Source: Clostridiales bacterium
GTDB taxonomy: Bacteria; Bacillota; Clostridia; Saccharofermentanales; Saccharofermentanaceae
Length of the DNA: 64,000 nt
Reading direction: 5' to 3'
Assembly (NCBI GenBank): GCA_017551865.1
Contig: JAFZKB010000027.1
Coordinates: 186,001 to 250,000, forward strand
Shown here: positions 1 to 64,000 of the stretch, piece by piece
How positions within the stretch are numbered: the first letter of the stretch is position 1
Layout: each line of letters begins with the position of its first letter
The notes under the pieces: model-generated
What the model saw: the letters and a program-made list of their open reading frames with translations, nothing else
Told to the model about the DNA's origin: nothing
Database searches by the model: none
Translations under genes and position numbers: made by a program

Positions 1-774
1 TCCAAGGTATTTTTTCTGACCGTTTCTCAAAGAATAAACAAAGTATCTGCTTAAATTGTCCAATTTCGGTTCATCCCAGGAAATCATTACTTCATTTTTA
101 CTTTTGTTACCATGAGGTTCAGCCTTAAGATTCATCGGGCTGGCATTGACAAGAAAATCTGCAATAGAAGAGATTCCTCCTTCGCTGCTGATGGCAAAGA
201 CCAAATTCTCCACGGTGTCGGATGAACCGGAAACGGCTTTCTTTCCCCAGGCAAGACTGCCATCCGAATTAAACGAAAGACAAAGCGTCATTATCCCGCT
301 ATCAGGATCAAGCGTAAAGTCCGAAGCGTGGAATACTGTAGCGGTTGGAATCACATTACTGCCATCCGTAATGGGTTGCATCGTCCGGATGGCTACATTA
401 TCCCTAACATGGATCGTATATGTAGATCCTTCGATCGAGAAGCCCTTATACGCATTTTGAATAAGGAAAAATGCTTTCAAATCCTCTCGTGGTTTGAAAT
501 ACATATTCCCGAACACCTCATTGATGGGAGCATAATCCGATGAGACTTCCGAGCAGTAAAGACAATGACGAACGACATTTCCCTGCTCATCTGTGTACTC
601 TTCGCCCCAATAATGCTCATGATTCATTCTTTTTAACTGATCAATAGTATCCTGGTTCGTCTGATCATCAATTCTGCGTAATCCACTCGCAAAAATGCAT
701 GTCGCCGGAACGATAGTGGTCAACATAACGATTGACAGAAAACTACTTAACAGTTTCTTAAATACTGGTTTCAT
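1..774 (-). CDS. Secreted protein with Fn3-like module, C-terminus outside window
   Basis: The start ATG is at 774 and the frame is still open at base 1, so at least 258 residues are present and the C-terminus is missing. Residues about 5-30 form a signal peptide (Lys-containing start, then a hydrophobic run). An H-E-H-Y-W motif and a CLYC pair follow, then a beta-rich domain of about 140 residues. The beginning of an Fn3-like module (YFVYSLRNGQKKYLG) is last and matches modules in the genes at 916, 4535 and 9345. The N-terminal domain aligns by eye with those of 916-2106 and 9345-10538 but is the most diverged. GGGAGG lies 7 bases before the ATG. It has its own ECF-type promoter element at 860-889. 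The function is unknown; an extracellular or surface role is inferred. Confidence 0.85.
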   Translation of the reverse strand, partial: MKPVFKKLLSSFLSIVMLTTIVPATCIFASGLRRIDDQTNQDTIDQLKRMNHEHYWGEEYTDEQGNVVRHCLYCSEVSSDYAPINEVFGNMYFKPREDLKAFFLIQNAYKGFSIEGSTYTIHVRDNVAIRTMQPITDGSNVIPTATVFHASDFTLDPDSGIMTLCLSFNSDGSLAWGKKAVSGSSDTVENLVFAISSEGGISSIADFLVNASPMNLKAEPHGNKSKNEVMISWDEPKLDNLSRYFVYSLRNGQKKYLG

Positions 775-859
775 AAAAACACCTCCCAATTATCTCGCTA
801 TGCCATAATGCTCTTCCGTGTGTTACTTTGCCGTCTGTCCGGCGATGTCTTTCACTATG

Positions 860-889
860 TATATCAATAAACAAATGCTTGTCGCTACA
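860..889 (-). promoter_or_regulatory. ECF-type promoter element A
   Basis: Read on the minus strand this is TGTAGCGA, 16 bases, GATATA. The same two blocks with the same spacing occur at 4300-4329 (before the ECF sigma gene) and 10892-10921. The A/T-rich flank upstream (CATATGAGA and ATTTGTA-like) is shared with the element at 4300. It lies about 85 bases before the ATG at 774. Recognition by the local ECF sigma factor is inferred from this sharing. Confidence 0.65.
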
Positions 890-915
890 CGATTTTACAA
901 ATCTCATATGTCGAA

Positions 916-2106
916 CTACTTCAGTGCGCGTCCATAGGTATATTTCGCCGTCTGTCCGACGATCATCTTCCCGTTACTGTCTTTAAAGTACGGGAATACC
1001 CAGTAATAGTTATACTCTGTTGAAGACGCCGCCTTATCCGTAAATGTCGTTCCCTTGGTCGTCATACCGACGTATGCATATGCTTTTCCGTCCACGATCC
1101 CGTAAACGAGATAACCCTCAGCTCCCATCACCTTGTCCCAGGTAAGTTTTACCCCACCTTTTACAGATGAAGCTTTAAGATTAGCTGCAGCTGGAAGTCC
1201 GCCTTTTGCATATACATAGTTCGGGCATTTTCCAACACGCATTTTCCCGGATGCATCTTTGATATATGGAAATACCCAGTAATAGTTATACTCTCCGGCA
1301 ATGGCTTTTGTATCAGTGAACGTTGCACCTTGAGTCGTAATTCCTGCATAACCGTAAGTACCATTCTTCAGACCATATACAAGGTATCCTTGTGCATCGG
1401 AAGAAGGCGTCCACGAAAGCTTTACCTGATTTGCGCCGCCGGGCACAGCTTTGAGTCCCTCTGTTTTCAGATGCAAAAGAATATTGGAGATAGCATAGCC
1501 GGTCATTTCCGAATCAGATTCTTTACACCAATATGTAATCGGTGCAATTCCTCCGCTATTAGAAATATAGAAGCGCAAACTGTAAAACCATGAACAATCC
1601 CCTGGCTGATATGGAACTTCATCCCATCCCATCACAAGACTCCCATCAAAACCGACATTTACACACAAAATTTTATTGGTTCCGTCATCGTTGACAAAAT
1701 CAGACGCATGGATCGGTGTTCCAGCTTCTACCATTTCGGTTCCCATCCGATAAGATTTACTTGGAGTTATGACCGAGTCTTCTGTCAGATAGATTAAAAT
1801 CATCATTTCAAGAAGAGAAACTCCCTTATGCACATTCGTTAATGTGAATGTAATATCAGGAATTCTGTAATACGGCTCAAAACAGACACTGTCAAGAACT
1901 TCATTTAGAACTGGCGGATGCTCTGTCGTAAATGCATTGCAACCCGGATCTTCACAGTACCATCCGCTTAAATCTGTTGCTCTCGCCCATACATGATCGT
2001 GATCTTCTTCCTTGTCCGCCATTAGGCCGGAAGCAGGAAGACAGGATATCGTCAAAGCCAAAATCAATAATATCGAAACGGCTCTTTTCTTCAACAAACA
2101 CCTCAT
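916..2106 (-). CDS. Secreted protein with two C-terminal Fn3-like modules
   Basis: The start at 2106 is chosen because AGGAGGG sits 7 bases upstream and the N-terminus then aligns with the paralogue at 10538; an in-frame ATG at 2124 overlaps the preceding stop and has no such site. A signal peptide (about residues 1-30) is followed by an H-D-H-V-W motif and a CEDPGC pair, a beta-rich domain of about 150 residues, and two Fn3-like modules, each with YLVYG, VGMTT/GITT, FTD and YYWVFPY motifs. The protein ends in YGRALK. There is no LPXTG motif, SLH domain or other known anchor. It is the third gene behind the ECF sigma and anti-sigma genes, so it is probably co-transcribed with them. Function unknown; the paralogues suggest a duplicated extracellular protein family. 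Confidence 0.85.
   Translation of the reverse strand: MRCLLKKRAVSILLILALTISCLPASGLMADKEEDHDHVWARATDLSGWYCEDPGCNAFTTEHPPVLNEVLDSVCFEPYYRIPDITFTLTNVHKGVSLLEMMILIYLTEDSVITPSKSYRMGTEMVEAGTPIHASDFVNDDGTNKILCVNVGFDGSLVMGWDEVPYQPGDCSWFYSLRFYISNSGGIAPITYWCKESDSEMTGYAISNILLHLKTEGLKAVPGGANQVKLSWTPSSDAQGYLVYGLKNGTYGYAGITTQGATFTDTKAIAGEYNYYWVFPYIKDASGKMRVGKCPNYVYAKGGLPAAANLKASSVKGGVKLTWDKVMGAEGYLVYGIVDGKAYAYVGMTTKGTTFTDKAASSTEYNYYWVFPYFKDSNGKMIVGQTAKYTYGRALK
919..1461 (-). repeat. Fn3-like double-module coding block, copy 1
   Basis: This segment encodes the two C-terminal Fn3-like modules. It is recognisably similar at DNA level to 4538-5090 and 9348-9890 (for example the stretch covering YTYGRAL and the KDSNGKM region), which suggests fairly recent duplication or gene conversion among neighbours. 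Boundaries are approximate. Confidence 0.6.
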
Positions 2107-2123
2107 ATTCGTCCCTCCTGCCA

Positions 2124-3677
2124 TTATTGGGACAAAAGAATCGATTCCAATTCTCTCATCTTGTCTAATGTCATATCAAAGAAACCATTAAATGCTGAAT
2201 AAGTGCGGGAGACCGGTGAATAATGAATACGGATCCGGTACCCTTCTCTTACCTCAATAACAAAAGTCAGCGATCCTTTTTTCCATAAGGCATCCGCAAA
2301 TTCCTTAATTTCTGATAATTCGTACTTTTTCTGTTCTGTTTCAACTTCCGAAGACTTTCCTGTGCTTTGAGAAGCAATAGTGTTTGTCACAGAATCCGTA
2401 GTCGTCTCAGAAGGGACTTCTGTAATTGTTCCCTCATTAACTTCCGTAGTCGTCTCAGAAGTTGGTTCTTCAGTTACTTCTCCAGAGATTTTCTCCGTTT
2501 CTTCCTTGGACGATTCACTAATCATCTCTTCGGGTACTTCAGCAGCGGTTTCCTCAGCAGATTCCGTGACCGGTTCCGCATTCATTTCCGAAATTGACTC
2601 TAAAGTGGTTTCAGAAGCAAATTCAGTAGTCGATGCTGAAGATTCTTCTGTGGTCATTTCCGTAGTTATTTCATCAGTTGTTTCCATGATCACATCTGCC
2701 GTTGTCTCAACAATCACTTCAGATGATTCATCCGCAGTTGTTTCCGTAGTTTGCTCAATAGACACTTCCGTAGTCTCTTCCACAGTCGTTTCTGTTGTTA
2801 GCTCTGTGGGCACATCAGTAGTCACATCCGTGCTCGTTTCCGTGGATATTTCCGCAGCGGTTTCTGTGGCAGGGTAAAAGGCTTCCGGCCGATAAGAAAT
2901 CAGCCCAGTGCTCTCATCCACATATACTGCATCATTTCCATATTGCTCTTTCCAAGCTTCCACCAGTCGCCGATTATTCTCAGTAAGTCCAATGTTCGTA
3001 CATTTATTGAGAAGGTCGATAACTTTTTCAATTCTATCCATATCTGTAATCGTATGGATCAGCTGATCATCATTGTCATAAACTTCAATTTTGATGCCTT
3101 TTTCTGGTAATCCGTACTTCGTAAAAATGGAATTTGACAGGTCTCCCTCTTCGAATTCGATCTCATACCCGATCGTTGAAATGAAGGAATACCTATCGTC
3201 TTCCTCAAGGATGAGTATGGAGGAGTTCTCCGGATACTTCGAATAATGATACACTTTTCTTCCGACGTCATTTCCGTTTTCATCATCTTTGGTACCAGTC
3301 ACCACACCCGCGTATTCTCCAATGTCTTCTTTTGTTATGACTTCATCATCCAGATTTTCAGGCAGACCATAACGAATTCGATCTTCCGCATTCGCTAAGC
3401 CGACATAGACAAGATCGTCCTGATAATCTATAAAGAGCATGCGCGAGGAAGAGTATTCTTTTCTGTTACGGATCTCTAACTGATTATCCTTCGTCCTCTT
3501 CATCAACCCGGCGTTTACCAGAAGAAGGGATGCAGCCGCTACAGCAAGTCCAACAACGGAGGTGACAACTATCTTAATTCGTGTCTCCTTCCTCTTATGT
3601 ATTTCTGGAATATCTGATTCAATGATAAGATCAGGATCTATATCCGCCATTTTATTCAATAGATCTTTTCCGTTCAT
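2124..3677 (-). CDS. Membrane anti-sigma factor with Thr/Glu-rich stalk
   Basis: The 517-residue protein is encoded directly after the ECF sigma gene with a 4-base ATGA overlap, the usual layout of a sigma/anti-sigma pair. Residues 1-33 are a short cytoplasmic segment (ADIDPDLI), which would bind the sigma factor. Residues 34-57 are a single membrane helix. Residues about 60-275 form a folded-looking outer domain. Residues about 276-440 are almost entirely Thr, Glu, Ser and Val in short TTE-type repeats, a mucin-like stalk. The last 70 residues form a small mixed domain. No HxxxCxxC zinc anti-sigma motif is present, so the assignment rests on position, topology and length. The layout resembles RsgI-type sensors with extracellular modules, but the partner is an ECF factor and not SigI. 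The outside signal is unknown. Confidence 0.75.
   Translation of the reverse strand: MNGKDLLNKMADIDPDLIIESDIPEIHKRKETRIKIVVTSVVGLAVAAASLLLVNAGLMKRTKDNQLEIRNRKEYSSSRMLFIDYQDDLVYVGLANAEDRIRYGLPENLDDEVITKEDIGEYAGVVTGTKDDENGNDVGRKVYHYSKYPENSSILILEEDDRYSFISTIGYEIEFEEGDLSNSIFTKYGLPEKGIKIEVYDNDDQLIHTITDMDRIEKVIDLLNKCTNIGLTENNRRLVEAWKEQYGNDAVYVDESTGLISYRPEAFYPATETAAEISTETSTDVTTDVPTELTTETTVEETTEVSIEQTTETTADESSEVIVETTADVIMETTDEITTEMTTEESSASTTEFASETTLESISEMNAEPVTESAEETAAEVPEEMISESSKEETEKISGEVTEEPTSETTTEVNEGTITEVPSETTTDSVTNTIASQSTGKSSEVETEQKKYELSEIKEFADALWKKGSLTFVIEVREGYRIRIHYSPVSRTYSAFNGFFDMTLDKMRELESILLSQ
2385..2880 (-). repeat. Degenerate Thr/Glu-codon repeat tract
   Basis: The tract is built from many diverged copies of ACN/GAR-rich units within the anti-sigma gene. 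A 19-base exact repeat occurs at 2395-2413 and 2443-2461. Such tracts can change length by slippage. The open frame on the opposite strand here is a by-product of the repeat. Confidence 0.6.
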
Positions 3678-4255
3678 AATAATTCCCTCCGCTCAAGGTA
3701 CTGATGAAGATCCTTCCTCATACGAGTAAGAAGTGTCCTAACCGTACTTTCCTTCATATCCAATCGTTTTGCTATCGTCTCCATCTTATCAAGGTAGTAA
3801 TAACGTCTCATGAATACCAATCGTTTTTTAGGCGGCTGCTCCTTTAGAAATTTCCCTATCTCTTCTATCAAAAGATCCTCATCTATCTTGTTTTCAACAG
3901 AGATAGAAGAAGCTATACACTGTTCCATTTCCGAAGTCAATTCAGAAATAAACGCAAATCTCTTCAGTCTGCGGTCCCTTACACAACGATTGATAGAAAT
4001 CGTTCGAACGATCCTGGACAAGAAGGCAAGCAGATAGGTTCTCGGCTCATGTGGAGGAATTCTGTTCCATGCCTCCATATATGTGTCATTCTCACACTCT
4101 TCTGCCGTCTGCGTATTTTCAGTGATTCCGTAAGCGATACTCCGGATACGCGCACCATATTTAGCAGATACAATTTTGATCGCTTCTTCCTCGCGATTCA
4201 GGAACATATCTACGATACTGCTGTCATCACTATTTAATACTTTGTCTATTCTCAT
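3674..4255 (-). CDS. ECF-type RNA polymerase sigma factor
   Basis: The 193-residue sigma-70 family protein shows region 2 (about residues 25-95, with a motif around CENDTYMEAWNRIP) and region 4 with a helix-turn-helix (about residues 140-190, around MESTVRTLL-like KESTVRTLLTRMRKDL). Region 3 is absent, as in ECF factors. The stop overlaps the start of the anti-sigma gene by 4 bases. The start is uncertain: ATG at 4255 is preferred, but an in-frame TTG at 4264 is possible and neither has a clear Shine-Dalgarno site. The promoter element at 4300-4329 is one of three near-identical copies in the locus, so autoregulation is likely. The probable regulon is the neighbouring secreted proteins. Confidence 0.88.
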   Translation of the reverse strand: MRIDKVLNSDDSSIVDMFLNREEEAIKIVSAKYGARIRSIAYGITENTQTAEECENDTYMEAWNRIPPHEPRTYLLAFLSRIVRTISINRCVRDRRLKRFAFISELTSEMEQCIASSISVENKIDEDLLIEEIGKFLKEQPPKKRLVFMRRYYYLDKMETIAKRLDMKESTVRTLLTRMRKDLHQYLERRELL

Positions 4256-4299
4256 CTCGTTCAAATCATTTTTGACAGTCGACGATGTCTTTTAATATA

Positions 4300-4329
4300 T
4301 ATATCAATAAATATTATCTCGTCGCTACA
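4300..4329 (-). promoter_or_regulatory. ECF-type promoter element B (sigma operon)
   Basis: On the minus strand this is TGTAGCGA, 16 bases, GATATA, preceded by CATATGAGA and an ATTTGTA block shared with element A. It sits about 45 bases before the sigma start codon. Identity of both blocks and of the spacing with elements A and C supports a single dedicated sigma factor. Confidence 0.7.
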
Positions 4330-4458
4330 TGGTTATACAAATTCTCATATGTTCAATAATACCAAAGGCTGAACCAATACCGCAAACTGCGGATACAAAC
4401 CATGTCTTGATCTATCCATCAGTTAAGTGAAAGGAACTTGAGACACAACAAATCAGAA

Positions 4459-4498
4459 AAAACTTCCGTGAAATACAAATTGATAACACGGAAGTTTT
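4459..4498 (-). terminator. Rho-independent terminator after the LRR gene
   Basis: Inverted repeat AAAACTTCCGTG / CACGGAAGTTTT with a 16-base loop, 37 bases past the stop of the gene at 4535. The A-rich left side gives a U-rich tail on the minus-strand transcript. Confidence 0.7.
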
Positions 4499-4534
4499 AC
4501 TATTTCTTTATGTGCCCTTTAAATAAGACGATGC

Positions 4535-7468
4535 TTACAGCGCCCTTCCATAGGTATATTTTCCCGTCTGACCGACAACCATCTTCCCATTACTGTCCTT
4601 AAAGTAGGGATAGACCCAGTAGTAGTTGAACTGTGTTGTAGATGCCGTTTTATCCGTAAAAGAAGTTCCCTGTGTCGTCATACCTACATAAGCATAGGAC
4701 TTGCCTGCTACAATACCATATACCAGATATCCTTCTGCTCCAGTTACCGCATCCCAGGTAAGTTTCACTCCGCCCTTCACAGATGCGGCTTTCAGATTTG
4801 CTGCAGCAGGGCATATTCCCTTGGCAAAGACGTATTTCGTACAGGATCCCGGAAACATCTTACCAGTACTGTCTTTAACATACGGGAATACCCAGTAGTA
4901 ATTGTAATCGGAATAGATCGCTTTTGTATCGGTAAACGTTGTTCCCTGAGTCGTCATGCCCACATAACTATACTTACCGTTTTTCTGACCATAGATAAGA
5001 TACCCTTCTACTCCGGCACTTCCCTTCCAGGTCAGTTTGACTCTTTCCTTTCCTGCCGCTGTTGCTGTGAGATTCGTCACGGCTGAAGGCGCCGTAGTCT
5101 TCTTCCATACAGCATAGAAGGTCAGATTTCTGGATACGGTATACACTGTTCCCGCATGATATTGGGCAGTCGTCGCATCACTGGTCCTTGCCCATCCCAG
5201 GAAGGTATATCCGGTCTTCTCAGGGGAGATGGCTTCAATGGTAAACTTTTCACCATCAGCTGCCCACTCATAGAACACAGCCGGAGCTGTAGAGGATAAC
5301 TTGTATTCAATTTTATACGCTTTGTTATATGGAATCCAACCGCTTTGGCCAATCTGAGACGGATCGCTTGCCCACTTATCGGACGGATAATATATCTTAC
5401 TATCGTTATCAAGAGCAATGATTCCTCTTACGCCGAAGAAATCCTCATCACTTTGCCTGGTAGGACCACAAAGAAGCAGTATTCGTATCCTATCACCAGA
5501 GAAAGTATAACCACTTATTGAAATAACACTTTCAGGAATGGTAATTCTCTTTAATGATGTGCATGAAGCAAAACAGCTTTCACCCAATATCTTAAGCCCC
5601 TCAGGTAAGGAAATCCGAGAAAGGGAATTACACCCGAAAAACGCCGCTTCCCCCAGTTCTTTTACACCTGTAGGGATTGCAATCTGATTGATACCTGTTT
5701 TGGCAAAACAGTATACTCCCAAGGTTACATCTTCATGCTCGAAAGAATCCGGCATATTTACCTCGGTCAAAGAATTACAGTCGAAAAATGCATAACCCAG
5801 AATACTAGTTACGGTGGAAGGAATCGTGATGCTCTTTAACGACGTGCAGTTCGAGAAAGTTCTGGAGTGAATCGATGTCAATTGGTTAGACATTATTACT
5901 TTTTCCAACGAACTACATCCACAAAAAGCGGAGTGACCTATTTCTGTTACACTATCTGGTATTGTAACAGATTTCAGAGCTGTACATCCCATAAAAGCAC
6001 TCTCGCCAATTTCAGTAACACTTCCCGGGAAAGATATACTGGATAGAGATTCACAAGCATAGAACGATTGGTTGCCAATCTTAGTAACGCCATTTGATAT
6101 AGAGACCGAGGAAAGGGAAAAGCACTGTTTAAACACGCCCTCCGAGATCTCTGCAACTCCAGATGGTATCGTAATTTTCTTGAAAGAGCATTTGGCAAAT
6201 GCATTCGCACCTATGCTCTTAAGTCCATTGGGAAATACCGGATCCGGTAACGCGGGACAGTTCCAAAAAGCTGCTTCCCCGATACTTTCCAAAGATGCAG
6301 GCCATGTGAAGGATTTTAAAGCCGTACAATCAATAAAAGCATTATTTCCAATATTTTTAACAGAAGACGGCAGAGCCAACGATTGAAGAGATGTACATCC
6401 CTGAAACGCCCTTGCCCCAATCGTCTCCATTGTATTTGGAAGTATTACAGTCTTCAATTTCGTGCAATTCTGAAAAGATTCGCCTGGTAACTCTGTCGCT
6501 GTCCCCTTGATTGTTACTTTTGTTAAATTACTGCAACCAGAAAAAAGGGCATTCCCCAATCTTGTGATATTATCCGGTATAACTATTTCAGTTAGATTTG
6601 TGCAACCTCTGAAAGGAGCATAAAACTTCGTAACATGGGAAGGGATCTCAAATGAAGTCAATCCCGTACAGCCGAAAAAGATACCGTCATTCATGACAGT
6701 AACCTTTGGCGGAATCGTATATGTCTTTAAACCCTTACAATTAGCAAAAGCCAAAATTTCAATCGTTTCAACACTTTGCGGAAGATCAATTGAAGTAAGA
6801 CCAGTACATCCGGAGAAAGCCGCTTGGCCTATCGTCTTTAAACCGGAAGGCAAGGTGATAGATGTAAGTCCAGTACATCCAGAAAACACGCCTTTCCCTA
6901 ATGTCTGCAAACCAGAAGGAAGAGTCACTGAAGTCAACCCGCTGCAACCAAAGAATACAGTAGTTTTTAACTCGGTTAATGGAGCTTGAATAGAAACAGA
7001 CTTTAGTCCTGTACACTGATAAAAGGCCGCATCATCTATATTGTTCAGACTTTCTGGAAAGTTTATGGAAGTAATCGACGAATCTCTAAATGCAAACTGA
7101 CCAATCGTTGTTATGGTAGATGGAAGTGTCACACTTCCGAGAGCGGTACAGGAAGTAAAAGCATATTTGCCTATTGAGGTTGCACCTGAATTTACAATGA
7201 TTCTCTTAATACTAAGCCGGTATTCTTTCCATGGTCTCGAATCATTATACACAGTATTATTTATATATGTAAAATTATAATCATTCATGCTTCCAGTTCC
7301 GGATATGGTCAAAGTCCCTTCACTGTCAATAGTCCAGGTGAGAGAATCCCCGCAGGTGCCTGAATCAACAATAGATGCCGCAAATACTTTATTCGTCGGA
7401 TTCAATAAGACAACCGCAATCATCAAACCCAATATTACAGTAGATATGGAGATAAGCTTTCTCATCAT
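4535..7468 (-). CDS. BspA-like leucine-rich repeat surface protein
   Basis: The 977-residue secreted protein has a signal peptide ending near VFA (residues 1-30). About 25 LRR_5-type repeats of roughly 23 residues follow (pattern: LPxxLxxIGxxAFxGCxxLxxI), up to about residue 640. Next is a segment of about 80 residues resembling the Listeria-Bacteroides repeat (Flg_new), with GYTFLGWA and FYAVWKK motifs. Two Fn3-like modules ending in YGRAL complete it. BspA-type LRR proteins are known adhesins or host-binding proteins; here this is inferred. The ribosome site AAAGGAG is just upstream and two adjacent ATG codons are possible starts. It follows the NlpC/P60 gene by 30 bases, so the two are probably one operon. 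A terminator lies at 4459-4498. Confidence 0.9.
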   Translation of the reverse strand: MMRKLISISTVILGLMIAVVLLNPTNKVFAASIVDSGTCGDSLTWTIDSEGTLTISGTGSMNDYNFTYINNTVYNDSRPWKEYRLSIKRIIVNSGATSIGKYAFTSCTALGSVTLPSTITTIGQFAFRDSSITSINFPESLNNIDDAAFYQCTGLKSVSIQAPLTELKTTVFFGCSGLTSVTLPSGLQTLGKGVFSGCTGLTSITLPSGLKTIGQAAFSGCTGLTSIDLPQSVETIEILAFANCKGLKTYTIPPKVTVMNDGIFFGCTGLTSFEIPSHVTKFYAPFRGCTNLTEIVIPDNITRLGNALFSGCSNLTKVTIKGTATELPGESFQNCTKLKTVILPNTMETIGARAFQGCTSLQSLALPSSVKNIGNNAFIDCTALKSFTWPASLESIGEAAFWNCPALPDPVFPNGLKSIGANAFAKCSFKKITIPSGVAEISEGVFKQCFSLSSVSISNGVTKIGNQSFYACESLSSISFPGSVTEIGESAFMGCTALKSVTIPDSVTEIGHSAFCGCSSLEKVIMSNQLTSIHSRTFSNCTSLKSITIPSTVTSILGYAFFDCNSLTEVNMPDSFEHEDVTLGVYCFAKTGINQIAIPTGVKELGEAAFFGCNSLSRISLPEGLKILGESCFASCTSLKRITIPESVISISGYTFSGDRIRILLLCGPTRQSDEDFFGVRGIIALDNDSKIYYPSDKWASDPSQIGQSGWIPYNKAYKIEYKLSSTAPAVFYEWAADGEKFTIEAISPEKTGYTFLGWARTSDATTAQYHAGTVYTVSRNLTFYAVWKKTTAPSAVTNLTATAAGKERVKLTWKGSAGVEGYLIYGQKNGKYSYVGMTTQGTTFTDTKAIYSDYNYYWVFPYVKDSTGKMFPGSCTKYVFAKGICPAAANLKAASVKGGVKLTWDAVTGAEGYLVYGIVAGKSYAYVGMTTQGTSFTDKTASTTQFNYYWVYPYFKDSNGKMVVGQTGKYTYGRAL
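4538..5090 (-). repeat. Fn3-like double-module coding block, copy 2
   Basis: This encodes the two C-terminal Fn3-like modules of the LRR protein, with clear nucleotide similarity to 919-1461 and 9348-9890. Boundaries are approximate. Confidence 0.6.
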
Positions 7469-7498
7469 TCATTCTCCTTTCCAAAATCAGAATAGCCA

Positions 7499-9070
7499 TT
7501 AATGAGCATATCCGTTTACTTCTTCAGAAACAACACCTGGAACAACATTCCCACTTTCATAGAAAAACGGGAATACCCAATACCGGTTCAATTGTGTGGT
7601 AGATGCTAAAGTGTCAATATAATTCGTGTTAAGATACAGAGAAGTCATAGCAATAAGTCCATACGGAGCTCCATTGTGGTATCCATATATAAGGTAACCA
7701 TCAGCATCAGACTTTACCGACCAATCCAATCTTATTGACCCTAGTTGCTCTGTTAGCACAAGATCTTGGACAGCTGTACACACACCCGCCGCAGATACCA
7801 TTACACTCACGCTTCCTGGATACATTGTACCTCCATAATCAGTAACAAAAGGAAATACATAGTAATCATTTGTGCCTGACAAAGCGTTAATATCAGTGAA
7901 ACTTCCTACATAATTATCATTTATCAAGGTTGTTCCGTAAGTAATTCCACAATATCCATATACACCATTCTTTCTGGCATAGATCAGGTATCCATCTGTA
8001 TACCTGTTCCCTGTCCAGGTCAAAGAAACCTTGTATTTTCCTGCTGGACTTGCCTGAAGATCTGTTACAGAAGGAAGTGTAACATCCTCATTGATCAAAC
8101 GGACATATTTATAGATCTGAAGTCCGTTCATCTGCCGGATATCCCCTACAATAACTCCGCTTACCGTGTTATTCATTGCCGCTTCGATCACTTGCCCGTT
8201 TCCGATATAGATAGCCGTGTGATGAACTCCTTTGTAATGATCGCAGTTGTTTAAAAACGGACAGTTAGCATGATTTGCTGCACAATCTGCGTTATACCAG
8301 TAGATAATGTCACCCGGAAGCATGTCTGATTCATAATCAAGGTACTCCGGTGTCATAGCCAGATTGGAATTGTTATATGCACAGATCCCGTTTTCAAAAT
8401 CCTGGACTTGTCTGTCTGAACCCGCTCTCTGACGGACACCAAGGGCAGTAAGATACACATATTGTACAAATGAACCACAGGAAAATGTTTGTGGTGGTTC
8501 AGCATACAGTGCATATGGTTTTCCGATTTGGGAAAATGCTTCCAAAAGTATCTTCACTCGCCGGGTATTGGCATACCCCGTTTGCGCTGCAATGGATGTC
8601 ACCTTGTAGTCAGATCCAAAGGTAAAGACTATATGCTCATATGTAAGTGTCGTGTTACAGTATCTTACATTTGTGACCGGATCCGTATAGTAAATATCAC
8701 TTCCGATAGAAAAGAAACCTGTCGGATCTGTTCGTGGCGGATCGACAGTATCATACTGGTCTTTCCATCCGTCTTTTGGTGTTTGCTCCTGATATCTTTC
8801 GTATTCCTCCTGATATCCTTCACGAAGGATCTCTTCATCCGAAAGATGTTCAGATGTATCGACATTGCGGTCAGGATCAAGTTCTGTTTCATCAAAATCT
8901 TCTAAAAATTGAAGAAGCTTCTGATTAAGATCAGGATCGATCTCATTACCTTGAGTAGAACCCGGACGATTCTGATCACCTGAGTTATTCCCATCTGCGA
9001 CCAGTGATGAACCTATAACAGAAACCACAAGAAGTCCGGCAAGCAATGAGGTTATTATCCGTCTATTCAT
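7499..9070 (-). CDS. Secreted NlpC/P60 peptidase with Fn3-like modules
   Basis: The 523-residue protein has a signal peptide (about residues 1-25), an acidic Asp/Glu-rich linker (about 40-105), an NlpC/P60 cysteine peptidase domain (about 165-325) and two diverged Fn3-like modules. The catalytic Cys is C198 in FSCGSFVQYV and the His is H284 in GVHHTAIYIG. NlpC/P60 enzymes cut peptide bonds in peptidoglycan stem peptides. The domain is unusual in carrying a Cys-rich insertion around residues 263-276 (CAANHANC and CDHYK). AGGTGA precedes the ATG. It is the first gene of a two-gene unit with the LRR protein. The upstream region has only a weak resemblance to the ECF promoter element. Confidence 0.85.
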   Translation of the reverse strand: MNRRIITSLLAGLLVVSVIGSSLVADGNNSGDQNRPGSTQGNEIDPDLNQKLLQFLEDFDETELDPDRNVDTSEHLSDEEILREGYQEEYERYQEQTPKDGWKDQYDTVDPPRTDPTGFFSIGSDIYYTDPVTNVRYCNTTLTYEHIVFTFGSDYKVTSIAAQTGYANTRRVKILLEAFSQIGKPYALYAEPPQTFSCGSFVQYVYLTALGVRQRAGSDRQVQDFENGICAYNNSNLAMTPEYLDYESDMLPGDIIYWYNADCAANHANCPFLNNCDHYKGVHHTAIYIGNGQVIEAAMNNTVSGVIVGDIRQMNGLQIYKYVRLINEDVTLPSVTDLQASPAGKYKVSLTWTGNRYTDGYLIYARKNGVYGYCGITYGTTLINDNYVGSFTDINALSGTNDYYVFPFVTDYGGTMYPGSVSVMVSAAGVCTAVQDLVLTEQLGSIRLDWSVKSDADGYLIYGYHNGAPYGLIAMTSLYLNTNYIDTLASTTQLNRYWVFPFFYESGNVVPGVVSEEVNGYAH

Positions 9071-9266
9071 GCAATCACCTATACCCTTTCCAATAAAATG
9101 CCCAGTCTATAAATTCAATATATATTGATAGTATTTCATGCGCAACAAAGCAAGCATATTGTTTACATTTTTGAAACATATATAAGGTGACAAACACATC
9201 GCGAAACAAATTGATGCAATTCATTTGTTAATCAAACCATTACATCATCTATCTGTTTCTATCAAA

Positions 9267-9310
9267 GAAAACCTTCCGTGATACCAGGAGGCGGATCACA
9301 GAAGGTTTTC
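9267..9310 (-). terminator. Rho-independent terminator
   Basis: Inverted repeat GAAAACCTTC / GAAGGTTTTC, extended inside by CGTGAT / ATCACA, located 35 bases after the stop of the gene at 9345. The minus-strand transcript continues into a U-rich stretch. Confidence 0.7.
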
Positions 9311-9344
9311 TATACTAGTTCTAAACTCTTTCTTATGTGATTTA

Positions 9345-10538
9345 TTACAGCGCTCTTCCGTAGATATACTTTCCTGTCTGGCCGACAACCATCTTCCCAT
9401 TTGCATCTTTAAAGTACGGGAATACCCAGTAGTAATTATATACAGTCGATGATGCTGTCTTATCCGTAAAAGTCGTTCCCAGAGTCGTCATTCCGACGTA
9501 TCCGTATGGTTTTCCGGCAACAATGCCATATACCAGATATCCATCTGCACCAGTTACTGCATCCCATGTAAGCTTCACGCCACCCCTTACAGAAGCGGCT
9601 TTCAGATTAGATGCTGCAGGAAGGCCTCCTTTGGCATATACATAGTTCTGACATTTACCAGTACGCATTTTTCCGGATGCATCTTTGATATATGGGAATA
9701 CCCAATAGAAGTTATACTCTCCGGCAACAGCTTTTGAATCTGTAAACGCCGTTCCCTGGGTCGTCATGCCCACATAACCGTAAGAACCGCCGTTCTTCAC
9801 ACCATATACAAGGTATCCTTGTGCTCCAGAAGAAGCAGGCCAAGACAGTTTTACCTGATTGGCTCCACCTGTCACTGCTTTGACACTCTCTGTCTTTAAC
9901 TGTTCAAGACACTGGAACATTCCAGCTCTCGACAATTCCGACTCGGAGTTTTTGCACCAATATGTGATCGGAGCAATACCACCAGTCGATGAGATATGGA
10001 AACTCCAGGAATAATAATCTAAATAATCTCCTGCCTGATAGGGGTCTTCATCCCATCCCATCACAAGGCTACCATCAATCCCGACATTTAGACACAGGGT
10101 CTTAAAAGATCCATCTGTTTTTGTAAATTGAGATGCATAGATAGGAGTTCCTGCCTCATACATTTCATTATCAAGACGATATACTTTACTGGGTGTAATG
10201 ACCGAGTTTTCCGTCAAAGCGACTGATAGAGACATTTCTCCAATTGATGCGCCTTTAAACACATTTGTTATTGTAAAAGTCACATCAGGAAGTTTGAAAT
10301 ATGGTGCGACACAGACACTGTCAAGAACCTCATTTAACGCTGGAGGTGTTTCAGTCGTAAAGGCATCACAGTCCGGATCATTACAGAACCATCCGCTCAG
10401 ATCTGTCGTTCTTCCCCATACATGTTCATGCTCTTCCCCACCTTCGTCTGCAATCAAGCCAGCAGCCGGAATACAGGATATCATCAGAGCCAAAACCACA
10501 AATAGCGAAAAGACTTTTTTCTTCAACAATGTTTTCAT
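9345..10538 (-). CDS. Secreted protein with two C-terminal Fn3-like modules, paralogue of 916-2106
   Basis: The 397-residue protein has a signal peptide (about residues 1-30), an H-E-H-V-W motif and CNDPDC pair, the same beta-rich domain as 916-2106, and two Fn3-like modules ending in YGRAL. It aligns with 916-2106 along its entire length. AGGGGG lies 8 bases before the ATG. The ATG overlaps by 4 bases (ATGA) the stop of an upstream broken reading frame (10535-10800). Its promoter is probably the ECF element at 10892-10921, about 350 bases upstream. A terminator follows at 9267-9310. Function unknown; extracellular. Confidence 0.87.
   Translation of the reverse strand: MKTLLKKKVFSLFVVLALMISCIPAAGLIADEGGEEHEHVWGRTTDLSGWFCNDPDCDAFTTETPPALNEVLDSVCVAPYFKLPDVTFTITNVFKGASIGEMSLSVALTENSVITPSKVYRLDNEMYEAGTPIYASQFTKTDGSFKTLCLNVGIDGSLVMGWDEDPYQAGDYLDYYSWSFHISSTGGIAPITYWCKNSESELSRAGMFQCLEQLKTESVKAVTGGANQVKLSWPASSGAQGYLVYGVKNGGSYGYVGMTTQGTAFTDSKAVAGEYNFYWVFPYIKDASGKMRTGKCQNYVYAKGGLPAASNLKAASVRGGVKLTWDAVTGADGYLVYGIVAGKPYGYVGMTTLGTTFTDKTASSTVYNYYWVFPYFKDANGKMVVGQTGKYIYGRAL
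9348..9890 (-). repeat. Fn3-like double-module coding block, copy 3
   Basis: This encodes the two C-terminal Fn3-like modules and is similar at DNA level to 919-1461 and 4538-5090. Boundaries are approximate. Confidence 0.6.
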
Positions 10539-10800
10539 TTTTTGATCCCCCTTTTTTGAAATCTAATTACTATCCCTAGCGCTCCATTTCGGTCAGATTT
10601 ATAAACATTTTTGTTCTCTAATCCAGTATTCATGAGGGTGAATACGTAGTGACCTTTTGTTTCCCCAGTCTTGTATGGCTCAGAAGCTTCGTTATCCGAA
10701 GTGATGTGCGAAGGCGAAAACGTTCTGCAAGGAGAAGCAGCGCCACAAGGAATAATGAAATTAAACCCTTTACTTTTTTCACGTAATTCTTTCTCTTCAT
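10535..10800 (-). pseudogene. Possible frameshifted small secreted protein gene
   Basis: ATG at 10800, 5 bases after GGGGG, opens a 56-codon frame that begins like a signal peptide (MKRKNYVKKVKGLISLFLVA) and stops at 10630. After the signal peptide its sequence becomes Arg-rich and implausible. A second frame through the same DNA stays open to a TGA at 10535-10537, which overlaps the ATG of the next gene as ATGA. That tail looks more protein-like (FSPSHITSDNEASEPYK) but has no start codon. One frameshift near 10715 would join signal peptide and tail into a protein of about 88 residues. No homologue is recognised. It may equally be a short leader region. Confidence 0.35.
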
Positions 10801-10891
10801 ATCGTACCCCCTATTTATTCGGATAACAGGATCGATCCTATATCACCCGTTTTGTCCATAATGCTTTTGAGTCACTATGCCGTGTACTTAA

Positions 10892-10921
10892 TATATCAAC
10901 AAAATTTATCACTTCGCTACA
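10892..10921 (-). promoter_or_regulatory. ECF-type promoter element C
   Basis: On the minus strand this is TGTAGCGA, 16 bases, GATATA, as at 860-889 and 4300-4329. It lies about 90 bases before the broken small frame at 10800 and 354 bases before the ATG at 10538, with no other obvious promoter in between. Confidence 0.65.
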
Positions 10922-10982
10922 TGTTTTTTGAAAAATTTATATTTGTTCAAAATTGATTCGAAAGAAACGTATCAGGAGAAAA

Positions 10983-11008
10983 AAAGGACAGTCTTTCGAC
11001 TGTCCTTT
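10983..11008 (-). terminator. Terminator of the rpsB-tsf operon
   Basis: Perfect 10-base stem AAAGGACAGT / ACTGTCCTTT with a 6-base loop (CTTTCG), followed on the minus strand by TTTTTCTCC. It lies 21 bases past the tsf stop. Confidence 0.85.
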
Positions 11009-11029
11009 GAAAAGCATAGTTAAAACAAA

Positions 11030-11956
11030 TTACTTGATCTGCTTCATGACTTCTTCAGCGAAGTTCTCTTCCTTCTTGGCAATACCTTCGCCCATTTCGA
11101 AACGTGTGAAACGACGGATGGAAACGTTCTGGCCGAACTCCTTCGTGTATTGTGCGATCGACTTTGTGTCATCCTTAACGAACTCCTGCTCTACGAGGCA
11201 GTTCTCCTTATAGAACTTCTCGATGTTACCCGGAAGGATTCTTTCCTTGATGATCTTCTCCGGCTTACCTTCGTTGAGGTTCTTGTTGATGATGATCTCT
11301 TTTTCCTTCTCAAGATCAGCTTCCGGAACATCCTCACGTGTGAGCCACTTCGGGTTCGCAGCAGCAACCTGCATAGCGATATCCTTCGCAAAATCAGCGA
11401 ACTTGGACTCTGTGATGATGGAATCATCATCTGTGCCAAACTCTACGAATACACCGATCTTACCGCCCATGTGGATGTAAGAAGCAACCGCACCGTTGCC
11501 TTCTACTTCATATACTACGAATCTTCTGATAGAAGTATTCTCTCCGATATCGGCAATAGCTTCCTTCTGGAAGAGTTCTACTGTCTTGGAATCATCATTA
11601 TAAAGTGTCTGAGCCATCAGTTCTTCAACATTAGCCGGCTTCTTTGCAAGAATGTGAGAAGCAACAGCATCTGTGAAAGCCTTGAATTTATCTGTGTTCG
11701 CAGCAAAGTCTGTCTCGATGTTGATCTCAACGAGAACACCAGACTTCTTGTCATCAGCGATCTTGGCAACTACAGCACCTTCTGCAGCAACTCTTGCGGA
11801 CTTCTTCTCTGCCTTGGCAATACCCTTCTCACGGAGCCATGCAACCGCCTTCTCGATATCACCTTCAGATTCCTGAAGAGCTCTTTTACAATCCATAATA
11901 CCGGAACCTGTCATGTCACGAAGTTCCTTGACCTGTGCAGCACTAATTTCAGCCAT
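11030..11956 (-). CDS. tsf: Translation elongation factor Ts
   Basis: The 308-residue protein recycles EF-Tu by exchanging GDP. The N-terminal UBA-like segment (VKELRDMTGSGIMDCKRAL, residues about 9-27) and the TDFAANTDKF motif are diagnostic of EF-Ts. Start ATG at 11956 is preceded by GGAGG; the in-frame GTG 15 bases earlier lies across that site and is rejected. It directly follows rpsB, the conserved pairing in bacteria, and ends at a strong terminator (10983-11008). Confidence 0.97.
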   Translation of the reverse strand: MAEISAAQVKELRDMTGSGIMDCKRALQESEGDIEKAVAWLREKGIAKAEKKSARVAAEGAVVAKIADDKKSGVLVEINIETDFAANTDKFKAFTDAVASHILAKKPANVEELMAQTLYNDDSKTVELFQKEAIADIGENTSIRRFVVYEVEGNGAVASYIHMGGKIGVFVEFGTDDDSIITESKFADFAKDIAMQVAAANPKWLTREDVPEADLEKEKEIIINKNLNEGKPEKIIKERILPGNIEKFYKENCLVEQEFVKDDTKSIAQYTKEFGQNVSIRRFTRFEMGEGIAKKEENFAEEVMKQIK

Positions 11957-12021
11957 TGTTATTTCCTCCACTAATTTATTGATGAATAGTTTGAATTGAT
12001 TCTTTTGAAAAGAACCGGAGA

Positions 12022-12795
12022 TTAAGCCTCTGCCGGAGCCTCTACAGTCTCAGCTGCTTCCTCGGAAGCTTCCTCAGCCTCTTCAGCTACCTCAGCCGGA
12101 ACATCGAGCTGCTCGCCCTGACGACCTTCGAGAACAGCGTCAGCCATGTGACCAGCGATAAGCTTTACCGCACGGATCGCGTCATCGTTACCCGGGATAA
12201 CATAATCTACTTCTTCCGGATCGCAGTTGGTATCAACGATAGCAACTACCGGAATGCCGAGACGCTTTGCTTCAGCAACAGCGAGGTGCTCCTTCTTGGT
12301 GTCTACAACGAACAGGCAAGCCGGGAGCTTCTTCATGCCCTGGATACCACCGAGGTTCTTGTCGAGCTTTTCCATCTCGAGCTTGAGCTTAGCGACTTCC
12401 TTCTTTGTACGAAGATCGAAGGAACCGTCCTCAGACATTGTCTTGAGTTCAGCAAGACGAGCCAGACGCTTTTCAATTGTCTTAAAGTTTGTGAGAGTAC
12501 CACCGAGCCAACGGTTGTTGATATAGAACATGTTGCAACGTACGGCTTCCTCAGAAATAGAATCCTGAGCCTGCTTCTTAGTACCTACGAAAAGGATGTT
12601 ACCGCCGTCAGCTGCGATAGAGCGTACGAAATCGTAAGCCTCTTCAGTCTTCTTAACGGTCTTCTGCAGGTCGATGATGTGGATGTTGTTACGCTCCGTG
12701 AAGATATACTCCGCCATCTTCGGATTCCAACGACGGGTCTGGTGACCAAAATGTACACCGGCTTCAAGAAGCTGCTTCATAGAAATAGTTGACAT
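12022..12795 (-). CDS. rpsB: 30S ribosomal protein S2
   Basis: The 257-residue protein has the canonical S2 start ([20 protein letters not shown]) and the [10 protein letters not shown] and [13 protein letters not shown] motifs. The start at 12795 has AGGAGG close upstream. The final 30 or so residues are an Ala/Glu-rich acidic tail (ending VEAPAEA) that E. coli S2 lacks. The tail resembles that of the S1 domain protein at 16067-18154. First gene of rpsB-tsf. Its leader has a small hairpin at about 12832-12848 (CTTCGG/CCGAAG). Confidence 0.97.
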
Positions 12796-12886
12796 AAAAA
12801 ATCCTCCTGTTTTTTCTTCCACGAGGCTTACTTCGGTGTCTCCGAAGAACAAAAGACTACACCCCGTGTGATTTTTAGCCTATAAA

Positions 12887-12915
12887 ATGATACAATGAAG
12901 TAGCCGTGTTGGCAA
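12887..12915 (-). promoter_or_regulatory. Sigma-A type promoter of rpsB-tsf
   Basis: On the minus strand: TTGCCA, a 17-base spacer, TATCAT, about 90 bases before the rpsB start codon. The match and the spacing are near ideal for the housekeeping sigma factor. Confidence 0.7.
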
Positions 12916-12979
12916 GACTTTTATGAAAGAAATTCTTGAAAAATCGGCATTTTTAATAGAAATCGGGGGCAAAACCTTT

Positions 12980-14311
12980 ATGAATACACTTTCTGAACAG
13001 GAAATCCGCACATTTACATCGATCCTTGAAGACTTAATCGCCATTCCCAGCGTCAAAGGCCATCCTGAAGAAGACGCGCCATACGGTCCGTTACCGAAGA
13101 AGGCACTGACCTATCTTCTCAACCGAGCGAAAGAAGATGGCTTCATTACCGAAAACGTTGGAAATAAAGCAGGATATATTCAATGGGGAAACAGGGGTCC
13201 CCTTCTCGGTATTCTCGGACATCTCGATGTCGTACCGGAAGGTTCGGACTGGAAAACAGATGCCTTCCAGCTGACAACAGTCGATGACCGCTTCGTCGGA
13301 CGAGGTGTCATCGATGACAAAGGTCCTGTCGTTGCCGCTTACATGGCAATGCTCCGGTTTAAGGAAAAGAATCCGGATCCGTCGAATCGCGTTCGTCTGA
13401 TCGTCGGAACCGACGAAGAACACGGGTCTTCCTGTATGGCCAGATACTGTGAAACAGAAGAGCTTCCGGATATCGGCTTTACTCCTGATGCGGAATTTCC
13501 GTGCATCTTTTCGGAAAAAGGCATTTACCAGATGCATTTTGAAGAAAAGCCTTCCGGAGAATTCACACTGCATGGCGGAGACGCCGCCAACATGGTGCCG
13601 CCATATTGTGAATTCATCGATCTTACGACCTGCACCGGACTTTGCACCAAAGGCGTTCAGTCTCACGCGTCCCATCCGGATCTGGGGATCAACGCGATCG
13701 AACTGATGCTTGATAAAATTCCTGAGCCGGTCAAAAAGAGTTCCGGTCTTCTCTCTTTAATGGATAAGTATTTTCGAAATGATTCGAAGACGAAGTTCTC
13801 TTCTTTCTTTGAAAGCGATGTATCGGGAGCCATGACGACCAATGTCGGCATCGTAAACATCAGTAAAGATACGGCAAGGCTTCATGTTGACATCCGCTTC
13901 CCTGTTAAATACTCACCGGAAGAAGTCAGAGCGAAACTGGAATCGATCGCTTCCGAATTCGGTCTTACTGTCGTAGATGATTCTGTTCAGGCTCCTCTCT
14001 TTAAAGATAGAGATTCAAAGCAGATTGCTGCGATGCTCGACATCTTTGACCGTTATCGTGACTGCTTCGTTTATACATCTGAAGAAAAAGAAGCTCGTGA
14101 TGCATTTATCTCTTCCCCGTCAGAGCCACTGGCGATCGGCGGAGGAACATACGCGAGAACCATGCCGAATATTGTTGCCTTCGGTCCACAGCTGCCCTGG
14201 GCCAAAGATGAGTGTCATCAGGCAAACGAAAGCATCCTTAAAGAAAACTTGTACCTCCTCGTACCAATGTACGAAGAGGCACTCGTATTACTCGGAAGCG
14301 TAATGGCTTAG
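12980..14311 (+). CDS. M20 family metallopeptidase (PepV/Sapep-like dipeptidase)
   Basis: The 443-residue cytoplasmic dipeptidase-like protein shows M20 metal-site motifs: H81 and D83 in HLDVVP, D112 and D113 in the GVIDDKGP motif, and E146-E147 in GTDEEHGS. Family members remove N-terminal residues from dipeptides with two zinc or manganese ions. ATG at 12980 is preferred because GGGGG lies 10 bases upstream and the N-terminus then fits the family. An in-frame ATG at 12923 would add 19 residues but lacks a ribosome site. It is divergent from rpsB and convergent with the NlpC/P60 gene, with only 7 bases between the stops. Confidence 0.88.
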   Translation: MNTLSEQEIRTFTSILEDLIAIPSVKGHPEEDAPYGPLPKKALTYLLNRAKEDGFITENVGNKAGYIQWGNRGPLLGILGHLDVVPEGSDWKTDAFQLTTVDDRFVGRGVIDDKGPVVAAYMAMLRFKEKNPDPSNRVRLIVGTDEEHGSSCMARYCETEELPDIGFTPDAEFPCIFSEKGIYQMHFEEKPSGEFTLHGGDAANMVPPYCEFIDLTTCTGLCTKGVQSHASHPDLGINAIELMLDKIPEPVKKSSGLLSLMDKYFRNDSKTKFSSFFESDVSGAMTTNVGIVNISKDTARLHVDIRFPVKYSPEEVRAKLESIASEFGLTVVDDSVQAPLFKDRDSKQIAAMLDIFDRYRDCFVYTSEEKEARDAFISSPSEPLAIGGGTYARTMPNIVAFGPQLPWAKDECHQANESILKENLYLLVPMYEEALVLLGSVMA

Positions 14312-14318
14312 TTTTTTA

Positions 14319-15803
14319 CTAGATAAATCTTCTGACACAGACGACTGCCGACATCGGGATCCAGTCTTCTACGATGCCGCCACGGCTTGTCGAAGCATGG
14401 ATAACAACACCTTCTCCACAATAGAGACTCACGTGATCGACCGTTCCGTCACCGTTATAGTCATGGCAGATAACATCTCCTGCCTTCAGTTCCTGATTCG
14501 TAACATCGTTGCCCATAGACGCAATCGATGCAGACTGATGCGGAAGCGAAATGCCATAATAGTGAGCATAGACATACATAACAAAACCGGAACAGTCGAG
14601 GCCGTTTAGATCAGCGCCTGTGTACACATAAGGAATTCCGATAAATGCTCTGCAGTAGGTAAGCAGATCACAGGAGCCAGGATCAGGGATATCTCTCTTT
14701 ACAGGAGCCGGCGTCGGTGTAGGTGTAGTCTCTGAAGGAGCTTCTGTCTCACTAGTATCTTCATTGGAAGTAGTTTCTTGGGGCTTATCCGGAGTTTTAG
14801 TCGGCTCAGGAGTATTCGTCGGCTTTGTTTCCTCTGTCTGGATCGGTTCGGCACTTAAAAGATCTGCACGGACATATCCGCCATCATCAAGCTTATACCA
14901 TCCGTTACTTGTCTTGGCGACAACATTCACGCTATCGTTTCGGGAGAGTTTGCGAATAACAGAATACGATGTGCCAGGTCCCTTTCTGACATTGACTTCG
15001 CCGGCAGAATAATATGTGCCGCTCATCGCTTCTTCAGTGATCTCCAGTACAGGTGTCGGAGTAGGTTCACTCTTCGTCTCCTCCGTTGACTTAGTTTCTT
15101 CTTTCTTCGGAGCTTCCGTCGGAGTCGGAGTCTTCTTCTTTTCTTTTGGTTCCGGTGTAGGTGTCGGAGTCTCTGTCGGAACAGGAGTCGGTGTAGCAAG
15201 GACATCCTGAGTCATCAGGGAAGATACCACATATCCACTTAAAACTTCATCATTCTCATTTACGAACTCGATCAGAGACCATGCCGAACCACGTCCGGTA
15301 CGTCTAACTTTATCTGCATACTTCAAAGAACCGATGATATTCGCTTCAGAGCTCGGCTCATCATATACATATGCACCTCTCGTGGCATAAAGGATTTCTT
15401 CACAAAGCTCAAATGTTTCCACATCAAGCATCTCTACGGCAACACCATCACGATTCGTATGTTCCTGAATAACGAAGGTGTCAGCAAGAAGAGCATCAGA
15501 AATGACCGGAGCGGATTCCTCGATCAACTGGACATACATCACAGGAGAAGAAACAGTAACATCTTCACTCGGGACCGATAATGTCTGTTCTGTAGGAACC
15601 TGTAGACAGATATCAGAAGCATGTCCCAGCGGAACAATAGGGAACAGAAGCGTGACCATAGAAACGACCATAATGATCGATGTCATTTTCAGTCCGCGAT
15701 GCAGTCTGCGCTGCGCCCTTCTTTCCAGAAGTTCTTCACTGATCTTCAGATGCTCTTCGTTCTTCTTCAAAACTACCTCCTGCGAGTACGCATTTACATT
15801 CAC
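14319..15803 (-). CDS. SH3-domain NlpC/P60 cell-wall hydrolase
   Basis: The 494-residue protein has a cytoplasmic N-terminus of about 40 residues, a membrane helix at about 40-60, and two SH3b domains (about 137-197 and 262-318; the second contains VNVRKGPGTSYS). Thr/Pro-rich linkers (about 200-255 and 325-370) separate these from a C-terminal NlpC/P60 domain (about 375-494). Catalytic C404 is in LDCSGFV, H457 in VDHVSLY and H469 in VVIHAS, so the site looks complete. Such enzymes cut peptidoglycan stem peptides, with SH3b domains binding the wall. The linkers suggest it spans the wall. A promoter lies at 15820-15848. It is encoded alone. Confidence 0.92.
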   Translation of the reverse strand: MNVNAYSQEVVLKKNEEHLKISEELLERRAQRRLHRGLKMTSIIMVVSMVTLLFPIVPLGHASDICLQVPTEQTLSVPSEDVTVSSPVMYVQLIEESAPVISDALLADTFVIQEHTNRDGVAVEMLDVETFELCEEILYATRGAYVYDEPSSEANIIGSLKYADKVRRTGRGSAWSLIEFVNENDEVLSGYVVSSLMTQDVLATPTPVPTETPTPTPEPKEKKKTPTPTEAPKKEETKSTEETKSEPTPTPVLEITEEAMSGTYYSAGEVNVRKGPGTSYSVIRKLSRNDSVNVVAKTSNGWYKLDDGGYVRADLLSAEPIQTEETKPTNTPEPTKTPDKPQETTSNEDTSETEAPSETTPTPTPAPVKRDIPDPGSCDLLTYCRAFIGIPYVYTGADLNGLDCSGFVMYVYAHYYGISLPHQSASIASMGNDVTNQELKAGDVICHDYNGDGTVDHVSLYCGEGVVIHASTSRGGIVEDWIPMSAVVCVRRFI

Positions 15804-15819
15804 ACGTTATTGCATTCTA

Positions 15820-15848
15820 ATTATATCGTAACAGTACCCCCTTGAAAA
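15820..15848 (-). promoter_or_regulatory. Sigma-A type promoter of the NlpC/P60 gene
   Basis: On the minus strand: TTTTCA, a 17-base spacer, TATAAT. It is placed just upstream of the start at 15803, leaving a short leader. Confidence 0.55.
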
Positions 15849-16009
15849 CAAATGTGACATAATTGTAATTCGATGACGATATTCTTAACATATCCTCAAA
15901 TCTGTTTTAAGCTGATTTGCAAACGTTTTGACTATCAAAGATTATAGTTTGGCAACCATCTATGACAATTTTCTGCAACTTTTCGCCTCATAAGCTATAT
16001 AACATAAAA

Positions 16010-16038
16010 AAGGAACTGCCATTTGATGACAGTTCCTT
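16010..16038 (-). terminator. Terminator after ispH-rpsA
   Basis: Stem AAGGAACTG / CAGTTCCTT with an 11-base loop, followed on the minus strand by TTTTTTAT. It closes the long minus-strand gene train. A hairpin with the same stem lies at 57832-57861. Confidence 0.85.
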
Positions 16039-16066
16039 CACGAATTTCTTCAGATCTTTTGAAAGA

Positions 16067-18154
16067 TTACTCTTCAGCCGGAGCCTCAGCAGCTACTTCT
16101 TCCACCGGAGCAGCCTCTTCCACTACAGGAGCTTCGACCGGAGCCTCTACCGGCTTTTCTTCTACCGGAGCAGCTTCTTCTTCAACCGGAGCATCTTCAG
16201 GCTGCGGGTTGATCGGAGCAACTTCCTTGATGGAGATGCTGATACGACGTGCAGCCGGATTTACATCAAGGACCTTCGCTTCTACTTCCATGCCTTCCTT
16301 CAGGACATCCTGAGGCTTATTGAGACGTACATCAGAGATCTGAGATACGTGGCACAGAGCATCAAGGTTCGGCTCGAGCTCTACGAATGCACCGAACTGG
16401 AACATACGGACGACCTTACCTCTTACGATAGAACCTACCGGGATACGCTCGTCGATGTTATAGAACGGATCGTCCTCAGCCTTCTTGTAGCCGAGAGAGA
16501 TTCTCTTCTTTTCCGGATCGAAATCCTTAACATATACATGAACCTGATCGCCCACAGAAAGAACTTCAGACGGATGATGGATATGATTCCAGGAAAGCTC
16601 GGATACGTGGATGAGACCATCTACACCGCCGATATCTACGAAAGCACCGAAATCAGTGAGGCTTCTTACGACGCCATCATATTCCTTATCTTTCTCGATG
16701 GAATTCCATACTTCTTCAGCCTTTGCCTTACGCTCGTTGTTGAGAAGTGTTCTTCTGGAACCGGAAACTCTCAGACGGCGCTTGTCCGGATCGAACTGTG
16801 TGATCAGGATCTCTATGGTCTTGCCCTTATAAGCTTCGAGATCATTTACAACGTTCAGTTCGAGCTGTGTTCTGTGGATGTAGATATCTACACCGCCGTA
16901 GCTGGCGATAACGCCATCTTTAACTACGCTTGTGATCTTGACTGTAACAGGTGTCTTATTCTCATAAGCTGCTTCGATCTCCGCCTTGTTCTTGCTGAAA
17001 TCTACATGAGACTTGGAGAGAATGATCTCTTTGCCCATATCAGTGTTGCGGATGCTCTTAACATACACTTCAATTTCCATGTGCTCTCTGGCTGCCGCTT
17101 CGAAGTCAAAATCAGGTTCAAACTCACTTCTTGGAATCTTGCCTTCCGACTTATCATGGACATCTACATAAACGAAATCGCTGTCGTAGGTCGTTATTGC
17201 TCCCTTCACTGTAGCGTTCTTTCTAAGCTGTGGAATGCTTTCAATGTAATCGCCAAAATTAATGTCGTTAGACTCTTGATTCGTGTTTACCCCATTGTCA
17301 CTCATGGTTTGGATAACCTCCCTGATAATACTCACCGGCGTTGATGCCCCTGCGGTAACTCCGATATGCTCCACCCCCTTTTCCCTCCACATAGGAATCA
17401 AAGGTTTCACATCTTCGGCGTCGCCAACAAGATAAGTCAGCGCACAACGATCTGAACATATGTCATAGAGTTTCTTTGTGTTTGAACTGGTCTTCGATCC
17501 TATGACGATCATAACATCGGAAACGTCAGCCAAATCCGCAGTTTCACTCTGCCTATTTTCAGTCGTATAACATATTGTACCAAATATTTGATCTTTTGCA
17601 ATTTTTTTCTGCACGAATTCACAAATTTTTTGGAATTCTCTACTGGAAAAGGTCGTTTGCGAAACAAAAACTGAATCAGATTCAATATTCTCGAGGGCCT
17701 GACACTCCTCAAGCGAGGAGATCACAGTCACTTTTCCATCACTTTCTCCGCAGATCCCGACGACTTCCGGATGACCTTTCGTCCCCGTGATATATACCGG
17801 GTAACCTTCTTTGCCCGCCTTATTTACTATGTTATGAATCTTCTTAACGAAGGGACAGGTGCAGTCAATGATCTCACAGTTTCTCTTTTTCAGCTCTTCG
17901 ATCACGGAAGGAGTTACACCATGCGCGCGGATAAGAACGAGACTTCCTTCCTCCGCTTCGCCCGGTTCGTGGATCAGAAGCATGCCGGAAGAAAGAAGCT
18001 CACGGACCACCGTCTCGTTATGGGTGATCTCTCCAAGCATATAGATCCTGCGGTCCGGATGCTCCCTGATCACAGAGTATGCCGTCTTGACCGCATTTTC
18101 TACGCCGAAACAAAAGCCTGAAGATTTCGCAAGTTCTATTTTCCAGTTCTTCAA
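16067..18154 (-). CDS. ispH: Fused IspH (HMBPP reductase) and ribosomal protein S1
   Basis: One 695-residue frame. Residues 1-283 are 4-hydroxy-3-methylbut-2-enyl diphosphate reductase, the last step of the MEP isoprenoid pathway. Its three iron-sulfur cysteines are C15 (GFCFGV), C100 (DCTCP) and C195 (GTICYTTENRQ). Residues about 310-640 hold four S1 RNA-binding repeats; the third shows YDGVVRSLTDFGAFVDIGG. The last 45 or so residues are a Pro/Ala/Glu-rich acidic tail. IspH-S1 fusion is known in Clostridia and related Firmicutes, so this is a lineage trait and not an assembly error. It lies 24 bases behind cmk, also a conserved neighbour. A terminator follows at 16010-16038. Confidence 0.95.
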   Translation of the reverse strand: MKNWKIELAKSSGFCFGVENAVKTAYSVIREHPDRRIYMLGEITHNETVVRELLSSGMLLIHEPGEAEEGSLVLIRAHGVTPSVIEELKKRNCEIIDCTCPFVKKIHNIVNKAGKEGYPVYITGTKGHPEVVGICGESDGKVTVISSLEECQALENIESDSVFVSQTTFSSREFQKICEFVQKKIAKDQIFGTICYTTENRQSETADLADVSDVMIVIGSKTSSNTKKLYDICSDRCALTYLVGDAEDVKPLIPMWREKGVEHIGVTAGASTPVSIIREVIQTMSDNGVNTNQESNDINFGDYIESIPQLRKNATVKGAITTYDSDFVYVDVHDKSEGKIPRSEFEPDFDFEAAAREHMEIEVYVKSIRNTDMGKEIILSKSHVDFSKNKAEIEAAYENKTPVTVKITSVVKDGVIASYGGVDIYIHRTQLELNVVNDLEAYKGKTIEILITQFDPDKRRLRVSGSRRTLLNNERKAKAEEVWNSIEKDKEYDGVVRSLTDFGAFVDIGGVDGLIHVSELSWNHIHHPSEVLSVGDQVHVYVKDFDPEKKRISLGYKKAEDDPFYNIDERIPVGSIVRGKVVRMFQFGAFVELEPNLDALCHVSQISDVRLNKPQDVLKEGMEVEAKVLDVNPAARRISISIKEVAPINPQPEDAPVEEEAAPVEEKPVEAPVEAPVVEEAAPVEEVAAEAPAEE

Positions 18155-18178
18155 ATCGTCTATCTCCTACCCTTCTAT

Positions 18179-18847
18179 TCACTCTTTTATATAGGAAAGG
18201 AGAAGATCCTGGGTTTCTTCGATGTTGATCTTCGTCGTATCGATCTCGATCGCATCGTCCACTTTGATCAACGGGGAAGCCGCACGTGTGCTGTCCTGCT
18301 CATCTCTTTTCACGATGTCACGAAGGACTTCTTCATAGGTGGTATCTGTCACACCCTTCTGCTGAAGTTCAAGAAGCCTTCTTCTGGCGCGCTCTTCTGC
18401 CGCAGCGACCAGGAAGAACTTATACTTGGCATTTGGGAATACCTTGGATCCGATATCACGTCCATCCAGGATCACGTTCTTGCCTTCAGAGATCTTTCTT
18501 TGCAGATCCACCATGGCCTCACGGACACACGGGATCGCGGAAACATCAGAGGCTGCCATGGAAACTTCCGGCATACGGATATCTGTGGAAACATCCTCTC
18601 CGTCCAGCCATACGTGCTGGGAACCCTCTTCATGAGTGATGTCGATACGAATATCCTGCATCATCTTCTCCACAGCTTCCTGATCCTTGGTATCAATGCC
18701 GCACTTTAAAGCTTTGAGGCCGCAGGCTCGGTACATAGCGCCTGTATCCAGGTAAAGGATGCCCAGTTTCTTTGCAACCCCCTTGGCCAGTGTGGATTTT
18801 CCGGAACCGGAAGGTCCGTCTACAGCAATCTGATAAAACTCACTCAT
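18179..18847 (-). CDS. cmk: Cytidylate kinase
   Basis: The 222-residue enzyme phosphorylates CMP and dCMP with ATP. The P-loop GPSGSGKST is at residues 11-19. LDTGAMYRA, LDGRDIGSKVFP and the D-E-Q-D-S-T-R-A-A-S-P-L motif are CMP-kinase signatures. The start at 18847 has AGGAGG upstream; an earlier in-frame ATG would add 18 residues of no similarity to the family. It lies between the HutP-like gene and ispH-rpsA in a tightly packed run. Confidence 0.96.
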   Translation of the reverse strand: MSEFYQIAVDGPSGSGKSTLAKGVAKKLGILYLDTGAMYRACGLKALKCGIDTKDQEAVEKMMQDIRIDITHEEGSQHVWLDGEDVSTDIRMPEVSMAASDVSAIPCVREAMVDLQRKISEGKNVILDGRDIGSKVFPNAKYKFFLVAAAEERARRRLLELQQKGVTDTTYEEVLRDIVKRDEQDSTRAASPLIKVDDAIEIDTTKINIEETQDLLLSYIKE

Positions 18848-18863
18848 GGTAATTCCTCCTATA

Positions 18864-19283
18864 TTAGATAGCACGGTGTCCGAGGCCGATCGCGATCTCA
18901 TTTAAATGCAGAAGACCGATACCGAAATAGACACACACACTGATATGGTCGTTAAAACGTGCGATGCCGATCTTGCCGCCGACATTTAAGCCGATAGCCT
19001 TGGAAGTGATCTGGGAGATCGCTTCTCTTGCCGCACCGGCTAAAGCGCCTTCTTCGTTATGGCTGTTCCCGATAATGCCTTCTCTCTGAGCTGCAACAAC
19101 ACATCTTTCGATGATCTTGCTTACAGAGGAGATGAACTCTCCGCCGAAATCAGCTGCCGTGGCATTGATCTTCTCTTCTTTCAATGCAGCCTTGAGCTCG
19201 GCTTCTTCTTCGCGGCTGTTGGTCAGCGCGATCCTTATCGATGCGGATGCGGTCAGTTTACTGCTGGCGATCAACTCTTTCAT
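18864..19283 (-). CDS. HutP family protein
   Basis: The 139-residue protein resembles the HutP family in the segments ASIRIALTNSREEE, GGEFISSVSKIIER and the C-terminal GIGLLHLNEIAIGLGHRA. Bacillus HutP binds RNA as a hexamer with histidine and metal to prevent transcription termination in hut. No histidine-use genes are nearby. In Clostridia this smaller HutP-like protein sits with cmk, as here, so its job is probably different and unknown. Its first four bases overlap the RpiR gene stop (ATGA). Confidence 0.8.
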   Translation of the reverse strand: MKELIASSKLTASASIRIALTNSREEEAELKAALKEEKINATAADFGGEFISSVSKIIERCVVAAQREGIIGNSHNEEGALAGAAREAISQITSKAIGLNVGGKIGIARFNDHISVCVYFGIGLLHLNEIAIGLGHRAI

Positions 19284-20209
19284 GTGTTCTCCTCCTTGCT
19301 CTCTTCGGAAGTGATATCCCGGTCTTTGCCGGTATCATATACCTTATATTCTTTCCAGAGTTTCTCGAGTGCTTCGAAAGATTCTTCGATGTGACTCTTT
19401 CTATGCATTCCAAGAGCGACCAGAAGCGCATTGATCAGCGAAAGCGGCGCCGTCAGTGAATCGACGAAGGAAGCCATGTCGGAGCGGGCAAAAAGCGAGA
19501 TGTTCGCATGCTCGGTCATCGGAGTGTCTGCCTTGTCGGTAATGACGATCACAGAGGCCCCACGGGATCTCGCATACTGCATGGACTGGATCGTTCTCGT
19601 GGAGTATCTCGGGAAACTGATGCCGATCATGACATCTCCGGGGCCAATCGGGAGGATCTGCTCGAAGACTTCATTGGCACTGTTGCTGTGGATATGACGG
19701 ACATCGTCAAAGAGCGGTGTCATATAAAAATGCATAAACGAAGAAAGCGGCGAAGAACTGCGCAATCCCATGATGTAGATCTTCTTGGCATTGAGGATCA
19801 TCTCGACGGCGGAACTGAAAGCATCTTCATCAAGATTCTCGTAAGTGTACTTCAAACTGTCGAGATCGGCCTGAATAATAGACTTTACGATCGAAGCATC
19901 GTCCGAGAAACGGCTGGCCGCATTCAGTCTCTGGACAGATGTGAGCTTCACTTTCAGTTCTTCCTGAAGAGCTTTCTGGAAATGCGGATATCCCTCGTAG
20001 CCGAGTTCCATGGAAAAACGGACGACCGTGGATTCACTGACACCCGTTACCTCACCGAGCTTGGCTGCCGTCATGTAGGCGGCCGTCTCATAATTAGAAA
20101 GGATATAATTCGCAATTGCCTTTTGTCCCTTACTCATCGAGTCCAGAGATTCGGTGATTCGCTCCACTACACTGGCCAGGGATTCATTTTTCTTATCATC
20201 CGGATTCAT
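19280..20209 (-). CDS. RpiR/MurR family transcriptional regulator
   Basis: The 309-residue protein has an N-terminal RpiR helix-turn-helix (about residues 15-90; KLGEVTGVSESTVVRFSMEL) and a SIS sugar-phosphate isomerase-like domain (about 130-265; KKIYIMGLRSSSPLSSF and GISFPRYSTRTI). Members sense phosphosugars. Its ATG overlaps the scpB stop by 4 bases and its stop overlaps the HutP-like start by 4 bases, so all three are translationally coupled. No sugar genes are adjacent, so its targets cannot be read from context. Confidence 0.9.
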   Translation of the reverse strand: MNPDDKKNESLASVVERITESLDSMSKGQKAIANYILSNYETAAYMTAAKLGEVTGVSESTVVRFSMELGYEGYPHFQKALQEELKVKLTSVQRLNAASRFSDDASIVKSIIQADLDSLKYTYENLDEDAFSSAVEMILNAKKIYIMGLRSSSPLSSFMHFYMTPLFDDVRHIHSNSANEVFEQILPIGPGDVMIGISFPRYSTRTIQSMQYARSRGASVIVITDKADTPMTEHANISLFARSDMASFVDSLTAPLSLINALLVALGMHRKSHIEESFEALEKLWKEYKVYDTGKDRDITSEESKEENT

Positions 20210-20868
20210 GTCGTTTCCTCTCCTTTTTGATCATCCATCCAGCTTTCGATAGTGATCTGGCGGTTATCTTTATTACCTGCCGCTTCCTCCAGAGAATCCT
20301 GAAGGTCACGGATCGTCTTATACATCATCAGCTCCATCGCCGGCATCTCCGAAACAGACGAGATACCGAACTCGAGAAGGAACTGCTGTGTCGTTCTGAA
20401 AAGTGTCGGTCTTCCGGGCGCTTCCAGATTACCGCATTCTTCGACGAGCCCTCTTTCGATCAGACGGGTCACGATCGAATCGGAACTGACTCCTCGGACA
20501 GCTTCGATCTGGGCACGCGTGACCGGCTGGTTGTACGCGATGACCGCAAGTGTCTCATAGGTCGCCTGGGACATCGGCGGGCGTGTTCTCGGCGCAAAAA
20601 GGCGCTCTAAAACGGGTTTCATGGAAGGCTTGGTGCACATCACATAACTGTCGTTGGCTTTTCGGATCAGAAGACCGCCCCACGGGTTCGTCTCATAATC
20701 CTTGATCATGCGGTCCAAAGTCTCTTCCACAGCCTCTTTCGGCATCTGTGTGATCTCACACAGACGGTCGCAGGAGATTGGATCGCCATGGGTAAACAGG
20801 ATCGCTTCCAGCGCAGCCGGAAGTTCCTGTACTGTGATCTTGTTTTCACGCTCAAAGCCGTCAGTCAT
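20206..20868 (-). CDS. scpB: Segregation and condensation protein B
   Basis: The 220-residue ScpB forms the SMC-ScpA-ScpB condensin that compacts and separates chromosomes. It has two winged-helix units, with the family motifs ALEAILFTHGDPIS near the start and LAVIAYNQPVTRAQIEAVRGV in the middle. The start at 20868 is chosen because it overlaps the scpA stop in the usual way and removes 18 non-conserved residues that a longer start would add. Confidence 0.95.
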   Translation of the reverse strand: MTDGFERENKITVQELPAALEAILFTHGDPISCDRLCEITQMPKEAVEETLDRMIKDYETNPWGGLLIRKANDSYVMCTKPSMKPVLERLFAPRTRPPMSQATYETLAVIAYNQPVTRAQIEAVRGVSSDSIVTRLIERGLVEECGNLEAPGRPTLFRTTQQFLLEFGISSVSEMPAMELMMYKTIRDLQDSLEEAAGNKDNRQITIESWMDDQKGEETT

Positions 20869-21679
20869 ATGCGGCAAGCTCCTTTGATTCCTTGCTCGGA
20901 TCCAGTCCGAAACGTTCTTCATCCAGATCCTCTTTCTTCGGCTCGATCAGGATCACGTCAAACGGCTTTTCCTGTTCTGCCTTGATCTGGTCACCGCGAA
21001 GCAGTTCGAGTACCGCCAGAAATCCGACGATCCGATCCATCTTCTCAGCCTGGTGGGCGGGAAAGAGCTCGTGGAAAAAGACTTTTCCTCTACCCTTCAA
21101 ATGGTCCCACACGTATCTTATTTTATCACGAATGGAGAACTTATCTCTTTTGAGGATATGCGTAATACGGGACGCAATATCCGCAAAGCGGACTTTGTTT
21201 CTCTTGCAGATGTCTTCGATGCTTTTCCCGAGGGCCTCCTCATCAACAGGAGCCGGTGCGCTCTCTACCTTGATCCCGATGGAAGAAGGGGTCTGCGGAA
21301 GACGGTACATACACTTGGAGAAATCGCGGTAACGGTCCTTGAGATCGTTTGCGAGCATCTTGCAGCGGCGGTATTCCAGAAGCTTGACGACAAGTTCTTC
21401 TCTCGGGTCCGGTTCCGATGAGGTATCTGCGACATTTCTGTCCGGAAGCAGCATACGGGACTTGATGTGTACGAGCGTTGCCGCCATCAGCAAAAATTCA
21501 GAAGCAACCTCCATATCCAGAGAACTCATCTTATCGAGATACTCCATATACTGGTCGGTCACTTCTGCGATCGGGATATCATAGATATCGATATCGTTTT
21601 TTTCGATCAAATGAAACAGAAGGTCCAGCGGACCTTCAAACTTACGAAGTCTGACTTGTGGATTCTCCAGTGCTGCCAC
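20861..21679 (-). CDS. scpA: Segregation and condensation protein A (kleisin)
   Basis: The 272-residue kleisin has the typical N-terminal motif FEGPLDLLFHLIEKNDIDIYD and the following EYLDKMSSLDMEVASEFL helix that contacts SMC. The C-terminal winged-helix (about residues 195-245; FLAVLELLRGDQIKAEQ) matches the family. The gene overlaps scpB and lies 25 bases behind trpS. Confidence 0.95.
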   Translation of the reverse strand: MAALENPQVRLRKFEGPLDLLFHLIEKNDIDIYDIPIAEVTDQYMEYLDKMSSLDMEVASEFLLMAATLVHIKSRMLLPDRNVADTSSEPDPREELVVKLLEYRRCKMLANDLKDRYRDFSKCMYRLPQTPSSIGIKVESAPAPVDEEALGKSIEDICKRNKVRFADIASRITHILKRDKFSIRDKIRYVWDHLKGRGKVFFHELFPAHQAEKMDRIVGFLAVLELLRGDQIKAEQEKPFDVILIEPKKEDLDEERFGLDPSKESKELAAYD

Positions 21680-21704
21680 GGTCTCCTACCTCAAGCTGTT
21701 TCCC

Positions 21705-22709
21705 TTATTTTTCCGGATCAAAGCCGATCATAACGGCTTTTCTTACTTCACGGATCGTCTCTTCAGCCTTTTTGCTTGCCTTCTCTCTTCCCTGACGGAG
21801 GATCTCAAGAAGTTTCGGCTCATCCTGAAGAAGAGCGGTTCTTTTCTCGTAGATCGGCGTATGGAACTCGGCGATCTTTTCCTGAAGCATCTTCTTGCAG
21901 GCTACACATCCGATGCATCCGCCCTTGCACTGCTCCGTGATCTCCGGGACCTTCTCCTCGTTGAACACTTTCTGGAAAGCGTAAACTGTGCAGATATCCG
22001 GATGGCCCGGGTCATCTTTACGGATACGGGCCGGGTCAGTGATCATGCTCATGACCTTCTTCTTTACTTCTTCCGGTGTATCAGCAAGCGCGATCGTGTT
22101 GCCGTAGCTCTTACTCATCTTTCTTCCGTCAGTTCCCGGAAGCACCTTCGCCTTTGTGAAAAGAGGCTGCGGCTCCGGAAGGACTTCCGACTTATAAAGA
22201 TAGTTGAAACGACGGGCCAGTTCACGTGTGATCTCAAGGTGGGCCTGCTGGTCTTCACCTACAGGTACGTAGTTGGCGCGATACATCAGGATATCCGCTG
22301 CCATAAGGACGGGATAACCGAGGAATCCGTATGTCATAATGTCTTTCTCGGAAGACATGTTGGCGATCATGTCCTTATATGTCGGGCATCTTTCGAGCCA
22401 GGAAAGCGGAGTGTTCATGCCGAGCAGAAGATAGAGCTCTGCATGCTGCTTTACATCGGACTGCAGGAAGATCGTCGCCTTTTCCGGATCTACACCACTT
22501 GCCAGAATATCGGCAAGAAGACCGAGCGTATTCTTGCGAAGCACATCCGTATCCGCATAACCGGTCGTCAGAGCATGCCAGTCAGCGATGAAGAAATAAC
22601 ACTCATACTGATCCTGCAGGCGCACCCAGTTCTCGATAGCGCCGAAATAGTTTCCCAGATGAATGTTTCCTGTTGGACGTGTTCCTGAAAGTACGATCTT
22701 GTTTTCCAT
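21705..22709 (-). CDS. trpS: Tryptophanyl-tRNA synthetase
   Basis: The 334-residue class I synthetase charges tRNA-Trp. The HIGH-type motif is in GNIHLGNYFGA (residues 14-24) and KMSKS is at 197-201. Cysteines C240, C261, C268 and C271 (spacing 20, 6, 2) closely follow the C-x22-C-x6-C-x2-C pattern that holds a 4Fe-4S cluster in Thermotoga TrpRS; C265 is an extra cysteine. GAGGG precedes the ATG. No T-box leader is seen; it is within the ileS-to-ispH gene train. Confidence 0.96.
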   Translation of the reverse strand: MENKIVLSGTRPTGNIHLGNYFGAIENWVRLQDQYECYFFIADWHALTTGYADTDVLRKNTLGLLADILASGVDPEKATIFLQSDVKQHAELYLLLGMNTPLSWLERCPTYKDMIANMSSEKDIMTYGFLGYPVLMAADILMYRANYVPVGEDQQAHLEITRELARRFNYLYKSEVLPEPQPLFTKAKVLPGTDGRKMSKSYGNTIALADTPEEVKKKVMSMITDPARIRKDDPGHPDICTVYAFQKVFNEEKVPEITEQCKGGCIGCVACKKMLQEKIAEFHTPIYEKRTALLQDEPKLLEILRQGREKASKKAEETIREVRKAVMIGFDPEK

Positions 22710-22746
22710 GTTTACCCTCTTTATCGTTATATGTATTTTTATAAGA

Positions 22747-23478
22747 TTACGTGATCATTTTCCATAGCAGATCGGCACAGATCCGGTTGACCGGCCAGCG
22801 GAACGGATATTCGATCCACTGAACGATCTTGCTTAAGATACTGATTCTGCCGTTTCCGAATCTTCCCGCGATCACAAGCGCGAAGAAAATATAGTAGCTG
22901 TACTGCGAGATCGTCTCAAACTGCTGTCTCCACTTATAAGGGACAAAAGTCGAGATGAAACGGTATCCGTCAAGCGGCGGGATCGGGATCAGGTTAAAGG
23001 CCATGAAGAGGAATCCGTACTCCCTTAAGTAGTAAAGGAAGTTCATGATCAGATTCTGGAAAAGAGCACTCTTTTCGGAATCCGCCGGATGCTTAACGAA
23101 GTAAGCTGTCGCAAATACGAACAGGAAAGACGCCACGATCGCGGTAATGTAGTTAGCTGTAACACCGGCCAGACTGATCAGCCGCTCACAGGTAGGACGC
23201 TTAAACTTCTTAAGATTATTCGGATTATACTGGACAGGCTTTGCCCAGCCGAATCCGGCGATAAGGAGCATGATCGCACCGAGCGGATCGATGTGTGCCA
23301 TCGGGTTGAGTGTGACCCTGCCCTGGTGTCGCGGCGTATCGTCACCCATCTTCACGGCTACCCACGCATGCATGAATTCATGTACCGAGAATGTAAAACT
23401 CAGCACAATGATCAGGAGCGTCAAAAGCATGACGATCTCTGGAACAGAGGCACCGGATTGGATGATGTCAAATAACAT
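22747..23478 (-). CDS. Site-2 protease family membrane peptidase (M50)
   Basis: The 243-residue membrane protein carries the zinc motif HEFMH (residues 33-37) in a membrane helix and the matching C-terminal IPPLDG motif in a later helix, the two halves of the M50 active site. Several further hydrophobic helices are present. This short rhomboid-like-length subgroup (YwhC/FpvA-type) has no PDZ domain. The substrate is unknown. AGGAG precedes the ATG. It is located between ileS and trpS. Confidence 0.9.
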   Translation of the reverse strand: MLFDIIQSGASVPEIVMLLTLLIIVLSFTFSVHEFMHAWVAVKMGDDTPRHQGRVTLNPMAHIDPLGAIMLLIAGFGWAKPVQYNPNNLKKFKRPTCERLISLAGVTANYITAIVASFLFVFATAYFVKHPADSEKSALFQNLIMNFLYYLREYGFLFMAFNLIPIPPLDGYRFISTFVPYKWRQQFETISQYSYYIFFALVIAGRFGNGRISILSKIVQWIEYPFRWPVNRICADLLWKMIT

Positions 23479-23495
23479 AAGTTACTTACTCCTAC

Positions 23496-26400
23496 TTAGT
23501 TTTTCGTAAGTGAGATGCTTACCTTCTCACCATTGATATCCAGTTCAACAGACTGATCGTCCGTACCCTCGGAGATCTCTGTCGCAAGAACATCGGATGC
23601 AATGCTCTCACCGAACTTGGTAAATACATTCTTCAGTTTCTCACCGCATGCATACTTGATGCTGATACGGTCAGTTACCTCAAATCCGGACTTCTTTCTC
23701 TGGTTCTGGATCTTCGAAACGATCTCACGTACGAAACCCTCTTCGATGAGTGCGTCATTAAGCTTCGTATCCAGAGATACCGTAAAGCCCTTATCCGCCT
23801 GCGTAGAGAGACCTTCCGGCTGAACGTTTTCAACGAGCAGGTCTTCTGTCAGAAGTTCGAATGTCTCGCCATCGACCTCGATATTGATCTTGCCATCCTT
23901 CTCGAGTGCCGCCATGGTCTCCTTACCCGGGAGAGCCGCGATGACTTCCTTCGCCACATTGAGCTTCGCACCGAGCTTTCTGCCGAGAGTTCTCAGCTGC
24001 GGCTTAAACTTATAATCCAGGAGCGAAGATGCATCCTTAAGGAATGCTACTTCGTGAACATTCAGTTCTTCCTTGATGATCGTCTGATACTCTTCCGGCA
24101 GTTCATCTTCGCAGACCGCATAGAGTTTGCTGAGCGGCTGACGGATCTTGAGGTTCGCTGCCTGACGGCAGGAAAGTGCCAGAGTAACGATCTGCTGGAC
24201 ATCATCCATATTTCTCTCGAGATCTTCGTCGATCCATGCTTCTTCAGCTACCGGGTAGTCACACATGTGGATGGACATCGGAGCATCTGCATTTACGGAA
24301 CGGACGAGGTTCTGATAGATCGCCTCCGTCATGAACGGGATGAACGGTGCGGCCAGACGTGTGAACTGCTCAAGTACAGTGTAGAGCGTCATGTACGCAT
24401 TGATCTTATCCTGAGTCATTTCCTTGCCCCAGTATCTTTCACGTCCGCGACGGACATACCAGTTGGAAAGATCATCCACGAAATTCTCCATCAGACGGGA
24501 TGCGCCGGTGATGTCATAGCTCTGCATCTTGCTGTCCACGATCTTCTCGAGGGAAGCCAGTCTTGAGAGGATCCACTTATCCATAACGGAGAGTTTATCG
24601 TACTCGAGGCTGAACTTGGTCGGATCGAACTGGTCGATCTCCGCATACAGGATGTAGAACGCATATGTGTTCCACAGAGTACCCATGAACTTACCGAGGA
24701 TCTTATCTACATTGCTGTGGTCGAAACGGGACGGCAGCCACGGTGCATTCGCACTGTAGAAATACCATCTTGCCGCATCGGCACCCTGACGATTGAGGAT
24801 ATCCCACGGGTCGACTACGTTGCCCTTATGCTTACTCATCTTGATGCCGTCCTTATCCTGGACAAGACCCATAACGATGACGTTCTCGAACGGAGATCTT
24901 CCGAACAGCTGTGTGCTGATCGCCAGGAGCGAATAGAACCATCCGCGTGTCTGGTCGAGTGCCTCAGAGATGAACTGGCACGGATAGTGGGACTCAAAGA
25001 ACTCCTTGTTCTCGAAAGGATAGTGGAACTGGGCAAACGGCATCGCACCACTGTCGAACCAGCAGTCGATAACCTCGGATACACGTGTCATCGGCTTACC
25101 GCACTTCTCGCAGGTAACGTGTACGTTATCTACATACGGCTTATGCAGCTCGATATCGTCCGGGCAGTCCGTGGACTTCTCTTTTAATTCAGCGATCGAT
25201 CCGATGCACTGACGGTGTCCGCACTCACACTCCCATACCGGAAGCGGAGTACCCCAGTAACGCTCTCGCGAGATGCCCCAGTCAACCACGTTCTCGAGGA
25301 AGTTACCCATACGGCCGTCACGGATCGTCTCCGGATACCAGTTCGCCATACGGTTGCTCTTGACGAGCTGATCCTTGACCTTGGTCATAGCGATGAACCA
25401 GGAAGATCTTGCGTAGTAGATGAGCGGAGTATCGCATCTCCAGCAGAACGGATAATCGTGCTCATACGGCATCTTCTTCAGAAGCTTGCCTTCCATGTTG
25501 AGTTTTTTGATGATGAGCGGATCCGCATCCTTTACGAAAAGACCCGCGAATTCTTCGCAATCCTCCGGAAGTGTACCGTCTTCCTTAACGAGCTGTACGA
25601 ACGGAAGATCATTGTCCCGGCCGACTCTTGCGTCGTCTTCACCGAAAGCCGGTGCGATATGGACGATACCGGTACCATCACTCATGGTAACGTAGCTGTC
25701 TGCGCATACCTTGAAAGCTTCTTTTCTGCTCTTGGCCACTGCGTCAGCAGAATACGGGAACAAAGACTCATACTTCTTGCCGACGAGGTCTGTGCCTTGA
25801 TATCTCTCGAGGATCTCATACTCATCGAAAAGTTGCGGTACGAGGCAGCCGGCCATGTAGTACATGACCTTCTTCTCGGTTCCGTCGAGGTCCTTCGGGA
25901 CCGAGATCTTCACATACTCATCTGTCGGGCTGACGCAGAGCGCGACGTTCGACGGAAGTGTCCACGGCGTCGTGGTCCATGCAGCAAAGTAGGTATCTTC
26001 TTCTCCGACGACCTTAAAGCGTACGAATACGGAGTTTTCTTTTACGGCTTTATAGCCCTGGGCAACTTCGTGGCTCGAAAGCGCAGTACCGCAACGCGGG
26101 CAGTACGGCACGATCTTGTGGCCCTTGTAGAGCATATCCTTGTCCCACAGGGTCTTAAGAGCCCACCACTCGGATTCGATATAGGTGTTATCGTAGGTAA
26201 CATACGGGTTTTCCATGTCTGCCCAGAAACCAACGCGGTCAGACATCTGTTCCCACTCTTCTTTATACTTCCAGACGGATTCCTTACACTTCTTGATGAA
26301 AGGCTCTACGCCGTACTCTTCGATCTGCGGCTTGCCGTTGATGCCGAGCATCTTCTCGACTTCGAGCTCGACCGGAAGACCGTGGGTATCCCAGCCCGCC

Positions 26401-26648
26401 TTAAACTGCACGTGCTCACCCTTCATGGAATGATATCTCGGAACGACGTCCTTAATGACACGGGTCTTAATATGTCCGATATGCGGCTTGCCGTTAGCGG
26501 TCGGTGGACCGTCATACAGCGTAAAGCTTGGTGTTCCGTCCTTTTCCGGGCGGATCGACTTCTTCTGGATGTCATTTGCTTTCCAGAAGGCCAGCACTTC
26601 CTTCTCGCGATCGATAAACTTCATGTCCGGCGATACTTTTTTATACAT
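23496..26648 (-). CDS. ileS: Isoleucyl-tRNA synthetase, type II
   Basis: The 1050-residue class I synthetase has the HIGH motif PHIGHI at 55-60 and KMSKH at 603-607. The editing (CP1) domain shows AAWTTTPWTLPSN and GTGIVHIAPAFGEDD. Length, the GWDTHGLPVE segment and the lack of the C-terminal zinc finger of type I enzymes place it with the eukaryote-like type II group, which is naturally little affected by mupirocin. It heads the long minus-strand gene train down to ispH-rpsA. No T-box leader is visible in the roughly 170 bases upstream. Confidence 0.96.
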   Translation of the reverse strand: MYKKVSPDMKFIDREKEVLAFWKANDIQKKSIRPEKDGTPSFTLYDGPPTANGKPHIGHIKTRVIKDVVPRYHSMKGEHVQFKAGWDTHGLPVELEVEKMLGINGKPQIEEYGVEPFIKKCKESVWKYKEEWEQMSDRVGFWADMENPYVTYDNTYIESEWWALKTLWDKDMLYKGHKIVPYCPRCGTALSSHEVAQGYKAVKENSVFVRFKVVGEEDTYFAAWTTTPWTLPSNVALCVSPTDEYVKISVPKDLDGTEKKVMYYMAGCLVPQLFDEYEILERYQGTDLVGKKYESLFPYSADAVAKSRKEAFKVCADSYVTMSDGTGIVHIAPAFGEDDARVGRDNDLPFVQLVKEDGTLPEDCEEFAGLFVKDADPLIIKKLNMEGKLLKKMPYEHDYPFCWRCDTPLIYYARSSWFIAMTKVKDQLVKSNRMANWYPETIRDGRMGNFLENVVDWGISRERYWGTPLPVWECECGHRQCIGSIAELKEKSTDCPDDIELHKPYVDNVHVTCEKCGKPMTRVSEVIDCWFDSGAMPFAQFHYPFENKEFFESHYPCQFISEALDQTRGWFYSLLAISTQLFGRSPFENVIVMGLVQDKDGIKMSKHKGNVVDPWDILNRQGADAARWYFYSANAPWLPSRFDHSNVDKILGKFMGTLWNTYAFYILYAEIDQFDPTKFSLEYDKLSVMDKWILSRLASLEKIVDSKMQSYDITGASRLMENFVDDLSNWYVRRGRERYWGKEMTQDKINAYMTLYTVLEQFTRLAAPFIPFMTEAIYQNLVRSVNADAPMSIHMCDYPVAEEAWIDEDLERNMDDVQQIVTLALSCRQAANLKIRQPLSKLYAVCEDELPEEYQTIIKEELNVHEVAFLKDASSLLDYKFKPQLRTLGRKLGAKLNVAKEVIAALPGKETMAALEKDGKINIEVDGETFELLTEDLLVENVQPEGLSTQADKGFTVSLDTKLNDALIEEGFVREIVSKIQNQRKKSGFEVTDRISIKYACGEKLKNVFTKFGESIASDVLATEISEGTDDQSVELDINGEKVSISLTKN

Positions 26649-26754
26649 AGTAAAACCTCTATTTCTCTAAAAGCTCCCGTCATTATAACATACGATGCCA
26701 TTTGTGAGTATATTTTTTATATTATAGAGACAATTTCGTCAAAAATGACAAAGA

Positions 26755-26788
26755 AACGTTCCCGATGGTGACTTCCCACGGGAACGTT
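26755..26788 (-). terminator. Terminator after the GH120 gene
   Basis: Perfect stem AACGTTCCCG / CGGGAACGTT with a 14-base loop, followed on the minus strand by a T-rich stretch (TTTCTTTGTCATTTTT). It separates the glycosidase operon from ileS. Confidence 0.8.
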
Positions 26789-26821
26789 CATTAATTGCCA
26801 CTTACGATTTTGGCCAAAGTT

Positions 26822-28816
26822 TTAGACTTCGTACTCTTCCTTTGCCTCGGCAAAAGGACCGGCGATAGTAGAAACGCCCCGGTCTTTTCCGTAATAGTCG
26901 TAATTGAAGATGATATCGGAGCCGTCAGTATTTTCGAAGCGCTGATCCGGCTGGAAGGCTTTACCCAGGATATCTGTGTTGATGATACCGCAGGAGAAAT
27001 CCGCGATCTTCCTGAAGATATTCGTGACAAGTACGTACTTACCGTTCTTTTCCACGATATCCGCAGTCGCCTTGAATCTCTTGACGATCAGGTTCTTCTC
27101 TTCCTTCTTCCAGGCCTTGGCGCCGTTAAAGTAGACATTGCTATTGATCCATACCGGCAGGTGCTGGAAGTGCTTTTCCATGATCTTATGCTCATACGCC
27201 ATCGGTTCATTAAGATGGAAAGAATCGATCCACTCCTGATAGGTCGGGTATTCATCGAACTGGAAGGTACCGACTTCCTGCTTGTCGAAGAACTGCTCAG
27301 GGACATCCTCCGGACGTTCTTCGATCGGCCACTTCTGAATGAAGATATTGTTGTAGATACGGTCATCACCGTGAAGGATGCTCATAAATCCCATGACTTC
27401 CGTTCTGTGCGGGAAGTGATACGGTGTATATCGTGGCTGGTTCTTACCGGATACGAATTCATCCGTACCTTCACCGATCGCCTGGAAAGTACCGCAGATC
27501 AGGTTATTTACGACGGCCACGCCCTCTGTTGCCAGACGCAGGGAGGCCTTACTGAGCATGATGTTGTTGTCTATAAGCGTCGGACCGTGACCGACCTCGA
27601 TGAAGATGTCCTGGCTCATGATGGTGCCCTTTATCCTCTTGGCGAAATCCGGTGTATGGTTATCGTGCAGAAGGTTCTGGGAAAGGATCGTGCCCTGAGC
27701 CTGCCAGTCGCACCAAAGGCCCATCGTGCAGTGGTGGACATGGTTCCTTCTCATGATGACGTCGATCGCCGCATGGAGCTTGATGCCCGCGATCTCGGCG
27801 CCGCCGACTTCCATCATGTTGTTGATGTTATGGATGTGGTTGTCCTCGATGATCGAGAATACACAGCCCATTCTTCCGACGATACCGGTCTGCTCACAGT
27901 GATGGATGTGGCATCTTCTGACGATATGGGAACCGATATTCTCTTTGAGCCATCCGTGAAACTGGCCGCGGCAGACGGCGTCACGCTCCATCTGCGTCGG
28001 GCTCTTTACACGGTACTTGGTGAAGTAATGGTCGTTCTCGGGATCGAGGTATTTACCGAGCGAAATACCGCAGCAGCGGCTGTGGGAGACTTCGCAGTCC
28101 TCGATGATCCAGCCTTTACTCCAGTGCGGGCCGATCATGCCGTCCTGGAAAGCGGCCGGGGGAGCCCATGTGGTCGCGGCTTTGTTTACTGTGAATCCGG
28201 AAAATGTGATATAACCGACACCGGTCTTACTTGGGAAGAAGCAGTTTCTTCGAACGTTGATCTCGACCTTTGCCTTATTGGGGTCTTTTCCCTGGAAATT
28301 GGCATAGATCACAGTCTTTCCGTCTTTCTGCTCACAGTACCACTTGCGTGTGGAGTTCTCCGGTTCCCAGGAAGAGATATCCTTCTCCCCTTTGAGGCAG
28401 TCTTCCAGCGTATCCGTCTCATAGAGTGCAACATCGTTAATGTACACACAGCCAGTATGCGGATGACGGTGCCAGAAGTACCAGTCGCCGCCGATCCTGG
28501 TGTCGTAGGGGTTATAGGAACCGAAAATGCCGTTGTCGATCTCGACTTTCCAGGTCTTTCCCTTATACTTTTCCCAGCCCTTAACGATCTCGGCACCGGT
28601 AATTACGGCCTTGAGCGGCTCGACGGAACGATAGGTGATACGTGCGTCTTCTGTTCCCGCATTTGCCGGATCGACATATTCGCGGTACACACCCGGCATA
28701 ACGAGGACTTCATCCCCTGGCTTTGCTACTTTTGCGGCAGCACTGATCGTCAGGAACGGATGCTCTTTCGTCCCGCATCCCTGGGACTTCGTATTCTGGT
28801 CAACATAGTAGATCAT
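26822..28816 (-). CDS. GH120 family beta-xylosidase
   Basis: The 664-residue protein is a right-handed parallel beta-helix matching, from memory, Thermoanaerobacterium XylC, the founding GH120 enzyme, over its full length: IGPHWSKGWIIED, AGIKLHAAIDV, GLWCDWQAQGT, HGPTLIDNNI and YNNIFI. The catalytic pair corresponds to D370 in GLWCDWQ and E407 in DIFIEVGHGP. An insertion of about 15 residues lies between them. There is no signal peptide, so it acts inside the cell on imported xylo-oligosaccharides (inferred). GGAGG precedes the ATG, which overlaps the HD gene stop by 4 bases. A terminator follows at 26755-26788. Confidence 0.9.
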   Translation of the reverse strand: MIYYVDQNTKSQGCGTKEHPFLTISAAAKVAKPGDEVLVMPGVYREYVDPANAGTEDARITYRSVEPLKAVITGAEIVKGWEKYKGKTWKVEIDNGIFGSYNPYDTRIGGDWYFWHRHPHTGCVYINDVALYETDTLEDCLKGEKDISSWEPENSTRKWYCEQKDGKTVIYANFQGKDPNKAKVEINVRRNCFFPSKTGVGYITFSGFTVNKAATTWAPPAAFQDGMIGPHWSKGWIIEDCEVSHSRCCGISLGKYLDPENDHYFTKYRVKSPTQMERDAVCRGQFHGWLKENIGSHIVRRCHIHHCEQTGIVGRMGCVFSIIEDNHIHNINNMMEVGGAEIAGIKLHAAIDVIMRRNHVHHCTMGLWCDWQAQGTILSQNLLHDNHTPDFAKRIKGTIMSQDIFIEVGHGPTLIDNNIMLSKASLRLATEGVAVVNNLICGTFQAIGEGTDEFVSGKNQPRYTPYHFPHRTEVMGFMSILHGDDRIYNNIFIQKWPIEERPEDVPEQFFDKQEVGTFQFDEYPTYQEWIDSFHLNEPMAYEHKIMEKHFQHLPVWINSNVYFNGAKAWKKEEKNLIVKRFKATADIVEKNGKYVLVTNIFRKIADFSCGIINTDILGKAFQPDQRFENTDGSDIIFNYDYYGKDRGVSTIAGPFAEAKEEYEV

Positions 28817-29436
28817 TGGTTTTCCTCCAAAATATATGCTGATTCAATGTCGGATGTGAAGATCGCCACGACGGACGGGTACATCTTCGCGGTCTCGGAA
28901 AACGGATCCGGATACGTATTCTTGTCCGGGCCCATGTGAAGGCGGATCATGGCATATTCCTCAGCCTTCAGGCGGATAAAATTCTGTATATACCAGCAGG
29001 ACTTCTCCCCGTGTCCTACAGGGAAGGTGTCCTTGATGCCCCAGACTTCCTTTTCGACCCAGTTGGCCACTTCTTTTCCGTACTGGTTCACCTTGGTGCC
29101 CTCTTTTACGTTCTTCACTTCCTTGACGTAGAAATTGACCTTGCAAAGATCGTGAAGAAGCGATGTGATGATCACTGTATCCGGCTCGATCGAGATAAGA
29201 CCCTGGCTGACTTTTTCCGAAAGGCGCTGATACACGTGAAGACTGTGAAGTGCCAGTCCTCCTTCACAGTGCAGGTGATATTTCGTAGAAGCAGGCGCCG
29301 TGAAAAAATCCGTCTTGGTGACGATCCATTCCACCAGCCGCTCGATGCCCGGACGCTTCGTCGAAAGGAGAAGTTCCGTGATTTTCCTCTGATTCTCGTC
29401 TCTTTGTTCTTTCGTGATTACAAATTCTTCTGCCAT
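28813..29436 (-). CDS. HD-domain phosphohydrolase-like protein
   Basis: The 207-residue protein has HD-domain metal residues: H64 in LALHSLHVY, the H95-D96 pair in SLLHDLCKV, and H142 in VGHGEKS. This small HD type resembles hydrolases acting on nucleotides, but the substrate cannot be told. ATG at 29436 is used because AAAGGAG lies 9 bases upstream; an earlier in-frame start would run through the previous stop region. The stop overlaps the GH120 start by 4 bases, so the two are translationally coupled, an unusual pairing. Confidence 0.85.
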   Translation of the reverse strand: MAEEFVITKEQRDENQRKITELLLSTKRPGIERLVEWIVTKTDFFTAPASTKYHLHCEGGLALHSLHVYQRLSEKVSQGLISIEPDTVIITSLLHDLCKVNFYVKEVKNVKEGTKVNQYGKEVANWVEKEVWGIKDTFPVGHGEKSCWYIQNFIRLKAEEYAMIRLHMGPDKNTYPDPFSETAKMYPSVVAIFTSDIESAYILEENQ

Positions 29437-29440
29437 TGCC

Positions 29441-30145
29441 TCACTCCTTTGCAAATTGTTTCCATGGCTCTTCGTCTGCAAGTGGCAGTTCGAAGACCAT
29501 TCTTTCGTGACTGACCGGGTGGTCCACCTCGAGGTGATAAGATTCCAGAAGGATATCGCCTGCGAAACGGTTGGGCCCCTTGCCGTATTTTCTGTCCCCG
29601 ACGATCGGATGCCCGATGGAGGACAGCTGGGAACGGATCTGATGCGACCGTCCCGTGTGAAGGTCGATAGATAGGAGCGTCACCGGAACGCCGGCGATCC
29701 GCCCTTCTCCGAGGACCTCATATTCGAGAAAACTCTCTTTGGCTTCCTTCGGGGCCGTTTTTCTGTCGGCAAAGACCTTGACCAGATTGGTCTTGGGGTC
29801 TTTAAGGAGAAATGAGCGGATCTGTCCTTTTTCCTCGGAAAAAGATCCGTACACGATGGCCCGGTATTTCTTACTTACTGTGCGGTTTCTGATCTGTTCG
29901 GAGATCCTCGACGCACACTTACTGGTCTTGGCAAAGACCATCACGCCCCGAACGGGACGGTCGAGCCGATGAAGAAGCCCTAAATACGCTTCTCCCGGCT
30001 TTTTATACTTTTCCACAAGATACGCCTTCAGAAGCGTAAGCATATCCGGATCGCCCGAAGGATCTTCCTGCGAGAGGACCCCTGAAGGCTTTACCGCCAC
30101 CAGAAGATGGTTGTCCTCGAAGAGGATATTCGGCACCTCCCCCAT
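29441..30145 (-). CDS. RluA family rRNA/tRNA pseudouridine synthase
   Basis: The 234-residue enzyme isomerises uridine to pseudouridine in RNA. The catalytic motif HRLDRPV has the nucleophile at D62. LHTGRSHQIRSQL is the second family motif. It lacks an N-terminal S4 domain, as in the short RluA/RluC-like group, so the RNA target is unclear. It lies 1 base after the methyltransferase stop and 4 bases before the HD gene. Confidence 0.92.
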   Translation of the reverse strand: MGEVPNILFEDNHLLVAVKPSGVLSQEDPSGDPDMLTLLKAYLVEKYKKPGEAYLGLLHRLDRPVRGVMVFAKTSKCASRISEQIRNRTVSKKYRAIVYGSFSEEKGQIRSFLLKDPKTNLVKVFADRKTAPKEAKESFLEYEVLGEGRIAGVPVTLLSIDLHTGRSHQIRSQLSSIGHPIVGDRKYGKGPNRFAGDILLESYHLEVDHPVSHERMVFELPLADEEPWKQFAKE

Positions 30146-30146
30146 C

Positions 30147-31055
30147 TTACACCTCCGCGGACGTCCATCTTCCCGTACTTCCGCAGGGAAGGATACAGTC
30201 CATTTTCGTACAGGGAAGTCCGAGCTCCTCGGACACGACTTTTCCGCCGTGGCGGGAAGCGATCGAAAGACGAAGGATGTCCTCGATCACAAGAGACGAA
30301 AGCCCCGTGGTATAGGAGTTGATCAGGAAGAACAGTGCATCATCGGAAAGGAGCTGCTCGCACTTTTCGACCAGCGGGAAAAGTGCGTCCTCAAGCTTCC
30401 ACATCTCGCCTGACGGACCTCTTCCGTAAGCCGGCGGGTCCATGATGATGCCGTCGTATTTTCTGCCTCTCCGGATCTCACGGTCAACGAAACGCCCGCA
30501 GTCCTCCACGATAAACCGGATATAGCAGTCCGTAAGGCCGGATGCCTCCATATTCTCTTTGGCACGGCCGACCATGCCCTTACTGGCATCGACATGCACG
30601 ACCTCGGCAGCTCCTGCCGCAGCAAAAGCCATAGTCGCTCCGCCTGTATAGGCGAAGAGATTTAAAATACGCGGTTTTCGGCCTTCTCTTACCGCTTTCT
30701 GGATCATCTTGCCGCAGAAGTCCCAGTTCGCGGCCTGCTCCGGGAAAAGACCCGTATGCTTAAAGCTCGTGGGCTCGATAATGAATGTCAGCGGTCTTCC
30801 CACGGCATCGTAATGGATCTTCCATTTCTGCGGCATGGGCTTTTCGCGGCTCCATGCACCTCCGCCGCTCTCACTTCGGTGATAGACAGCGTGCGGCTTC
30901 GGCCAGTTCTTCTCACTCATGTTCGGATAACCGGTCTTCGGCCAGATCGCCTGAGGATCCGGACGCTGAAGATAGATATCTCCCCAGCGCTCATATTTTT
31001 CTCCCTCGCCGCAGTAAAGTAATTCGAAATCTTTCCATCTATTTGCCAGAAACAT
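30147..31055 (-). CDS. Class I SAM-dependent RNA methyltransferase (RlmI/RlmK-like)
   Basis: The 302-residue protein has the SAM-binding motif NLFAYTGGATMAFAAAGA, the acidic residue in HVDASKG and the catalytic-type motif DPPAYGRGPSG. These match the RlmI/RlmK C-terminal methyltransferase domain, which modifies 23S rRNA. The PUA domain of RlmI is not seen. First gene of the four-gene run ending with GH120. The ribosome site is weak. The promoter is presumed in the 150-base gap divergent from the response regulator. Confidence 0.87.
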   Translation of the reverse strand: MFLANRWKDFELLYCGEGEKYERWGDIYLQRPDPQAIWPKTGYPNMSEKNWPKPHAVYHRSESGGGAWSREKPMPQKWKIHYDAVGRPLTFIIEPTSFKHTGLFPEQAANWDFCGKMIQKAVREGRKPRILNLFAYTGGATMAFAAAGAAEVVHVDASKGMVGRAKENMEASGLTDCYIRFIVEDCGRFVDREIRRGRKYDGIIMDPPAYGRGPSGEMWKLEDALFPLVEKCEQLLSDDALFFLINSYTTGLSSLVIEDILRLSIASRHGGKVVSEELGLPCTKMDCILPCGSTGRWTSAEV

Positions 31056-31148
31056 AAATAAAATCCGTTCTATTTATCGCAAAAATGCGTCTTTTCCATG
31101 GTCAGACGCTTGGATTCAGTATAGCATTTTCTTTCTTTTGAAAAAAGT

Positions 31149-31178
31149 TTGTTTATAAACCATTTTTTAGATTATAAT
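31149..31178 (+). promoter_or_regulatory. Promoter of the two-component operon
   Basis: TTGTTT, an 18-base spacer, TATAAT, 29 bases before the response-regulator ATG. The 10-base palindrome GTTTATAAAC (31151-31160) overlaps the -35 side and could be an operator. Confidence 0.55.
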
Positions 31179-31206
31179 AGAAGTAATGTTGCTATAAGAC
31201 GAGGTA

Positions 31207-31902
31207 ATGAGAATGGCAAGTGCTCCTCATATTTTAATCTGCGATGACGATCCGGTGGTACACGAGTCCCTGGGTCTGTATTTTGAAAATGAACATTTTA
31301 CATACTCCAGTGCTTACGACGGACGTGACGCGCTGGCGCATGTGGCTTCCGACAAGCCCGATCTAATCATCCTGGACGTCATGATGCCGGAGAAGACGGG
31401 TATCGAAGTGTGCCGTGAGATCAGAAAGACGCTCTCCACACCGATCATCATCCTCACCGCGAAGGGCGAGGAGATCGACCGTGTACTGGGTCTGGAACTC
31501 GGTGCTGATGACTATATCGTGAAGCCTTTCTCACCCCGTGAAGTAATTGCCCGTATCAAGGCAGTTCTCCGCCGTATCAACGAGCCGCAGGAGAATACTT
31601 CTCTTCTTCGTTTCGAGGGCCTTGAGATCAACCTGGATAACTATCAGGTCAAGGTCAAGGGCGAACTGGTCCCCTGCACACCGAAGGAAGTCGAGATCTT
31701 ACATCTTCTCGCCTCCCACATCGGACAGGTCATGGACCGTGAGCAGATCCTCTCCCTGATCTGGGGCTATGACTATTTCGGTGATACCAGAACCGTAGAT
31801 ACCCACATCAAGCGTATCCGTCAGAAGATCTACTACGAGGGCGCGCCGTGGTCGCTCATCACCGTCTATGGTGTCGGTTATAAATTCGAGGTCAATCCGT
31901 AA
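31207..31902 (+). CDS. OmpR/PhoB family response regulator
   Basis: The 231-residue protein has a receiver domain (about residues 5-125) with acidic pocket D13-D15 and phospho-acceptor D57 in IILDVMMPEKTG, plus K108-type KPF motif. A C-terminal winged-helix DNA-binding domain (about 135-229) ends VYGVGYKFE. An ATG two codons later is an alternative start. The stop and the kinase ATG share one base (TAATG), so the pair is translationally coupled. The regulated genes are unknown. Confidence 0.95.
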   Translation: MRMASAPHILICDDDPVVHESLGLYFENEHFTYSSAYDGRDALAHVASDKPDLIILDVMMPEKTGIEVCREIRKTLSTPIIILTAKGEEIDRVLGLELGADDYIVKPFSPREVIARIKAVLRRINEPQENTSLLRFEGLEINLDNYQVKVKGELVPCTPKEVEILHLLASHIGQVMDREQILSLIWGYDYFGDTRTVDTHIKRIRQKIYYEGAPWSLITVYGVGYKFEVNP

Positions 31903-33728
31903 TGTTCCGTAGTCTTTTTCTACGCAAGATGATCTTTTTAGTGCTGGTGGCGCTCTGCGCATCGGCACTTCTTTCTGCTACGCTCTTTAACTATGCCGCC
32001 AATGAAGTCTCCCGTGACAACTCCCAGGAGATGGTCATCGAACAGGCACGTGAGATGGCCTCTATTCTTTCTGAATATGCGGAAAAATCGGAAGCCGGCG
32101 ACTATCAGGAACGTGTCGCTTCTCTGAAGAATGTGACCGCCGGATTTACTAACTATACCGTCCTGAATGCGTATTTCGAACTTTACGATACTCTTGAAGT
32201 TCCCGTAGACTATACGAATGCCCGTACGATGGACGAGCTCAACATGATAAACATCATCGATAAGTATGTCCGGGAGAACATGCTGACCAACAGCGATAAC
32301 AAGAATCTCATGGGCACTCCCACCCTTTCCGATAAGCACGCGACCCTTACGATCGTTCAGGTGCCGATATATGCCAAAGGCACCTTGACTGCCTATCTGA
32401 TCGTGGCCAAAGAGATCTCGAACCAGAGCGCCTTTGATTCCGGATTCAGTTCAGTTCTTCTTCTGTCCACTCTTCTCGTTTCCATGTTCATGCTGATCCC
32501 TGTTTACTTCGCGAGCAAGCGTCTGATCAGCCCGCTCAACCGCGTTACCGATGTCGCAAATGCTCTCGGTCGCGGCGATTTCTCCGTACGTGCGAACGAT
32601 AAGACGAAGGGCGAGATCGGTGACCTGGCCGCGTCCGTTAACGAGCTGGCCGAAAAGCTCAGCAAATCGATCACAAGTGTCACCACAGAGCGTAACCGAC
32701 TTAAAGAGATCTTCGACATCATATCCGAGGGTATCGTTTCCGTAAACAAAGACCTGCAGCCGGACTACTCCAACAACGCGATCGCCACACTTTTCGAAAA
32801 GGTCCCGAGAAAGAATCTTTTCACAGAGAAGCTTCAGCTGATCCCGTTTGAAGAAGTCTGGGAAGATTTCGACAACTGCCTGAAGACCGGCGAGACATAC
32901 GAGCGCACGATCGAGGCTAAAGACTGCGCCTATTCTTCGACGATCGTGCCGATCCTTGATAACGAAAAGGTCATCATCGGTGCCACAGGCTTCTTCCGTG
33001 ACATCTCCGAGCAGGAGCGTCTCGAGCAGACCCGAAGAGACTATGTCGCGAACGTTTCTCACGAGCTTCGTACTCCGCTTACTGCCATGAGAGGTCTTGT
33101 CGAGCCGCTGGCCGACGGCATGGTAAAGAAGGAAGAAGACCGGCAGAGATACTACGGCATCATCCTCCACGAGACCATGCGTCTTTCCCGACTCATCGAC
33201 GACATGCTCGAGCTTTCAAGACTTCAGGCGAGAACCCTCGCATTTAAGACCTTCCCGTTCGACCTCAATAAACTCCTTTCCGAGTTTGAGACGAAGTTTA
33301 AACCGGTCATGGAAGATGCTGAGCTCGAATTCCATGTCGAATATAAGACCGGTACTCTTCCGACCGTTATGGGTAACCCGGACCGTGTCGAGCAGATCAT
33401 CGTCATCCTTCTCGATAACGCGAAGAAATATACCCCGCCGGGAGGATCGATCACTATTTCCACGGAATACAGCGACGAGACCGATCAGGTGCTCGTTTCC
33501 GTCAGCGATACCGGTCAAGGTATCCACGAATACGATATCGACCATATCTTCGACCGTTTCTATAAGGCAGACCGTGCCAGAGGCAAGAAAGGCACAGGCC
33601 TCGGTCTGGCGATCGCCAAGGAGCTTTTGAGCTACATGGGTGAGACGATCACGGTACAGAGCGAATACGGCGAAGGTACGACCTTCACCTTTACCTTAAA
33701 GCGCGTTACCGGCTCCGTCTGGTACTGA
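31902..33728 (+). CDS. Membrane sensor histidine kinase
   Basis: The 608-residue protein has membrane helices at about 10-31 and 183-204 that bracket an extracellular sensor domain of about 150 residues. These are followed by HAMP (about 205-257), a PAS domain (about 265-370), a HisKA dimerisation domain with H387 in VSHELRTPLTAMRG, and an ATPase domain with NAKKYTPPGG, DTGQGI and GTGLGLAIAK motifs. The WalK/PhoR-like layout suggests envelope or phosphate sensing, but the signal is not known. It is the partner of the response regulator immediately upstream. Confidence 0.95.
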   Translation: MFRSLFLRKMIFLVLVALCASALLSATLFNYAANEVSRDNSQEMVIEQAREMASILSEYAEKSEAGDYQERVASLKNVTAGFTNYTVLNAYFELYDTLEVPVDYTNARTMDELNMINIIDKYVRENMLTNSDNKNLMGTPTLSDKHATLTIVQVPIYAKGTLTAYLIVAKEISNQSAFDSGFSSVLLLSTLLVSMFMLIPVYFASKRLISPLNRVTDVANALGRGDFSVRANDKTKGEIGDLAASVNELAEKLSKSITSVTTERNRLKEIFDIISEGIVSVNKDLQPDYSNNAIATLFEKVPRKNLFTEKLQLIPFEEVWEDFDNCLKTGETYERTIEAKDCAYSSTIVPILDNEKVIIGATGFFRDISEQERLEQTRRDYVANVSHELRTPLTAMRGLVEPLADGMVKKEEDRQRYYGIILHETMRLSRLIDDMLELSRLQARTLAFKTFPFDLNKLLSEFETKFKPVMEDAELEFHVEYKTGTLPTVMGNPDRVEQIIVILLDNAKKYTPPGGSITISTEYSDETDQVLVSVSDTGQGIHEYDIDHIFDRFYKADRARGKKGTGLGLAIAKELLSYMGETITVQSEYGEGTTFTFTLKRVTGSVWY

Positions 33729-33740
33729 TCGGAGACCCTT

Positions 33741-34475
33741 ATGGACGGATCTTTACCAAAAGAAGGCGCATCTGTTCGCGTCAATAAGTACATCAGTTCC
33801 AGCGGTTTCTGTTCGCGAAGAAAAGCCGATGAATATGTTGAAGGCGGCGCCGTCACGATCGACGGTATCCCCGCGGTCTCCGGCTCCCAGGTCTTCCCAG
33901 GGCAGATCGTCCGTGTCAACGGCAAAGTCGTCCTTCCGACCGACGACCACATTTATCTTGCTTTTCACAAACCTCTGGGGATCACCTGTACAACAGACAA
34001 GAGAGATAAAGACAACATCATTGACTACATCGGATATCCGGAACGGATCTTCCCGATCGGGCGTCTTGATAAGAACTCTACAGGACTGATCCTTCTTACA
34101 AATGACGGTGATATCGTTAACCGGCTCCTTCGCGCTGAGGGCCGCCACGATAAAGAATATGTCGTCACGGTAGATAAGCCAGTAAATGACGAATTCAAAA
34201 AGCAGATGGAGGGCGGACTTCCGATCCTCGATACCGTGACTCTCCCCTGCAAAGTGAAACTTACATCGAAGAACACTTTCCACATTATCCTGAACCAGGG
34301 CTTAAACCGCCAGATCCGCCGAATGTGCGAGTATCTGGGATACAGGGTAGTTAAGCTGAAAAGGATCCGTATCCTCAACATCTCTCTGGGCTCTCTTCCC
34401 GTCGGACAGTACAGGGAGCTCACGGCGAAGGAAAGATCTGATCTCTTCTCCATTCTTGATAAAAACAGGAAATGA
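33741..34475 (+). CDS. RluF/RsuA-like pseudouridine synthase
   Basis: The 244-residue protein has an N-terminal S4 RNA-binding domain (about residues 12-60; VNKYISSSGFCSRRKADEY) and a pseudouridine synthase domain with GRLDKNSTGLILLTNDG, nucleophile D110. The fit is best with the RluF branch, which modifies 23S rRNA, but RluB/RsuA cannot be excluded. It starts 12 bases after the histidine kinase stop and probably shares its transcript. Confidence 0.9.
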   Translation: MDGSLPKEGASVRVNKYISSSGFCSRRKADEYVEGGAVTIDGIPAVSGSQVFPGQIVRVNGKVVLPTDDHIYLAFHKPLGITCTTDKRDKDNIIDYIGYPERIFPIGRLDKNSTGLILLTNDGDIVNRLLRAEGRHDKEYVVTVDKPVNDEFKKQMEGGLPILDTVTLPCKVKLTSKNTFHIILNQGLNRQIRRMCEYLGYRVVKLKRIRILNISLGSLPVGQYRELTAKERSDLFSILDKNRK

Positions 34476-34478
34476 AAA

Positions 34479-34504
34479 GGGTCCCCGGCTTTTGCCGAAG
34501 ACCC
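34479..34504 (-). terminator. Terminator between convergent rluF-like and GH2 genes
   Basis: Hairpin GGGTC..CGGC TTTT GCCG..GACCC, followed on the minus strand by CTTTTCATTT. It mainly serves the GH2 gene but lies where both transcripts end. Confidence 0.6.
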
Positions 34505-34520
34505 AGATCATATAGTGAAA

Positions 34521-37500
34521 TTAGTATTTTGGAGCAAATTCGATCGTCTCCTCGTAGCGGACGTTCTTCTGCAGTCCGCGCCTTGCGAGCACATCGGGGC
34601 TTCGTTCGACCCCTTTCATATAAAAGTCCAGATAAAGATGCGTTCTGCCATCCGACGGGATCAGTTCCTGATGCGCGTAATCATCGATGTCTTCCGGCAT
34701 ATACGGCAGACATGAAAATGAGAACGGATCCATCTTATCTTTATATATTTTCAGACCTTTAATATCGTCATGCTGTAGAAGAAGGAATCTCGTATCCGCA
34801 TGACCGCCATTCTCCGAAGGTCTTGCGTATTCATGATACAAAGGACTGTCCAGAGAAGTAAACCAGCCGATACGCTGCGATTCTTTTCTATCGGAATAGG
34901 ACTCACCGGAACCGCGTCCGTACCAGCCGACATGCGCGCGGCTGTCGATCGGCACACGGAAACCGTAACGCACCAGATCGAATTTCGGCACGAAGTTCAA
35001 TGTCGCGAAGAGCCTTCCGTCCGGCTTGACGCGGTATTCCACGAGGATCGGTCCTTTCATACCGGCGGATTCGTACTTACTGATCAGATGGAAATCCTCA
35101 TGATCCATCTCATAGAAACTTCCGACAAAGCGGATCTCGCCCTGGATCGTTCTCCAGTCCGTCTCATGAGAGAATACCGTCTGTGAAAGAACGTAGGATT
35201 TATCGGCACGGTCGATGTTTGAGGCCGCACGGTAAAAACTCGGCTCTAATAGTCCGTCGATATATTCTTTTCCATCGATCAGGATCGAACAGAGTCCGCC
35301 CTCCTGACGGCTGAATGCATATCTGACATGCTTGGTCTGCGCGAAAAGAAGCGCCGGAGATGTCAGCATCTGTACAGCATCCTTCTTCTCGTCGATGATC
35401 AGCCCGCTCTCCAAAGAAGCCGCATCAATGATCTTTATAGACGGATGCTCATTATCCTGCTCCTCCCAGCCCATAGGCTTTTCGGAAGGATCACAGACCT
35501 CATCTACGAGGACCTGCTGGTAAAAGGCCATTTCGTAGCCGGCACGCGCATAGAGCGTATCCTTCTCAAGCGTCAGGCGGATGTCCAGGATCAGCTCTTT
35601 GCAAGTCGCCTGATTATAGACATCCACGCCCTTCGGATACTGGTCCGCCCAAGTGGGAAGCAGGAAGTCATTTACCTGGATCGGAAACTGCATGGTCTTC
35701 GATCCCATGGCCGGGATCGGCGGAACGATACCGGAACCGCCAGTCAGTCGGATTCCGCCAAGAAGGAGCTGCCACTTGAGCTCGATCGAAGGCGTGGCGC
35801 CAAACTGCATCGCATTATGCACATTCAGGTTTGCCGGATTATCTGCAGCGGCAAAGATCTTGATCCCTTCGCACTGTTTTTTCACTTCGAAGAAGATCGG
35901 ATGCGGGCGCCGGTTCGCATCTACGATACCCTGCGCGATCGAAACACCGATCTGCTCGGAATACTCGACGAGGTCGCCCTGATGGATATACTTGAGATCC
36001 ATCGTATCCTCTTCTCTTCTCGGGCGTGCTAGGATCGACTCGAAAAGCACCTTATCTTCTTTCAGTTTGCTTCGTAAATAGGGGCGGTTGACACAAAGGT
36101 CACACCATTCACCGAAAAGAAGTCCCGCCTTGTTCGGGAAAGGCGGCATATCGGTAACACGTCCGGTCTTATCGATCTCACAGTAGAGCGGACGCTTCGA
36201 ATCGAAGGCATGGATGCGTTCTTTCACATCAAGATAGGCATTCTCTTCAAACTTTCTGCCGGTCATGGACCACATGACGATGCACGGATGATTCACAAGG
36301 GAATATACGGCCTTCGGAAGCATGGACGCCGCCGACTGCAGTATGACATACATACCGTACTGGTCGCAAAGATCGAAGAATCTAGAATCCGTCGGATGAT
36401 GCACCACATAGACGGTGTTGATATTGGCACTTTTCATGAGAAGGATGTCCTGACGGAAACGCTCAAGCGGAACGGAGATACCGCTTTGCGGATCGAATTC
36501 ATAGTATTTTACACCGTGAAGCGGAACAGCCACATCATTAAGATGGAAGATGCCTTCGGAATATGTGATCGTTCTGAAACCGAATCTCTGCTTCTTGACG
36601 CAGATCACTTCGCCTCGGTTATTGGTGACCTCGATGATGAGATCATAAAGATTCGGTGTCTGATCCGTCCACGGAAGCACGAGCTTGGCATAAAGTTCAG
36701 TACCGAAGATCTTGAATCCGTCCTTCGGCACGGTGGCCGACAGTTCTTTTCGCTGGGAAAGACGGTGCTCCGGAAGATTATAAAGATCGTATTCGTCTCT
36801 GGCCTCCATAAGGCGCACATTGACGGTCACTTCCATATCATATGGAAGATGGTTATAAAGCTCGACAATGAAATTGATGCCCGCATCGCGCCGGATCTCT
36901 GCATTCGGCAGGATCTCTCTTTCTCTTTCCGTCAGCTGGTCTTCTCTGTCGGAGCGGTAAAGGCTCGACACCAGAGCGGTTTTCGGAACGACATCACGGG
37001 CAAGGGTATCCGTAAGCCAGGACGTGGTCAGACGGATCGAAGAGATCTCCACAGGCGATTCCGCGATCAGATACGGCAGACGGAAAAGGCCCGAAAAACC
37101 GAATGCGCCCTGTGCACGGACGGTCTTCTTCGTCTTTCCTTTTTCCACACGCTTATCAAAACGACGGACGGCTATGGTAATAAGATTCGGTCCCTCGCGA
37201 AGTGCTTCGCTCAGAAGGCACTTCGTCGTGGAGAATGTACTTCTTGAGGAGGAGATCTGCTGCCCGTTCACGAAGATCGTATAATGGCCGACGATCCCAT
37301 CGGTCACAAAGTATACGAAGCGGTTGATAAACTGTGCCGGGAGATTGACCCATACTCGGTAAAGACCATAGTCATTCGTATTCTCCATACCGGCATCGTC
37401 GGCAAGTCTCTGCTGCAGTTTACTGGTCTTTTTCGAAAGGAGAGCGTTCTTCTCATACATGAGTTCGCTCGGATAGCCGTAGCCTTCCATCTGCCAGCAG

Positions 37501-37721
37501 CTCGGCACATCCATAAGATCCCAGGAGGAATCGTCAAAACCGGGCTCGGTCCAGTTCTCCGGGATGTCTTCCTTAAATTTTGCATGGAAAAACCGCCAGC
37601 TCGGAAGATCCAGTCTCCAGAGCGACTTTACACGTCCGAACTCCGGCGGCTGCTTGTCCGAATAGAGCTCGTCGATCGAGTCATATGGATAGAAATACCC
37701 TTGTGACGGCAGTTGTGGCAT
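34521..37721 (-). CDS. GH2 (LacZ-like) protein with degraded active site
   Basis: The 1066-residue protein aligns along its length with LacZ-type beta-galactosidase: jelly-roll and Ig-like domains (about 30-390), TIM barrel (about 395-620), and the large C-terminal Bgal_small domain (about 780-1066; GWYGRGSGESY). The catalytic acid/base motif WSLGNESG of LacZ is WSMTGRKF here (484-491), and YVVDEANIETHG is YVILQSAASMLP (458-469), losing the magnesium-ligand Glu and His. NRHEHHP is changed to KYYEFDP. A Glu (E538 in FGEWCD) stands where the nucleophile would be. It is likely inactive as a classical galactosidase. It lies downstream of GH3 with its own promoter and operator-like palindrome. No signal peptide. 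Confidence 0.85.
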   Translation of the reverse strand: MPQLPSQGYFYPYDSIDELYSDKQPPEFGRVKSLWRLDLPSWRFFHAKFKEDIPENWTEPGFDDSSWDLMDVPSCWQMEGYGYPSELMYEKNALLSKKTSKLQQRLADDAGMENTNDYGLYRVWVNLPAQFINRFVYFVTDGIVGHYTIFVNGQQISSSRSTFSTTKCLLSEALREGPNLITIAVRRFDKRVEKGKTKKTVRAQGAFGFSGLFRLPYLIAESPVEISSIRLTTSWLTDTLARDVVPKTALVSSLYRSDREDQLTEREREILPNAEIRRDAGINFIVELYNHLPYDMEVTVNVRLMEARDEYDLYNLPEHRLSQRKELSATVPKDGFKIFGTELYAKLVLPWTDQTPNLYDLIIEVTNNRGEVICVKKQRFGFRTITYSEGIFHLNDVAVPLHGVKYYEFDPQSGISVPLERFRQDILLMKSANINTVYVVHHPTDSRFFDLCDQYGMYVILQSAASMLPKAVYSLVNHPCIVMWSMTGRKFEENAYLDVKERIHAFDSKRPLYCEIDKTGRVTDMPPFPNKAGLLFGEWCDLCVNRPYLRSKLKEDKVLFESILARPRREEDTMDLKYIHQGDLVEYSEQIGVSIAQGIVDANRRPHPIFFEVKKQCEGIKIFAAADNPANLNVHNAMQFGATPSIELKWQLLLGGIRLTGGSGIVPPIPAMGSKTMQFPIQVNDFLLPTWADQYPKGVDVYNQATCKELILDIRLTLEKDTLYARAGYEMAFYQQVLVDEVCDPSEKPMGWEEQDNEHPSIKIIDAASLESGLIIDEKKDAVQMLTSPALLFAQTKHVRYAFSRQEGGLCSILIDGKEYIDGLLEPSFYRAASNIDRADKSYVLSQTVFSHETDWRTIQGEIRFVGSFYEMDHEDFHLISKYESAGMKGPILVEYRVKPDGRLFATLNFVPKFDLVRYGFRVPIDSRAHVGWYGRGSGESYSDRKESQRIGWFTSLDSPLYHEYARPSENGGHADTRFLLLQHDDIKGLKIYKDKMDPFSFSCLPYMPEDIDDYAHQELIPSDGRTHLYLDFYMKGVERSPDVLARRGLQKNVRYEETIEFAPKY

Positions 37722-37740
37722 GCATTACTCCATTAATTTT

Positions 37741-37774
37741 CTGCATACGTATGCAGTCTGTTAACGTTATTGTA
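37741..37774 (-). promoter_or_regulatory. Extended -10 promoter with perfect 16-base palindrome
   Basis: On the minus strand TGCTACAAT is an extended -10 element (TACAAT at 37769-37774). The perfect palindrome CTGCATACGTATGCAG at 37741-37756 falls just after the expected transcription start and before the GH2 ATG. A LacI/GntR-type operator is inferred; no cognate regulator is seen nearby. Confidence 0.55.
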
Positions 37775-37844
37775 GCACGGCCTCCCTGTCTTCATGTATC
37801 AGAGATATGTCATATTAGAGAAGTTATTGCAACAATTAAAGGAA

Positions 37845-40292
37845 TCAGATGAAATTGAGATCCTTTTTTCTCTTCCTCGCTTTTCTCATGCGCCACAATC
37901 CCTTAAAGATGTGGTTGTTAAAGATCAATATCCAGGCCTCCATCTGCTCGATCGTGACCTTGCCCATCGAAAACGATGCCAGCGTACGAAGCGGCATTTC
38001 CTTCGTCATGGCGATGTTCATCACACGCAGATGCTCCTGCGTCTCTTTACGGTTGGTCCACTTAACGAGAAGCATCATAATGTGATAGTAAGCCTTGGCG
38101 ATGAAGTTACCTCTTCTTAGATCTTCCACGCTCGTATTCAAATTGAATTCGCCCTTTTTCGGCGGCTTCTCCTCGAGGATCTCCTGTCCGTAAACAGCCT
38201 CAAACTGTTTCTTTTCGAATACTCTCGTAGATGAATCCAGGTGATAGTACTGCGGTGCTTTTTCCTGATAATCCGGAGCTACGACCTGATCCATCTTCGT
38301 TGTGACGTTCACAGATCTTGTGCCGCGGATATCTCTTGAAGACGCACCGACCTCGATCTGATACGTTCCTGTCTCGACATGCCAGTCCTTGATCTGCGCA
38401 TTATAGTAAGCAAAAGCACGCTTATTGAGCTTGATCTCGACCGTTCTCGTCGCTCCGCGCTGGATGAATACCTTCTTAAATCCGACCAGCTGGCGGACCG
38501 GCTTATAGATCCGGGACGGCGGCGGGGCCACATAGACCTGCACGATCTCTTTTGCGTCGTAATCACTGATATTCGTCACATCAAGAGTTACGATCAATTC
38601 GTCACCTTCCGTGATGTCCGTAGCCGACAGCTGGATGTCTCCGTAGGAGAACTTCGCATAGGAAAGGCCGTGACCAAACGGGAACAGAACAGGAAGTTTC
38701 GCCGCATCGTAATAGCGGTAGCCGACATAGACGCTCTCGCAGTAAAGAGTCTGTCTCTCATCACCGAAGTTAAGATATGCCGGCGTATCGGAAAGCTTCA
38801 TGGGGAATGTCTCCGCGAGTTTTCCGGACGGGATCACTTTCGCATACAGGATATCCGCGATCGCGCCTGCGCCTTCCTGACCAGGAAGATAGGCCATAAG
38901 GATCGATTTCACGTGAGCTGCCCAGGGCATCTCAATAGGAGATCCGGCATAAAGGACTACGCAGACATTGCTGTTTCTTCTGACGACTTCTTCGATCAGT
39001 CTCGTATGGGACGGTGGAAGCTGCATGTGTTTCCTGTCATAGGACTCGGATTCATAGCTGTCCGGAAGACCGGCGAAAATGATGACTACATCTTTATCCT
39101 TGGCTGCATCTACCGCTTCTTTCAACAGTTTCTCATCAACCACATCTTTTTCCAGAGAATAACCCGGCTGATAGACAAAATTCTCACTGTCTACCGAGAA
39201 ACCGGAGAAAGCATCACAGACATTCGTCGGGTGGATATGGGAGCTTCCGCCTCCCTGGAATCTCGTCTGCTTCGCCATGGCGCCAAGTACAGCGATGCTC
39301 TGTCTCGGCTGGATCGGCAGAAGACCGTCATTTTTCAAAAGGACACAGGACTCTTCAAACGCCTGTCTGGCAAGGGTCTGGTGATTCAGATACGGAGACG
39401 ATGTCGGGCTCGGCTTATTCATACCCTTTTCGATCAGCGTGAGCATACGCTCCGCCGCACGGTCCAAAAGCGCCTTCGGAAGTTTTCCCGATTCAACGGC
39501 TTCCGCGATCTGGCGGTCTCTTTCACCGACGGAGGAAGGCATCTCCAGTTCAAGACCTGCCGCAAGCGAATCCAGACGGTCATTGGTCGCGCCCCAGTCA
39601 CTCATGACGACACCATCAAAGCCCCACTCGTCACGCAGAATGTCCGTCAGGAGCTTTCTATTTTCACAACAGTATTTCCCATTCAGGCGGTTATATGCAC
39701 ACATGACCGTCCACGGTCTTGCTTCTTTAATGACTGTCTCAAACGCAGAAAGATAGATCTCACGGAGAGCACGCTCATCGACGATGGAATCATTGATGAG
39801 ACGGTATTTCTCCTGGCTGTTACATGCAAAGTGCTTCACCGAAGTTCCGATTCCCATGCTCTGCACACCGCGCACCCACGCGGCGCCCATCTTTCCGGCC
39901 AAAAGAGGATCTTCGGAAACATATTCGAAGTTTCTTCCGCAGAGAGGAGATCTCTTGATATTGATCGCCGGGCCCAGCACGATAGATACATCCTGGTCGA
40001 TGGCTTCTTCACCGATGGCGCGTCCGATCGCTTCCATCAGTTCTTCGTTAAAGGAATTGGCCGTCGTTGCCGCCGGCGGAAAACAAGTGGCTTCCCGGCT
40101 GTCACCGCTTCCTCTTCTTCCCTCTTCCGAATCCTGCTTACGAAGACCATGCGGACCATCGGTCATCATGATGTACGGCACATTATTGATCGGAAGTCTC
40201 TGCGTCCTCCAGAAGTCCCATCCGGAACAAAGCGACGCTTTCTGCTTCACAGTGAGTTTTTTCATCAGGGAAGATACAAATTCAGAAGCCAT
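37845..40292 (-). CDS. GH3 family beta-glucosidase
   Basis: The 815-residue cytoplasmic enzyme has a GH3 N-terminal barrel (MMTDGPHGLR, VKHFACNSQE), nucleophile D232 in VVMSDWGA, the C-terminal alpha/beta domain (about 310-540) and the Fn3-like domain (about 580-650; EIVQVYVAPP). A further 150 or so residues at the C-terminus are poorly conserved. It probably releases glucose or related sugars from the non-reducing end of oligosaccharides. GAGGAG precedes the ATG and a TATAAT -10 lies about 45 bases upstream. It precedes the degraded GH2 gene by 123 bases. Confidence 0.93.
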   Translation of the reverse strand: MASEFVSSLMKKLTVKQKASLCSGWDFWRTQRLPINNVPYIMMTDGPHGLRKQDSEEGRRGSGDSREATCFPPAATTANSFNEELMEAIGRAIGEEAIDQDVSIVLGPAINIKRSPLCGRNFEYVSEDPLLAGKMGAAWVRGVQSMGIGTSVKHFACNSQEKYRLINDSIVDERALREIYLSAFETVIKEARPWTVMCAYNRLNGKYCCENRKLLTDILRDEWGFDGVVMSDWGATNDRLDSLAAGLELEMPSSVGERDRQIAEAVESGKLPKALLDRAAERMLTLIEKGMNKPSPTSSPYLNHQTLARQAFEESCVLLKNDGLLPIQPRQSIAVLGAMAKQTRFQGGGSSHIHPTNVCDAFSGFSVDSENFVYQPGYSLEKDVVDEKLLKEAVDAAKDKDVVIIFAGLPDSYESESYDRKHMQLPPSHTRLIEEVVRRNSNVCVVLYAGSPIEMPWAAHVKSILMAYLPGQEGAGAIADILYAKVIPSGKLAETFPMKLSDTPAYLNFGDERQTLYCESVYVGYRYYDAAKLPVLFPFGHGLSYAKFSYGDIQLSATDITEGDELIVTLDVTNISDYDAKEIVQVYVAPPPSRIYKPVRQLVGFKKVFIQRGATRTVEIKLNKRAFAYYNAQIKDWHVETGTYQIEVGASSRDIRGTRSVNVTTKMDQVVAPDYQEKAPQYYHLDSSTRVFEKKQFEAVYGQEILEEKPPKKGEFNLNTSVEDLRRGNFIAKAYYHIMMLLVKWTNRKETQEHLRVMNIAMTKEMPLRTLASFSMGKVTIEQMEAWILIFNNHIFKGLWRMRKARKRKKDLNFI

Positions 40293-40380
40293 AGTTTTTT
40301 CTCCTCTACTTTTGTAAAAACTACATACATAGTGTAATTATATCACTTGTATAAGTTCTTTGAACATAACGGAAAAGCCC

Positions 40381-40409
40381 TTGTCATCTTCCCATATATC
40401 ATGTATACT
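40381..40409 (+). promoter_or_regulatory. Promoter of ssrA
   Basis: TTGTCA, a 17-base spacer, TATACT, 36 bases before the mature tmRNA 5' end. The match is strong for the housekeeping sigma factor and fits a stable RNA gene. Confidence 0.7.
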
Positions 40410-40445
40410 CTCCATCACAGAACCACAAATGAGAGTTGAATATGT

Positions 40446-40824
40446 GGGGGCGCACTGGTTTCGACGGGGTCGTGGAGACTGGGAAAGCGGGTAGAGGATT
40501 CTCGTTGGCCTCTTTAAAAAACGAGAACTGCAAGTAATTGCAAACAACAATCAACTCGTAGCTGCTTAATTTAGCTACCATCTCCCCGGTCTATCTGTCG
40601 GCCGGACCGGAGATGTAAGATGACAGACCTTACCTGTCGGCAGGTTAAACGGGACAACGTCTTTGGCAAAGCTTTGCGTCACTGATGTATCTATGAAGCT
40701 ACCGGAGTCAGCTTCCTGTTCGTGGGATCGCCGATGAGGGGAATACTCCATACACGAACTGCACCCGGAGATGTCCTTGTTAACGTGGTTTCGGACAGGA
40801 GTTCGATTCTCCTCGCCTCCACCA
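40446..40824 (+). ncRNA. ssrA: Transfer-messenger RNA
   Basis: The RNA rescues stalled ribosomes. The 5' end GGGGGCG pairs with CGCCTCC before the encoded ACCA at 40821-40824 (one G-U pair). The T-loop GTTCGATTC is present, and GCACTGGTTTCGACGGGG is the tmRNA 5' signature. The tag frame runs 40540-40569 with resume codon GCA and encodes ANNNQLVAA, ending TAA. Length is 379 bases, as usual. A terminator follows at 40839-40875. Confidence 0.97.
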
Positions 40825-40838
40825 GATCAATGAAAAAA

Positions 40839-40875
40839 ACTGTCTCGATGCAATATGCGCTTCGAGGCAGTTTTG
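40839..40875 (+). terminator. Terminator of ssrA
   Basis: Stem ACTGTCTCGA / TCGAGGCAGT (one G-U pair) with a 13-base loop, followed by TTTTGTTTTC. Confidence 0.85.
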
Positions 40876-40911
40876 TTTTCAGCGAAAAAACAACAATTGA
40901 GGTGAGTTATA

Positions 40912-42054
40912 TCACACTTTCAGCTCATCATTTCTCTCGTAGAAGAGCAGCATGTTCTCCACATTCTTTCCGAACTTGGCGGAGCACTGCATGCTGAGCT
41001 TCATGTCCCCGATAAACGGTGTGCCGGCTCTGCCGATCGCGCCGTAGATCTCCGGAACATCTTCAAGCGTATCTACTACGACCAGATGGTTCTTCTTATC
41101 TTCTTTCGGGAAGATCATGACCGCATACCATGCACGGATGATACGTGGTTCTGTCTTCATATACTCGGAAAGTGCATTCAAAAGCTCTGTCGGCTTATGT
41201 TCTTCGACCGGGATAGCCAGCATCATCGGGCTGCCCTTCTCGATCTTCTCTTCCGCGAGATGATTATCCACTTTCCTCTTATGCTGCGCGAGTGCCTCGA
41301 TCAGCGGACGGCTCAGTACAAATCCTTCCGACTTCGGATTGATCAGAAGTCCGTCGACCGGGATCTGGGCAAAGACGGAAACGATCTTCGGGAAATCCAG
41401 CGGCTGGACAAGCTTCTCCGGCAGTCCTTCGAGCTGCTCAAGCTCATAGATATCCGTCATAACAGACAGATAATTCTTGCCGTCTTTTCCTTTAAGAACA
41501 GCAAAGCCTATCTTGCTTTCATCGTTTTCCTGTCCCGGCGGGTGCATGCACGGAGAAAGGAAGATCGCTTTTGTCGCGATCGTCTCCATGATCCGGCCCA
41601 TAAAGTCACGATCTGACTGCAGATTCTTCGCTTCACGAAGAAGTGCGACAAGGAAGGGATTACACGGTTCTTCCGGGTTGATCTCACCTTCCATGCAGTT
41701 CATGGAAGAAAGCACGTCATACTTTTCCGCATCGCCGGCACGAAGTCCTTCGAGTACGACCGAAACATTGGTACCTTCTTCCGCCTTATCCATCTTATTC
41801 ATCATGGTATCCTGAAGGATCAGCGCACGTGTCTTCACGGACTTGTCCCCTCTTCCCAGAAGATACAGCTCATCTCCCTGACGGATCGTTCCGCCACGTA
41901 CATTTCCGATCACCGAAACTTCGGTCGAGGTCATGGAAAGGACCTCTTCTACCACAAGGGAGACGATGGGAAACTTGCCTGATGTGTTTTCGTTCTCCTT
42001 CTCTATAGAACTGCCGTTATCGGCTGCATTGTTCTTCCTGTCAAATAAACCCAT
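40912..42054 (-). CDS. SseB family protein with EF-Tu domain-2-like N-terminus
   Basis: The 380-residue cytoplasmic protein has residues about 28-120 resembling domain 2 of EF-Tu/translational GTPases (GNVRGGTIRQGDELYLLG and GTNVSVVLEGL), with no GTPase domain. Residues about 135-255 and 265-375 match the N- and C-terminal halves of the SseB family (enhanced serine sensitivity). The role of SseB is not known. AAGGAAGG precedes the ATG. The lipoprotein gene is 15 bases upstream and ends within the ribosome site, so they are one operon. Confidence 0.75.
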   Translation of the reverse strand: MGLFDRKNNAADNGSSIEKENENTSGKFPIVSLVVEEVLSMTSTEVSVIGNVRGGTIRQGDELYLLGRGDKSVKTRALILQDTMMNKMDKAEEGTNVSVVLEGLRAGDAEKYDVLSSMNCMEGEINPEEPCNPFLVALLREAKNLQSDRDFMGRIMETIATKAIFLSPCMHPPGQENDESKIGFAVLKGKDGKNYLSVMTDIYELEQLEGLPEKLVQPLDFPKIVSVFAQIPVDGLLINPKSEGFVLSRPLIEALAQHKRKVDNHLAEEKIEKGSPMMLAIPVEEHKPTELLNALSEYMKTEPRIIRAWYAVMIFPKEDKKNHLVVVDTLEDVPEIYGAIGRAGTPFIGDMKLSMQCSAKFGKNVENMLLFYERNDELKV

Positions 42055-42069
42055 TTCTTTTTTCCTTCC

Positions 42070-43212
42070 TTAGCCCATAATTACTTTTGACTTTACATCC
42101 GCATCCCAGAGGATCGAGAGCCCATTCAGGGAAGCTGCGAGCAGCGGGATCGATACGAACTTGACATCCGTAACATTCATTCCGGCTGCTTCGATATCGC
42201 TCAAAGCTATCGCATATTTCCCTTCCTCCTGGGAAAAAGGTGCAATATAACTATATAGATTTGTAGCATTAAACATCTTCTTATCGAGCGTGATATCTCC
42301 ATCGACCATAAGATAGACATACTCATTTGTCTTATTCGTATAAGTATAGTGAATGTAAAGATAGTAACTCGAAGTTTCAAAGTAGTTGATCGCGAACTGA
42401 CCTCCATCATTATCGTAAAGGATCTCTGAAGTATCGCTCAGTTCTCTTGGCTTATATTCAAAAGCAGATTCGCCCTGCGGGAAAAGAGTTACCGTTACGT
42501 AATTCCTTTCAAGATCTGTAGGGGACAGATATGCCTTCGTTCCCTTCACGGATGGTGCCGCGAGCAGAACAAAAGCGATTCGCGTTGGTTCAACCGAAGG
42601 ATCAAAGTCATCAAATGCAGAACTGTATTCCAAAGTGTCTTTTAAGACTGCACCCGGTTCGATGGCAGTATCAAGATCTGTCTGGAAATCTAAATGCGTA
42701 CACATATTATCCAGTACCGGATCTCTGAAGATCAACGCGTATGGCACATCCGACTTATTTTCCGCCTCGAACCTGATCACATACTGTTTTCCGGAATCTT
42801 CGGTATCTTCGATCTCCGCGGAAATGATCGTGAAGCGGAAATTCTCATTATCCACGATACTTGCGTTATTGAGCGGGCCGCTGAAATATCCGTCATCGTC
42901 GTTGGTAAGCCCGAGGAGGCTCTGCTGGACAGGGATCGGCGTCGGAGTCGCAACCGGCATGTTCTCGGCAAAAATGCTGCCGTCACTGATGAACTGATCC
43001 AGTGAACTGACATACATCATTACATTCGCGGTGGGATCATCGGAATCAGAATTCTTTTTTTTGGTATTCTTTTCCTCTTCTTCCTCATCATCGAAATCTT
43101 CGTCTTCTTCCTCCACAGTAGTAGAATCCTTTCGACGGAGTCCGCAGGAAGGAACAAGAAGCATGAAACAAAGAAGAATGGCGATGACCTTTACGAGTTT
43201 TGACTTTTTCAA
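42070..43212 (-). CDS. Lipoprotein with acidic linker, function unknown
   Basis: The 380-residue protein has a lipoprotein signal peptide with lipobox LVPSC (Cys near residue 27), followed by a strongly acidic Glu/Asp stretch (about 33-60) and two probable beta-sandwich domains (about 110-235 and 240-375). The start is TTG at 43212, with GGAGG 8 bases before it; no better ATG exists. It lies between the amidase_3-like and SseB-like genes, on the same strand. Nothing indicates an enzymatic activity. Confidence 0.75.
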   Translation of the reverse strand: MKKSKLVKVIAILLCFMLLVPSCGLRRKDSTTVEEEDEDFDDEEEEEKNTKKKNSDSDDPTANVMMYVSSLDQFISDGSIFAENMPVATPTPIPVQQSLLGLTNDDDGYFSGPLNNASIVDNENFRFTIISAEIEDTEDSGKQYVIRFEAENKSDVPYALIFRDPVLDNMCTHLDFQTDLDTAIEPGAVLKDTLEYSSAFDDFDPSVEPTRIAFVLLAAPSVKGTKAYLSPTDLERNYVTVTLFPQGESAFEYKPRELSDTSEILYDNDGGQFAINYFETSSYYLYIHYTYTNKTNEYVYLMVDGDITLDKKMFNATNLYSYIAPFSQEEGKYAIALSDIEAAGMNVTDVKFVSIPLLAASLNGLSILWDADVKSKVIMG

Positions 43213-43282
43213 AAGATGAGCCTCCGCTTTAAAACTGTAACTGCTTTATTCTAACACAAACGGAAAAACTCAACAAATCAGA

Positions 43283-44602
43283 TCAGCGCTTAGGCATGGT
43301 CGAAATAAACTGTGCGATGCCCTGACAGATCTTGAACTGGTACTCTCCATCCAGAAGTGCCAATTCATCGTCACTATTGCTCAAGTATCCCATGCGCACC
43401 ATAAAGGACGGAACATCCTGTGCCCAGTTCAGGCCGCTGTATTTTTCACTGGCCTTGCAGCCGTTATCGACACAGCCTGTCGCAGAAGCAATCTCTTTTC
43501 CGAGATTTTGGCCCCAGGCCGGGATATCGGATGCGTATTTTCCACCCGCCGGAACAATCACGAAGCAGCCGCTTGCCTTGGAATCGTTGGCCGCATTACA
43601 GAAAAGACGGATATACAGATCCGGATCATGCGATACGGCAAGCTCGGCACGTTCTTTATTCGAGATATCGACATCATTAGTCTCACGAGTCATATACACT
43701 TCACATCCTAAAGAAGTAAGGTAATCTCTGAGAAGAAGCGCCACAGAAAGATCGATCTCGGATTCATCTGTTCCTGTAACTACCCCCTTAAATCCCTGAG
43801 CGGACTTGTCCTTGGATCCGCTCATGGAAGAAGACATCGGCTCCTGCTCTGTATTCGGTGTCGCCTGGTGGCCGGCATCGATCACGACGCAGTAACCTGA
43901 AAGGTTCGGACCGCCGCCGGGAAATGGTGTCACGTCAGGCGTCGGTGTCGGAGAAGGCTCAGTGCTCTCTTCCGTACTTTCCGAAGTGGTCTCCGGCTCT
44001 ACCGCTGCAGAGTCATCAGAGGTGGATACCTGAGTGGTCGTTTCCGTTTTGGTAACAGAAGTATCGTTTTTCTTTTCCTTCGGAAGGTTCTTCACAAGGA
44101 AGAAGATTCCGAGGCCAAGAGCGATAAGCATAAGAGCAATGGTCGCAATCAGGAAGATCGACACCATTCTTCTTCTGGCTTCGATCTGCTGTCTTCTTTT
44201 TCTGGAAGCAGCTGACGAGACACGTCTTGTTTGCGGATTGCTGTTGGAAGGATGCGCAGAAGGATTCAATGCAGTTTTCGGGGTCGCTGCTCTGGAAGTT
44301 CCTTGATTATTCCCAGGTCTTCTCATCGCCTGCGTTTCAGGTTGCGACGAAGAAGCTGCTACAGAAGAAGCTTTATTTACTGAATCAGATGGCTGAGAAG
44401 AAAGCTTTGAAGGCACCGCGGAATTTCCATTTGTCGGAACGCGTCGGATCTCTGAGATCAATGCCTGTACATCTACCTGTTCATCCTTGGCAGATGCATT
44501 ATCTTTATGCATAAATTCATTCAGATCCGGAACTTTGTTTCCGTTCGGTCTTCCGTTTGGCCTTCCCTTCGGCTGATTTGGTCTTCCTTCACCAGTACTC
44601 AT
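43283..44602 (-). CDS. Amidase_3-like membrane protein lacking two active-site residues
   Basis: The 439-residue protein has a Pro/Asn/Ser-rich cytoplasmic region (1-140), a membrane helix (about 147-170), a Thr/Glu/Ser linker (180-230) and an N-acetylmuramoyl-L-alanine amidase (amidase_3) domain (235-439). The first zinc ligands are kept: H245 in VIDAGHQ and E280. The second His (normally IHANA) is F334 in IRLFCNA. The catalytic Glu (normally VEMGFLSN) is R403 in MVRMGYLSN. It is probably unable to cut peptidoglycan and may bind it instead. First gene of the run leading to the lipoprotein and SseB-like genes. Confidence 0.85.
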   Translation of the reverse strand: MSTGEGRPNQPKGRPNGRPNGNKVPDLNEFMHKDNASAKDEQVDVQALISEIRRVPTNGNSAVPSKLSSQPSDSVNKASSVAASSSQPETQAMRRPGNNQGTSRAATPKTALNPSAHPSNSNPQTRRVSSAASRKRRQQIEARRRMVSIFLIATIALMLIALGLGIFFLVKNLPKEKKNDTSVTKTETTTQVSTSDDSAAVEPETTSESTEESTEPSPTPTPDVTPFPGGGPNLSGYCVVIDAGHQATPNTEQEPMSSSMSGSKDKSAQGFKGVVTGTDESEIDLSVALLLRDYLTSLGCEVYMTRETNDVDISNKERAELAVSHDPDLYIRLFCNAANDSKASGCFVIVPAGGKYASDIPAWGQNLGKEIASATGCVDNGCKASEKYSGLNWAQDVPSFMVRMGYLSNSDDELALLDGEYQFKICQGIAQFISTMPKR

Positions 44603-44769
44603 AGGATTATCCCTTCATCACAGTTCTTCAGGATAGATTCTATCACACGACATGTGGCAGAGAATTTACATCTTTGCGCTTCTTTTATTACAGGAAATGG
44701 TCTGTTTTCGCGCTTCATCCCTTTATTTCACCAAAATCTCTGTTTTCTTTAGTTTTATGTAAAATTGTT

Positions 44770-44798
44770 TTGAATTTTTCATCTAAATCGTATAAAAT
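44770..44798 (+). promoter_or_regulatory. Promoter of the glf gene
   Basis: TTGAAT, a 17-base spacer, TAAAAT, ending 32 bases before the GTG start of glf. Confidence 0.55.
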
Positions 44799-44830
44799 AG
44801 ATACATTGTATGTATTAGGGGAAGTTTTAC

Positions 44831-45982
44831 GTGAAGAATAAAGAGGCACTCGTCATAGGTCTGGGTATATCCGGCTGTACAGCAGCTCGCATGCTTGCTG
44901 ACGCGGGGTATTCTGTGACATGCTTTGAAAGCGAGTCCCGTATCGGCGGTATCCTGTTTGACGAACTCCGCCCGAACGGTGTCCGTGTACAGAGCTTCGG
45001 TCCGCATATTTTCCACACCAACAACGAGAACGTCTACTCTTTCCTTAAGCGTTTCGGCTCCTTTTTTCCGTATCAGCACCATGTGCTCGTATCGATCGGC
45101 GGCAAGCGCGTCCCTCTCCCCCTGAACCCGCGCTCACTTGAGATTCTTTTCGGCGAGAAGCAGGCATCTTCTCTTCTTTCCCGTATCGCCTCCGCATTTC
45201 CGGAAGAGCGAAGGGTCTCCGTGGATCAGCTGACCAGTTCCGGTGATCCGAAACTGATCGACCTCGGGCGTTTCATGATCGAGAATATCCTGTCGCTCGA
45301 TCTCAACCGAATAGATGGAAGTTCCTTTCTCCCGGCTGACGACTCTTTTATGAACGACGCTTTCGTGGAAACGACTTCCGATGACAGTTACTATACCGAC
45401 AAGATCCAGGCCATGCCTATGCAGGGCTTTACAGATGTCATGGAGCGAATGATCGATCATCCTGCCATCACCGTTTTTTTGAATCTGAATGCACTTTCTC
45501 GTCTGTCTTTTCACGAGGATGACTATTCGATCCTTCTGGACGGCATTCCGTTCAAAGGACCTGTTGTCTATACTCCTTCACTTGATAAACTCTTCGAATA
45601 TCGCTTCGGCGCACTTCCCTACCGTGCCGGAACGATCACTTTCAAGGATATTCCGACGGACTTTCAGAATGAATGCGCCGTGATCCTTTCGCCAAAAGAC
45701 AAAGAGACGATCCGTATGACTGAGAGCAAGTATCTGACGCTCCAGGCTCTGGATGGACAGACGAGTCTATGTCTTGAAGGACCTTTCATGACACAGGCCA
45801 AGAACCTGAGCACGCCTTTTGAGCCGCAGATAACTACCCAGAATCTTGAGCTTTACGGCAAATATCTCGACCTTGCGAAGAAGTATTCTTCCCTCCATCT
45901 TTTAGGCAGGATCGCATGTTACAAAAACCTGTCCATTGCTGAGTGCATCGAACAGGCTTCTGATTTCATTTCCAGTTTATAA
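44831..45982 (+). CDS. glf: UDP-galactopyranose mutase
   Basis: The 383-residue FAD enzyme converts UDP-galactopyranose to UDP-galactofuranose for surface polysaccharides. It shows the FAD-binding start (VIGLGISGCTAARML), RIGGILFDE and the UGM signature GPHIFHTNNENVYSFL. The C-terminal part is more diverged than typical. GTG start at 44831 with AGGGGA upstream. It is encoded alone and convergent with the CdaA-YbbR gene, with no other sugar-nucleotide genes nearby. Confidence 0.92.
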   Translation: MKNKEALVIGLGISGCTAARMLADAGYSVTCFESESRIGGILFDELRPNGVRVQSFGPHIFHTNNENVYSFLKRFGSFFPYQHHVLVSIGGKRVPLPLNPRSLEILFGEKQASSLLSRIASAFPEERRVSVDQLTSSGDPKLIDLGRFMIENILSLDLNRIDGSSFLPADDSFMNDAFVETTSDDSYYTDKIQAMPMQGFTDVMERMIDHPAITVFLNLNALSRLSFHEDDYSILLDGIPFKGPVVYTPSLDKLFEYRFGALPYRAGTITFKDIPTDFQNECAVILSPKDKETIRMTESKYLTLQALDGQTSLCLEGPFMTQAKNLSTPFEPQITTQNLELYGKYLDLAKKYSSLHLLGRIACYKNLSIAECIEQASDFISSL

Positions 45983-45993
45983 GAGATATTTTT

Positions 45994-47430
45994 CTATTCT
46001 TCCGACTCGAGAGTGTAAACGGATACCGGCACTTCATCCGGTCTTTGCATCTCTACACGGAAGTAGACGGTCTTATCGCACTTCACTTTGACCTCAAGTC
46101 TGACAGAACCCGCCTGATCGACATTCGCCATATCCACATAGGCGGAAAGATCGGAGGAGGTCAGTTTATCCATGACACTCTTACGTCCGACGAGACGGAC
46201 GGTGACTGTCTCTACAGGGAAACCGGACCACAGATTCTTGTCCTTCATGACATCAGAATTCGCATACTGAAGCTGGAGAGTGAAGGTCTTGTCGGTGACC
46301 GGGTTCGTCGTTACCTGGATATACATCCACAGCATCAGCGAGAACAGGAAAGAGATCAGCAGAAGCACAGCGCTTCGGGAACGCTTTCCGTTCTTTCTGG
46401 TCTTTTTCTTCTGGGCCACGACCGGAAGAGATTCTTCTTCACTCTTTTCAGACACCGAAGCTGTTGCGACAGATGCGGCTGCGGTGACCGGCTCAGAAGA
46501 AGTAACCTTCTCTTCGGAAGTTTCTTTCTTTGCATTTTTCTTCGTATGTTTCTTGCCACGGATCTGAAGTCGGTTCGGCGCAGAGGCCAGACCCAGCAGA
46601 TAGTAAAGATTCTTACGGAGTTCCTGTCCGTCCTTCATTTCGTAAAGTACACCGTCCACGGCAATGGAAATCGTACCGCGCTCTTCGGATACAACGATCG
46701 CCACGGTGTCACCGATCTCACTGGCACCAACGGCCGCTCTATGACGTGTGCCATATCTTTCGATCATGTGGAAGGTCTCGGAAAGCGGAACATGACATCT
46801 CGCCGCGATTATCCTGCCGTCACGGATCAGGAGCGCACCATCGTGCATCGGCGAGCCCTTATAGAAGATCGACTGGAGCATGGAATTGGTCACGGAAGAA
46901 TCGAGTCTTACGACATTTTCCTGCTTGAGGAGTTCACCTAATTTCGTAGATCTTTCTAGGAGCATGATCGCACCGGTATATGTGCGGCTCATCTCATTAC
47001 ATGCCTTGACGATCTCATCGACCATCGTGACATAACGGAACTGTTCGTCCGAATCATCATTGATCAGCACATTCGAAAAGGACGAGAAGGATTTTAAGCC
47101 CACCGTCTCAAGCGCATGACGGAGCTCCGGCTGGAAGATGACGACGAACAGGATCGCGACGATATAAAGGAGTTTATCGAAGATATATCCGACCATCTCC
47201 AGACCCAGAAAGCTGCAGAAAAGGATGAATACGAGGATAAGAAGTACACCCTTCAGAAGCTGCCATGCACGGGTATCACGGAGTACGCGGAGAAGATTGT
47301 AGAGGATGATCGTGACCAGGACGATGTCGATGACATAGCGGACGAGATCCAGCGGACCGCCGAAAAACATATAACCGCTGTCCAGACTGGAGAAAATTTC
47401 ACGGATAAAATCTGTGAACTTTTCAAACAT
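45994..47430 (-). CDS. cdaA: Diadenylate cyclase CdaA fused to a YbbR (CdaR) domain
   Basis: Membrane helices lie at about 28-50, 60-75 and 80-98. A DAC domain (about 105-270) follows with HDGALLIR (D197-G198-A199) and GTRHRAA (R229-H230-R231), the c-di-AMP synthesis motifs. A Lys/Glu/Ser linker (about 292-352), a fourth helix (354-372) and one YbbR repeat (about 375-470) complete the 478 residues. In most Firmicutes cdaA and the regulator cdaR (several YbbR repeats) are separate adjacent genes; here they are one frame with only one repeat. GGGGGAG precedes the ATG. The Crp-family gene is 52 bases upstream. Confidence 0.93.
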   Translation of the reverse strand: MFEKFTDFIREIFSSLDSGYMFFGGPLDLVRYVIDIVLVTIILYNLLRVLRDTRAWQLLKGVLLILVFILFCSFLGLEMVGYIFDKLLYIVAILFVVIFQPELRHALETVGLKSFSSFSNVLINDDSDEQFRYVTMVDEIVKACNEMSRTYTGAIMLLERSTKLGELLKQENVVRLDSSVTNSMLQSIFYKGSPMHDGALLIRDGRIIAARCHVPLSETFHMIERYGTRHRAAVGASEIGDTVAIVVSEERGTISIAVDGVLYEMKDGQELRKNLYYLLGLASAPNRLQIRGKKHTKKNAKKETSEEKVTSSEPVTAAASVATASVSEKSEEESLPVVAQKKKTRKNGKRSRSAVLLLISFLFSLMLWMYIQVTTNPVTDKTFTLQLQYANSDVMKDKNLWSGFPVETVTVRLVGRKSVMDKLTSSDLSAYVDMANVDQAGSVRLEVKVKCDKTVYFRVEMQRPDEVPVSVYTLESEE

Positions 47431-47482
47431 GGTCGCTCCCCCTACTTTTAAGACTTCTATTCATTATAGCATACTTCGTCTC

Positions 47483-48157
47483 TTACACGCCACCGACGTC
47501 ATTTTCGAGGAGGTCCTTGTCAAGGATCGTAATCGTCCGGGAATTGACCTTGATCCTTCCTTCGCTTTCCATTGCCAGGAGTTCACGGGAAAAACTCGGA
47601 CGCGGAAGCGCAAGAAGGTTGGAGACGACTTCTCTTGAGCCCGGAAGCTTGACCGTAAGACTGTCCTGACGCTTCGAAAGCAGAAGCAGATAGAACGCCA
47701 CTTTCTGACGTACCGTCTTCTGCGAAAGAAGCGTGATCCGGTTGTCCTGCTTCTTGATACGGTCCTGCATAATACGTACGAAATTTCTTCTAAGCTTCGG
47801 GAAATCCGACGCAAGAACAGCCAGATCCTCCAGCGGGAGATATAAAATATCGATATCCGTCAGCGCCTCAAGTGCGTAGGGATAATGCTTGTTGTCGAAG
47901 ATGACCACTTCTTCGCCGAAACAGTCACCGCGTTCAAGAAGATAAAGCGTCACATAATCGCCGTTGGAAGCATATTTCTGCACGGCCGCTTCCCCCTTGG
48001 AAAGAAAGAGCATGCCCTTGCAGATATCACCTTCCGTCACCGCAAGTTCACCTCTTTTGAATGTCTTTTTACGAAGGAAACCCGCACACTTGTCAATACA
48101 TTCCTCCGGAAGTCCAGAAAAAAGCGCAACCTCTTTCAAAAGTTCTTCTTTTTTCAT
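47483..48157 (-). CDS. Crp/Fnr family transcriptional regulator
   Basis: The 224-residue protein has an N-terminal cyclic-nucleotide-binding-like domain (about 20-125; GELAVTEGDICKGMLFL and GDCFGEEVV) and a C-terminal winged-helix (about 150-215; SREVVSNLLALPRPSFSREL). No Fe-S cysteine set like Fnr is seen, so the effector is unknown. The ATG has GGAGG upstream. It lies between nagA and cdaA on the same strand, with gaps of 27 and 52 bases; either could be its target. Confidence 0.9.
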   Translation of the reverse strand: MKKEELLKEVALFSGLPEECIDKCAGFLRKKTFKRGELAVTEGDICKGMLFLSKGEAAVQKYASNGDYVTLYLLERGDCFGEEVVIFDNKHYPYALEALTDIDILYLPLEDLAVLASDFPKLRRNFVRIMQDRIKKQDNRITLLSQKTVRQKVAFYLLLLSKRQDSLTVKLPGSREVVSNLLALPRPSFSRELLAMESEGRIKVNSRTITILDKDLLENDVGGV

Positions 48158-48184
48158 GTGATCCTAACCTCCCTTTCATATTTT

Positions 48185-49345
48185 TCATTCTTTATCAGCA
48201 TCAAAAACCAGTCTTCCCGAAACAAAGACTTTTTTCACGTTGTAATCCATATCCATAGCGACCATGTCGGCGATCTTCCCGACTTCCAATGTGCCGAGAT
48301 CCTCAGAAAGTCCCAGCACCTTCGCCGGATTCTGCGTGCATGCTTTCAGTGCTACACGAAGCGGGAGACCGAGCTTTAAAAGATTCAGAAATTCCGCATG
48401 GATGTCTGTGGTAGATCCGGCCAGCCGTCCGCCGCCGAAATCGGTCCTTCCGTTTATAACACTAACCGGCGTTCCCCCTAAGTCATATTCTCCGTCCGGC
48501 ATTCCTGCCGCACGCATGGCATCAGATACAACGACCACTCGGTCTTCACCCAGGATCTTTATCGCCAGACGAAGCACTGCCGGATGCACATGCAGCCCGT
48601 CGCAGATCAATTCGCATGTGACCGAATCATCTTCCAAAAGCGCGGCGACTGCCCCAGGTTCGTGATGCCCCAGAGGTTCCATCGCATTAAAAAGATGCGT
48701 TGCATTAGATATACCATTTCCGATCGCCTCCTTACAACAGGCATAGCTTGCCGCGGTGTGGGCGCAGGAAAGGACGTACTTGTCTTTATTCTCCGAGATG
48801 AATTCTTTGGCACCGGAAAGCTCTGGAGATATATCAATAATGGAGATCAGTTTTTCTGAAAAACCCGCCGTGATCTCAGATAGATAATCAGTGGAAGGAA
48901 GCATTGCGTGCTCAGTATTCTGCACACCGCATTTTTCTTTCGCCAGGAAAGGACCTTCGAGGCGAACGCCCAGCATTCTTGCGCCGATTCCTTCTTCTTC
49001 CGAAAAGCTCTCGGCTGCCATCAGGACACGAAGGATCTGTTCCTTCGGGATCATCATGGTCGTCGGACAGAAAGATGTCACACCTTTCGAAGCAAGATAT
49101 CTGGAGATCGTTGAGAGCGCTTCGACATTTCCGTCGGATGTATCTTTATCCATGGCACCATGGATATGAAGATCTATAAATCCGGGCATCAGGATCAACC
49201 CGGAAAGATCATATTCTTCTTCATCTGCGGGGACCGAGAGTATCTCTTTTCCAATGCCGGAGATCCGCGAACCGTCCACGGTGAGAGTCATGTCTTTTTG
49301 AAGCGAAAAAGCCTCATCCACAAGATCAACATGATTCAGACGCAT
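48185..49345 (-). CDS. nagA: N-acetylglucosamine-6-phosphate deacetylase
   Basis: The 386-residue amidohydrolase makes glucosamine-6-phosphate from GlcNAc-6-P during amino-sugar and cell-wall recycling. It shows the metal motif GFIDLHIHG (H60, H62), the EGPFLAKEKCG Glu ligand, the NATHLFNAM segment and the VVVSDAM catalytic Asp. ATG at 49345 with GGGAGG 10 bases upstream is preferred over an upstream in-frame TTG. It is divergent from ilvE across a region with three TTTGCGA half-sites. Confidence 0.94.
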   Translation of the reverse strand: MRLNHVDLVDEAFSLQKDMTLTVDGSRISGIGKEILSVPADEEEYDLSGLILMPGFIDLHIHGAMDKDTSDGNVEALSTISRYLASKGVTSFCPTTMMIPKEQILRVLMAAESFSEEEGIGARMLGVRLEGPFLAKEKCGVQNTEHAMLPSTDYLSEITAGFSEKLISIIDISPELSGAKEFISENKDKYVLSCAHTAASYACCKEAIGNGISNATHLFNAMEPLGHHEPGAVAALLEDDSVTCELICDGLHVHPAVLRLAIKILGEDRVVVVSDAMRAAGMPDGEYDLGGTPVSVINGRTDFGGGRLAGSTTDIHAEFLNLLKLGLPLRVALKACTQNPAKVLGLSEDLGTLEVGKIADMVAMDMDYNVKKVFVSGRLVFDADKE

Positions 49346-49431
49346 ATAACCAAAACCTCCCTGAGGCGCCCTTCCAAAAGTACACCTCAACTAGTATTTT
49401 ACAACAACTTTGAACGAAATGAGACGTTGAA

Positions 49432-49486
49432 TCGCAAACGTGGCATTTTTCTTCACGAAAAGACACGAATTTGCGAAAATCGCAAA
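49432..49486. promoter_or_regulatory. Three TTTGCGA half-sites between nagA and ilvE
   Basis: TCGCAAA at 49432-49438, TTTGCGA at 49470-49476 and TCGCAAA at 49480-49486. The last two form a perfect inverted repeat with a 3-base AAA centre. Position in a divergent promoter region suggests a regulator binding site. Which regulator binds is unknown. Confidence 0.5.
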
Positions 49487-49560
49487 ATGCATGCGCCATT
49501 ATACAGAAAAGAGACTATAATCAAGGTCAGGAAATCATCAATGTAAATAGGAGGATTATT

Positions 49561-50637
49561 ATGTTCCCAGAAATTACGGTTACTAAGACAACCTCACCAA
49601 GACAAAAACCGCAGCCAGGTCAGCCGCTGCCTTTCGGTCACATCTTCTCTGATCACATGTTCGTAATGGACTATGTTGAGGGTCAGGGCTGGATCAACCC
49701 GAGGATCGTTCCGTACGGCCCGTTCGAGATCGAGCCGTCCGCCATGGTATTCCACTATGGCCAGGCTGTATTCGAAGGTCTGAAGGCATATATGTGCGAA
49801 GACGGTTCCATCAACCTTTTCCGTCCGGCCTGCAACTTCGAAAGAATGAATAACAGTAACGACCGTCTTGTTATCCCGAAGGTAGATGTTGACTTCTGCG
49901 TATATGCTACAAAGAAGCTCGTTGAACTCGACAAGGATTGGATCCCGTCCGGCAAAGGCGAGTCTCTCTACATCCGTCCGTTCGTTATCGCAACAGACCC
50001 GTTCCTCGGCGTACGCGCTTCCAATACCTATAAGTTCTTCATCCTTCTCTCACCTTCCGGTGCTTACTATGCGCACGGTATCAAGCCGGTAAAGATCTAT
50101 GTAGAAGACAAGTACGTCCGTGCTGTACGTGGCGGTACTGGTTTTACCAAGTGCGCCGGTAACTACGGTTGCTCCCTGATCGCTCAGACCATCGCTCATG
50201 ATTCCGGTTACGAGCAGGTACTGTGGCTCGACGGCGTTGAGCAGAAATACATCGAAGAAGTTGGTGCTATGAACATCATGTTCATCATCGACGGCAAGCT
50301 CGTTACACCTTCTCTGGCAGCCGGTTCTATCCTGCCGGGTATCACCAGAAGATCCTGCATCGAGATCGCAAAGTCCATGGGCATGGAAGTTGAAGAAAGA
50401 AAGATCTCCATCGAGGAAGTCATCGAAGCTGGTAAGTCCGGCCGCATGCAGGAGTGCTTCGGTTGCGGTACCGCTGCTGTTGTTTCTCCTGTTGGCGAAC
50501 TCAAGTATGAAGATACTGTTATCCACATCAACAACGGTGAGATCGGTCCGATCACACAGAAATTCTACGATACGATCACAGGTATCCAGAGTGGTAAAGT
50601 TGAAGATAAATTCAACTGGATCACGAAGGTAGATTGA
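49561..50637 (+). CDS. ilvE: Branched-chain amino-acid aminotransferase
   Basis: The 358-residue PLP enzyme is of the class II BCAT type (YGPFEIEPSAMVFHYGQAVFEGLKAY is the signature region, positions about 60-85). The PLP lysine lies in GGTGFTKCAGNYG, and EEVGAMNIMF is present. It exchanges amino groups between glutamate and the keto acids of Leu, Ile and Val. ATG at 49561 has AGGAGG 6 bases upstream; the earlier in-frame ATG would add 30 non-conserved residues. It is monocistronic, ending at the terminator at 50667-50718. Confidence 0.96.
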   Translation: MFPEITVTKTTSPRQKPQPGQPLPFGHIFSDHMFVMDYVEGQGWINPRIVPYGPFEIEPSAMVFHYGQAVFEGLKAYMCEDGSINLFRPACNFERMNNSNDRLVIPKVDVDFCVYATKKLVELDKDWIPSGKGESLYIRPFVIATDPFLGVRASNTYKFFILLSPSGAYYAHGIKPVKIYVEDKYVRAVRGGTGFTKCAGNYGCSLIAQTIAHDSGYEQVLWLDGVEQKYIEEVGAMNIMFIIDGKLVTPSLAAGSILPGITRRSCIEIAKSMGMEVEERKISIEEVIEAGKSGRMQECFGCGTAAVVSPVGELKYEDTVIHINNGEIGPITQKFYDTITGIQSGKVEDKFNWITKVD

Positions 50638-50666
50638 TCCTTCTTTAAAGGATAAAAAAGACATTT

Positions 50667-50718
50667 ATACCCCCTCTTTTCTCTCACATAAAGTGCAGAA
50701 AAAGAGGGGGTATTTTTT
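50667..50718 (+). terminator. Terminator of ilvE
   Basis: Perfect 14-base stem ATACCCCCTCTTTT / AAAAGAGGGGGTAT followed by TTTTT; the loop is about 19 bases. Confidence 0.9.
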
Positions 50719-50796
50719 GCAAAACAAGTTCCTAAATCTGTGGAGAAAAGTACGTTGATCTGTTGGCCAAAGCCCCTGTAGGAAGGCCGTTTCCGC

Positions 50797-50848
50797 TAAC
50801 TACAAAAATAACCATCTGAACGAAATCAGATGGCCATTCTTGTAGTTA
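50797..50848. repeat. Nested inverted repeat in the ilvE-RDD gap
   Basis: Outer arms TAACTACAA / TTGTAGTTA and inner arms CCATCTGA / TCAGATGG enclose a 6-base loop. This is the only structured element in the 246 bases between the ilvE terminator and the RDD gene. It lacks a clear T-run, so a plain terminator is not convincing. It might be a minus-strand processing or termination hairpin of the RDD gene, or a mobile-element remnant. Confidence 0.45.
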
Positions 50849-50964
50849 CAAAATCCGGACAATTTCTCCGTCTTTCTGTGAAGATAATACCACGTATTTG
50901 ATAAAATAACAAGTGTCAAAAACAGATCTTCACGCAATTGTAAAACGGATTCAATAAACGGGTA

Positions 50965-51534
50965 TTAGAACTCGAAGATCTTGAAGTTGGAAAGTCCGAG
51001 ACTCGGATTGATTCCCAGTATGCTGTGATATCTCACAACAAACACAATTAGAAGAGAAATACCTATAAGTACAACGAGTACTCCGACAACACGCGGGATC
51101 CTCGTGGTGTTCGTTACATTCGTCTTCGCAATAAGATCATGGAAAGATCTTGAATCGATATTGTTCGAAGCAAAGATATAAGAAGCCAGACCAAGTATAA
51201 CTGTAAACAGGCAGATGATCTTAAAGAAGCTTCGGATGATGCAGTAGATCATGGAGTTGCCCATGTGGAAATCCACATCGCAGTTCATCGACAGTTTTCC
51301 AGGTGTCGTAGCAAAGATCCTCGTAAGGAAAATGTCCAAGACGAAATAGATAACAACAGCGATGATCAGTGTCTTGATCAGGTTATCTCTGATGCGAAGT
51401 TCATGATTAAATACATTTGCGATCTCCGACTCATCCATAAGCACCATGAGCAGACCACAGGCGCAGCCGATAAACGTAAGAAGATCTAAAAAGACAGCAA
51501 AAAGTCTGTCAAACATTGAAGCATTAGTATTCAT
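50965..51534 (-). CDS. RDD family membrane protein
   Basis: The 189-residue protein has four hydrophobic segments (about 15-35, 50-70, 100-125, 148-170). The RDD signature pieces are ASMFDRLFAVFLDLL near the start and ATTPGKLSM before the third helix. RDD proteins are small membrane proteins of mostly unknown role; some are linked to ion exchange. ATG at 51534 is preferred over GTG at 51540, which abuts the AGGAGG site. Last gene of the cluster that starts with the AroB-like gene. Confidence 0.82.
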   Translation of the reverse strand: MNTNASMFDRLFAVFLDLLTFIGCACGLLMVLMDESEIANVFNHELRIRDNLIKTLIIAVVIYFVLDIFLTRIFATTPGKLSMNCDVDFHMGNSMIYCIIRSFFKIICLFTVILGLASYIFASNNIDSRSFHDLIAKTNVTNTTRIPRVVGVLVVLIGISLLIVFVVRYHSILGINPSLGLSNFKIFEF

Positions 51535-51601
51535 ATCCACCCTCCTGTTATATTTTCAATATAACACTCTCAAAAATATGCGTCAAATACGCTTTACCGC
51601 C

Positions 51602-52024
51602 TCAATAGTAGAAGAAGCACTTGAGTATATCCCCGGATTCCCAGCGGAAATTCAACGACTGAAACTCCCCAGGTTTCAGAGGTGTATATTTCGCTTCATC
51701 ATTGCAGTGGGTCGTGATGACATATTCCGGATCTTCCGGTATATCTTTGGAAAAGAATCCGAGCAGTTCTTTATCGTTTAATGAAAACTGCGCATTTTTG
51801 CAGTCAGCAGGAACAAGAATATCCAGGCGGAAGCGAGAGGGCTGATCCATCAGGAAAAGAAATCCAATGACCTTTCTGTCTTCTTTCGGGCAGCTGACTC
51901 TCTGACTGACGGTAACATCTGTCCCGTCAATATTCAGCTGGTAATCCCGGTCCTCCAGTTCACTGACAACGATCCCGGTAAAAAGATCCCCGCGGATGAT
52001 ATTTCCATTTTCATTTTCTTCCAT
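51602..52024 (-). CDS. Hypothetical beta-rich protein
   Basis: The 140-residue protein has no signal peptide or membrane helix. The second half (FRLDILVPADCKNAQFSLND, then SLNFRWESGDILKC) resembles by eye the small beta-sandwich that ends GH127-type glycosidases, where NG and W..GD motifs recur. This similarity is weak and unproven. There are three cysteines. It lies 29 bases behind the M28-like gene and 67 bases before the RDD gene. No function is proposed. Confidence 0.7.
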   Translation of the reverse strand: MEENENGNIIRGDLFTGIVVSELEDRDYQLNIDGTDVTVSQRVSCPKEDRKVIGFLFLMDQPSRFRLDILVPADCKNAQFSLNDKELLGFFSKDIPEDPEYVITTHCNDEAKYTPLKPGEFQSLNFRWESGDILKCFFYY

Positions 52025-52053
52025 GTCTGATTCTCTCTTCTCTTCTTTTTCTC

Positions 52054-53274
52054 TTATGTATCTGCTTCCGATGTAGATGCGGATGCAAGGCTCTCTTTTT
52101 TCTTCGGAGCCACTGTCGGAACAAGCCGTTCACCTTCGTTATACTTTGACATCGGCACGCAATCCTTCGAACCCTTCTCGACGGCTTTTTCCACGATAAA
52201 AGAAACGACATTCACGCGTGTCTGAAGTCGCTTCTCATCCAAAGACGCCTCAAGGATCAGCGACGAATCCAGCGAGGTACCGCGTATCGCGCCGCCGTTT
52301 TGCTGCAGTTCAAGGTTTTTCGTTTCTTTCATATCGGAAAGTTTCGTGAAATTATAATCCGACGACTCGAAGAAAACGATTGGAACCGAACGCTGATCGA
52401 ATACCGTATAATCCGAAGTCACCTGCGTCACTTCGCGATACATGTCGTCAGTGAAATCCCCGTTGATATCAAAGCTAAGAAGCGACATATTGTAATAGAG
52501 GTCCACACCCGTTTCCGACTGCAGACTGTTCTCATACGCCACATCGTAGGCTTCATAGAGTTTTCTTCTATAGGAATACTTTTTCCCTTCCTGAAGCGAA
52601 GTCAGACCGGCATGTGCATAGAGTTTGTCGCCGGCGTAGATACTCTCGATGCAGTACATGCACTCGATACTCTTTAATTCTGATTCGGAAAGACTATTCA
52701 CAAAAGTCTCCGCACCCAGGTAATTCCTGGAAGAAGCACCAAACGCCACAATGATGACATCGTAACCATACTTTTTGCCGAACATTTCTTTTGCAATCGT
52801 AAGAAGAGATCCGATACCGCAGGCATTATTCTGAATACCGTCATACTGCGGATAGGAACCTCGGCTGCTGTATCCGACCGGACTGTCATAATGCGCACCG
52901 ATCACGACGGTCTTATGGACAGGAGAATACTCACCAAAAGAATCTCTCTGCATGAAGCCTTCTCCACTGATACGCACGATATAGTTATGGGATTCCGCGG
53001 CACCGGCTGACCGGATGGACTGCGTCTCTACGGTATAACCGATCTTCTCCAGTTCGTTCTTGATCATGACACCTGCGCCCTGCTCGCCCGAAGAGAAAGC
53101 ATCTCTATATGGGAAGGAGGTAGCCAGTTCAAGGGCAAAATCCGCTCCATATGAACCGAAATCGGCGATCTTTTTCTCTTCCTTTTTCTTTCCGCAGGAA
53201 GGGGCTGTGATCATCATCAGGCAGATCATGCCCGAAAAGATCCGTTTGATATACTTCTTTGTCGTATTCTTCAT
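52054..53274 (-). CDS. M28 peptidase-like lipoprotein lacking metal ligands
   Basis: The 406-residue protein has a lipobox ending TAPSC (Cys near residue 27). The fold matches M28 aminopeptidases: GAHYDSP (H128), IQNNACGIGSLL, FGASSRNYLGAETFV and CIESIYAGD. The usual zinc-bridging Asp (DNASG) is N149, the catalytic and ligand Glu pair (GAEE) is S181-S182, the next Asp is E210, and the final His (HT..D) is replaced in DYNFTKLSD. Only the first His remains, so peptidase activity is unlikely. A Ser/Ala-rich tail follows about residue 390. It is 42 bases behind the AroB-like gene. Confidence 0.85.
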   Translation of the reverse strand: MKNTTKKYIKRIFSGMICLMMITAPSCGKKKEEKKIADFGSYGADFALELATSFPYRDAFSSGEQGAGVMIKNELEKIGYTVETQSIRSAGAAESHNYIVRISGEGFMQRDSFGEYSPVHKTVVIGAHYDSPVGYSSRGSYPQYDGIQNNACGIGSLLTIAKEMFGKKYGYDVIIVAFGASSRNYLGAETFVNSLSESELKSIECMYCIESIYAGDKLYAHAGLTSLQEGKKYSYRRKLYEAYDVAYENSLQSETGVDLYYNMSLLSFDINGDFTDDMYREVTQVTSDYTVFDQRSVPIVFFESSDYNFTKLSDMKETKNLELQQNGGAIRGTSLDSSLILEASLDEKRLQTRVNVVSFIVEKAVEKGSKDCVPMSKYNEGERLVPTVAPKKKESLASASTSEADT

Positions 53275-53316
53275 TTCTTCTCCTAAAAGACCCGGGGTGT
53301 TTTCCGATCTTTACGG

Positions 53317-54351
53317 TCAATGTCCGTGAAGATCACAGATGACATCGAGTTTTTCCGAGAAAAACAGGAGTGCCTCTGCCTGGGTCATCTTTAATTTTTC
53401 GATCGTGCCGGTGCCGCGGGCCGAGATCACGGTGACATCGTCCTTATACGGCGCAAGATTCTTCATGATCCTCCGAAGGAGGGACTCTTTCGACACGCCT
53501 TCGAGTTTTCTGGGGAATCCCAGCATATCATAAAGCCGGAAAAGGGCTTCTGACGGATTCATCGCAGCAACCGCAAATGCCAGTGCCTCACCTTCCGAAT
53601 AACGGAGGAAACGGAAATGCTCGAGGATCGCTTCCTTGATCTCTTTTCCGAAATCAAACGCACACGGATCCTGTTCTCTGATTCTGGCTTTAGCAAGATA
53701 GCATTCGTCAATGGTAATAAACATATCGGCTTTTGTTACGAGCCGGTTTAAAAGCGTGATCTGGTCGAGCATGGCATACCGGATGATCTGTGCATAGCCG
53801 TTCTTCATAAAGTGTTCCGGAACCGTCGGAAGAAAATCCACATCCATATAAACAGCAACCGGTTCACACTTGACACTGACACAGTCCTTATGGCTCATGT
53901 AATTCAGATATGAAGTATCCGCTTCGGCGGATTCGAGCATACTCATAAGCGTCGTCGGAACGAGGCAGTAGGTCAGCCCGCCGAGGAAAGTGGATGCGAC
54001 AAAGGCCGTCACGTCCATGATGCTTCCTCCGCCCCAGCCGACCAGAAGATCATCTGGAGTAAAAGAGATATCCATCAGGCGCTCGAAGACCTGCATGACC
54101 ACGTCAAAGTTCTTCGACGACTGTCTTCCGTCGATCTGGATGACCGTCGGGGCGATTTCCCGTTTTTCAAGTTCCGTGATAAAACCCGCATGGTGAAGAC
54201 CATTGACCTCCTTATCGGTCACGATCGCCACCTTAACGGGCGCAGAAGAAGAACGCTGCTTGATAAGATCGATCAGACAGGTATGTGCCATCTGCCGACC
54301 GCACTCGATCGGATAACGGCGTAAACTCTCTACACGCTTGACACAGGTCAT
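53317..54351 (-). CDS. AroB-like protein lacking zinc ligands
   Basis: The 344-residue protein is of the 3-dehydroquinate synthase fold. The NAD-binding motif GWGGGSIMDVTAFVAS and VPTTLMSMLES are kept. The three zinc ligands of AroB are not: GYAEVIKYG is GYAQIIRYA (Q188), GHTFGHA is GKEIKEA (K236), and LHGE is SEGE (E253). The DSSVGGK catalytic loop is ESAEADT. It is unlikely to make dehydroquinate. ATG at 54351 has AAGGA 7 bases upstream; an in-frame ATG at 54378 is possible. First gene of the cluster of four with M28-like, hypothetical and RDD genes, divergent from gltX. Confidence 0.8.
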   Translation of the reverse strand: MTCVKRVESLRRYPIECGRQMAHTCLIDLIKQRSSSAPVKVAIVTDKEVNGLHHAGFITELEKREIAPTVIQIDGRQSSKNFDVVMQVFERLMDISFTPDDLLVGWGGGSIMDVTAFVASTFLGGLTYCLVPTTLMSMLESAEADTSYLNYMSHKDCVSVKCEPVAVYMDVDFLPTVPEHFMKNGYAQIIRYAMLDQITLLNRLVTKADMFITIDECYLAKARIREQDPCAFDFGKEIKEAILEHFRFLRYSEGEALAFAVAAMNPSEALFRLYDMLGFPRKLEGVSKESLLRRIMKNLAPYKDDVTVISARGTGTIEKLKMTQAEALLFFSEKLDVICDLHGH

Positions 54352-54504
54352 TGGTACGTCCTTCTCCTTTCTTTTCGACATATACCCTTGATATGATAAC
54401 ACTTTTGCGCATAACTTTGTACAAAAAAGTCTCAAGACAAGTGCTTTTCCCAAAGTATATGTGATAAAATAGGTTGTTATAAAAAAAGGAAGAGGTCATT
54501 TACC

Positions 54505-55977
54505 ATGCCAATCACAAATCCGGCTATCCGCACACGTTTTGCGCCGAGTCCGACGGGCTTCATGCACGTAGGGAACTTAAGAACGGCGCTGTACGAGTAT
54601 CTTATCGCAAAATCCCTAGGCGGTACATTCGTCCTTCGTATCGAGGATACTGACCAGGAACGCTATGTGGAAGGTGCCGTGGATGTTATCTATAAGACAC
54701 TTAAGACCGCAGGTCTTGTTCATGACGAAGGTCCGGACATCGGCGGAGATTTCGGACCGTATGTCCAGAGCGAGCGTATGGATCTTTATAAGCCTTACGC
54801 CGAGGAGCTCGTCAAAAAAGGGCACGCCTACTACTGCTTCTGCAGCAAAGAGCGTCTCGCTTCCCTTCACGAGGAAGGCGGTGTCGAGGGCGGCTATGAC
54901 CGTCACTGCCGTGATCTTTCCGAGGAAGAGATCAAGAAGAACCTGGAAGCCGGTATTCCTTATGTTATCCGTCAGAAAATGCCGCTTACCGGCGAGACGA
55001 CATTCCATGACTGTGTCTATGGCGACATCACCGTGCAGAACAAAGAGCTCGAGGATCAGATCCTTCTGAAGGCCGACGGCTATCCGACATATAACTTCGC
55101 AAATATCATCGACGATCATCTCATGAAGATCTCCCACGTCGTACGTGGTTCCGAGTATCTTTCCTCCACACCGAAGTATAACCTCTGCTACGAGGCATTC
55201 GGCTGGGAGATCCCGACCTATGTGCATCTCCCGCTGATCCAGGGAAAGAACGACGACGGCACAGTCAGTAAGCTCAGTAAGCGTCACGGCGCCACAGGCT
55301 TTGAGGATCTGGTCGCACAGGGATTCCTTCCTGAAGCCATCATCAACTACATTGCCCTTCTCGGCTGGTGCCCGAAGGACAATCAGGAGGTCTTCTCTCT
55401 CCCTGAGCTCTGTGAAGCATTCGATATCTCCGGGATCAGCAAATCTCCGTCGGTATTCGACTACGATAAGCTCGAATGGTTCAATGGCGAGTATATCCGT
55501 AAAATGACCGAAGAAGAGTTCATCGAATTCGCTAAGCCTGAACTTCTTAAGTTCCCGATGATCACAGAGGATCTGTATCCGCTGTTTACCGAGATCATGC
55601 AGCCGCGTATCACACGTCTTCGGCAGATCTCCGAAAAGCTCGGTTTCCTTCTGGAGCTTGCCGATTACGACCTGGAGCTCTATGTGCATAAGAAGAGCAA
55701 GACCACGAAGGAAGGCTCTCTCGAGATGCTTAACATCGTGCTCCCGATGCTTTACGAGATCGAATGGACCAAGGATTCTCTTTCCGAGTGTCTGACCGGT
55801 CTTGCTGAAGGCATGGGCGTCAAGAACGCACTCGTAATGTGGCCGGTTAGAATTGCAGCTTCCGGTACGGCAGTTACCCCGGGCGGTGCTGTCGAAGTCC
55901 TGCTTCTCCTCGGAAAAGAAGAAGCCCTGAAGCGCATCGAATCCGGACGACAGCGACTCTCCGCTGCATTGTCCTGA
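54505..55977 (+). CDS. gltX: Glutamyl-tRNA synthetase
   Basis: The 490-residue class I synthetase has the HIGH-type motif PTGFMHVGNL (16-25) and KLSKR at 256-260. The anticodon-binding C-terminal domain is present. It charges tRNA-Glu. AAGAGGT precedes the ATG. It is followed 82 bases later by glnS on the same strand. The zinc-type cysteines around CFCSKERL (about 111-113) are a feature of a subset of GluRS. Confidence 0.96.
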   Translation: MPITNPAIRTRFAPSPTGFMHVGNLRTALYEYLIAKSLGGTFVLRIEDTDQERYVEGAVDVIYKTLKTAGLVHDEGPDIGGDFGPYVQSERMDLYKPYAEELVKKGHAYYCFCSKERLASLHEEGGVEGGYDRHCRDLSEEEIKKNLEAGIPYVIRQKMPLTGETTFHDCVYGDITVQNKELEDQILLKADGYPTYNFANIIDDHLMKISHVVRGSEYLSSTPKYNLCYEAFGWEIPTYVHLPLIQGKNDDGTVSKLSKRHGATGFEDLVAQGFLPEAIINYIALLGWCPKDNQEVFSLPELCEAFDISGISKSPSVFDYDKLEWFNGEYIRKMTEEEFIEFAKPELLKFPMITEDLYPLFTEIMQPRITRLRQISEKLGFLLELADYDLELYVHKKSKTTKEGSLEMLNIVLPMLYEIEWTKDSLSECLTGLAEGMGVKNALVMWPVRIAASGTAVTPGGAVEVLLLLGKEEALKRIESGRQRLSAALS

Positions 55978-56059
55978 TAAAGGAAAGGACTACGGTTCTT
56001 TTCCATCGATAAAATAACCGCACACAAAGGCGTGTGCAAGAAAGTGAGAGTAATAGAAA

Positions 56060-57730
56060 ATGAGTGAATATAAGAGTTTTATCCATGAAGCGATCGAAGA
56101 AGATATCGGACCGGGCGGACGTTACGAAGGTAAGACCGTCCATACACGTTTCCCACCGGAACCGAACGGATATCTTCACATCGGTCACGCAAAGGCATTA
56201 GAGATCGACTTCGGTATGGCGGAGCAGTATGGCGGCCTTTGTAATCTCCGTATGGATGACACCAACCCGACCAAAGAAGACGAAGAATACGTCGAAGCGA
56301 TCAAGGAAGATATCAAGTGGCTCGGACATGACTGGGACGACCGCTTCTACTATGCATCTTCCTACTTCGACAAGATGTATGAATATGCCGTCGAGCTCAT
56401 TAAAAAGGGTCTGGCGTATGTCTGCCAGCTGACTCCGGAAGAAATGAAGGAGCACAGAGGCGACCTTACGCATCCTGCAACCAGCCCGTACCGTGACCGC
56501 CCGATCGAAGAGAGCCTGGATCTTTTCGAGCGGATGAAGAACGGCGAATTCGAAGATGGTGCGATGACACTTCGTGCCAAGATCGACCTGGCTTCCGGTA
56601 ACTTCAATATGCGTGACCCGGCGATCTACCGTATTAACCACATGCGTCACCATAATACCGGGGACAAGTGGTGCATCTATCCGATGTATGACTTCGCACA
56701 CCCAATCGAGGATGCACTCGAAGGTATCACGCACTCCCTCTGTTCCCTCGAATTTGAGGCACACAGACCGCTCTATGACTGGGTCATCGAAAACTGTCCG
56801 GTACCTTCCAAGCCGCGTCAGATCGAGTTCGCACGTCTTGGCATCACACATACGGTATTAAGTAAGAGAAAGCTCCGCAACATGGTCGAGACCGGCCTCG
56901 TTGACGGATGGGACGATCCACGTATGCCTACCCTCTGCGGTCTGCGCCGTCGCGGATATACTCCGGCATCTATTCACAATTTCCACTCCAGAAACGGTAT
57001 CTCCAAAGTCAATGCAGTCGTTGACTACGCATTCCTCGAGTACTGCCTGAGAGAGGACTTAAATGCCACCGCGAAGCGTGTCATGGGCGTCGTACATCCT
57101 GTAAAGCTCATCATCGACAACTATCCGGAAGGAAAAACGGAGACATTTACTGTCGAGAACAATCCGGAAAGACCCGAAGACGGAACACGTGAAGTTTCTT
57201 TCTCGAAAGAACTCTGGATCGAGGAAGATGATTTCATGGAGGTTCCGGAGAAGAAGTATTTCCGTCTCTTCCCGGGTAATGAAGTCCGTCTGAAGTCCGC
57301 CTATGTCATCAAATGCACGGGCTGTGACAAGGATGAAAACGGCAAAGTCATCGCTGTACATGCAGAATATGAGGAAAGCAGCCGCGGCGGTAATCCGGCC
57401 GACGGACGCCGTATCAAGGCCACGATCCACTGGGTGGATACGAAGACGGCACTTGACGCGACTGTACGTCTTTACGACCGTCTCTTCACCGTAGAAGCTC
57501 CGGATCTTGCCGACTGCAATTATCTCGACTTCATCAATCCGGATTCCCTGAAGGTCGTAGAAGGCGCGAAAGTGGAGGCTTCCCTTGCAGACGCGAAACC
57601 GGCAGACCGCTTCCAGTTCTTACGACTCGGATACTTCTGCATGGATACAAAAGACAGTAAGCCCGGAAAGCTCGTATTCAACCGAAGCGTATCATTGAAG
57701 GACAGCTATAAGCCGGCCACACAGGCATAA
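56060..57730 (+). CDS. glnS: Glutaminyl-tRNA synthetase
   Basis: The 556-residue enzyme has PPEPNGYLHIGHAK (HIGH at 40-43) and VLSKRKL (266-272), the GlnRS form of the KMSKS motif, plus the C-terminal beta-barrel anticodon domain (about 345-540). GlnRS charges tRNA-Gln directly and is less usual among Firmicutes, which mostly use GatCAB; no gat genes are in the window. The intergenic region has a small hairpin (GCACAC/GTGTGC). A terminator follows at 57751-57804. Confidence 0.96.
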   Translation: MSEYKSFIHEAIEEDIGPGGRYEGKTVHTRFPPEPNGYLHIGHAKALEIDFGMAEQYGGLCNLRMDDTNPTKEDEEYVEAIKEDIKWLGHDWDDRFYYASSYFDKMYEYAVELIKKGLAYVCQLTPEEMKEHRGDLTHPATSPYRDRPIEESLDLFERMKNGEFEDGAMTLRAKIDLASGNFNMRDPAIYRINHMRHHNTGDKWCIYPMYDFAHPIEDALEGITHSLCSLEFEAHRPLYDWVIENCPVPSKPRQIEFARLGITHTVLSKRKLRNMVETGLVDGWDDPRMPTLCGLRRRGYTPASIHNFHSRNGISKVNAVVDYAFLEYCLREDLNATAKRVMGVVHPVKLIIDNYPEGKTETFTVENNPERPEDGTREVSFSKELWIEEDDFMEVPEKKYFRLFPGNEVRLKSAYVIKCTGCDKDENGKVIAVHAEYEESSRGGNPADGRRIKATIHWVDTKTALDATVRLYDRLFTVEAPDLADCNYLDFINPDSLKVVEGAKVEASLADAKPADRFQFLRLGYFCMDTKDSKPGKLVFNRSVSLKDSYKPATQA

Positions 57731-57750
57731 GATAAGAGATATAAAAACGC

Positions 57751-57804
57751 AAATGGAGCACCTCAGGAGTGACGATCCGGTCAAAGATGAGATGCTCCAT
57801 TTTT
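57751..57804 (+). terminator. Terminator after glnS
   Basis: Stem AAATGGAGCA / TGCTCCATTT, extended inward by partial pairing around CCTC/GAGA, followed by TTTTA. Confidence 0.75.
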
Positions 57805-57831
57805 ATATGTCTAATATTTATCCCAACAAAA

Positions 57832-57861
57832 AAGGAACTGCCGCGTAAGTGACAGTTCCTT
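57832..57861 (-). terminator. Terminator after sepF
   Basis: Stem AAGGAACTG / CAGTTCCTT with a 12-base loop, followed by TTTTTTGTTGGG on the minus strand. The stem is identical to the terminator at 16010-16038. Confidence 0.85.
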
Positions 57862-57882
57862 TTCTTTTTGAAATTGAATAAA

Positions 57883-58398
57883 TCAGAGTACCTGACGATA
57901 TGCGATTGCCTGATTCTGAGCTTCTTCCTGCTTAGCAAGAGTCTCACGATCCATAAGAGCAACAGTTCTCGGTGCTACTACGAATGTCTTTCTGTTCTGA
58001 TCGATCGGCTTTACGTTACCATCGATAGAATAAGCGGCACCGGAAATATAGTCGATAACTCTCTGTGCAACTGCTCTTTCCACATTCTCGATGTTGCAGA
58101 TAACTGTGTGACCTGCACGGATGTGGTCACAAACCTGCTGCGAAGAACGGATGCTGTCCGGCTGCAGGATAACTACCTGAGTGTCTGCTGCGGAAACGCT
58201 CTTGATCGGAACGATGCGGGAATTCATCTCCGGCATTGGAAGTGGTTCCTGTTCAGGGGAAGAATAATCTCCGTCAATCTCATGGATGTCTTCGAAGTTC
58301 TCTTCTTCATAATCCTGGTAACCTTCTTCGTCGCCCTCATAATAGTCGTTGTCTACACCTGCGATCTTGTTTACGAGACTATTCCAAAAACCTGCCAT
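57883..58398 (-). CDS. sepF: Cell division protein SepF
   Basis: The 171-residue protein has an N-terminal membrane-binding helix (AGFWNSLVNKIAG), an acidic linker (about 17-60) and the SepF domain (about 75-155; VVILQPDSIRSSQQVCDHIR and INV-type IDYISGAAYS). SepF polymers line FtsZ at the septum. ATG at 58398 has GGAGG upstream; a longer frame upstream is not part of it. It has its own promoter (58460-58488) and terminator. Confidence 0.93.
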   Translation of the reverse strand: MAGFWNSLVNKIAGVDNDYYEGDEEGYQDYEEENFEDIHEIDGDYSSPEQEPLPMPEMNSRIVPIKSVSAADTQVVILQPDSIRSSQQVCDHIRAGHTVICNIENVERAVAQRVIDYISGAAYSIDGNVKPIDQNRKTFVVAPRTVALMDRETLAKQEEAQNQAIAYRQVL

Positions 58399-58459
58399 AA
58401 CTACCTCCAAATTTACTGCTACAGTGCGTCGAAGCACTTGCAAATTTCACTATGAGGCT

Positions 58460-58488
58460 AGTATATGTCTACGAACTTTGGCTTTCAA
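58460..58488 (-). promoter_or_regulatory. Sigma-A type promoter of sepF
   Basis: On the minus strand: TTGAAA, a 17-base spacer, TATACT, about 60 bases before the sepF start. Confidence 0.7.
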
Positions 58489-58587
58489 TAGAATCGGGGG
58501 AATGGTAAATAACATGTAACTTTGATAAGTTGCCGTGTAATTTTTCTGAAATATTAGGATATTTTTATGTCATCATTGGTGAAAATA

Positions 58588-59316
58588 TCAAACCGGGTCC
58601 GGATAATCGCGTTTTCCGAATATCGCTGTTCCGATACGCACATGAGTTGCGCCGCAGGCGATCGCTTCACGGAAGTCCCCGCTCATTCCCATCGACAGAT
58701 ACTTCCAGTTCTTCTCATCCGCACCTTCTTTTTTCAGCTGATCGAAAAGGACCCGTGTCTTTTCAAAAACGGATCGCGCCTGCCCTTCCTGCTGCTGGAT
58801 CGGCGCCATCGTCATGAGGCCGCAGAGATCGAGATTCGGAAGAGAAAAGAGTTCTTCGAACTGCGCCTTCACTTCTTCTTCAGAAAAACCGTGTTTACTC
58901 TCTTCTCCCGAAACATTGACCTCAAGGAGGATACGGGCGGTCAGATCCCTGGCCTGGTAGCGTTTACTGATCTCTTTTGCAAGAGATAGCGTGTCCACGG
59001 AATGGATAAGATACGGATCACCGACGATGGTCCTTACCTTTCTGCTCTGGATCGTGCCGATCAGATGCCAGTTCGGATGAAGATCCTTCTCATCCAGGGC
59101 CTGCTTCTTGGCATGCATCTCTTCCGGGCGGTTCTCCCCAAGATCTGTTAAGCCGAGGGAAAAGGCCTGTGCAGCATACTCTGCCGGGAAGAATTTCGAC
59201 ACGCCGATCAGCGTGATCTCCTTTTCGTCCCTGCCGGCCTCTTTTGCAGCTTCACGGATCTGTTCTCTCACGCGGTTGATATTTTCGAGCATTTCTTCCG
59301 GACTAAACATATTCAT
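58588..59316 (-). CDS. YggS family PLP homeostasis protein
   Basis: The 242-residue protein is alanine-racemase-fold, single-domain. The PLP lysine is K41 in GVSKFFPAE; further YggS motifs are LGENRPEE (with N and E kept), WHLIGTIQSRKV and GMSGDFREAIACGATHVRIGTAIFG. It handles free pyridoxal phosphate and has no known enzyme activity. It starts 1 base after the HlyD-like stop and is co-transcribed with it. This gene next to sepF is a conserved Firmicute neighbourhood. Confidence 0.93.
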   Translation of the reverse strand: MNMFSPEEMLENINRVREQIREAAKEAGRDEKEITLIGVSKFFPAEYAAQAFSLGLTDLGENRPEEMHAKKQALDEKDLHPNWHLIGTIQSRKVRTIVGDPYLIHSVDTLSLAKEISKRYQARDLTARILLEVNVSGEESKHGFSEEEVKAQFEELFSLPNLDLCGLMTMAPIQQQEGQARSVFEKTRVLFDQLKKEGADEKNWKYLSMGMSGDFREAIACGATHVRIGTAIFGKRDYPDPV

Positions 59317-59317
59317 G

Positions 59318-61273
59318 TTATTTTTCCACCTTGTCCCCTTCTTTTACCGTACTCGGATTCGTAATAACGATCGTACTGATACTCGGGACAGTCTGCTTAT
59401 CATCGATCGGTGCAATGATCGCATACTCTCTGTCATAGTCTTTGACCTGCACGGTATAGCCCTTGGCATAGCCGCTCTCATTGACATAGATTGTAGCGAT
59501 TCCGCGATCGTAATCTGCGTCTGCCAGAGAGGAAACCGGAACGCGGATACCGCTCGTCGATGTCTGGACGATCTCGATATCTACCGTACGTCGGTCCAGA
59601 AGTCTTTCCACCTGATTCGATGTCTTAAATACGACCATCAGGCCGTCACGGGTAACGGCACAGCGGATGACGATACAGTCGGCAATAGAGATGGCTTCCG
59701 AAGGAATACGAATCACATGGACGGAGTCTTCCTTAAACTCATCCATCGACGCATTTTTCAGAAGGCAGGCGAAATACTGTTCATCGTTCTGCACGATACG
59801 AAGGACCGGCTCATTCTGCTTGATCTGCAGGTCACCGGTAATAATGCTGCTACTGTCTTTGATAAGCTGCTCGCACTTGGTATCTACCATATTCATGAGA
59901 AGGTCGAGGGTGATGATCTCTTCCTGTCCGTCGAGCTTATAGGAAACGATGCCCGGTTCATTCGCGCTGATCGAGTTAGCCCGATTCTTCAGCTGAGTCT
60001 GAAGATTGCTCTCGCTGTTGCGGAGCGTATTTAACTGCTCGTCTTCAAAATCGATATCTTTCAGGTTCGTATCACGCTTTTCCATCAGTACGCGGATTGA
60101 AGACGAATAACTGGTCATGTTGTTGAGGTTATTAAGGAGTGCATCCTGCCGGATCGTCGTAATGATCGGGTGGATCTCTTCATTGGTCTCGGTAAAGATC
60201 GCTTTCGCCGCTACGCCTTTTCCCTGATTCATGAGCTGTCGTTCGATATCGACGATCTGCTGCTCGACGTTCTGAAGATCCGTAAGTGTAGACTCCATTC
60301 CGTCCGGGATGACCAGCGCCAGAAGCTGGTTCTTCGCCACGCGGCTGCCTTCAGTCGCCTGTGCAAGCAGAGCACCTGTGTGCGTGGAATTGATTACGGA
60401 TTCATTTCTTACAACGAGAGCATTGGTACCGATCGTATGCTCGATCGTTCCCTGTGTTGCAAATGCATATGTCGGCTTGGCAGAGACATAATCCTCTACG
60501 TAAAGGACCGCGATGATCATCATGCCGGTCAGGATCAATATCGAAAGAAAAGCATTAAAAGCGGCGCGCAGAGAATCTCTCTTACGCATCTTCGCCATGT
60601 GCTTTCTTCTCTCTTCACCGACCTCGGGACGTGTCTCCTCGAGGACATCTGGCACGATCTGCTGTTCCTTCTTCGCCGCCTCTTCTTTTTCCTTCTCGAG
60701 TTTCTGCTTCTGGATCAGCTGATTTCTCTTATCGATCTGACGGACTCTCCACCAGGACAGTTTCTTCGGCTGTACCTTCGGAGCTTCTTTCTCCACAACG
60801 GTAGTTGTCGGTTCCTGTTCATCCCCGAAAAGAGGACGTCGGAACTGCGGTGCGACCGGATCGGCCTTAAGCGAATTGTTCGAAGAAGCCGGATTCGGAT
60901 TTTGAGTATTGGGGGCATTCCTTCTGACGACTGTCGGTGCCTTGCCCTTCTGCTTCATCTTAAGGTTTGCGGACACGCCTTTTTTCGGCATGGCGGAGAT
61001 ATTCTTCGCCGGAGCATTTTTTGAAGGAGCCGTCTTCGAAGATACGTTTCTGCCTTCCGGATTTGCCCGGGATACGGAATTCATCTGCGCACGCGGATTC
61101 ATTTTTCCCTGCGGAACATTTCTCTTAACAGCGGAATTGGAAGAAGACGGGATGTTTTTTCTGGGCACAGAAGGATTCACGGGAGACTTGGAAGGATCGA
61201 CCTTCTGTCTGTCCCCGGCTCTCTGCATATTATTCATGCGGTTGCCGTTATTGCTCTTTTTGCCCTTGGCCAT
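59318..61273 (-). CDS. HlyD-family membrane adaptor-like protein
   Basis: The 651-residue protein has a basic, Asn/Pro/Ser-rich cytoplasmic N-terminus (1-150), a Lys/Glu coiled segment (about 175-235), one membrane helix (238-258), then HlyD-like extracellular parts. A barrel-sandwich segment (about 265-320; GALLAQATEGSRVAKNQLLALV) is followed by a helical hairpin and beta-barrel regions. This type of protein sits with sepF and yggS in many Clostridia; its partner transporter and cargo are unknown. No ABC transporter lies adjacent in the window. Confidence 0.8.
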   Translation of the reverse strand: MAKGKKSNNGNRMNNMQRAGDRQKVDPSKSPVNPSVPRKNIPSSSNSAVKRNVPQGKMNPRAQMNSVSRANPEGRNVSSKTAPSKNAPAKNISAMPKKGVSANLKMKQKGKAPTVVRRNAPNTQNPNPASSNNSLKADPVAPQFRRPLFGDEQEPTTTVVEKEAPKVQPKKLSWWRVRQIDKRNQLIQKQKLEKEKEEAAKKEQQIVPDVLEETRPEVGEERRKHMAKMRKRDSLRAAFNAFLSILILTGMMIIAVLYVEDYVSAKPTYAFATQGTIEHTIGTNALVVRNESVINSTHTGALLAQATEGSRVAKNQLLALVIPDGMESTLTDLQNVEQQIVDIERQLMNQGKGVAAKAIFTETNEEIHPIITTIRQDALLNNLNNMTSYSSSIRVLMEKRDTNLKDIDFEDEQLNTLRNSESNLQTQLKNRANSISANEPGIVSYKLDGQEEIITLDLLMNMVDTKCEQLIKDSSSIITGDLQIKQNEPVLRIVQNDEQYFACLLKNASMDEFKEDSVHVIRIPSEAISIADCIVIRCAVTRDGLMVVFKTSNQVERLLDRRTVDIEIVQTSTSGIRVPVSSLADADYDRGIATIYVNESGYAKGYTVQVKDYDREYAIIAPIDDKQTVPSISTIVITNPSTVKEGDKVEK

Positions 61274-61276
61274 CGA

Positions 61277-62557
61277 TCAGTTCTTCTCCAACATATCCGA
61301 AACGGCCATCATGACCGCCAGTTTCACCTGTTCAAATACCAGACCGCCCTGCATATATACGAGGTACGGCGGTTTTACAGGGCCATCGGCGGAAAGCTCG
61401 ATAGATGCGCCCTGTACAAAAGCACCTGCCGCCATAACGACCTGCGCGTCATATCCCGGCATGTCCCACGGCTCCGGCGAGACGAAAGAATCCACCGGGG
61501 AGCAGGATTGTACTTTTCTACAAAAGTTTACCATTTGTTGCTCATCTGGGAAAGCCACACTTTGCACAATATCTCCGCGAAGGTCCGTCGAAGAAGGTGC
61601 ACATTGGCATCCGGCCATCTCGAGGAGCTTTGCGGCAAAGACCGCACCCTTCATGGCTTCCGCGACGACATGCGGCGCCAGGAAAAGGCCCTGTGCGATC
61701 TGCCGGTTAAAGCCGAGAGAAGGTCCGACATGGCTTCCGAGACCCGGGGCGGTAACACGCTCCGCCACTCTCTCGACCAGATCTTTTCGACCGGCCACAT
61801 AGGCACCGGAAGGACAGATCCCGCCGCCGGCATTCTTGATCAGAGACCCGGCGCAAAGATCCGCACCCAGTGCACACGGCTCCTGCGTCTCCACGAATTC
61901 GCCGTAGCAGTTATCTACAAAAACGATAATGTCTTCTCTTATACCCTTGACCAGATCGACGACCGCCTTGATGTCTTCTCCGAGAAGGCAGCGTCTGCTG
62001 GTATAGCCCTTCGACTTTTGGAGGAAAACGACCTTTGTTTCCGGCTTAATGGCCGCTCTGATCGCCTCAAGATCAGGCGATCCGTCAGCACGAAGCTGCA
62101 CTTCGTTATACTTCATGCCATAGTCTAAAAGAGAGCCTGTAAACGTATCGTCCTTCTTCTCGACACCGAGTGCCGATGCAAGCGTATCGTAAGGACGTCC
62201 GGTCACAGCCAGCATCTCTTCTCCCGGCTTTAAGATACCGAAAAGGCAAGCCACCAGGATCTGCGTACCGCAGGTGACCTGAATACGGACATAGGCGGCT
62301 TCCGCGCCGAAGATCTCCGCATACATCTGCTCGATCTTCTCTCTTCCGATATCGTCGTAGCCATAGCCGGTAGTCGCGCCTAAATGCGCCTCGGCAAAAC
62401 GGGCATTTCTGAATGCCTGAAGGACACGTAGCTGGTTATATTGCTTTACTTCATCGATCTTGGAGAAAACAGCAGAAACGGCGGTCATCGCTTCATCTGC
62501 CATGCTGACCACCGTATCACTGATTCCATACATTGTTTTGAATGGATCCTGATTCAT
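61277..62557 (-). CDS. Methionine gamma-lyase family (aluminium resistance) PLP protein
   Basis: The 426-residue PLP enzyme of the Met_gamma_lyase family (Pfam PF06838 by memory) shows EAHLGATTGYGYDDIGREKIE, RIQVTCGTQILVACLFG and the lysine region LQKSKGYTSRR. The family was named for aluminium resistance and probably splits sulfur amino acids; the true substrate is unsettled. Its ATG overlaps the ACT gene stop by one base (TGATG). Confidence 0.9.
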   Translation of the reverse strand: MNQDPFKTMYGISDTVVSMADEAMTAVSAVFSKIDEVKQYNQLRVLQAFRNARFAEAHLGATTGYGYDDIGREKIEQMYAEIFGAEAAYVRIQVTCGTQILVACLFGILKPGEEMLAVTGRPYDTLASALGVEKKDDTFTGSLLDYGMKYNEVQLRADGSPDLEAIRAAIKPETKVVFLQKSKGYTSRRCLLGEDIKAVVDLVKGIREDIIVFVDNCYGEFVETQEPCALGADLCAGSLIKNAGGGICPSGAYVAGRKDLVERVAERVTAPGLGSHVGPSLGFNRQIAQGLFLAPHVVAEAMKGAVFAAKLLEMAGCQCAPSSTDLRGDIVQSVAFPDEQQMVNFCRKVQSCSPVDSFVSPEPWDMPGYDAQVVMAAGAFVQGASIELSADGPVKPPYLVYMQGGLVFEQVKLAVMMAVSDMLEKN

Positions 62558-62988
62558 CAGATACCGTAAACCTCCTCAGGTTTTAAGATCCTGATACCGG
62601 CCTCTTCAAACTTCTTGATCACAGGATCGAAGTTCTGCACACGGATCACCATCACTGCCTCATCGGACTTTCTTCCGACGAACCCGTAGATGTATTCCAT
62701 CGACTCGCCCGTTTCGGAAAACGTCGTAAGGGAGTGATCCAGCGTACCCGGCTTATCCGGGATCGCAATCGCAAGGACCGGTGTCATGCTTACCGTAAAG
62801 CCAGCTTCCGTAAGCACTGTAACCGCTTCTTCCGGTTTATCCAGAATCATACGGAGGACACCGTAATCCGTCGAATCTGCCACATAGAGAGCACGGATAT
62901 CGATATTCGCCTTGCCAAGAACCTTCGTCACTTCAGCCAGACGGCCAAAAGAATTCTCAAGGAATACATTGATCTGCTTGACTAACAT
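62557..62988 (-). CDS. Tandem ACT-domain protein
   Basis: The 143-residue protein consists of two ACT domains: residues about 3-70 (FLENSFGRLAEVTKVLGKANIDIRA) and about 71-140 (AIAIPDKPGTLDHSL). ACT domains bind amino acids. Stand-alone two-ACT proteins of this type often accompany indolepyruvate oxidoreductase genes, as here, suggesting sensing of aromatic or branched-chain amino acids. AAGGAGG precedes the ATG. Confidence 0.88.
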   Translation of the reverse strand: MLVKQINVFLENSFGRLAEVTKVLGKANIDIRALYVADSTDYGVLRMILDKPEEAVTVLTEAGFTVSMTPVLAIAIPDKPGTLDHSLTTFSETGESMEYIYGFVGRKSDEAVMVIRVQNFDPVIKKFEEAGIRILKPEEVYGI

Positions 62989-63043
62989 ACGGAAAACCCT
63001 CCTTGGATTTTATATTTCTATTATATCGCAAGAAAGCGGATTT

Positions 63044-63640
63044 TTACGATACAAAATCTCTGCCCTTGTTAAAAGCTTCGATATTCATAGGGATGAGTTT
63101 TGCCTTGCTGGCGAAAGCCTCGTTGATTGCTTCTTCCCACAGCTCCTTCGGGAAATCCATACCTGCAGAAAGAGCACCGACCATAACCATGTTTACGGCC
63201 TTGCTGCTGCCGCAGGAAAGAGCAGCGGAAAGTGCATCAAATTCCACGATCTTGGCATTTCCGGAAGCGGAAGCATCGAGCGAATCCTTGATGTTTTCCG
63301 GATACTCGGCATTACCGAGAAGGACTGGAAGAGACTTGATCTTCTGGGAGTTTACAAGGAGAATTCCATCTTTCTTCAGAAGATTTGCCCAGCGGACTGC
63401 CTCTACTTCTTCAAAAGCGAGGACATAGTCGGCCATGCCTTCTTCGATGATCGGAGAATAGACCTTCTCACCCATTCTTACATATGTGATTACGGAACCG
63501 CCGCGCTGGCTCATGCCGTGTACTTCCGATACCTTGATATCGAGGCCGAGCTTCATGGCGAGAATGCCGAGGAGCTTTCCGGCGATCAAGGTTCCCTGTC
63601 CGCCGACACCGGCGAGTACGATTGAAATATCCTTTGCCAT
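63044..63640 (-). CDS. iorB: Indolepyruvate ferredoxin oxidoreductase, beta subunit
   Basis: The 198-residue protein resembles the gamma-type subunit of 2-oxoacid:ferredoxin oxidoreductases (VLAGVGGQGTLIAGKLLG at the N-terminus; EVHGMSQRGGSV). Together with iorA it decarboxylates aryl pyruvates from Trp, Phe and Tyr to acyl-CoA with ferredoxin reduction. ATG at 63640 has GGAGG upstream; a longer frame overlaps iorA and lacks such a site. It directly follows iorA. Confidence 0.93.
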   Translation of the reverse strand: MAKDISIVLAGVGGQGTLIAGKLLGILAMKLGLDIKVSEVHGMSQRGGSVITYVRMGEKVYSPIIEEGMADYVLAFEEVEAVRWANLLKKDGILLVNSQKIKSLPVLLGNAEYPENIKDSLDASASGNAKIVEFDALSAALSCGSSKAVNMVMVGALSAGMDFPKELWEEAINEAFASKAKLIPMNIEAFNKGRDFVS

Positions 63641-63641
63641 A

Positions 63642-64000
63642 TTATTGCTCCTCCTTTCTGGAAAGTGCATTGAACTTACACATGTTGATGCAAAGACCGC
63701 AGGCATTGCAGGCCTCCGGATCGATCACCGGCTTCTTATCGTCACCGGCAACGAGTGCCGGGCACATGATACGGGAGCAGGCGCCGCATTTCTTGCAGGC
63801 ATCTTCATTCAGGACGATGGACACGCCCTTCGGCTTTTTACCGGTCGGGATCAGTGCGCATGGACGGCGTACAATGATCACGGATACGCAATCCTTCGCG
63901 ATCTCTTCTTTAACGATCTTTTCGACTTCGTAGGTATCTACCGGATCAACGGTTCTTACAGATGTAACACCGACGCTTCTGCAGAGTGTCTCCAGGTCGA
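63642..64000 (-). CDS. iorA: Indolepyruvate ferredoxin oxidoreductase, alpha subunit, C-terminal part
   Basis: Only the last 119 codons are in the window; the start lies beyond 64000. The segment ends with two 4Fe-4S ferredoxin motifs: CKKCGACSRIMCPA and CNACGLCINMCKF. Together with the preceding VRTVDPVDTYEVEKIVKEE region this is the C-terminus of the large subunit, which holds thiamine diphosphate. It leads the operon with iorB, ACT and methionine gamma-lyase-family genes. Confidence 0.9.
   Translation of the reverse strand, partial: DLETLCRSVGVTSVRTVDPVDTYEVEKIVKEEIAKDCVSVIIVRRPCALIPTGKKPKGVSIVLNEDACKKCGACSRIMCPALVAGDDKKPVIDPEACNACGLCINMCKFNALSRKEEQ

Follow-up and report, generated by a model that had tools for sequence, protein, structure and literature searches.

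The window analysed here, a stretch of 64,000 nt, opens with a cluster of surface-protein genes that is flanked by tsf (11030–11971) on one side and, on the other, by a mutase-like gene with pyrH and frr beyond it. The genes tsf and pyrH/frr are usually close neighbours; both here and in the sister genome G021, the cluster (window positions 1–11030 and G000:C26 183282–185403) sits between them. Farther along, the window also contains a tmRNA gene with the tag ANNNQLVAA (40446–40824, plus strand). The features of the cluster, including three short repeated elements, are listed below.

1–774, minus: gene for a secreted Fn3 protein behind element 1; extends past the window to G000:C26:185581
848–889, minus: element 1, predicted promoter before the Fn3 gene at 774, with all three blocks (..TGATATACATAGTGAAAG); expected start near 853
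916–2124, minus: gene for a secreted twin-Fn3 protein, third in the sigma operon, starting at the stop of the candidate anti-sigma gene
2124–3677, minus: candidate anti-sigma gene, 517 aa; inner peptide MNGKDLLNKMADIDPDLI.., one membrane span and outer parts
3674–4264, minus: ECF sigma factor gene, 196 aa; start at TTG 4264 or ATG 4255
4288–4329, minus: element 2, predicted sigma operon promoter, TGTAGC-N17-TGATAT, with a degenerate third block (ATATTAAAAG); expected start near 4293
4459–4498, minus: terminator-like hairpin between the LRR gene and element 2 (z −5.7)
4535–7468, minus: gene for a secreted BspA-type LRR protein with a twin-Fn3 C-terminus (PF13306, 686.7 bits), behind the NlpC gene
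7499–9070, minus: gene for a secreted NlpC/P60 protein with a diverged Fn3 pair (PF00877, 32.8 bits)
9119–9147, minus: weak fourth promoter candidate before the NlpC gene, TGTTGC-N17-TATATA; boxes and spacing also in G021
9262–9310, minus: terminator-like hairpin after the gene at 9345–10538 (z −7.1)
9345–10538, minus: gene for a secreted twin-Fn3 protein behind element 3 and a small ORF, recognized by module model and fold search
10630–10800, minus: conserved 56-codon ORF (MKRKNYVKKVKGLISLFLVALLLLAERF..), the first frame behind element 3, with the ribosome site AGGGGG
10880–10921, minus: element 3, weaker promoter candidate 3' of the tsf terminator, without the third block; expected start near 10885
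10983–11008, minus: tsf terminator, upstream limit of the element 3 unit (z −5.5)

The hairpins after tsf, after the gene at 10538 and after the LRR gene divide the cluster into three units. The first comprises element 3, the small ORF and the Fn3 gene at 10538, the second the NlpC and LRR genes, and the third element 2 with the sigma gene, the candidate anti-sigma gene and the Fn3 gene at 2124; no clear terminator lies before element 1 and the gene at 774. The latter has the ribosome site GGGAGGTG upstream of its ATG, and its Fn3 module could be aligned (L078). The distance to the following ribosome site or ORF is 86 nt after element 1 and 91 nt after element 3. The 56-codon ORF encodes a hydrophobic segment and has a good ribosome site, and 9 of its 11 differences from G021 fall on third codon positions.

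The twin-Fn3 C-terminal module, about 180 aa in length, has 67 matches in this genome and 82 in G021; beyond these two species, only two others among 188 genomes of the order contain it. In the window, such modules lie at 9348–9899, 922–1470, 4538–5074 and 7505–8062 (minus strand), carried by secreted proteins whose N-terminal portions differ (LRR, NlpC and other). By sequence, the module has no match to the Pfam Fn3 family, with GH85_C near its cut-off and an Fn3-like match to 3mpc at an E-value of 0.0026. Its structural model has a mean pLDDT of 93.9, and the best PDB matches in a fold search are Fn3 tandems (E ~1e-8; TM-scores for the pair of 0.3–0.5). The module looks like a lineage-specific surface-attachment tag.

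The three elements match TGTAGCGA-N16-GATATA without a mismatch at 860–889, 4300–4329 and 10892–10921, all on the minus strand, and the next-best match in the window has two mismatches. The initial annotation had described their identical blocks and spacing, and had placed one element before the ECF sigma operon, one before the gene at 774 and one before the transcript entering 10538. These placements hold: element 2 lies before the sigma gene, element 1 before the gene at 774 and element 3 at 354 nt before 10538, with the conserved 56-codon ORF in between. In the whole genome (2,726,129 bases or 2.73 Mb in 35 contigs, 94% complete), exact copies number three, all in the window, while the reversed-pattern control yields none. 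The motif is therefore not spread at random, an outcome that would have spoken against a dedicated regulon, but confined to one cluster. When up to two mismatches are allowed, 21 matches in the genome face 19 in the control, so that no dispersed set of weaker copies is apparent. An extended three-block pattern (up to three mismatches) gives four matches in the genome versus none in the control; elements 1, 2 and 3 differ from it at 0, 2 and 3 positions, respectively, and the fourth match lies on contig C17.

The similarity between the elements is not limited to their blocks. In BLASTN comparisons within the cluster, 840–911 and 4280–4352, which contain elements 1 and 2, are 81% identical over 73 nt, and 4270–4356 and 10865–10950, which contain elements 2 and 3, are 73% identical over 89 nt. 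By these alignments, the three elements are products of duplication, and common descent partly explains their identical blocks and spacing. Since the similarity reaches 73–89 nt, identical blocks alone are weak evidence of function, and elements 1 and 3 might be passive duplicates. In G021, elements are found at the orthologous places. The orthologue of element 1 retains blocks and spacing with an altered spacer, and the counterpart of element 2, upstream of the orthologous gene, has one mismatch. Element 3 is identical, as is most of the DNA around it, so that its conservation alone says little.

A stronger test than repeats within one cluster is provided by distant relatives, whose sigma genes are preceded by the same element. 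Expectation-maximisation on 32 non-redundant upstream regions of homologues from the same order recovered TGTRAC-N17-TGATAT-N4-AGGGTGAAAG (log-likelihood ratio 358; 137–145 for shuffled sequences) and picked element 2 as the site in the window. Applied to 78 external loci free of redundancy, which come from named Clostridia (Lachnospiraceae, Oscillospiraceae and others) and include none of this genome, the same procedure yielded TGTAACC-N16-(T/C)G(C/A)TATA-TAGGGTGAAGGCCTTT (log-likelihood ratio 948; shuffled 144–156). Among about 128,000 positions in the window, the matrix from these 78 loci ranks element 1 second, element 2 third and element 3 eighth; with a genus matrix from which this species and G021 were left out, they come first, second and fourth. 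Element 3 is the weakest of the three by these measures. The top window site of the external matrix, with a score of 14.3, is 33804–33845 on the plus strand. The NlpC/P60 gene forms a transcription unit of its own without a convincing element: the external matrix scores −10 upstream of it, and the fourth promoter that had been considered there (9147–9119) was demoted to a weak candidate.

The combination of AAC in the −35 box and CGT in the −10 box, an early hallmark of ECF promoters (group 4; PMC8103513), is not found here: the homologues have AAC and (T/C)G(C/A)T, and the window has AGC and TGAT. At the −35 box, this cluster reads AGC, whereas all 79 of 79 compared homologues read AAC. Later updates limit the ECF-defining features to domain content (PMC8103513).

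The sigma factor itself matches TIGR02937 (sigma70-ECF) with 54.9 bits (cut-off 42.9), Pfam Sigma70_r2 with 24.4 bits (cut-off 24) and Sigma70_r4_2 with 25.5 bits (cut-off 25.7), and its best sequence match in the PDB is SigW (5wuq). At least 587 relatives were confirmed in one scan, in gut and rumen Clostridia, and we found no description of this ECF family in the literature searched. The same genome encodes four paralogous sigma/anti-sigma pairs (L007, L008, L009 and L010; 59, 57, 49 and 36% identical), whose self-promoters differ, and the sigma/anti-sigma pair on contig C30 adjoins a divergent gene for a secreted twin-Fn3 LRR protein.

Across 79 homologues, excluding this species and G021, promoter bases co-vary with residues of the sigma factor. 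In the −10 box, the first base has residue 92 as its strongest partner (T accompanies N, C accompanies D), and base three is paired with residue 88. In the −35 box, residue 177 is linked to bases three and four, and residue 176 to the base that follows the box. By alignment, residues 88–99 belong to region 2.4 and residues 174–181 to the recognition helix of region 4.2. Residue 92 corresponds to the D of DXXR, a motif in which mutagenesis of Thermoanaerobacter tengcongensis RpoE1 has shown this position to read −12G (PMC3397946). The pairs in the window, N92/T, T88/A, T177/T and A, and R176/G, match the rules learned without it. The co-variation scores are inflated by shared ancestry, but ancestry alone would not explain why the top partners of both boxes fall in the expected DNA-contact regions. 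Since the bases of the element co-vary with residues of regions 2.4 and 4.2, this sigma family very probably reads elements of the type of elements 1–3. With the unsupervised motif, the external and genus matrices and the co-variation in agreement, the proposal that the sigma operon has its own ECF promoter is borne out at the sequence level; that all three elements are ECF-type promoters appears well supported, and the predicted autoregulation of the sigma gene strongly so.

The gene following the sigma gene encodes the candidate anti-sigma factor and overlaps it by 4 nt, as is likewise the case in most of 80 homologous operons. Most of these also share the plan of the partner, i.e. a short inner peptide, one membrane span and a variable outside. 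The product of 2124–3677 matches no Pfam, NCBIfam or PHROG family; on the outer side, it has a folded domain, a Thr/Glu-rich stalk of about 170 aa and a C-terminal domain, and its folded outer parts are shared with the partner at locus L126. Among the candidate anti-sigmas encoded after sigma genes (L104–L182), an inner peptide of about 25 residues is common, with the approximate consensus M-x-G-x-[ED]-L-L-[DE]-x-[IM]-x-x-I-D-x-x-[YL]-[IV]-x-E-A, while the outer domains are unrelated and include a serpin (L157), a beta-propeller (L109), DUF3160 (L142) and DUF6273 (L177). In the window protein and most homologues, an inner part of at most 39 residues precedes a single membrane span and a large outer domain. 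This topology has a demonstrated precedent in T. tengcongensis TolB, whose 39-residue inner part binds its sigma factor and likewise leads into a single span with a large domain outside (PMC3397946). By analogy, we infer that the product of 2124–3677 binds the sigma factor.

A third block, TGAAGGCCTT, lies downstream of the −10 box at the expected start site. With a transcription start 13 nt away from where the −10 box begins, as in T. tengcongensis RpoE1 (PMC3397946), it would span about −3 to +10. In the 78 external loci, the block shows a degree of conservation similar to that of the −35 and −10 boxes, and its distance from the −10 box is constant in 50 of 66 loci, including five with a shifted −35 spacing. 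It is not the ribosome site of the gene, given that its distance to the start codon varies (standard deviation 14.6) while that to the −10 box is fixed. Nor is a role in RNA structure indicated: 52 leaders fold little better than their shuffles (mean z −0.47), which favours a role at the DNA level. Reading of the block by the sigma factor was likewise set aside, because the residues with which it co-varies (58, 91 and 156) are scattered. In the external loci, the block is a near-palindrome, with on average 4.27 of 6 pairs in the best arrangement (2.91 in shuffled sequences, maximum 3.19). In the window, its left half is kept in element 1, degenerate in element 2 and absent from element 3. From these patterns, a start-site operator or an initiation element would be its likeliest role.

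How far the regulon extends can be judged from the other loci with the same modules. Genome-wide pattern searches found the element absent from about 60 other twin-Fn3 loci, and for 20 further loci with the module, of which about 17 yielded a gene start, the upstream regions contain nothing near the scores of elements 1 and 2. In the external loci, all matrix matches above 20 bits except one precede either the sigma gene itself or another, second sigma gene, and the exceptional match is not followed by an ORF. In the other clusters of the genus that were examined, the element occurs at the sigma gene only, and its presence at non-sigma genes is particular to this species and G021. The lack of copies elsewhere in the genome and the bare Fn3 loci indicate a local regulon. 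Of the dedicated surface-protein regulon proposed in the initial annotation, one part stands, namely elements 1 and 3 as putative promoters within the cluster, kept in G021; an extension beyond the cluster finds no counterpart in these data. In this reduced form, i.e. as one local cluster common to one sister species, the regulon is supported by the sequence comparisons, and the label of secreted Fn3-module proteins fits three of its products.

We consider it likely, with a probability of about 80%, that elements 1–3 are promoters of the ECF sigma factor encoded at 3674–4264, which would be held by its membrane partner, activate its own synthesis and serve a regulon restricted to the cluster. 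At rest, the single-span membrane protein encoded at 2124–3677 would tether the sigma factor via its short inner peptide, until a signal from outside frees it. RNA polymerase bearing this sigma factor would then read TGTAGC-N17-TGATAT, with region 4.2 on the −35 box and region 2.4 on the −10 box. Via element 2, this would result in positive feedback on the operon of sigma factor, anti-sigma factor and secreted Fn3 protein; via element 1, it would turn on the secreted Fn3 gene at 774 and, less surely, via element 3 the small ORF and the secreted Fn3 gene at 10538. Such a regulon may have been built by duplication of a promoter segment of about 75–90 nt beside duplicated Fn3 genes. This reading is supported by the identity of the elements, their fit to the family-wide promoter, the co-variation, the local restriction and the conservation of operon and topology. 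Points that tell against it are the AGC in the −35 box, which sets the cluster apart from all 79 homologues, the missing third block of element 3 and the confinement of the element to sigma genes in other genomes.

The extended similarity around all three elements, the loss of the third block from element 3 and the confinement of the element to the sigma gene in other genomes would also suit a scenario in which element 2 is the only working sigma promoter, with elements 1 and 3 as duplication leftovers without a regulatory role. We regard this as unlikely, given that element 1 fits the family promoter better than element 2 and has kept blocks and spacing in G021 despite a changed spacer, and that ribosome sites with secreted-protein or conserved ORFs follow elements 1 and 3 at 86 and 91 nt. 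Much less probable still is a regulon that reaches through looser sites to many other Fn3-module genes. The common C-terminal module of these proteins would fit such a regulon, as would the degenerate candidate with conserved spacing before the NlpC gene in both species. However, the upstream regions of the 20 other Fn3 loci come nowhere near the scores of elements 1 and 2, and, outside the three elements, the genome yields no more matches than the control, for which reason a relaxed pattern was dropped as a route to a wider regulon. The least credible reading takes the elements for housekeeping sigma promoters with an extended −10 box (TGATATAT) and the sigma operon as not autoregulated. It could appeal to the likeness of TG-A-TATATA to an extended −10 box and to the missing AAC triad in the −35 box of the cluster, but a scan for the sigma-70 consensus returns none of these elements, GCT or GAT in the −10 box and AAC in the −35 box track the sigma family, and the promoter bases co-vary with the DNA-contact residues of its members.

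Concerning the start-site block, it could be the operator of a separate DNA-binding regulator, such that control by the sigma factor would be only half of the switch. Its near-palindromic character above shuffles in the external loci, its locked distance from the −10 box, the scarcity of RNA structure and the want of a clear co-variation partner in the sigma factor are in line with this idea, which we nevertheless hold to be rather improbable: this genus retains the left half only, element 3 has no block, no linked regulator gene was seen, and a preference of the polymerase in initiation would explain the block equally well. More broadly, we tentatively suggest, as a possibility somewhat short of even odds, that self-promoters of this ECF family carry a third element, the near-palindrome TGAAGGCCTTTCA at a fixed distance from the −10 box, which would act as an operator for a second regulator or as an initiation element that gates the feedback, and that the partners are modular sensors in which a sigma-holding peptide of about 25 residues is combined with interchangeable outer domains. 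Neither the start-site block nor the anti-sigma design of a short peptide and a swappable sensor was described in the literature searched. These two features could constitute the novelty of the system, a claim that could fall if the 2021 ECF classification already describes them.

Under the preferred reading, with all three elements as promoters of the local sigma factor, three short repeats lead to a predicted sigma–promoter code for an ECF family that is large, widespread in gut and rumen Clostridia and apparently uncharacterized, in which residues 88, 92, 176 and 177 of the sigma factor predict promoter bases. They also suggest a route by which a surface-protein regulon may arise, namely the copying of the promoter of a self-controlled sigma factor beside neighbouring genes.

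Several known systems invite comparison. Like B. subtilis SigW, the sigma factor of the window consists of sigma-2 and sigma-4 domains only and has a linked membrane partner and a predicted self-promoter. Unlike canonical ECF systems such as SigW, it is paired with a candidate anti-sigma that has a very short inner peptide, and with a start-site block; the −10 box reads GCT or GAT instead of the canonical CGT, and the −35 box of the cluster AGC instead of AAC. SigI/RsgI of cellulolytic clostridia comprise several self-controlled paralogous sigma factors, membrane anti-sigmas with a varied outer part and extracellular targets (PMC6056542). The present system resembles them in having several paralogous pairs of sigma factor and membrane partner per genome, variable outer parts and extracellular proteins. 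However, SigI is devoid of a sigma-4 domain, the presence of which in the window sigma factor sets it apart from the SigI/RsgI family, and a Pfam search of its partner revealed no RsgI domain. The autoregulated Firmicute ECF factor RpoE1 of T. tengcongensis, with TolB as its adjacent partner gene, has a promoter of −35 tGTTAC, −10 CGTC and a spacer of N16, and its transcription begins at a G located 39 nt ahead of the start codon (PMC3397946). With this pair, the window system shares the predicted self-promoter, a similar −35 box, the partner topology and a link between residue 92 of region 2.4 and the −10 box, a likeness of topology and promoter features. It differs in the (T/C)G(C/A)T and N17 of its sigma family, in the third block, for which the text consulted gives no equivalent, and in its local surface-protein regulon. 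By analogy, the system would work like autoregulated ECF/anti-sigma pairs, with the T. tengcongensis pair as its closest counterpart and SigI/RsgI as its parallel at the system level.
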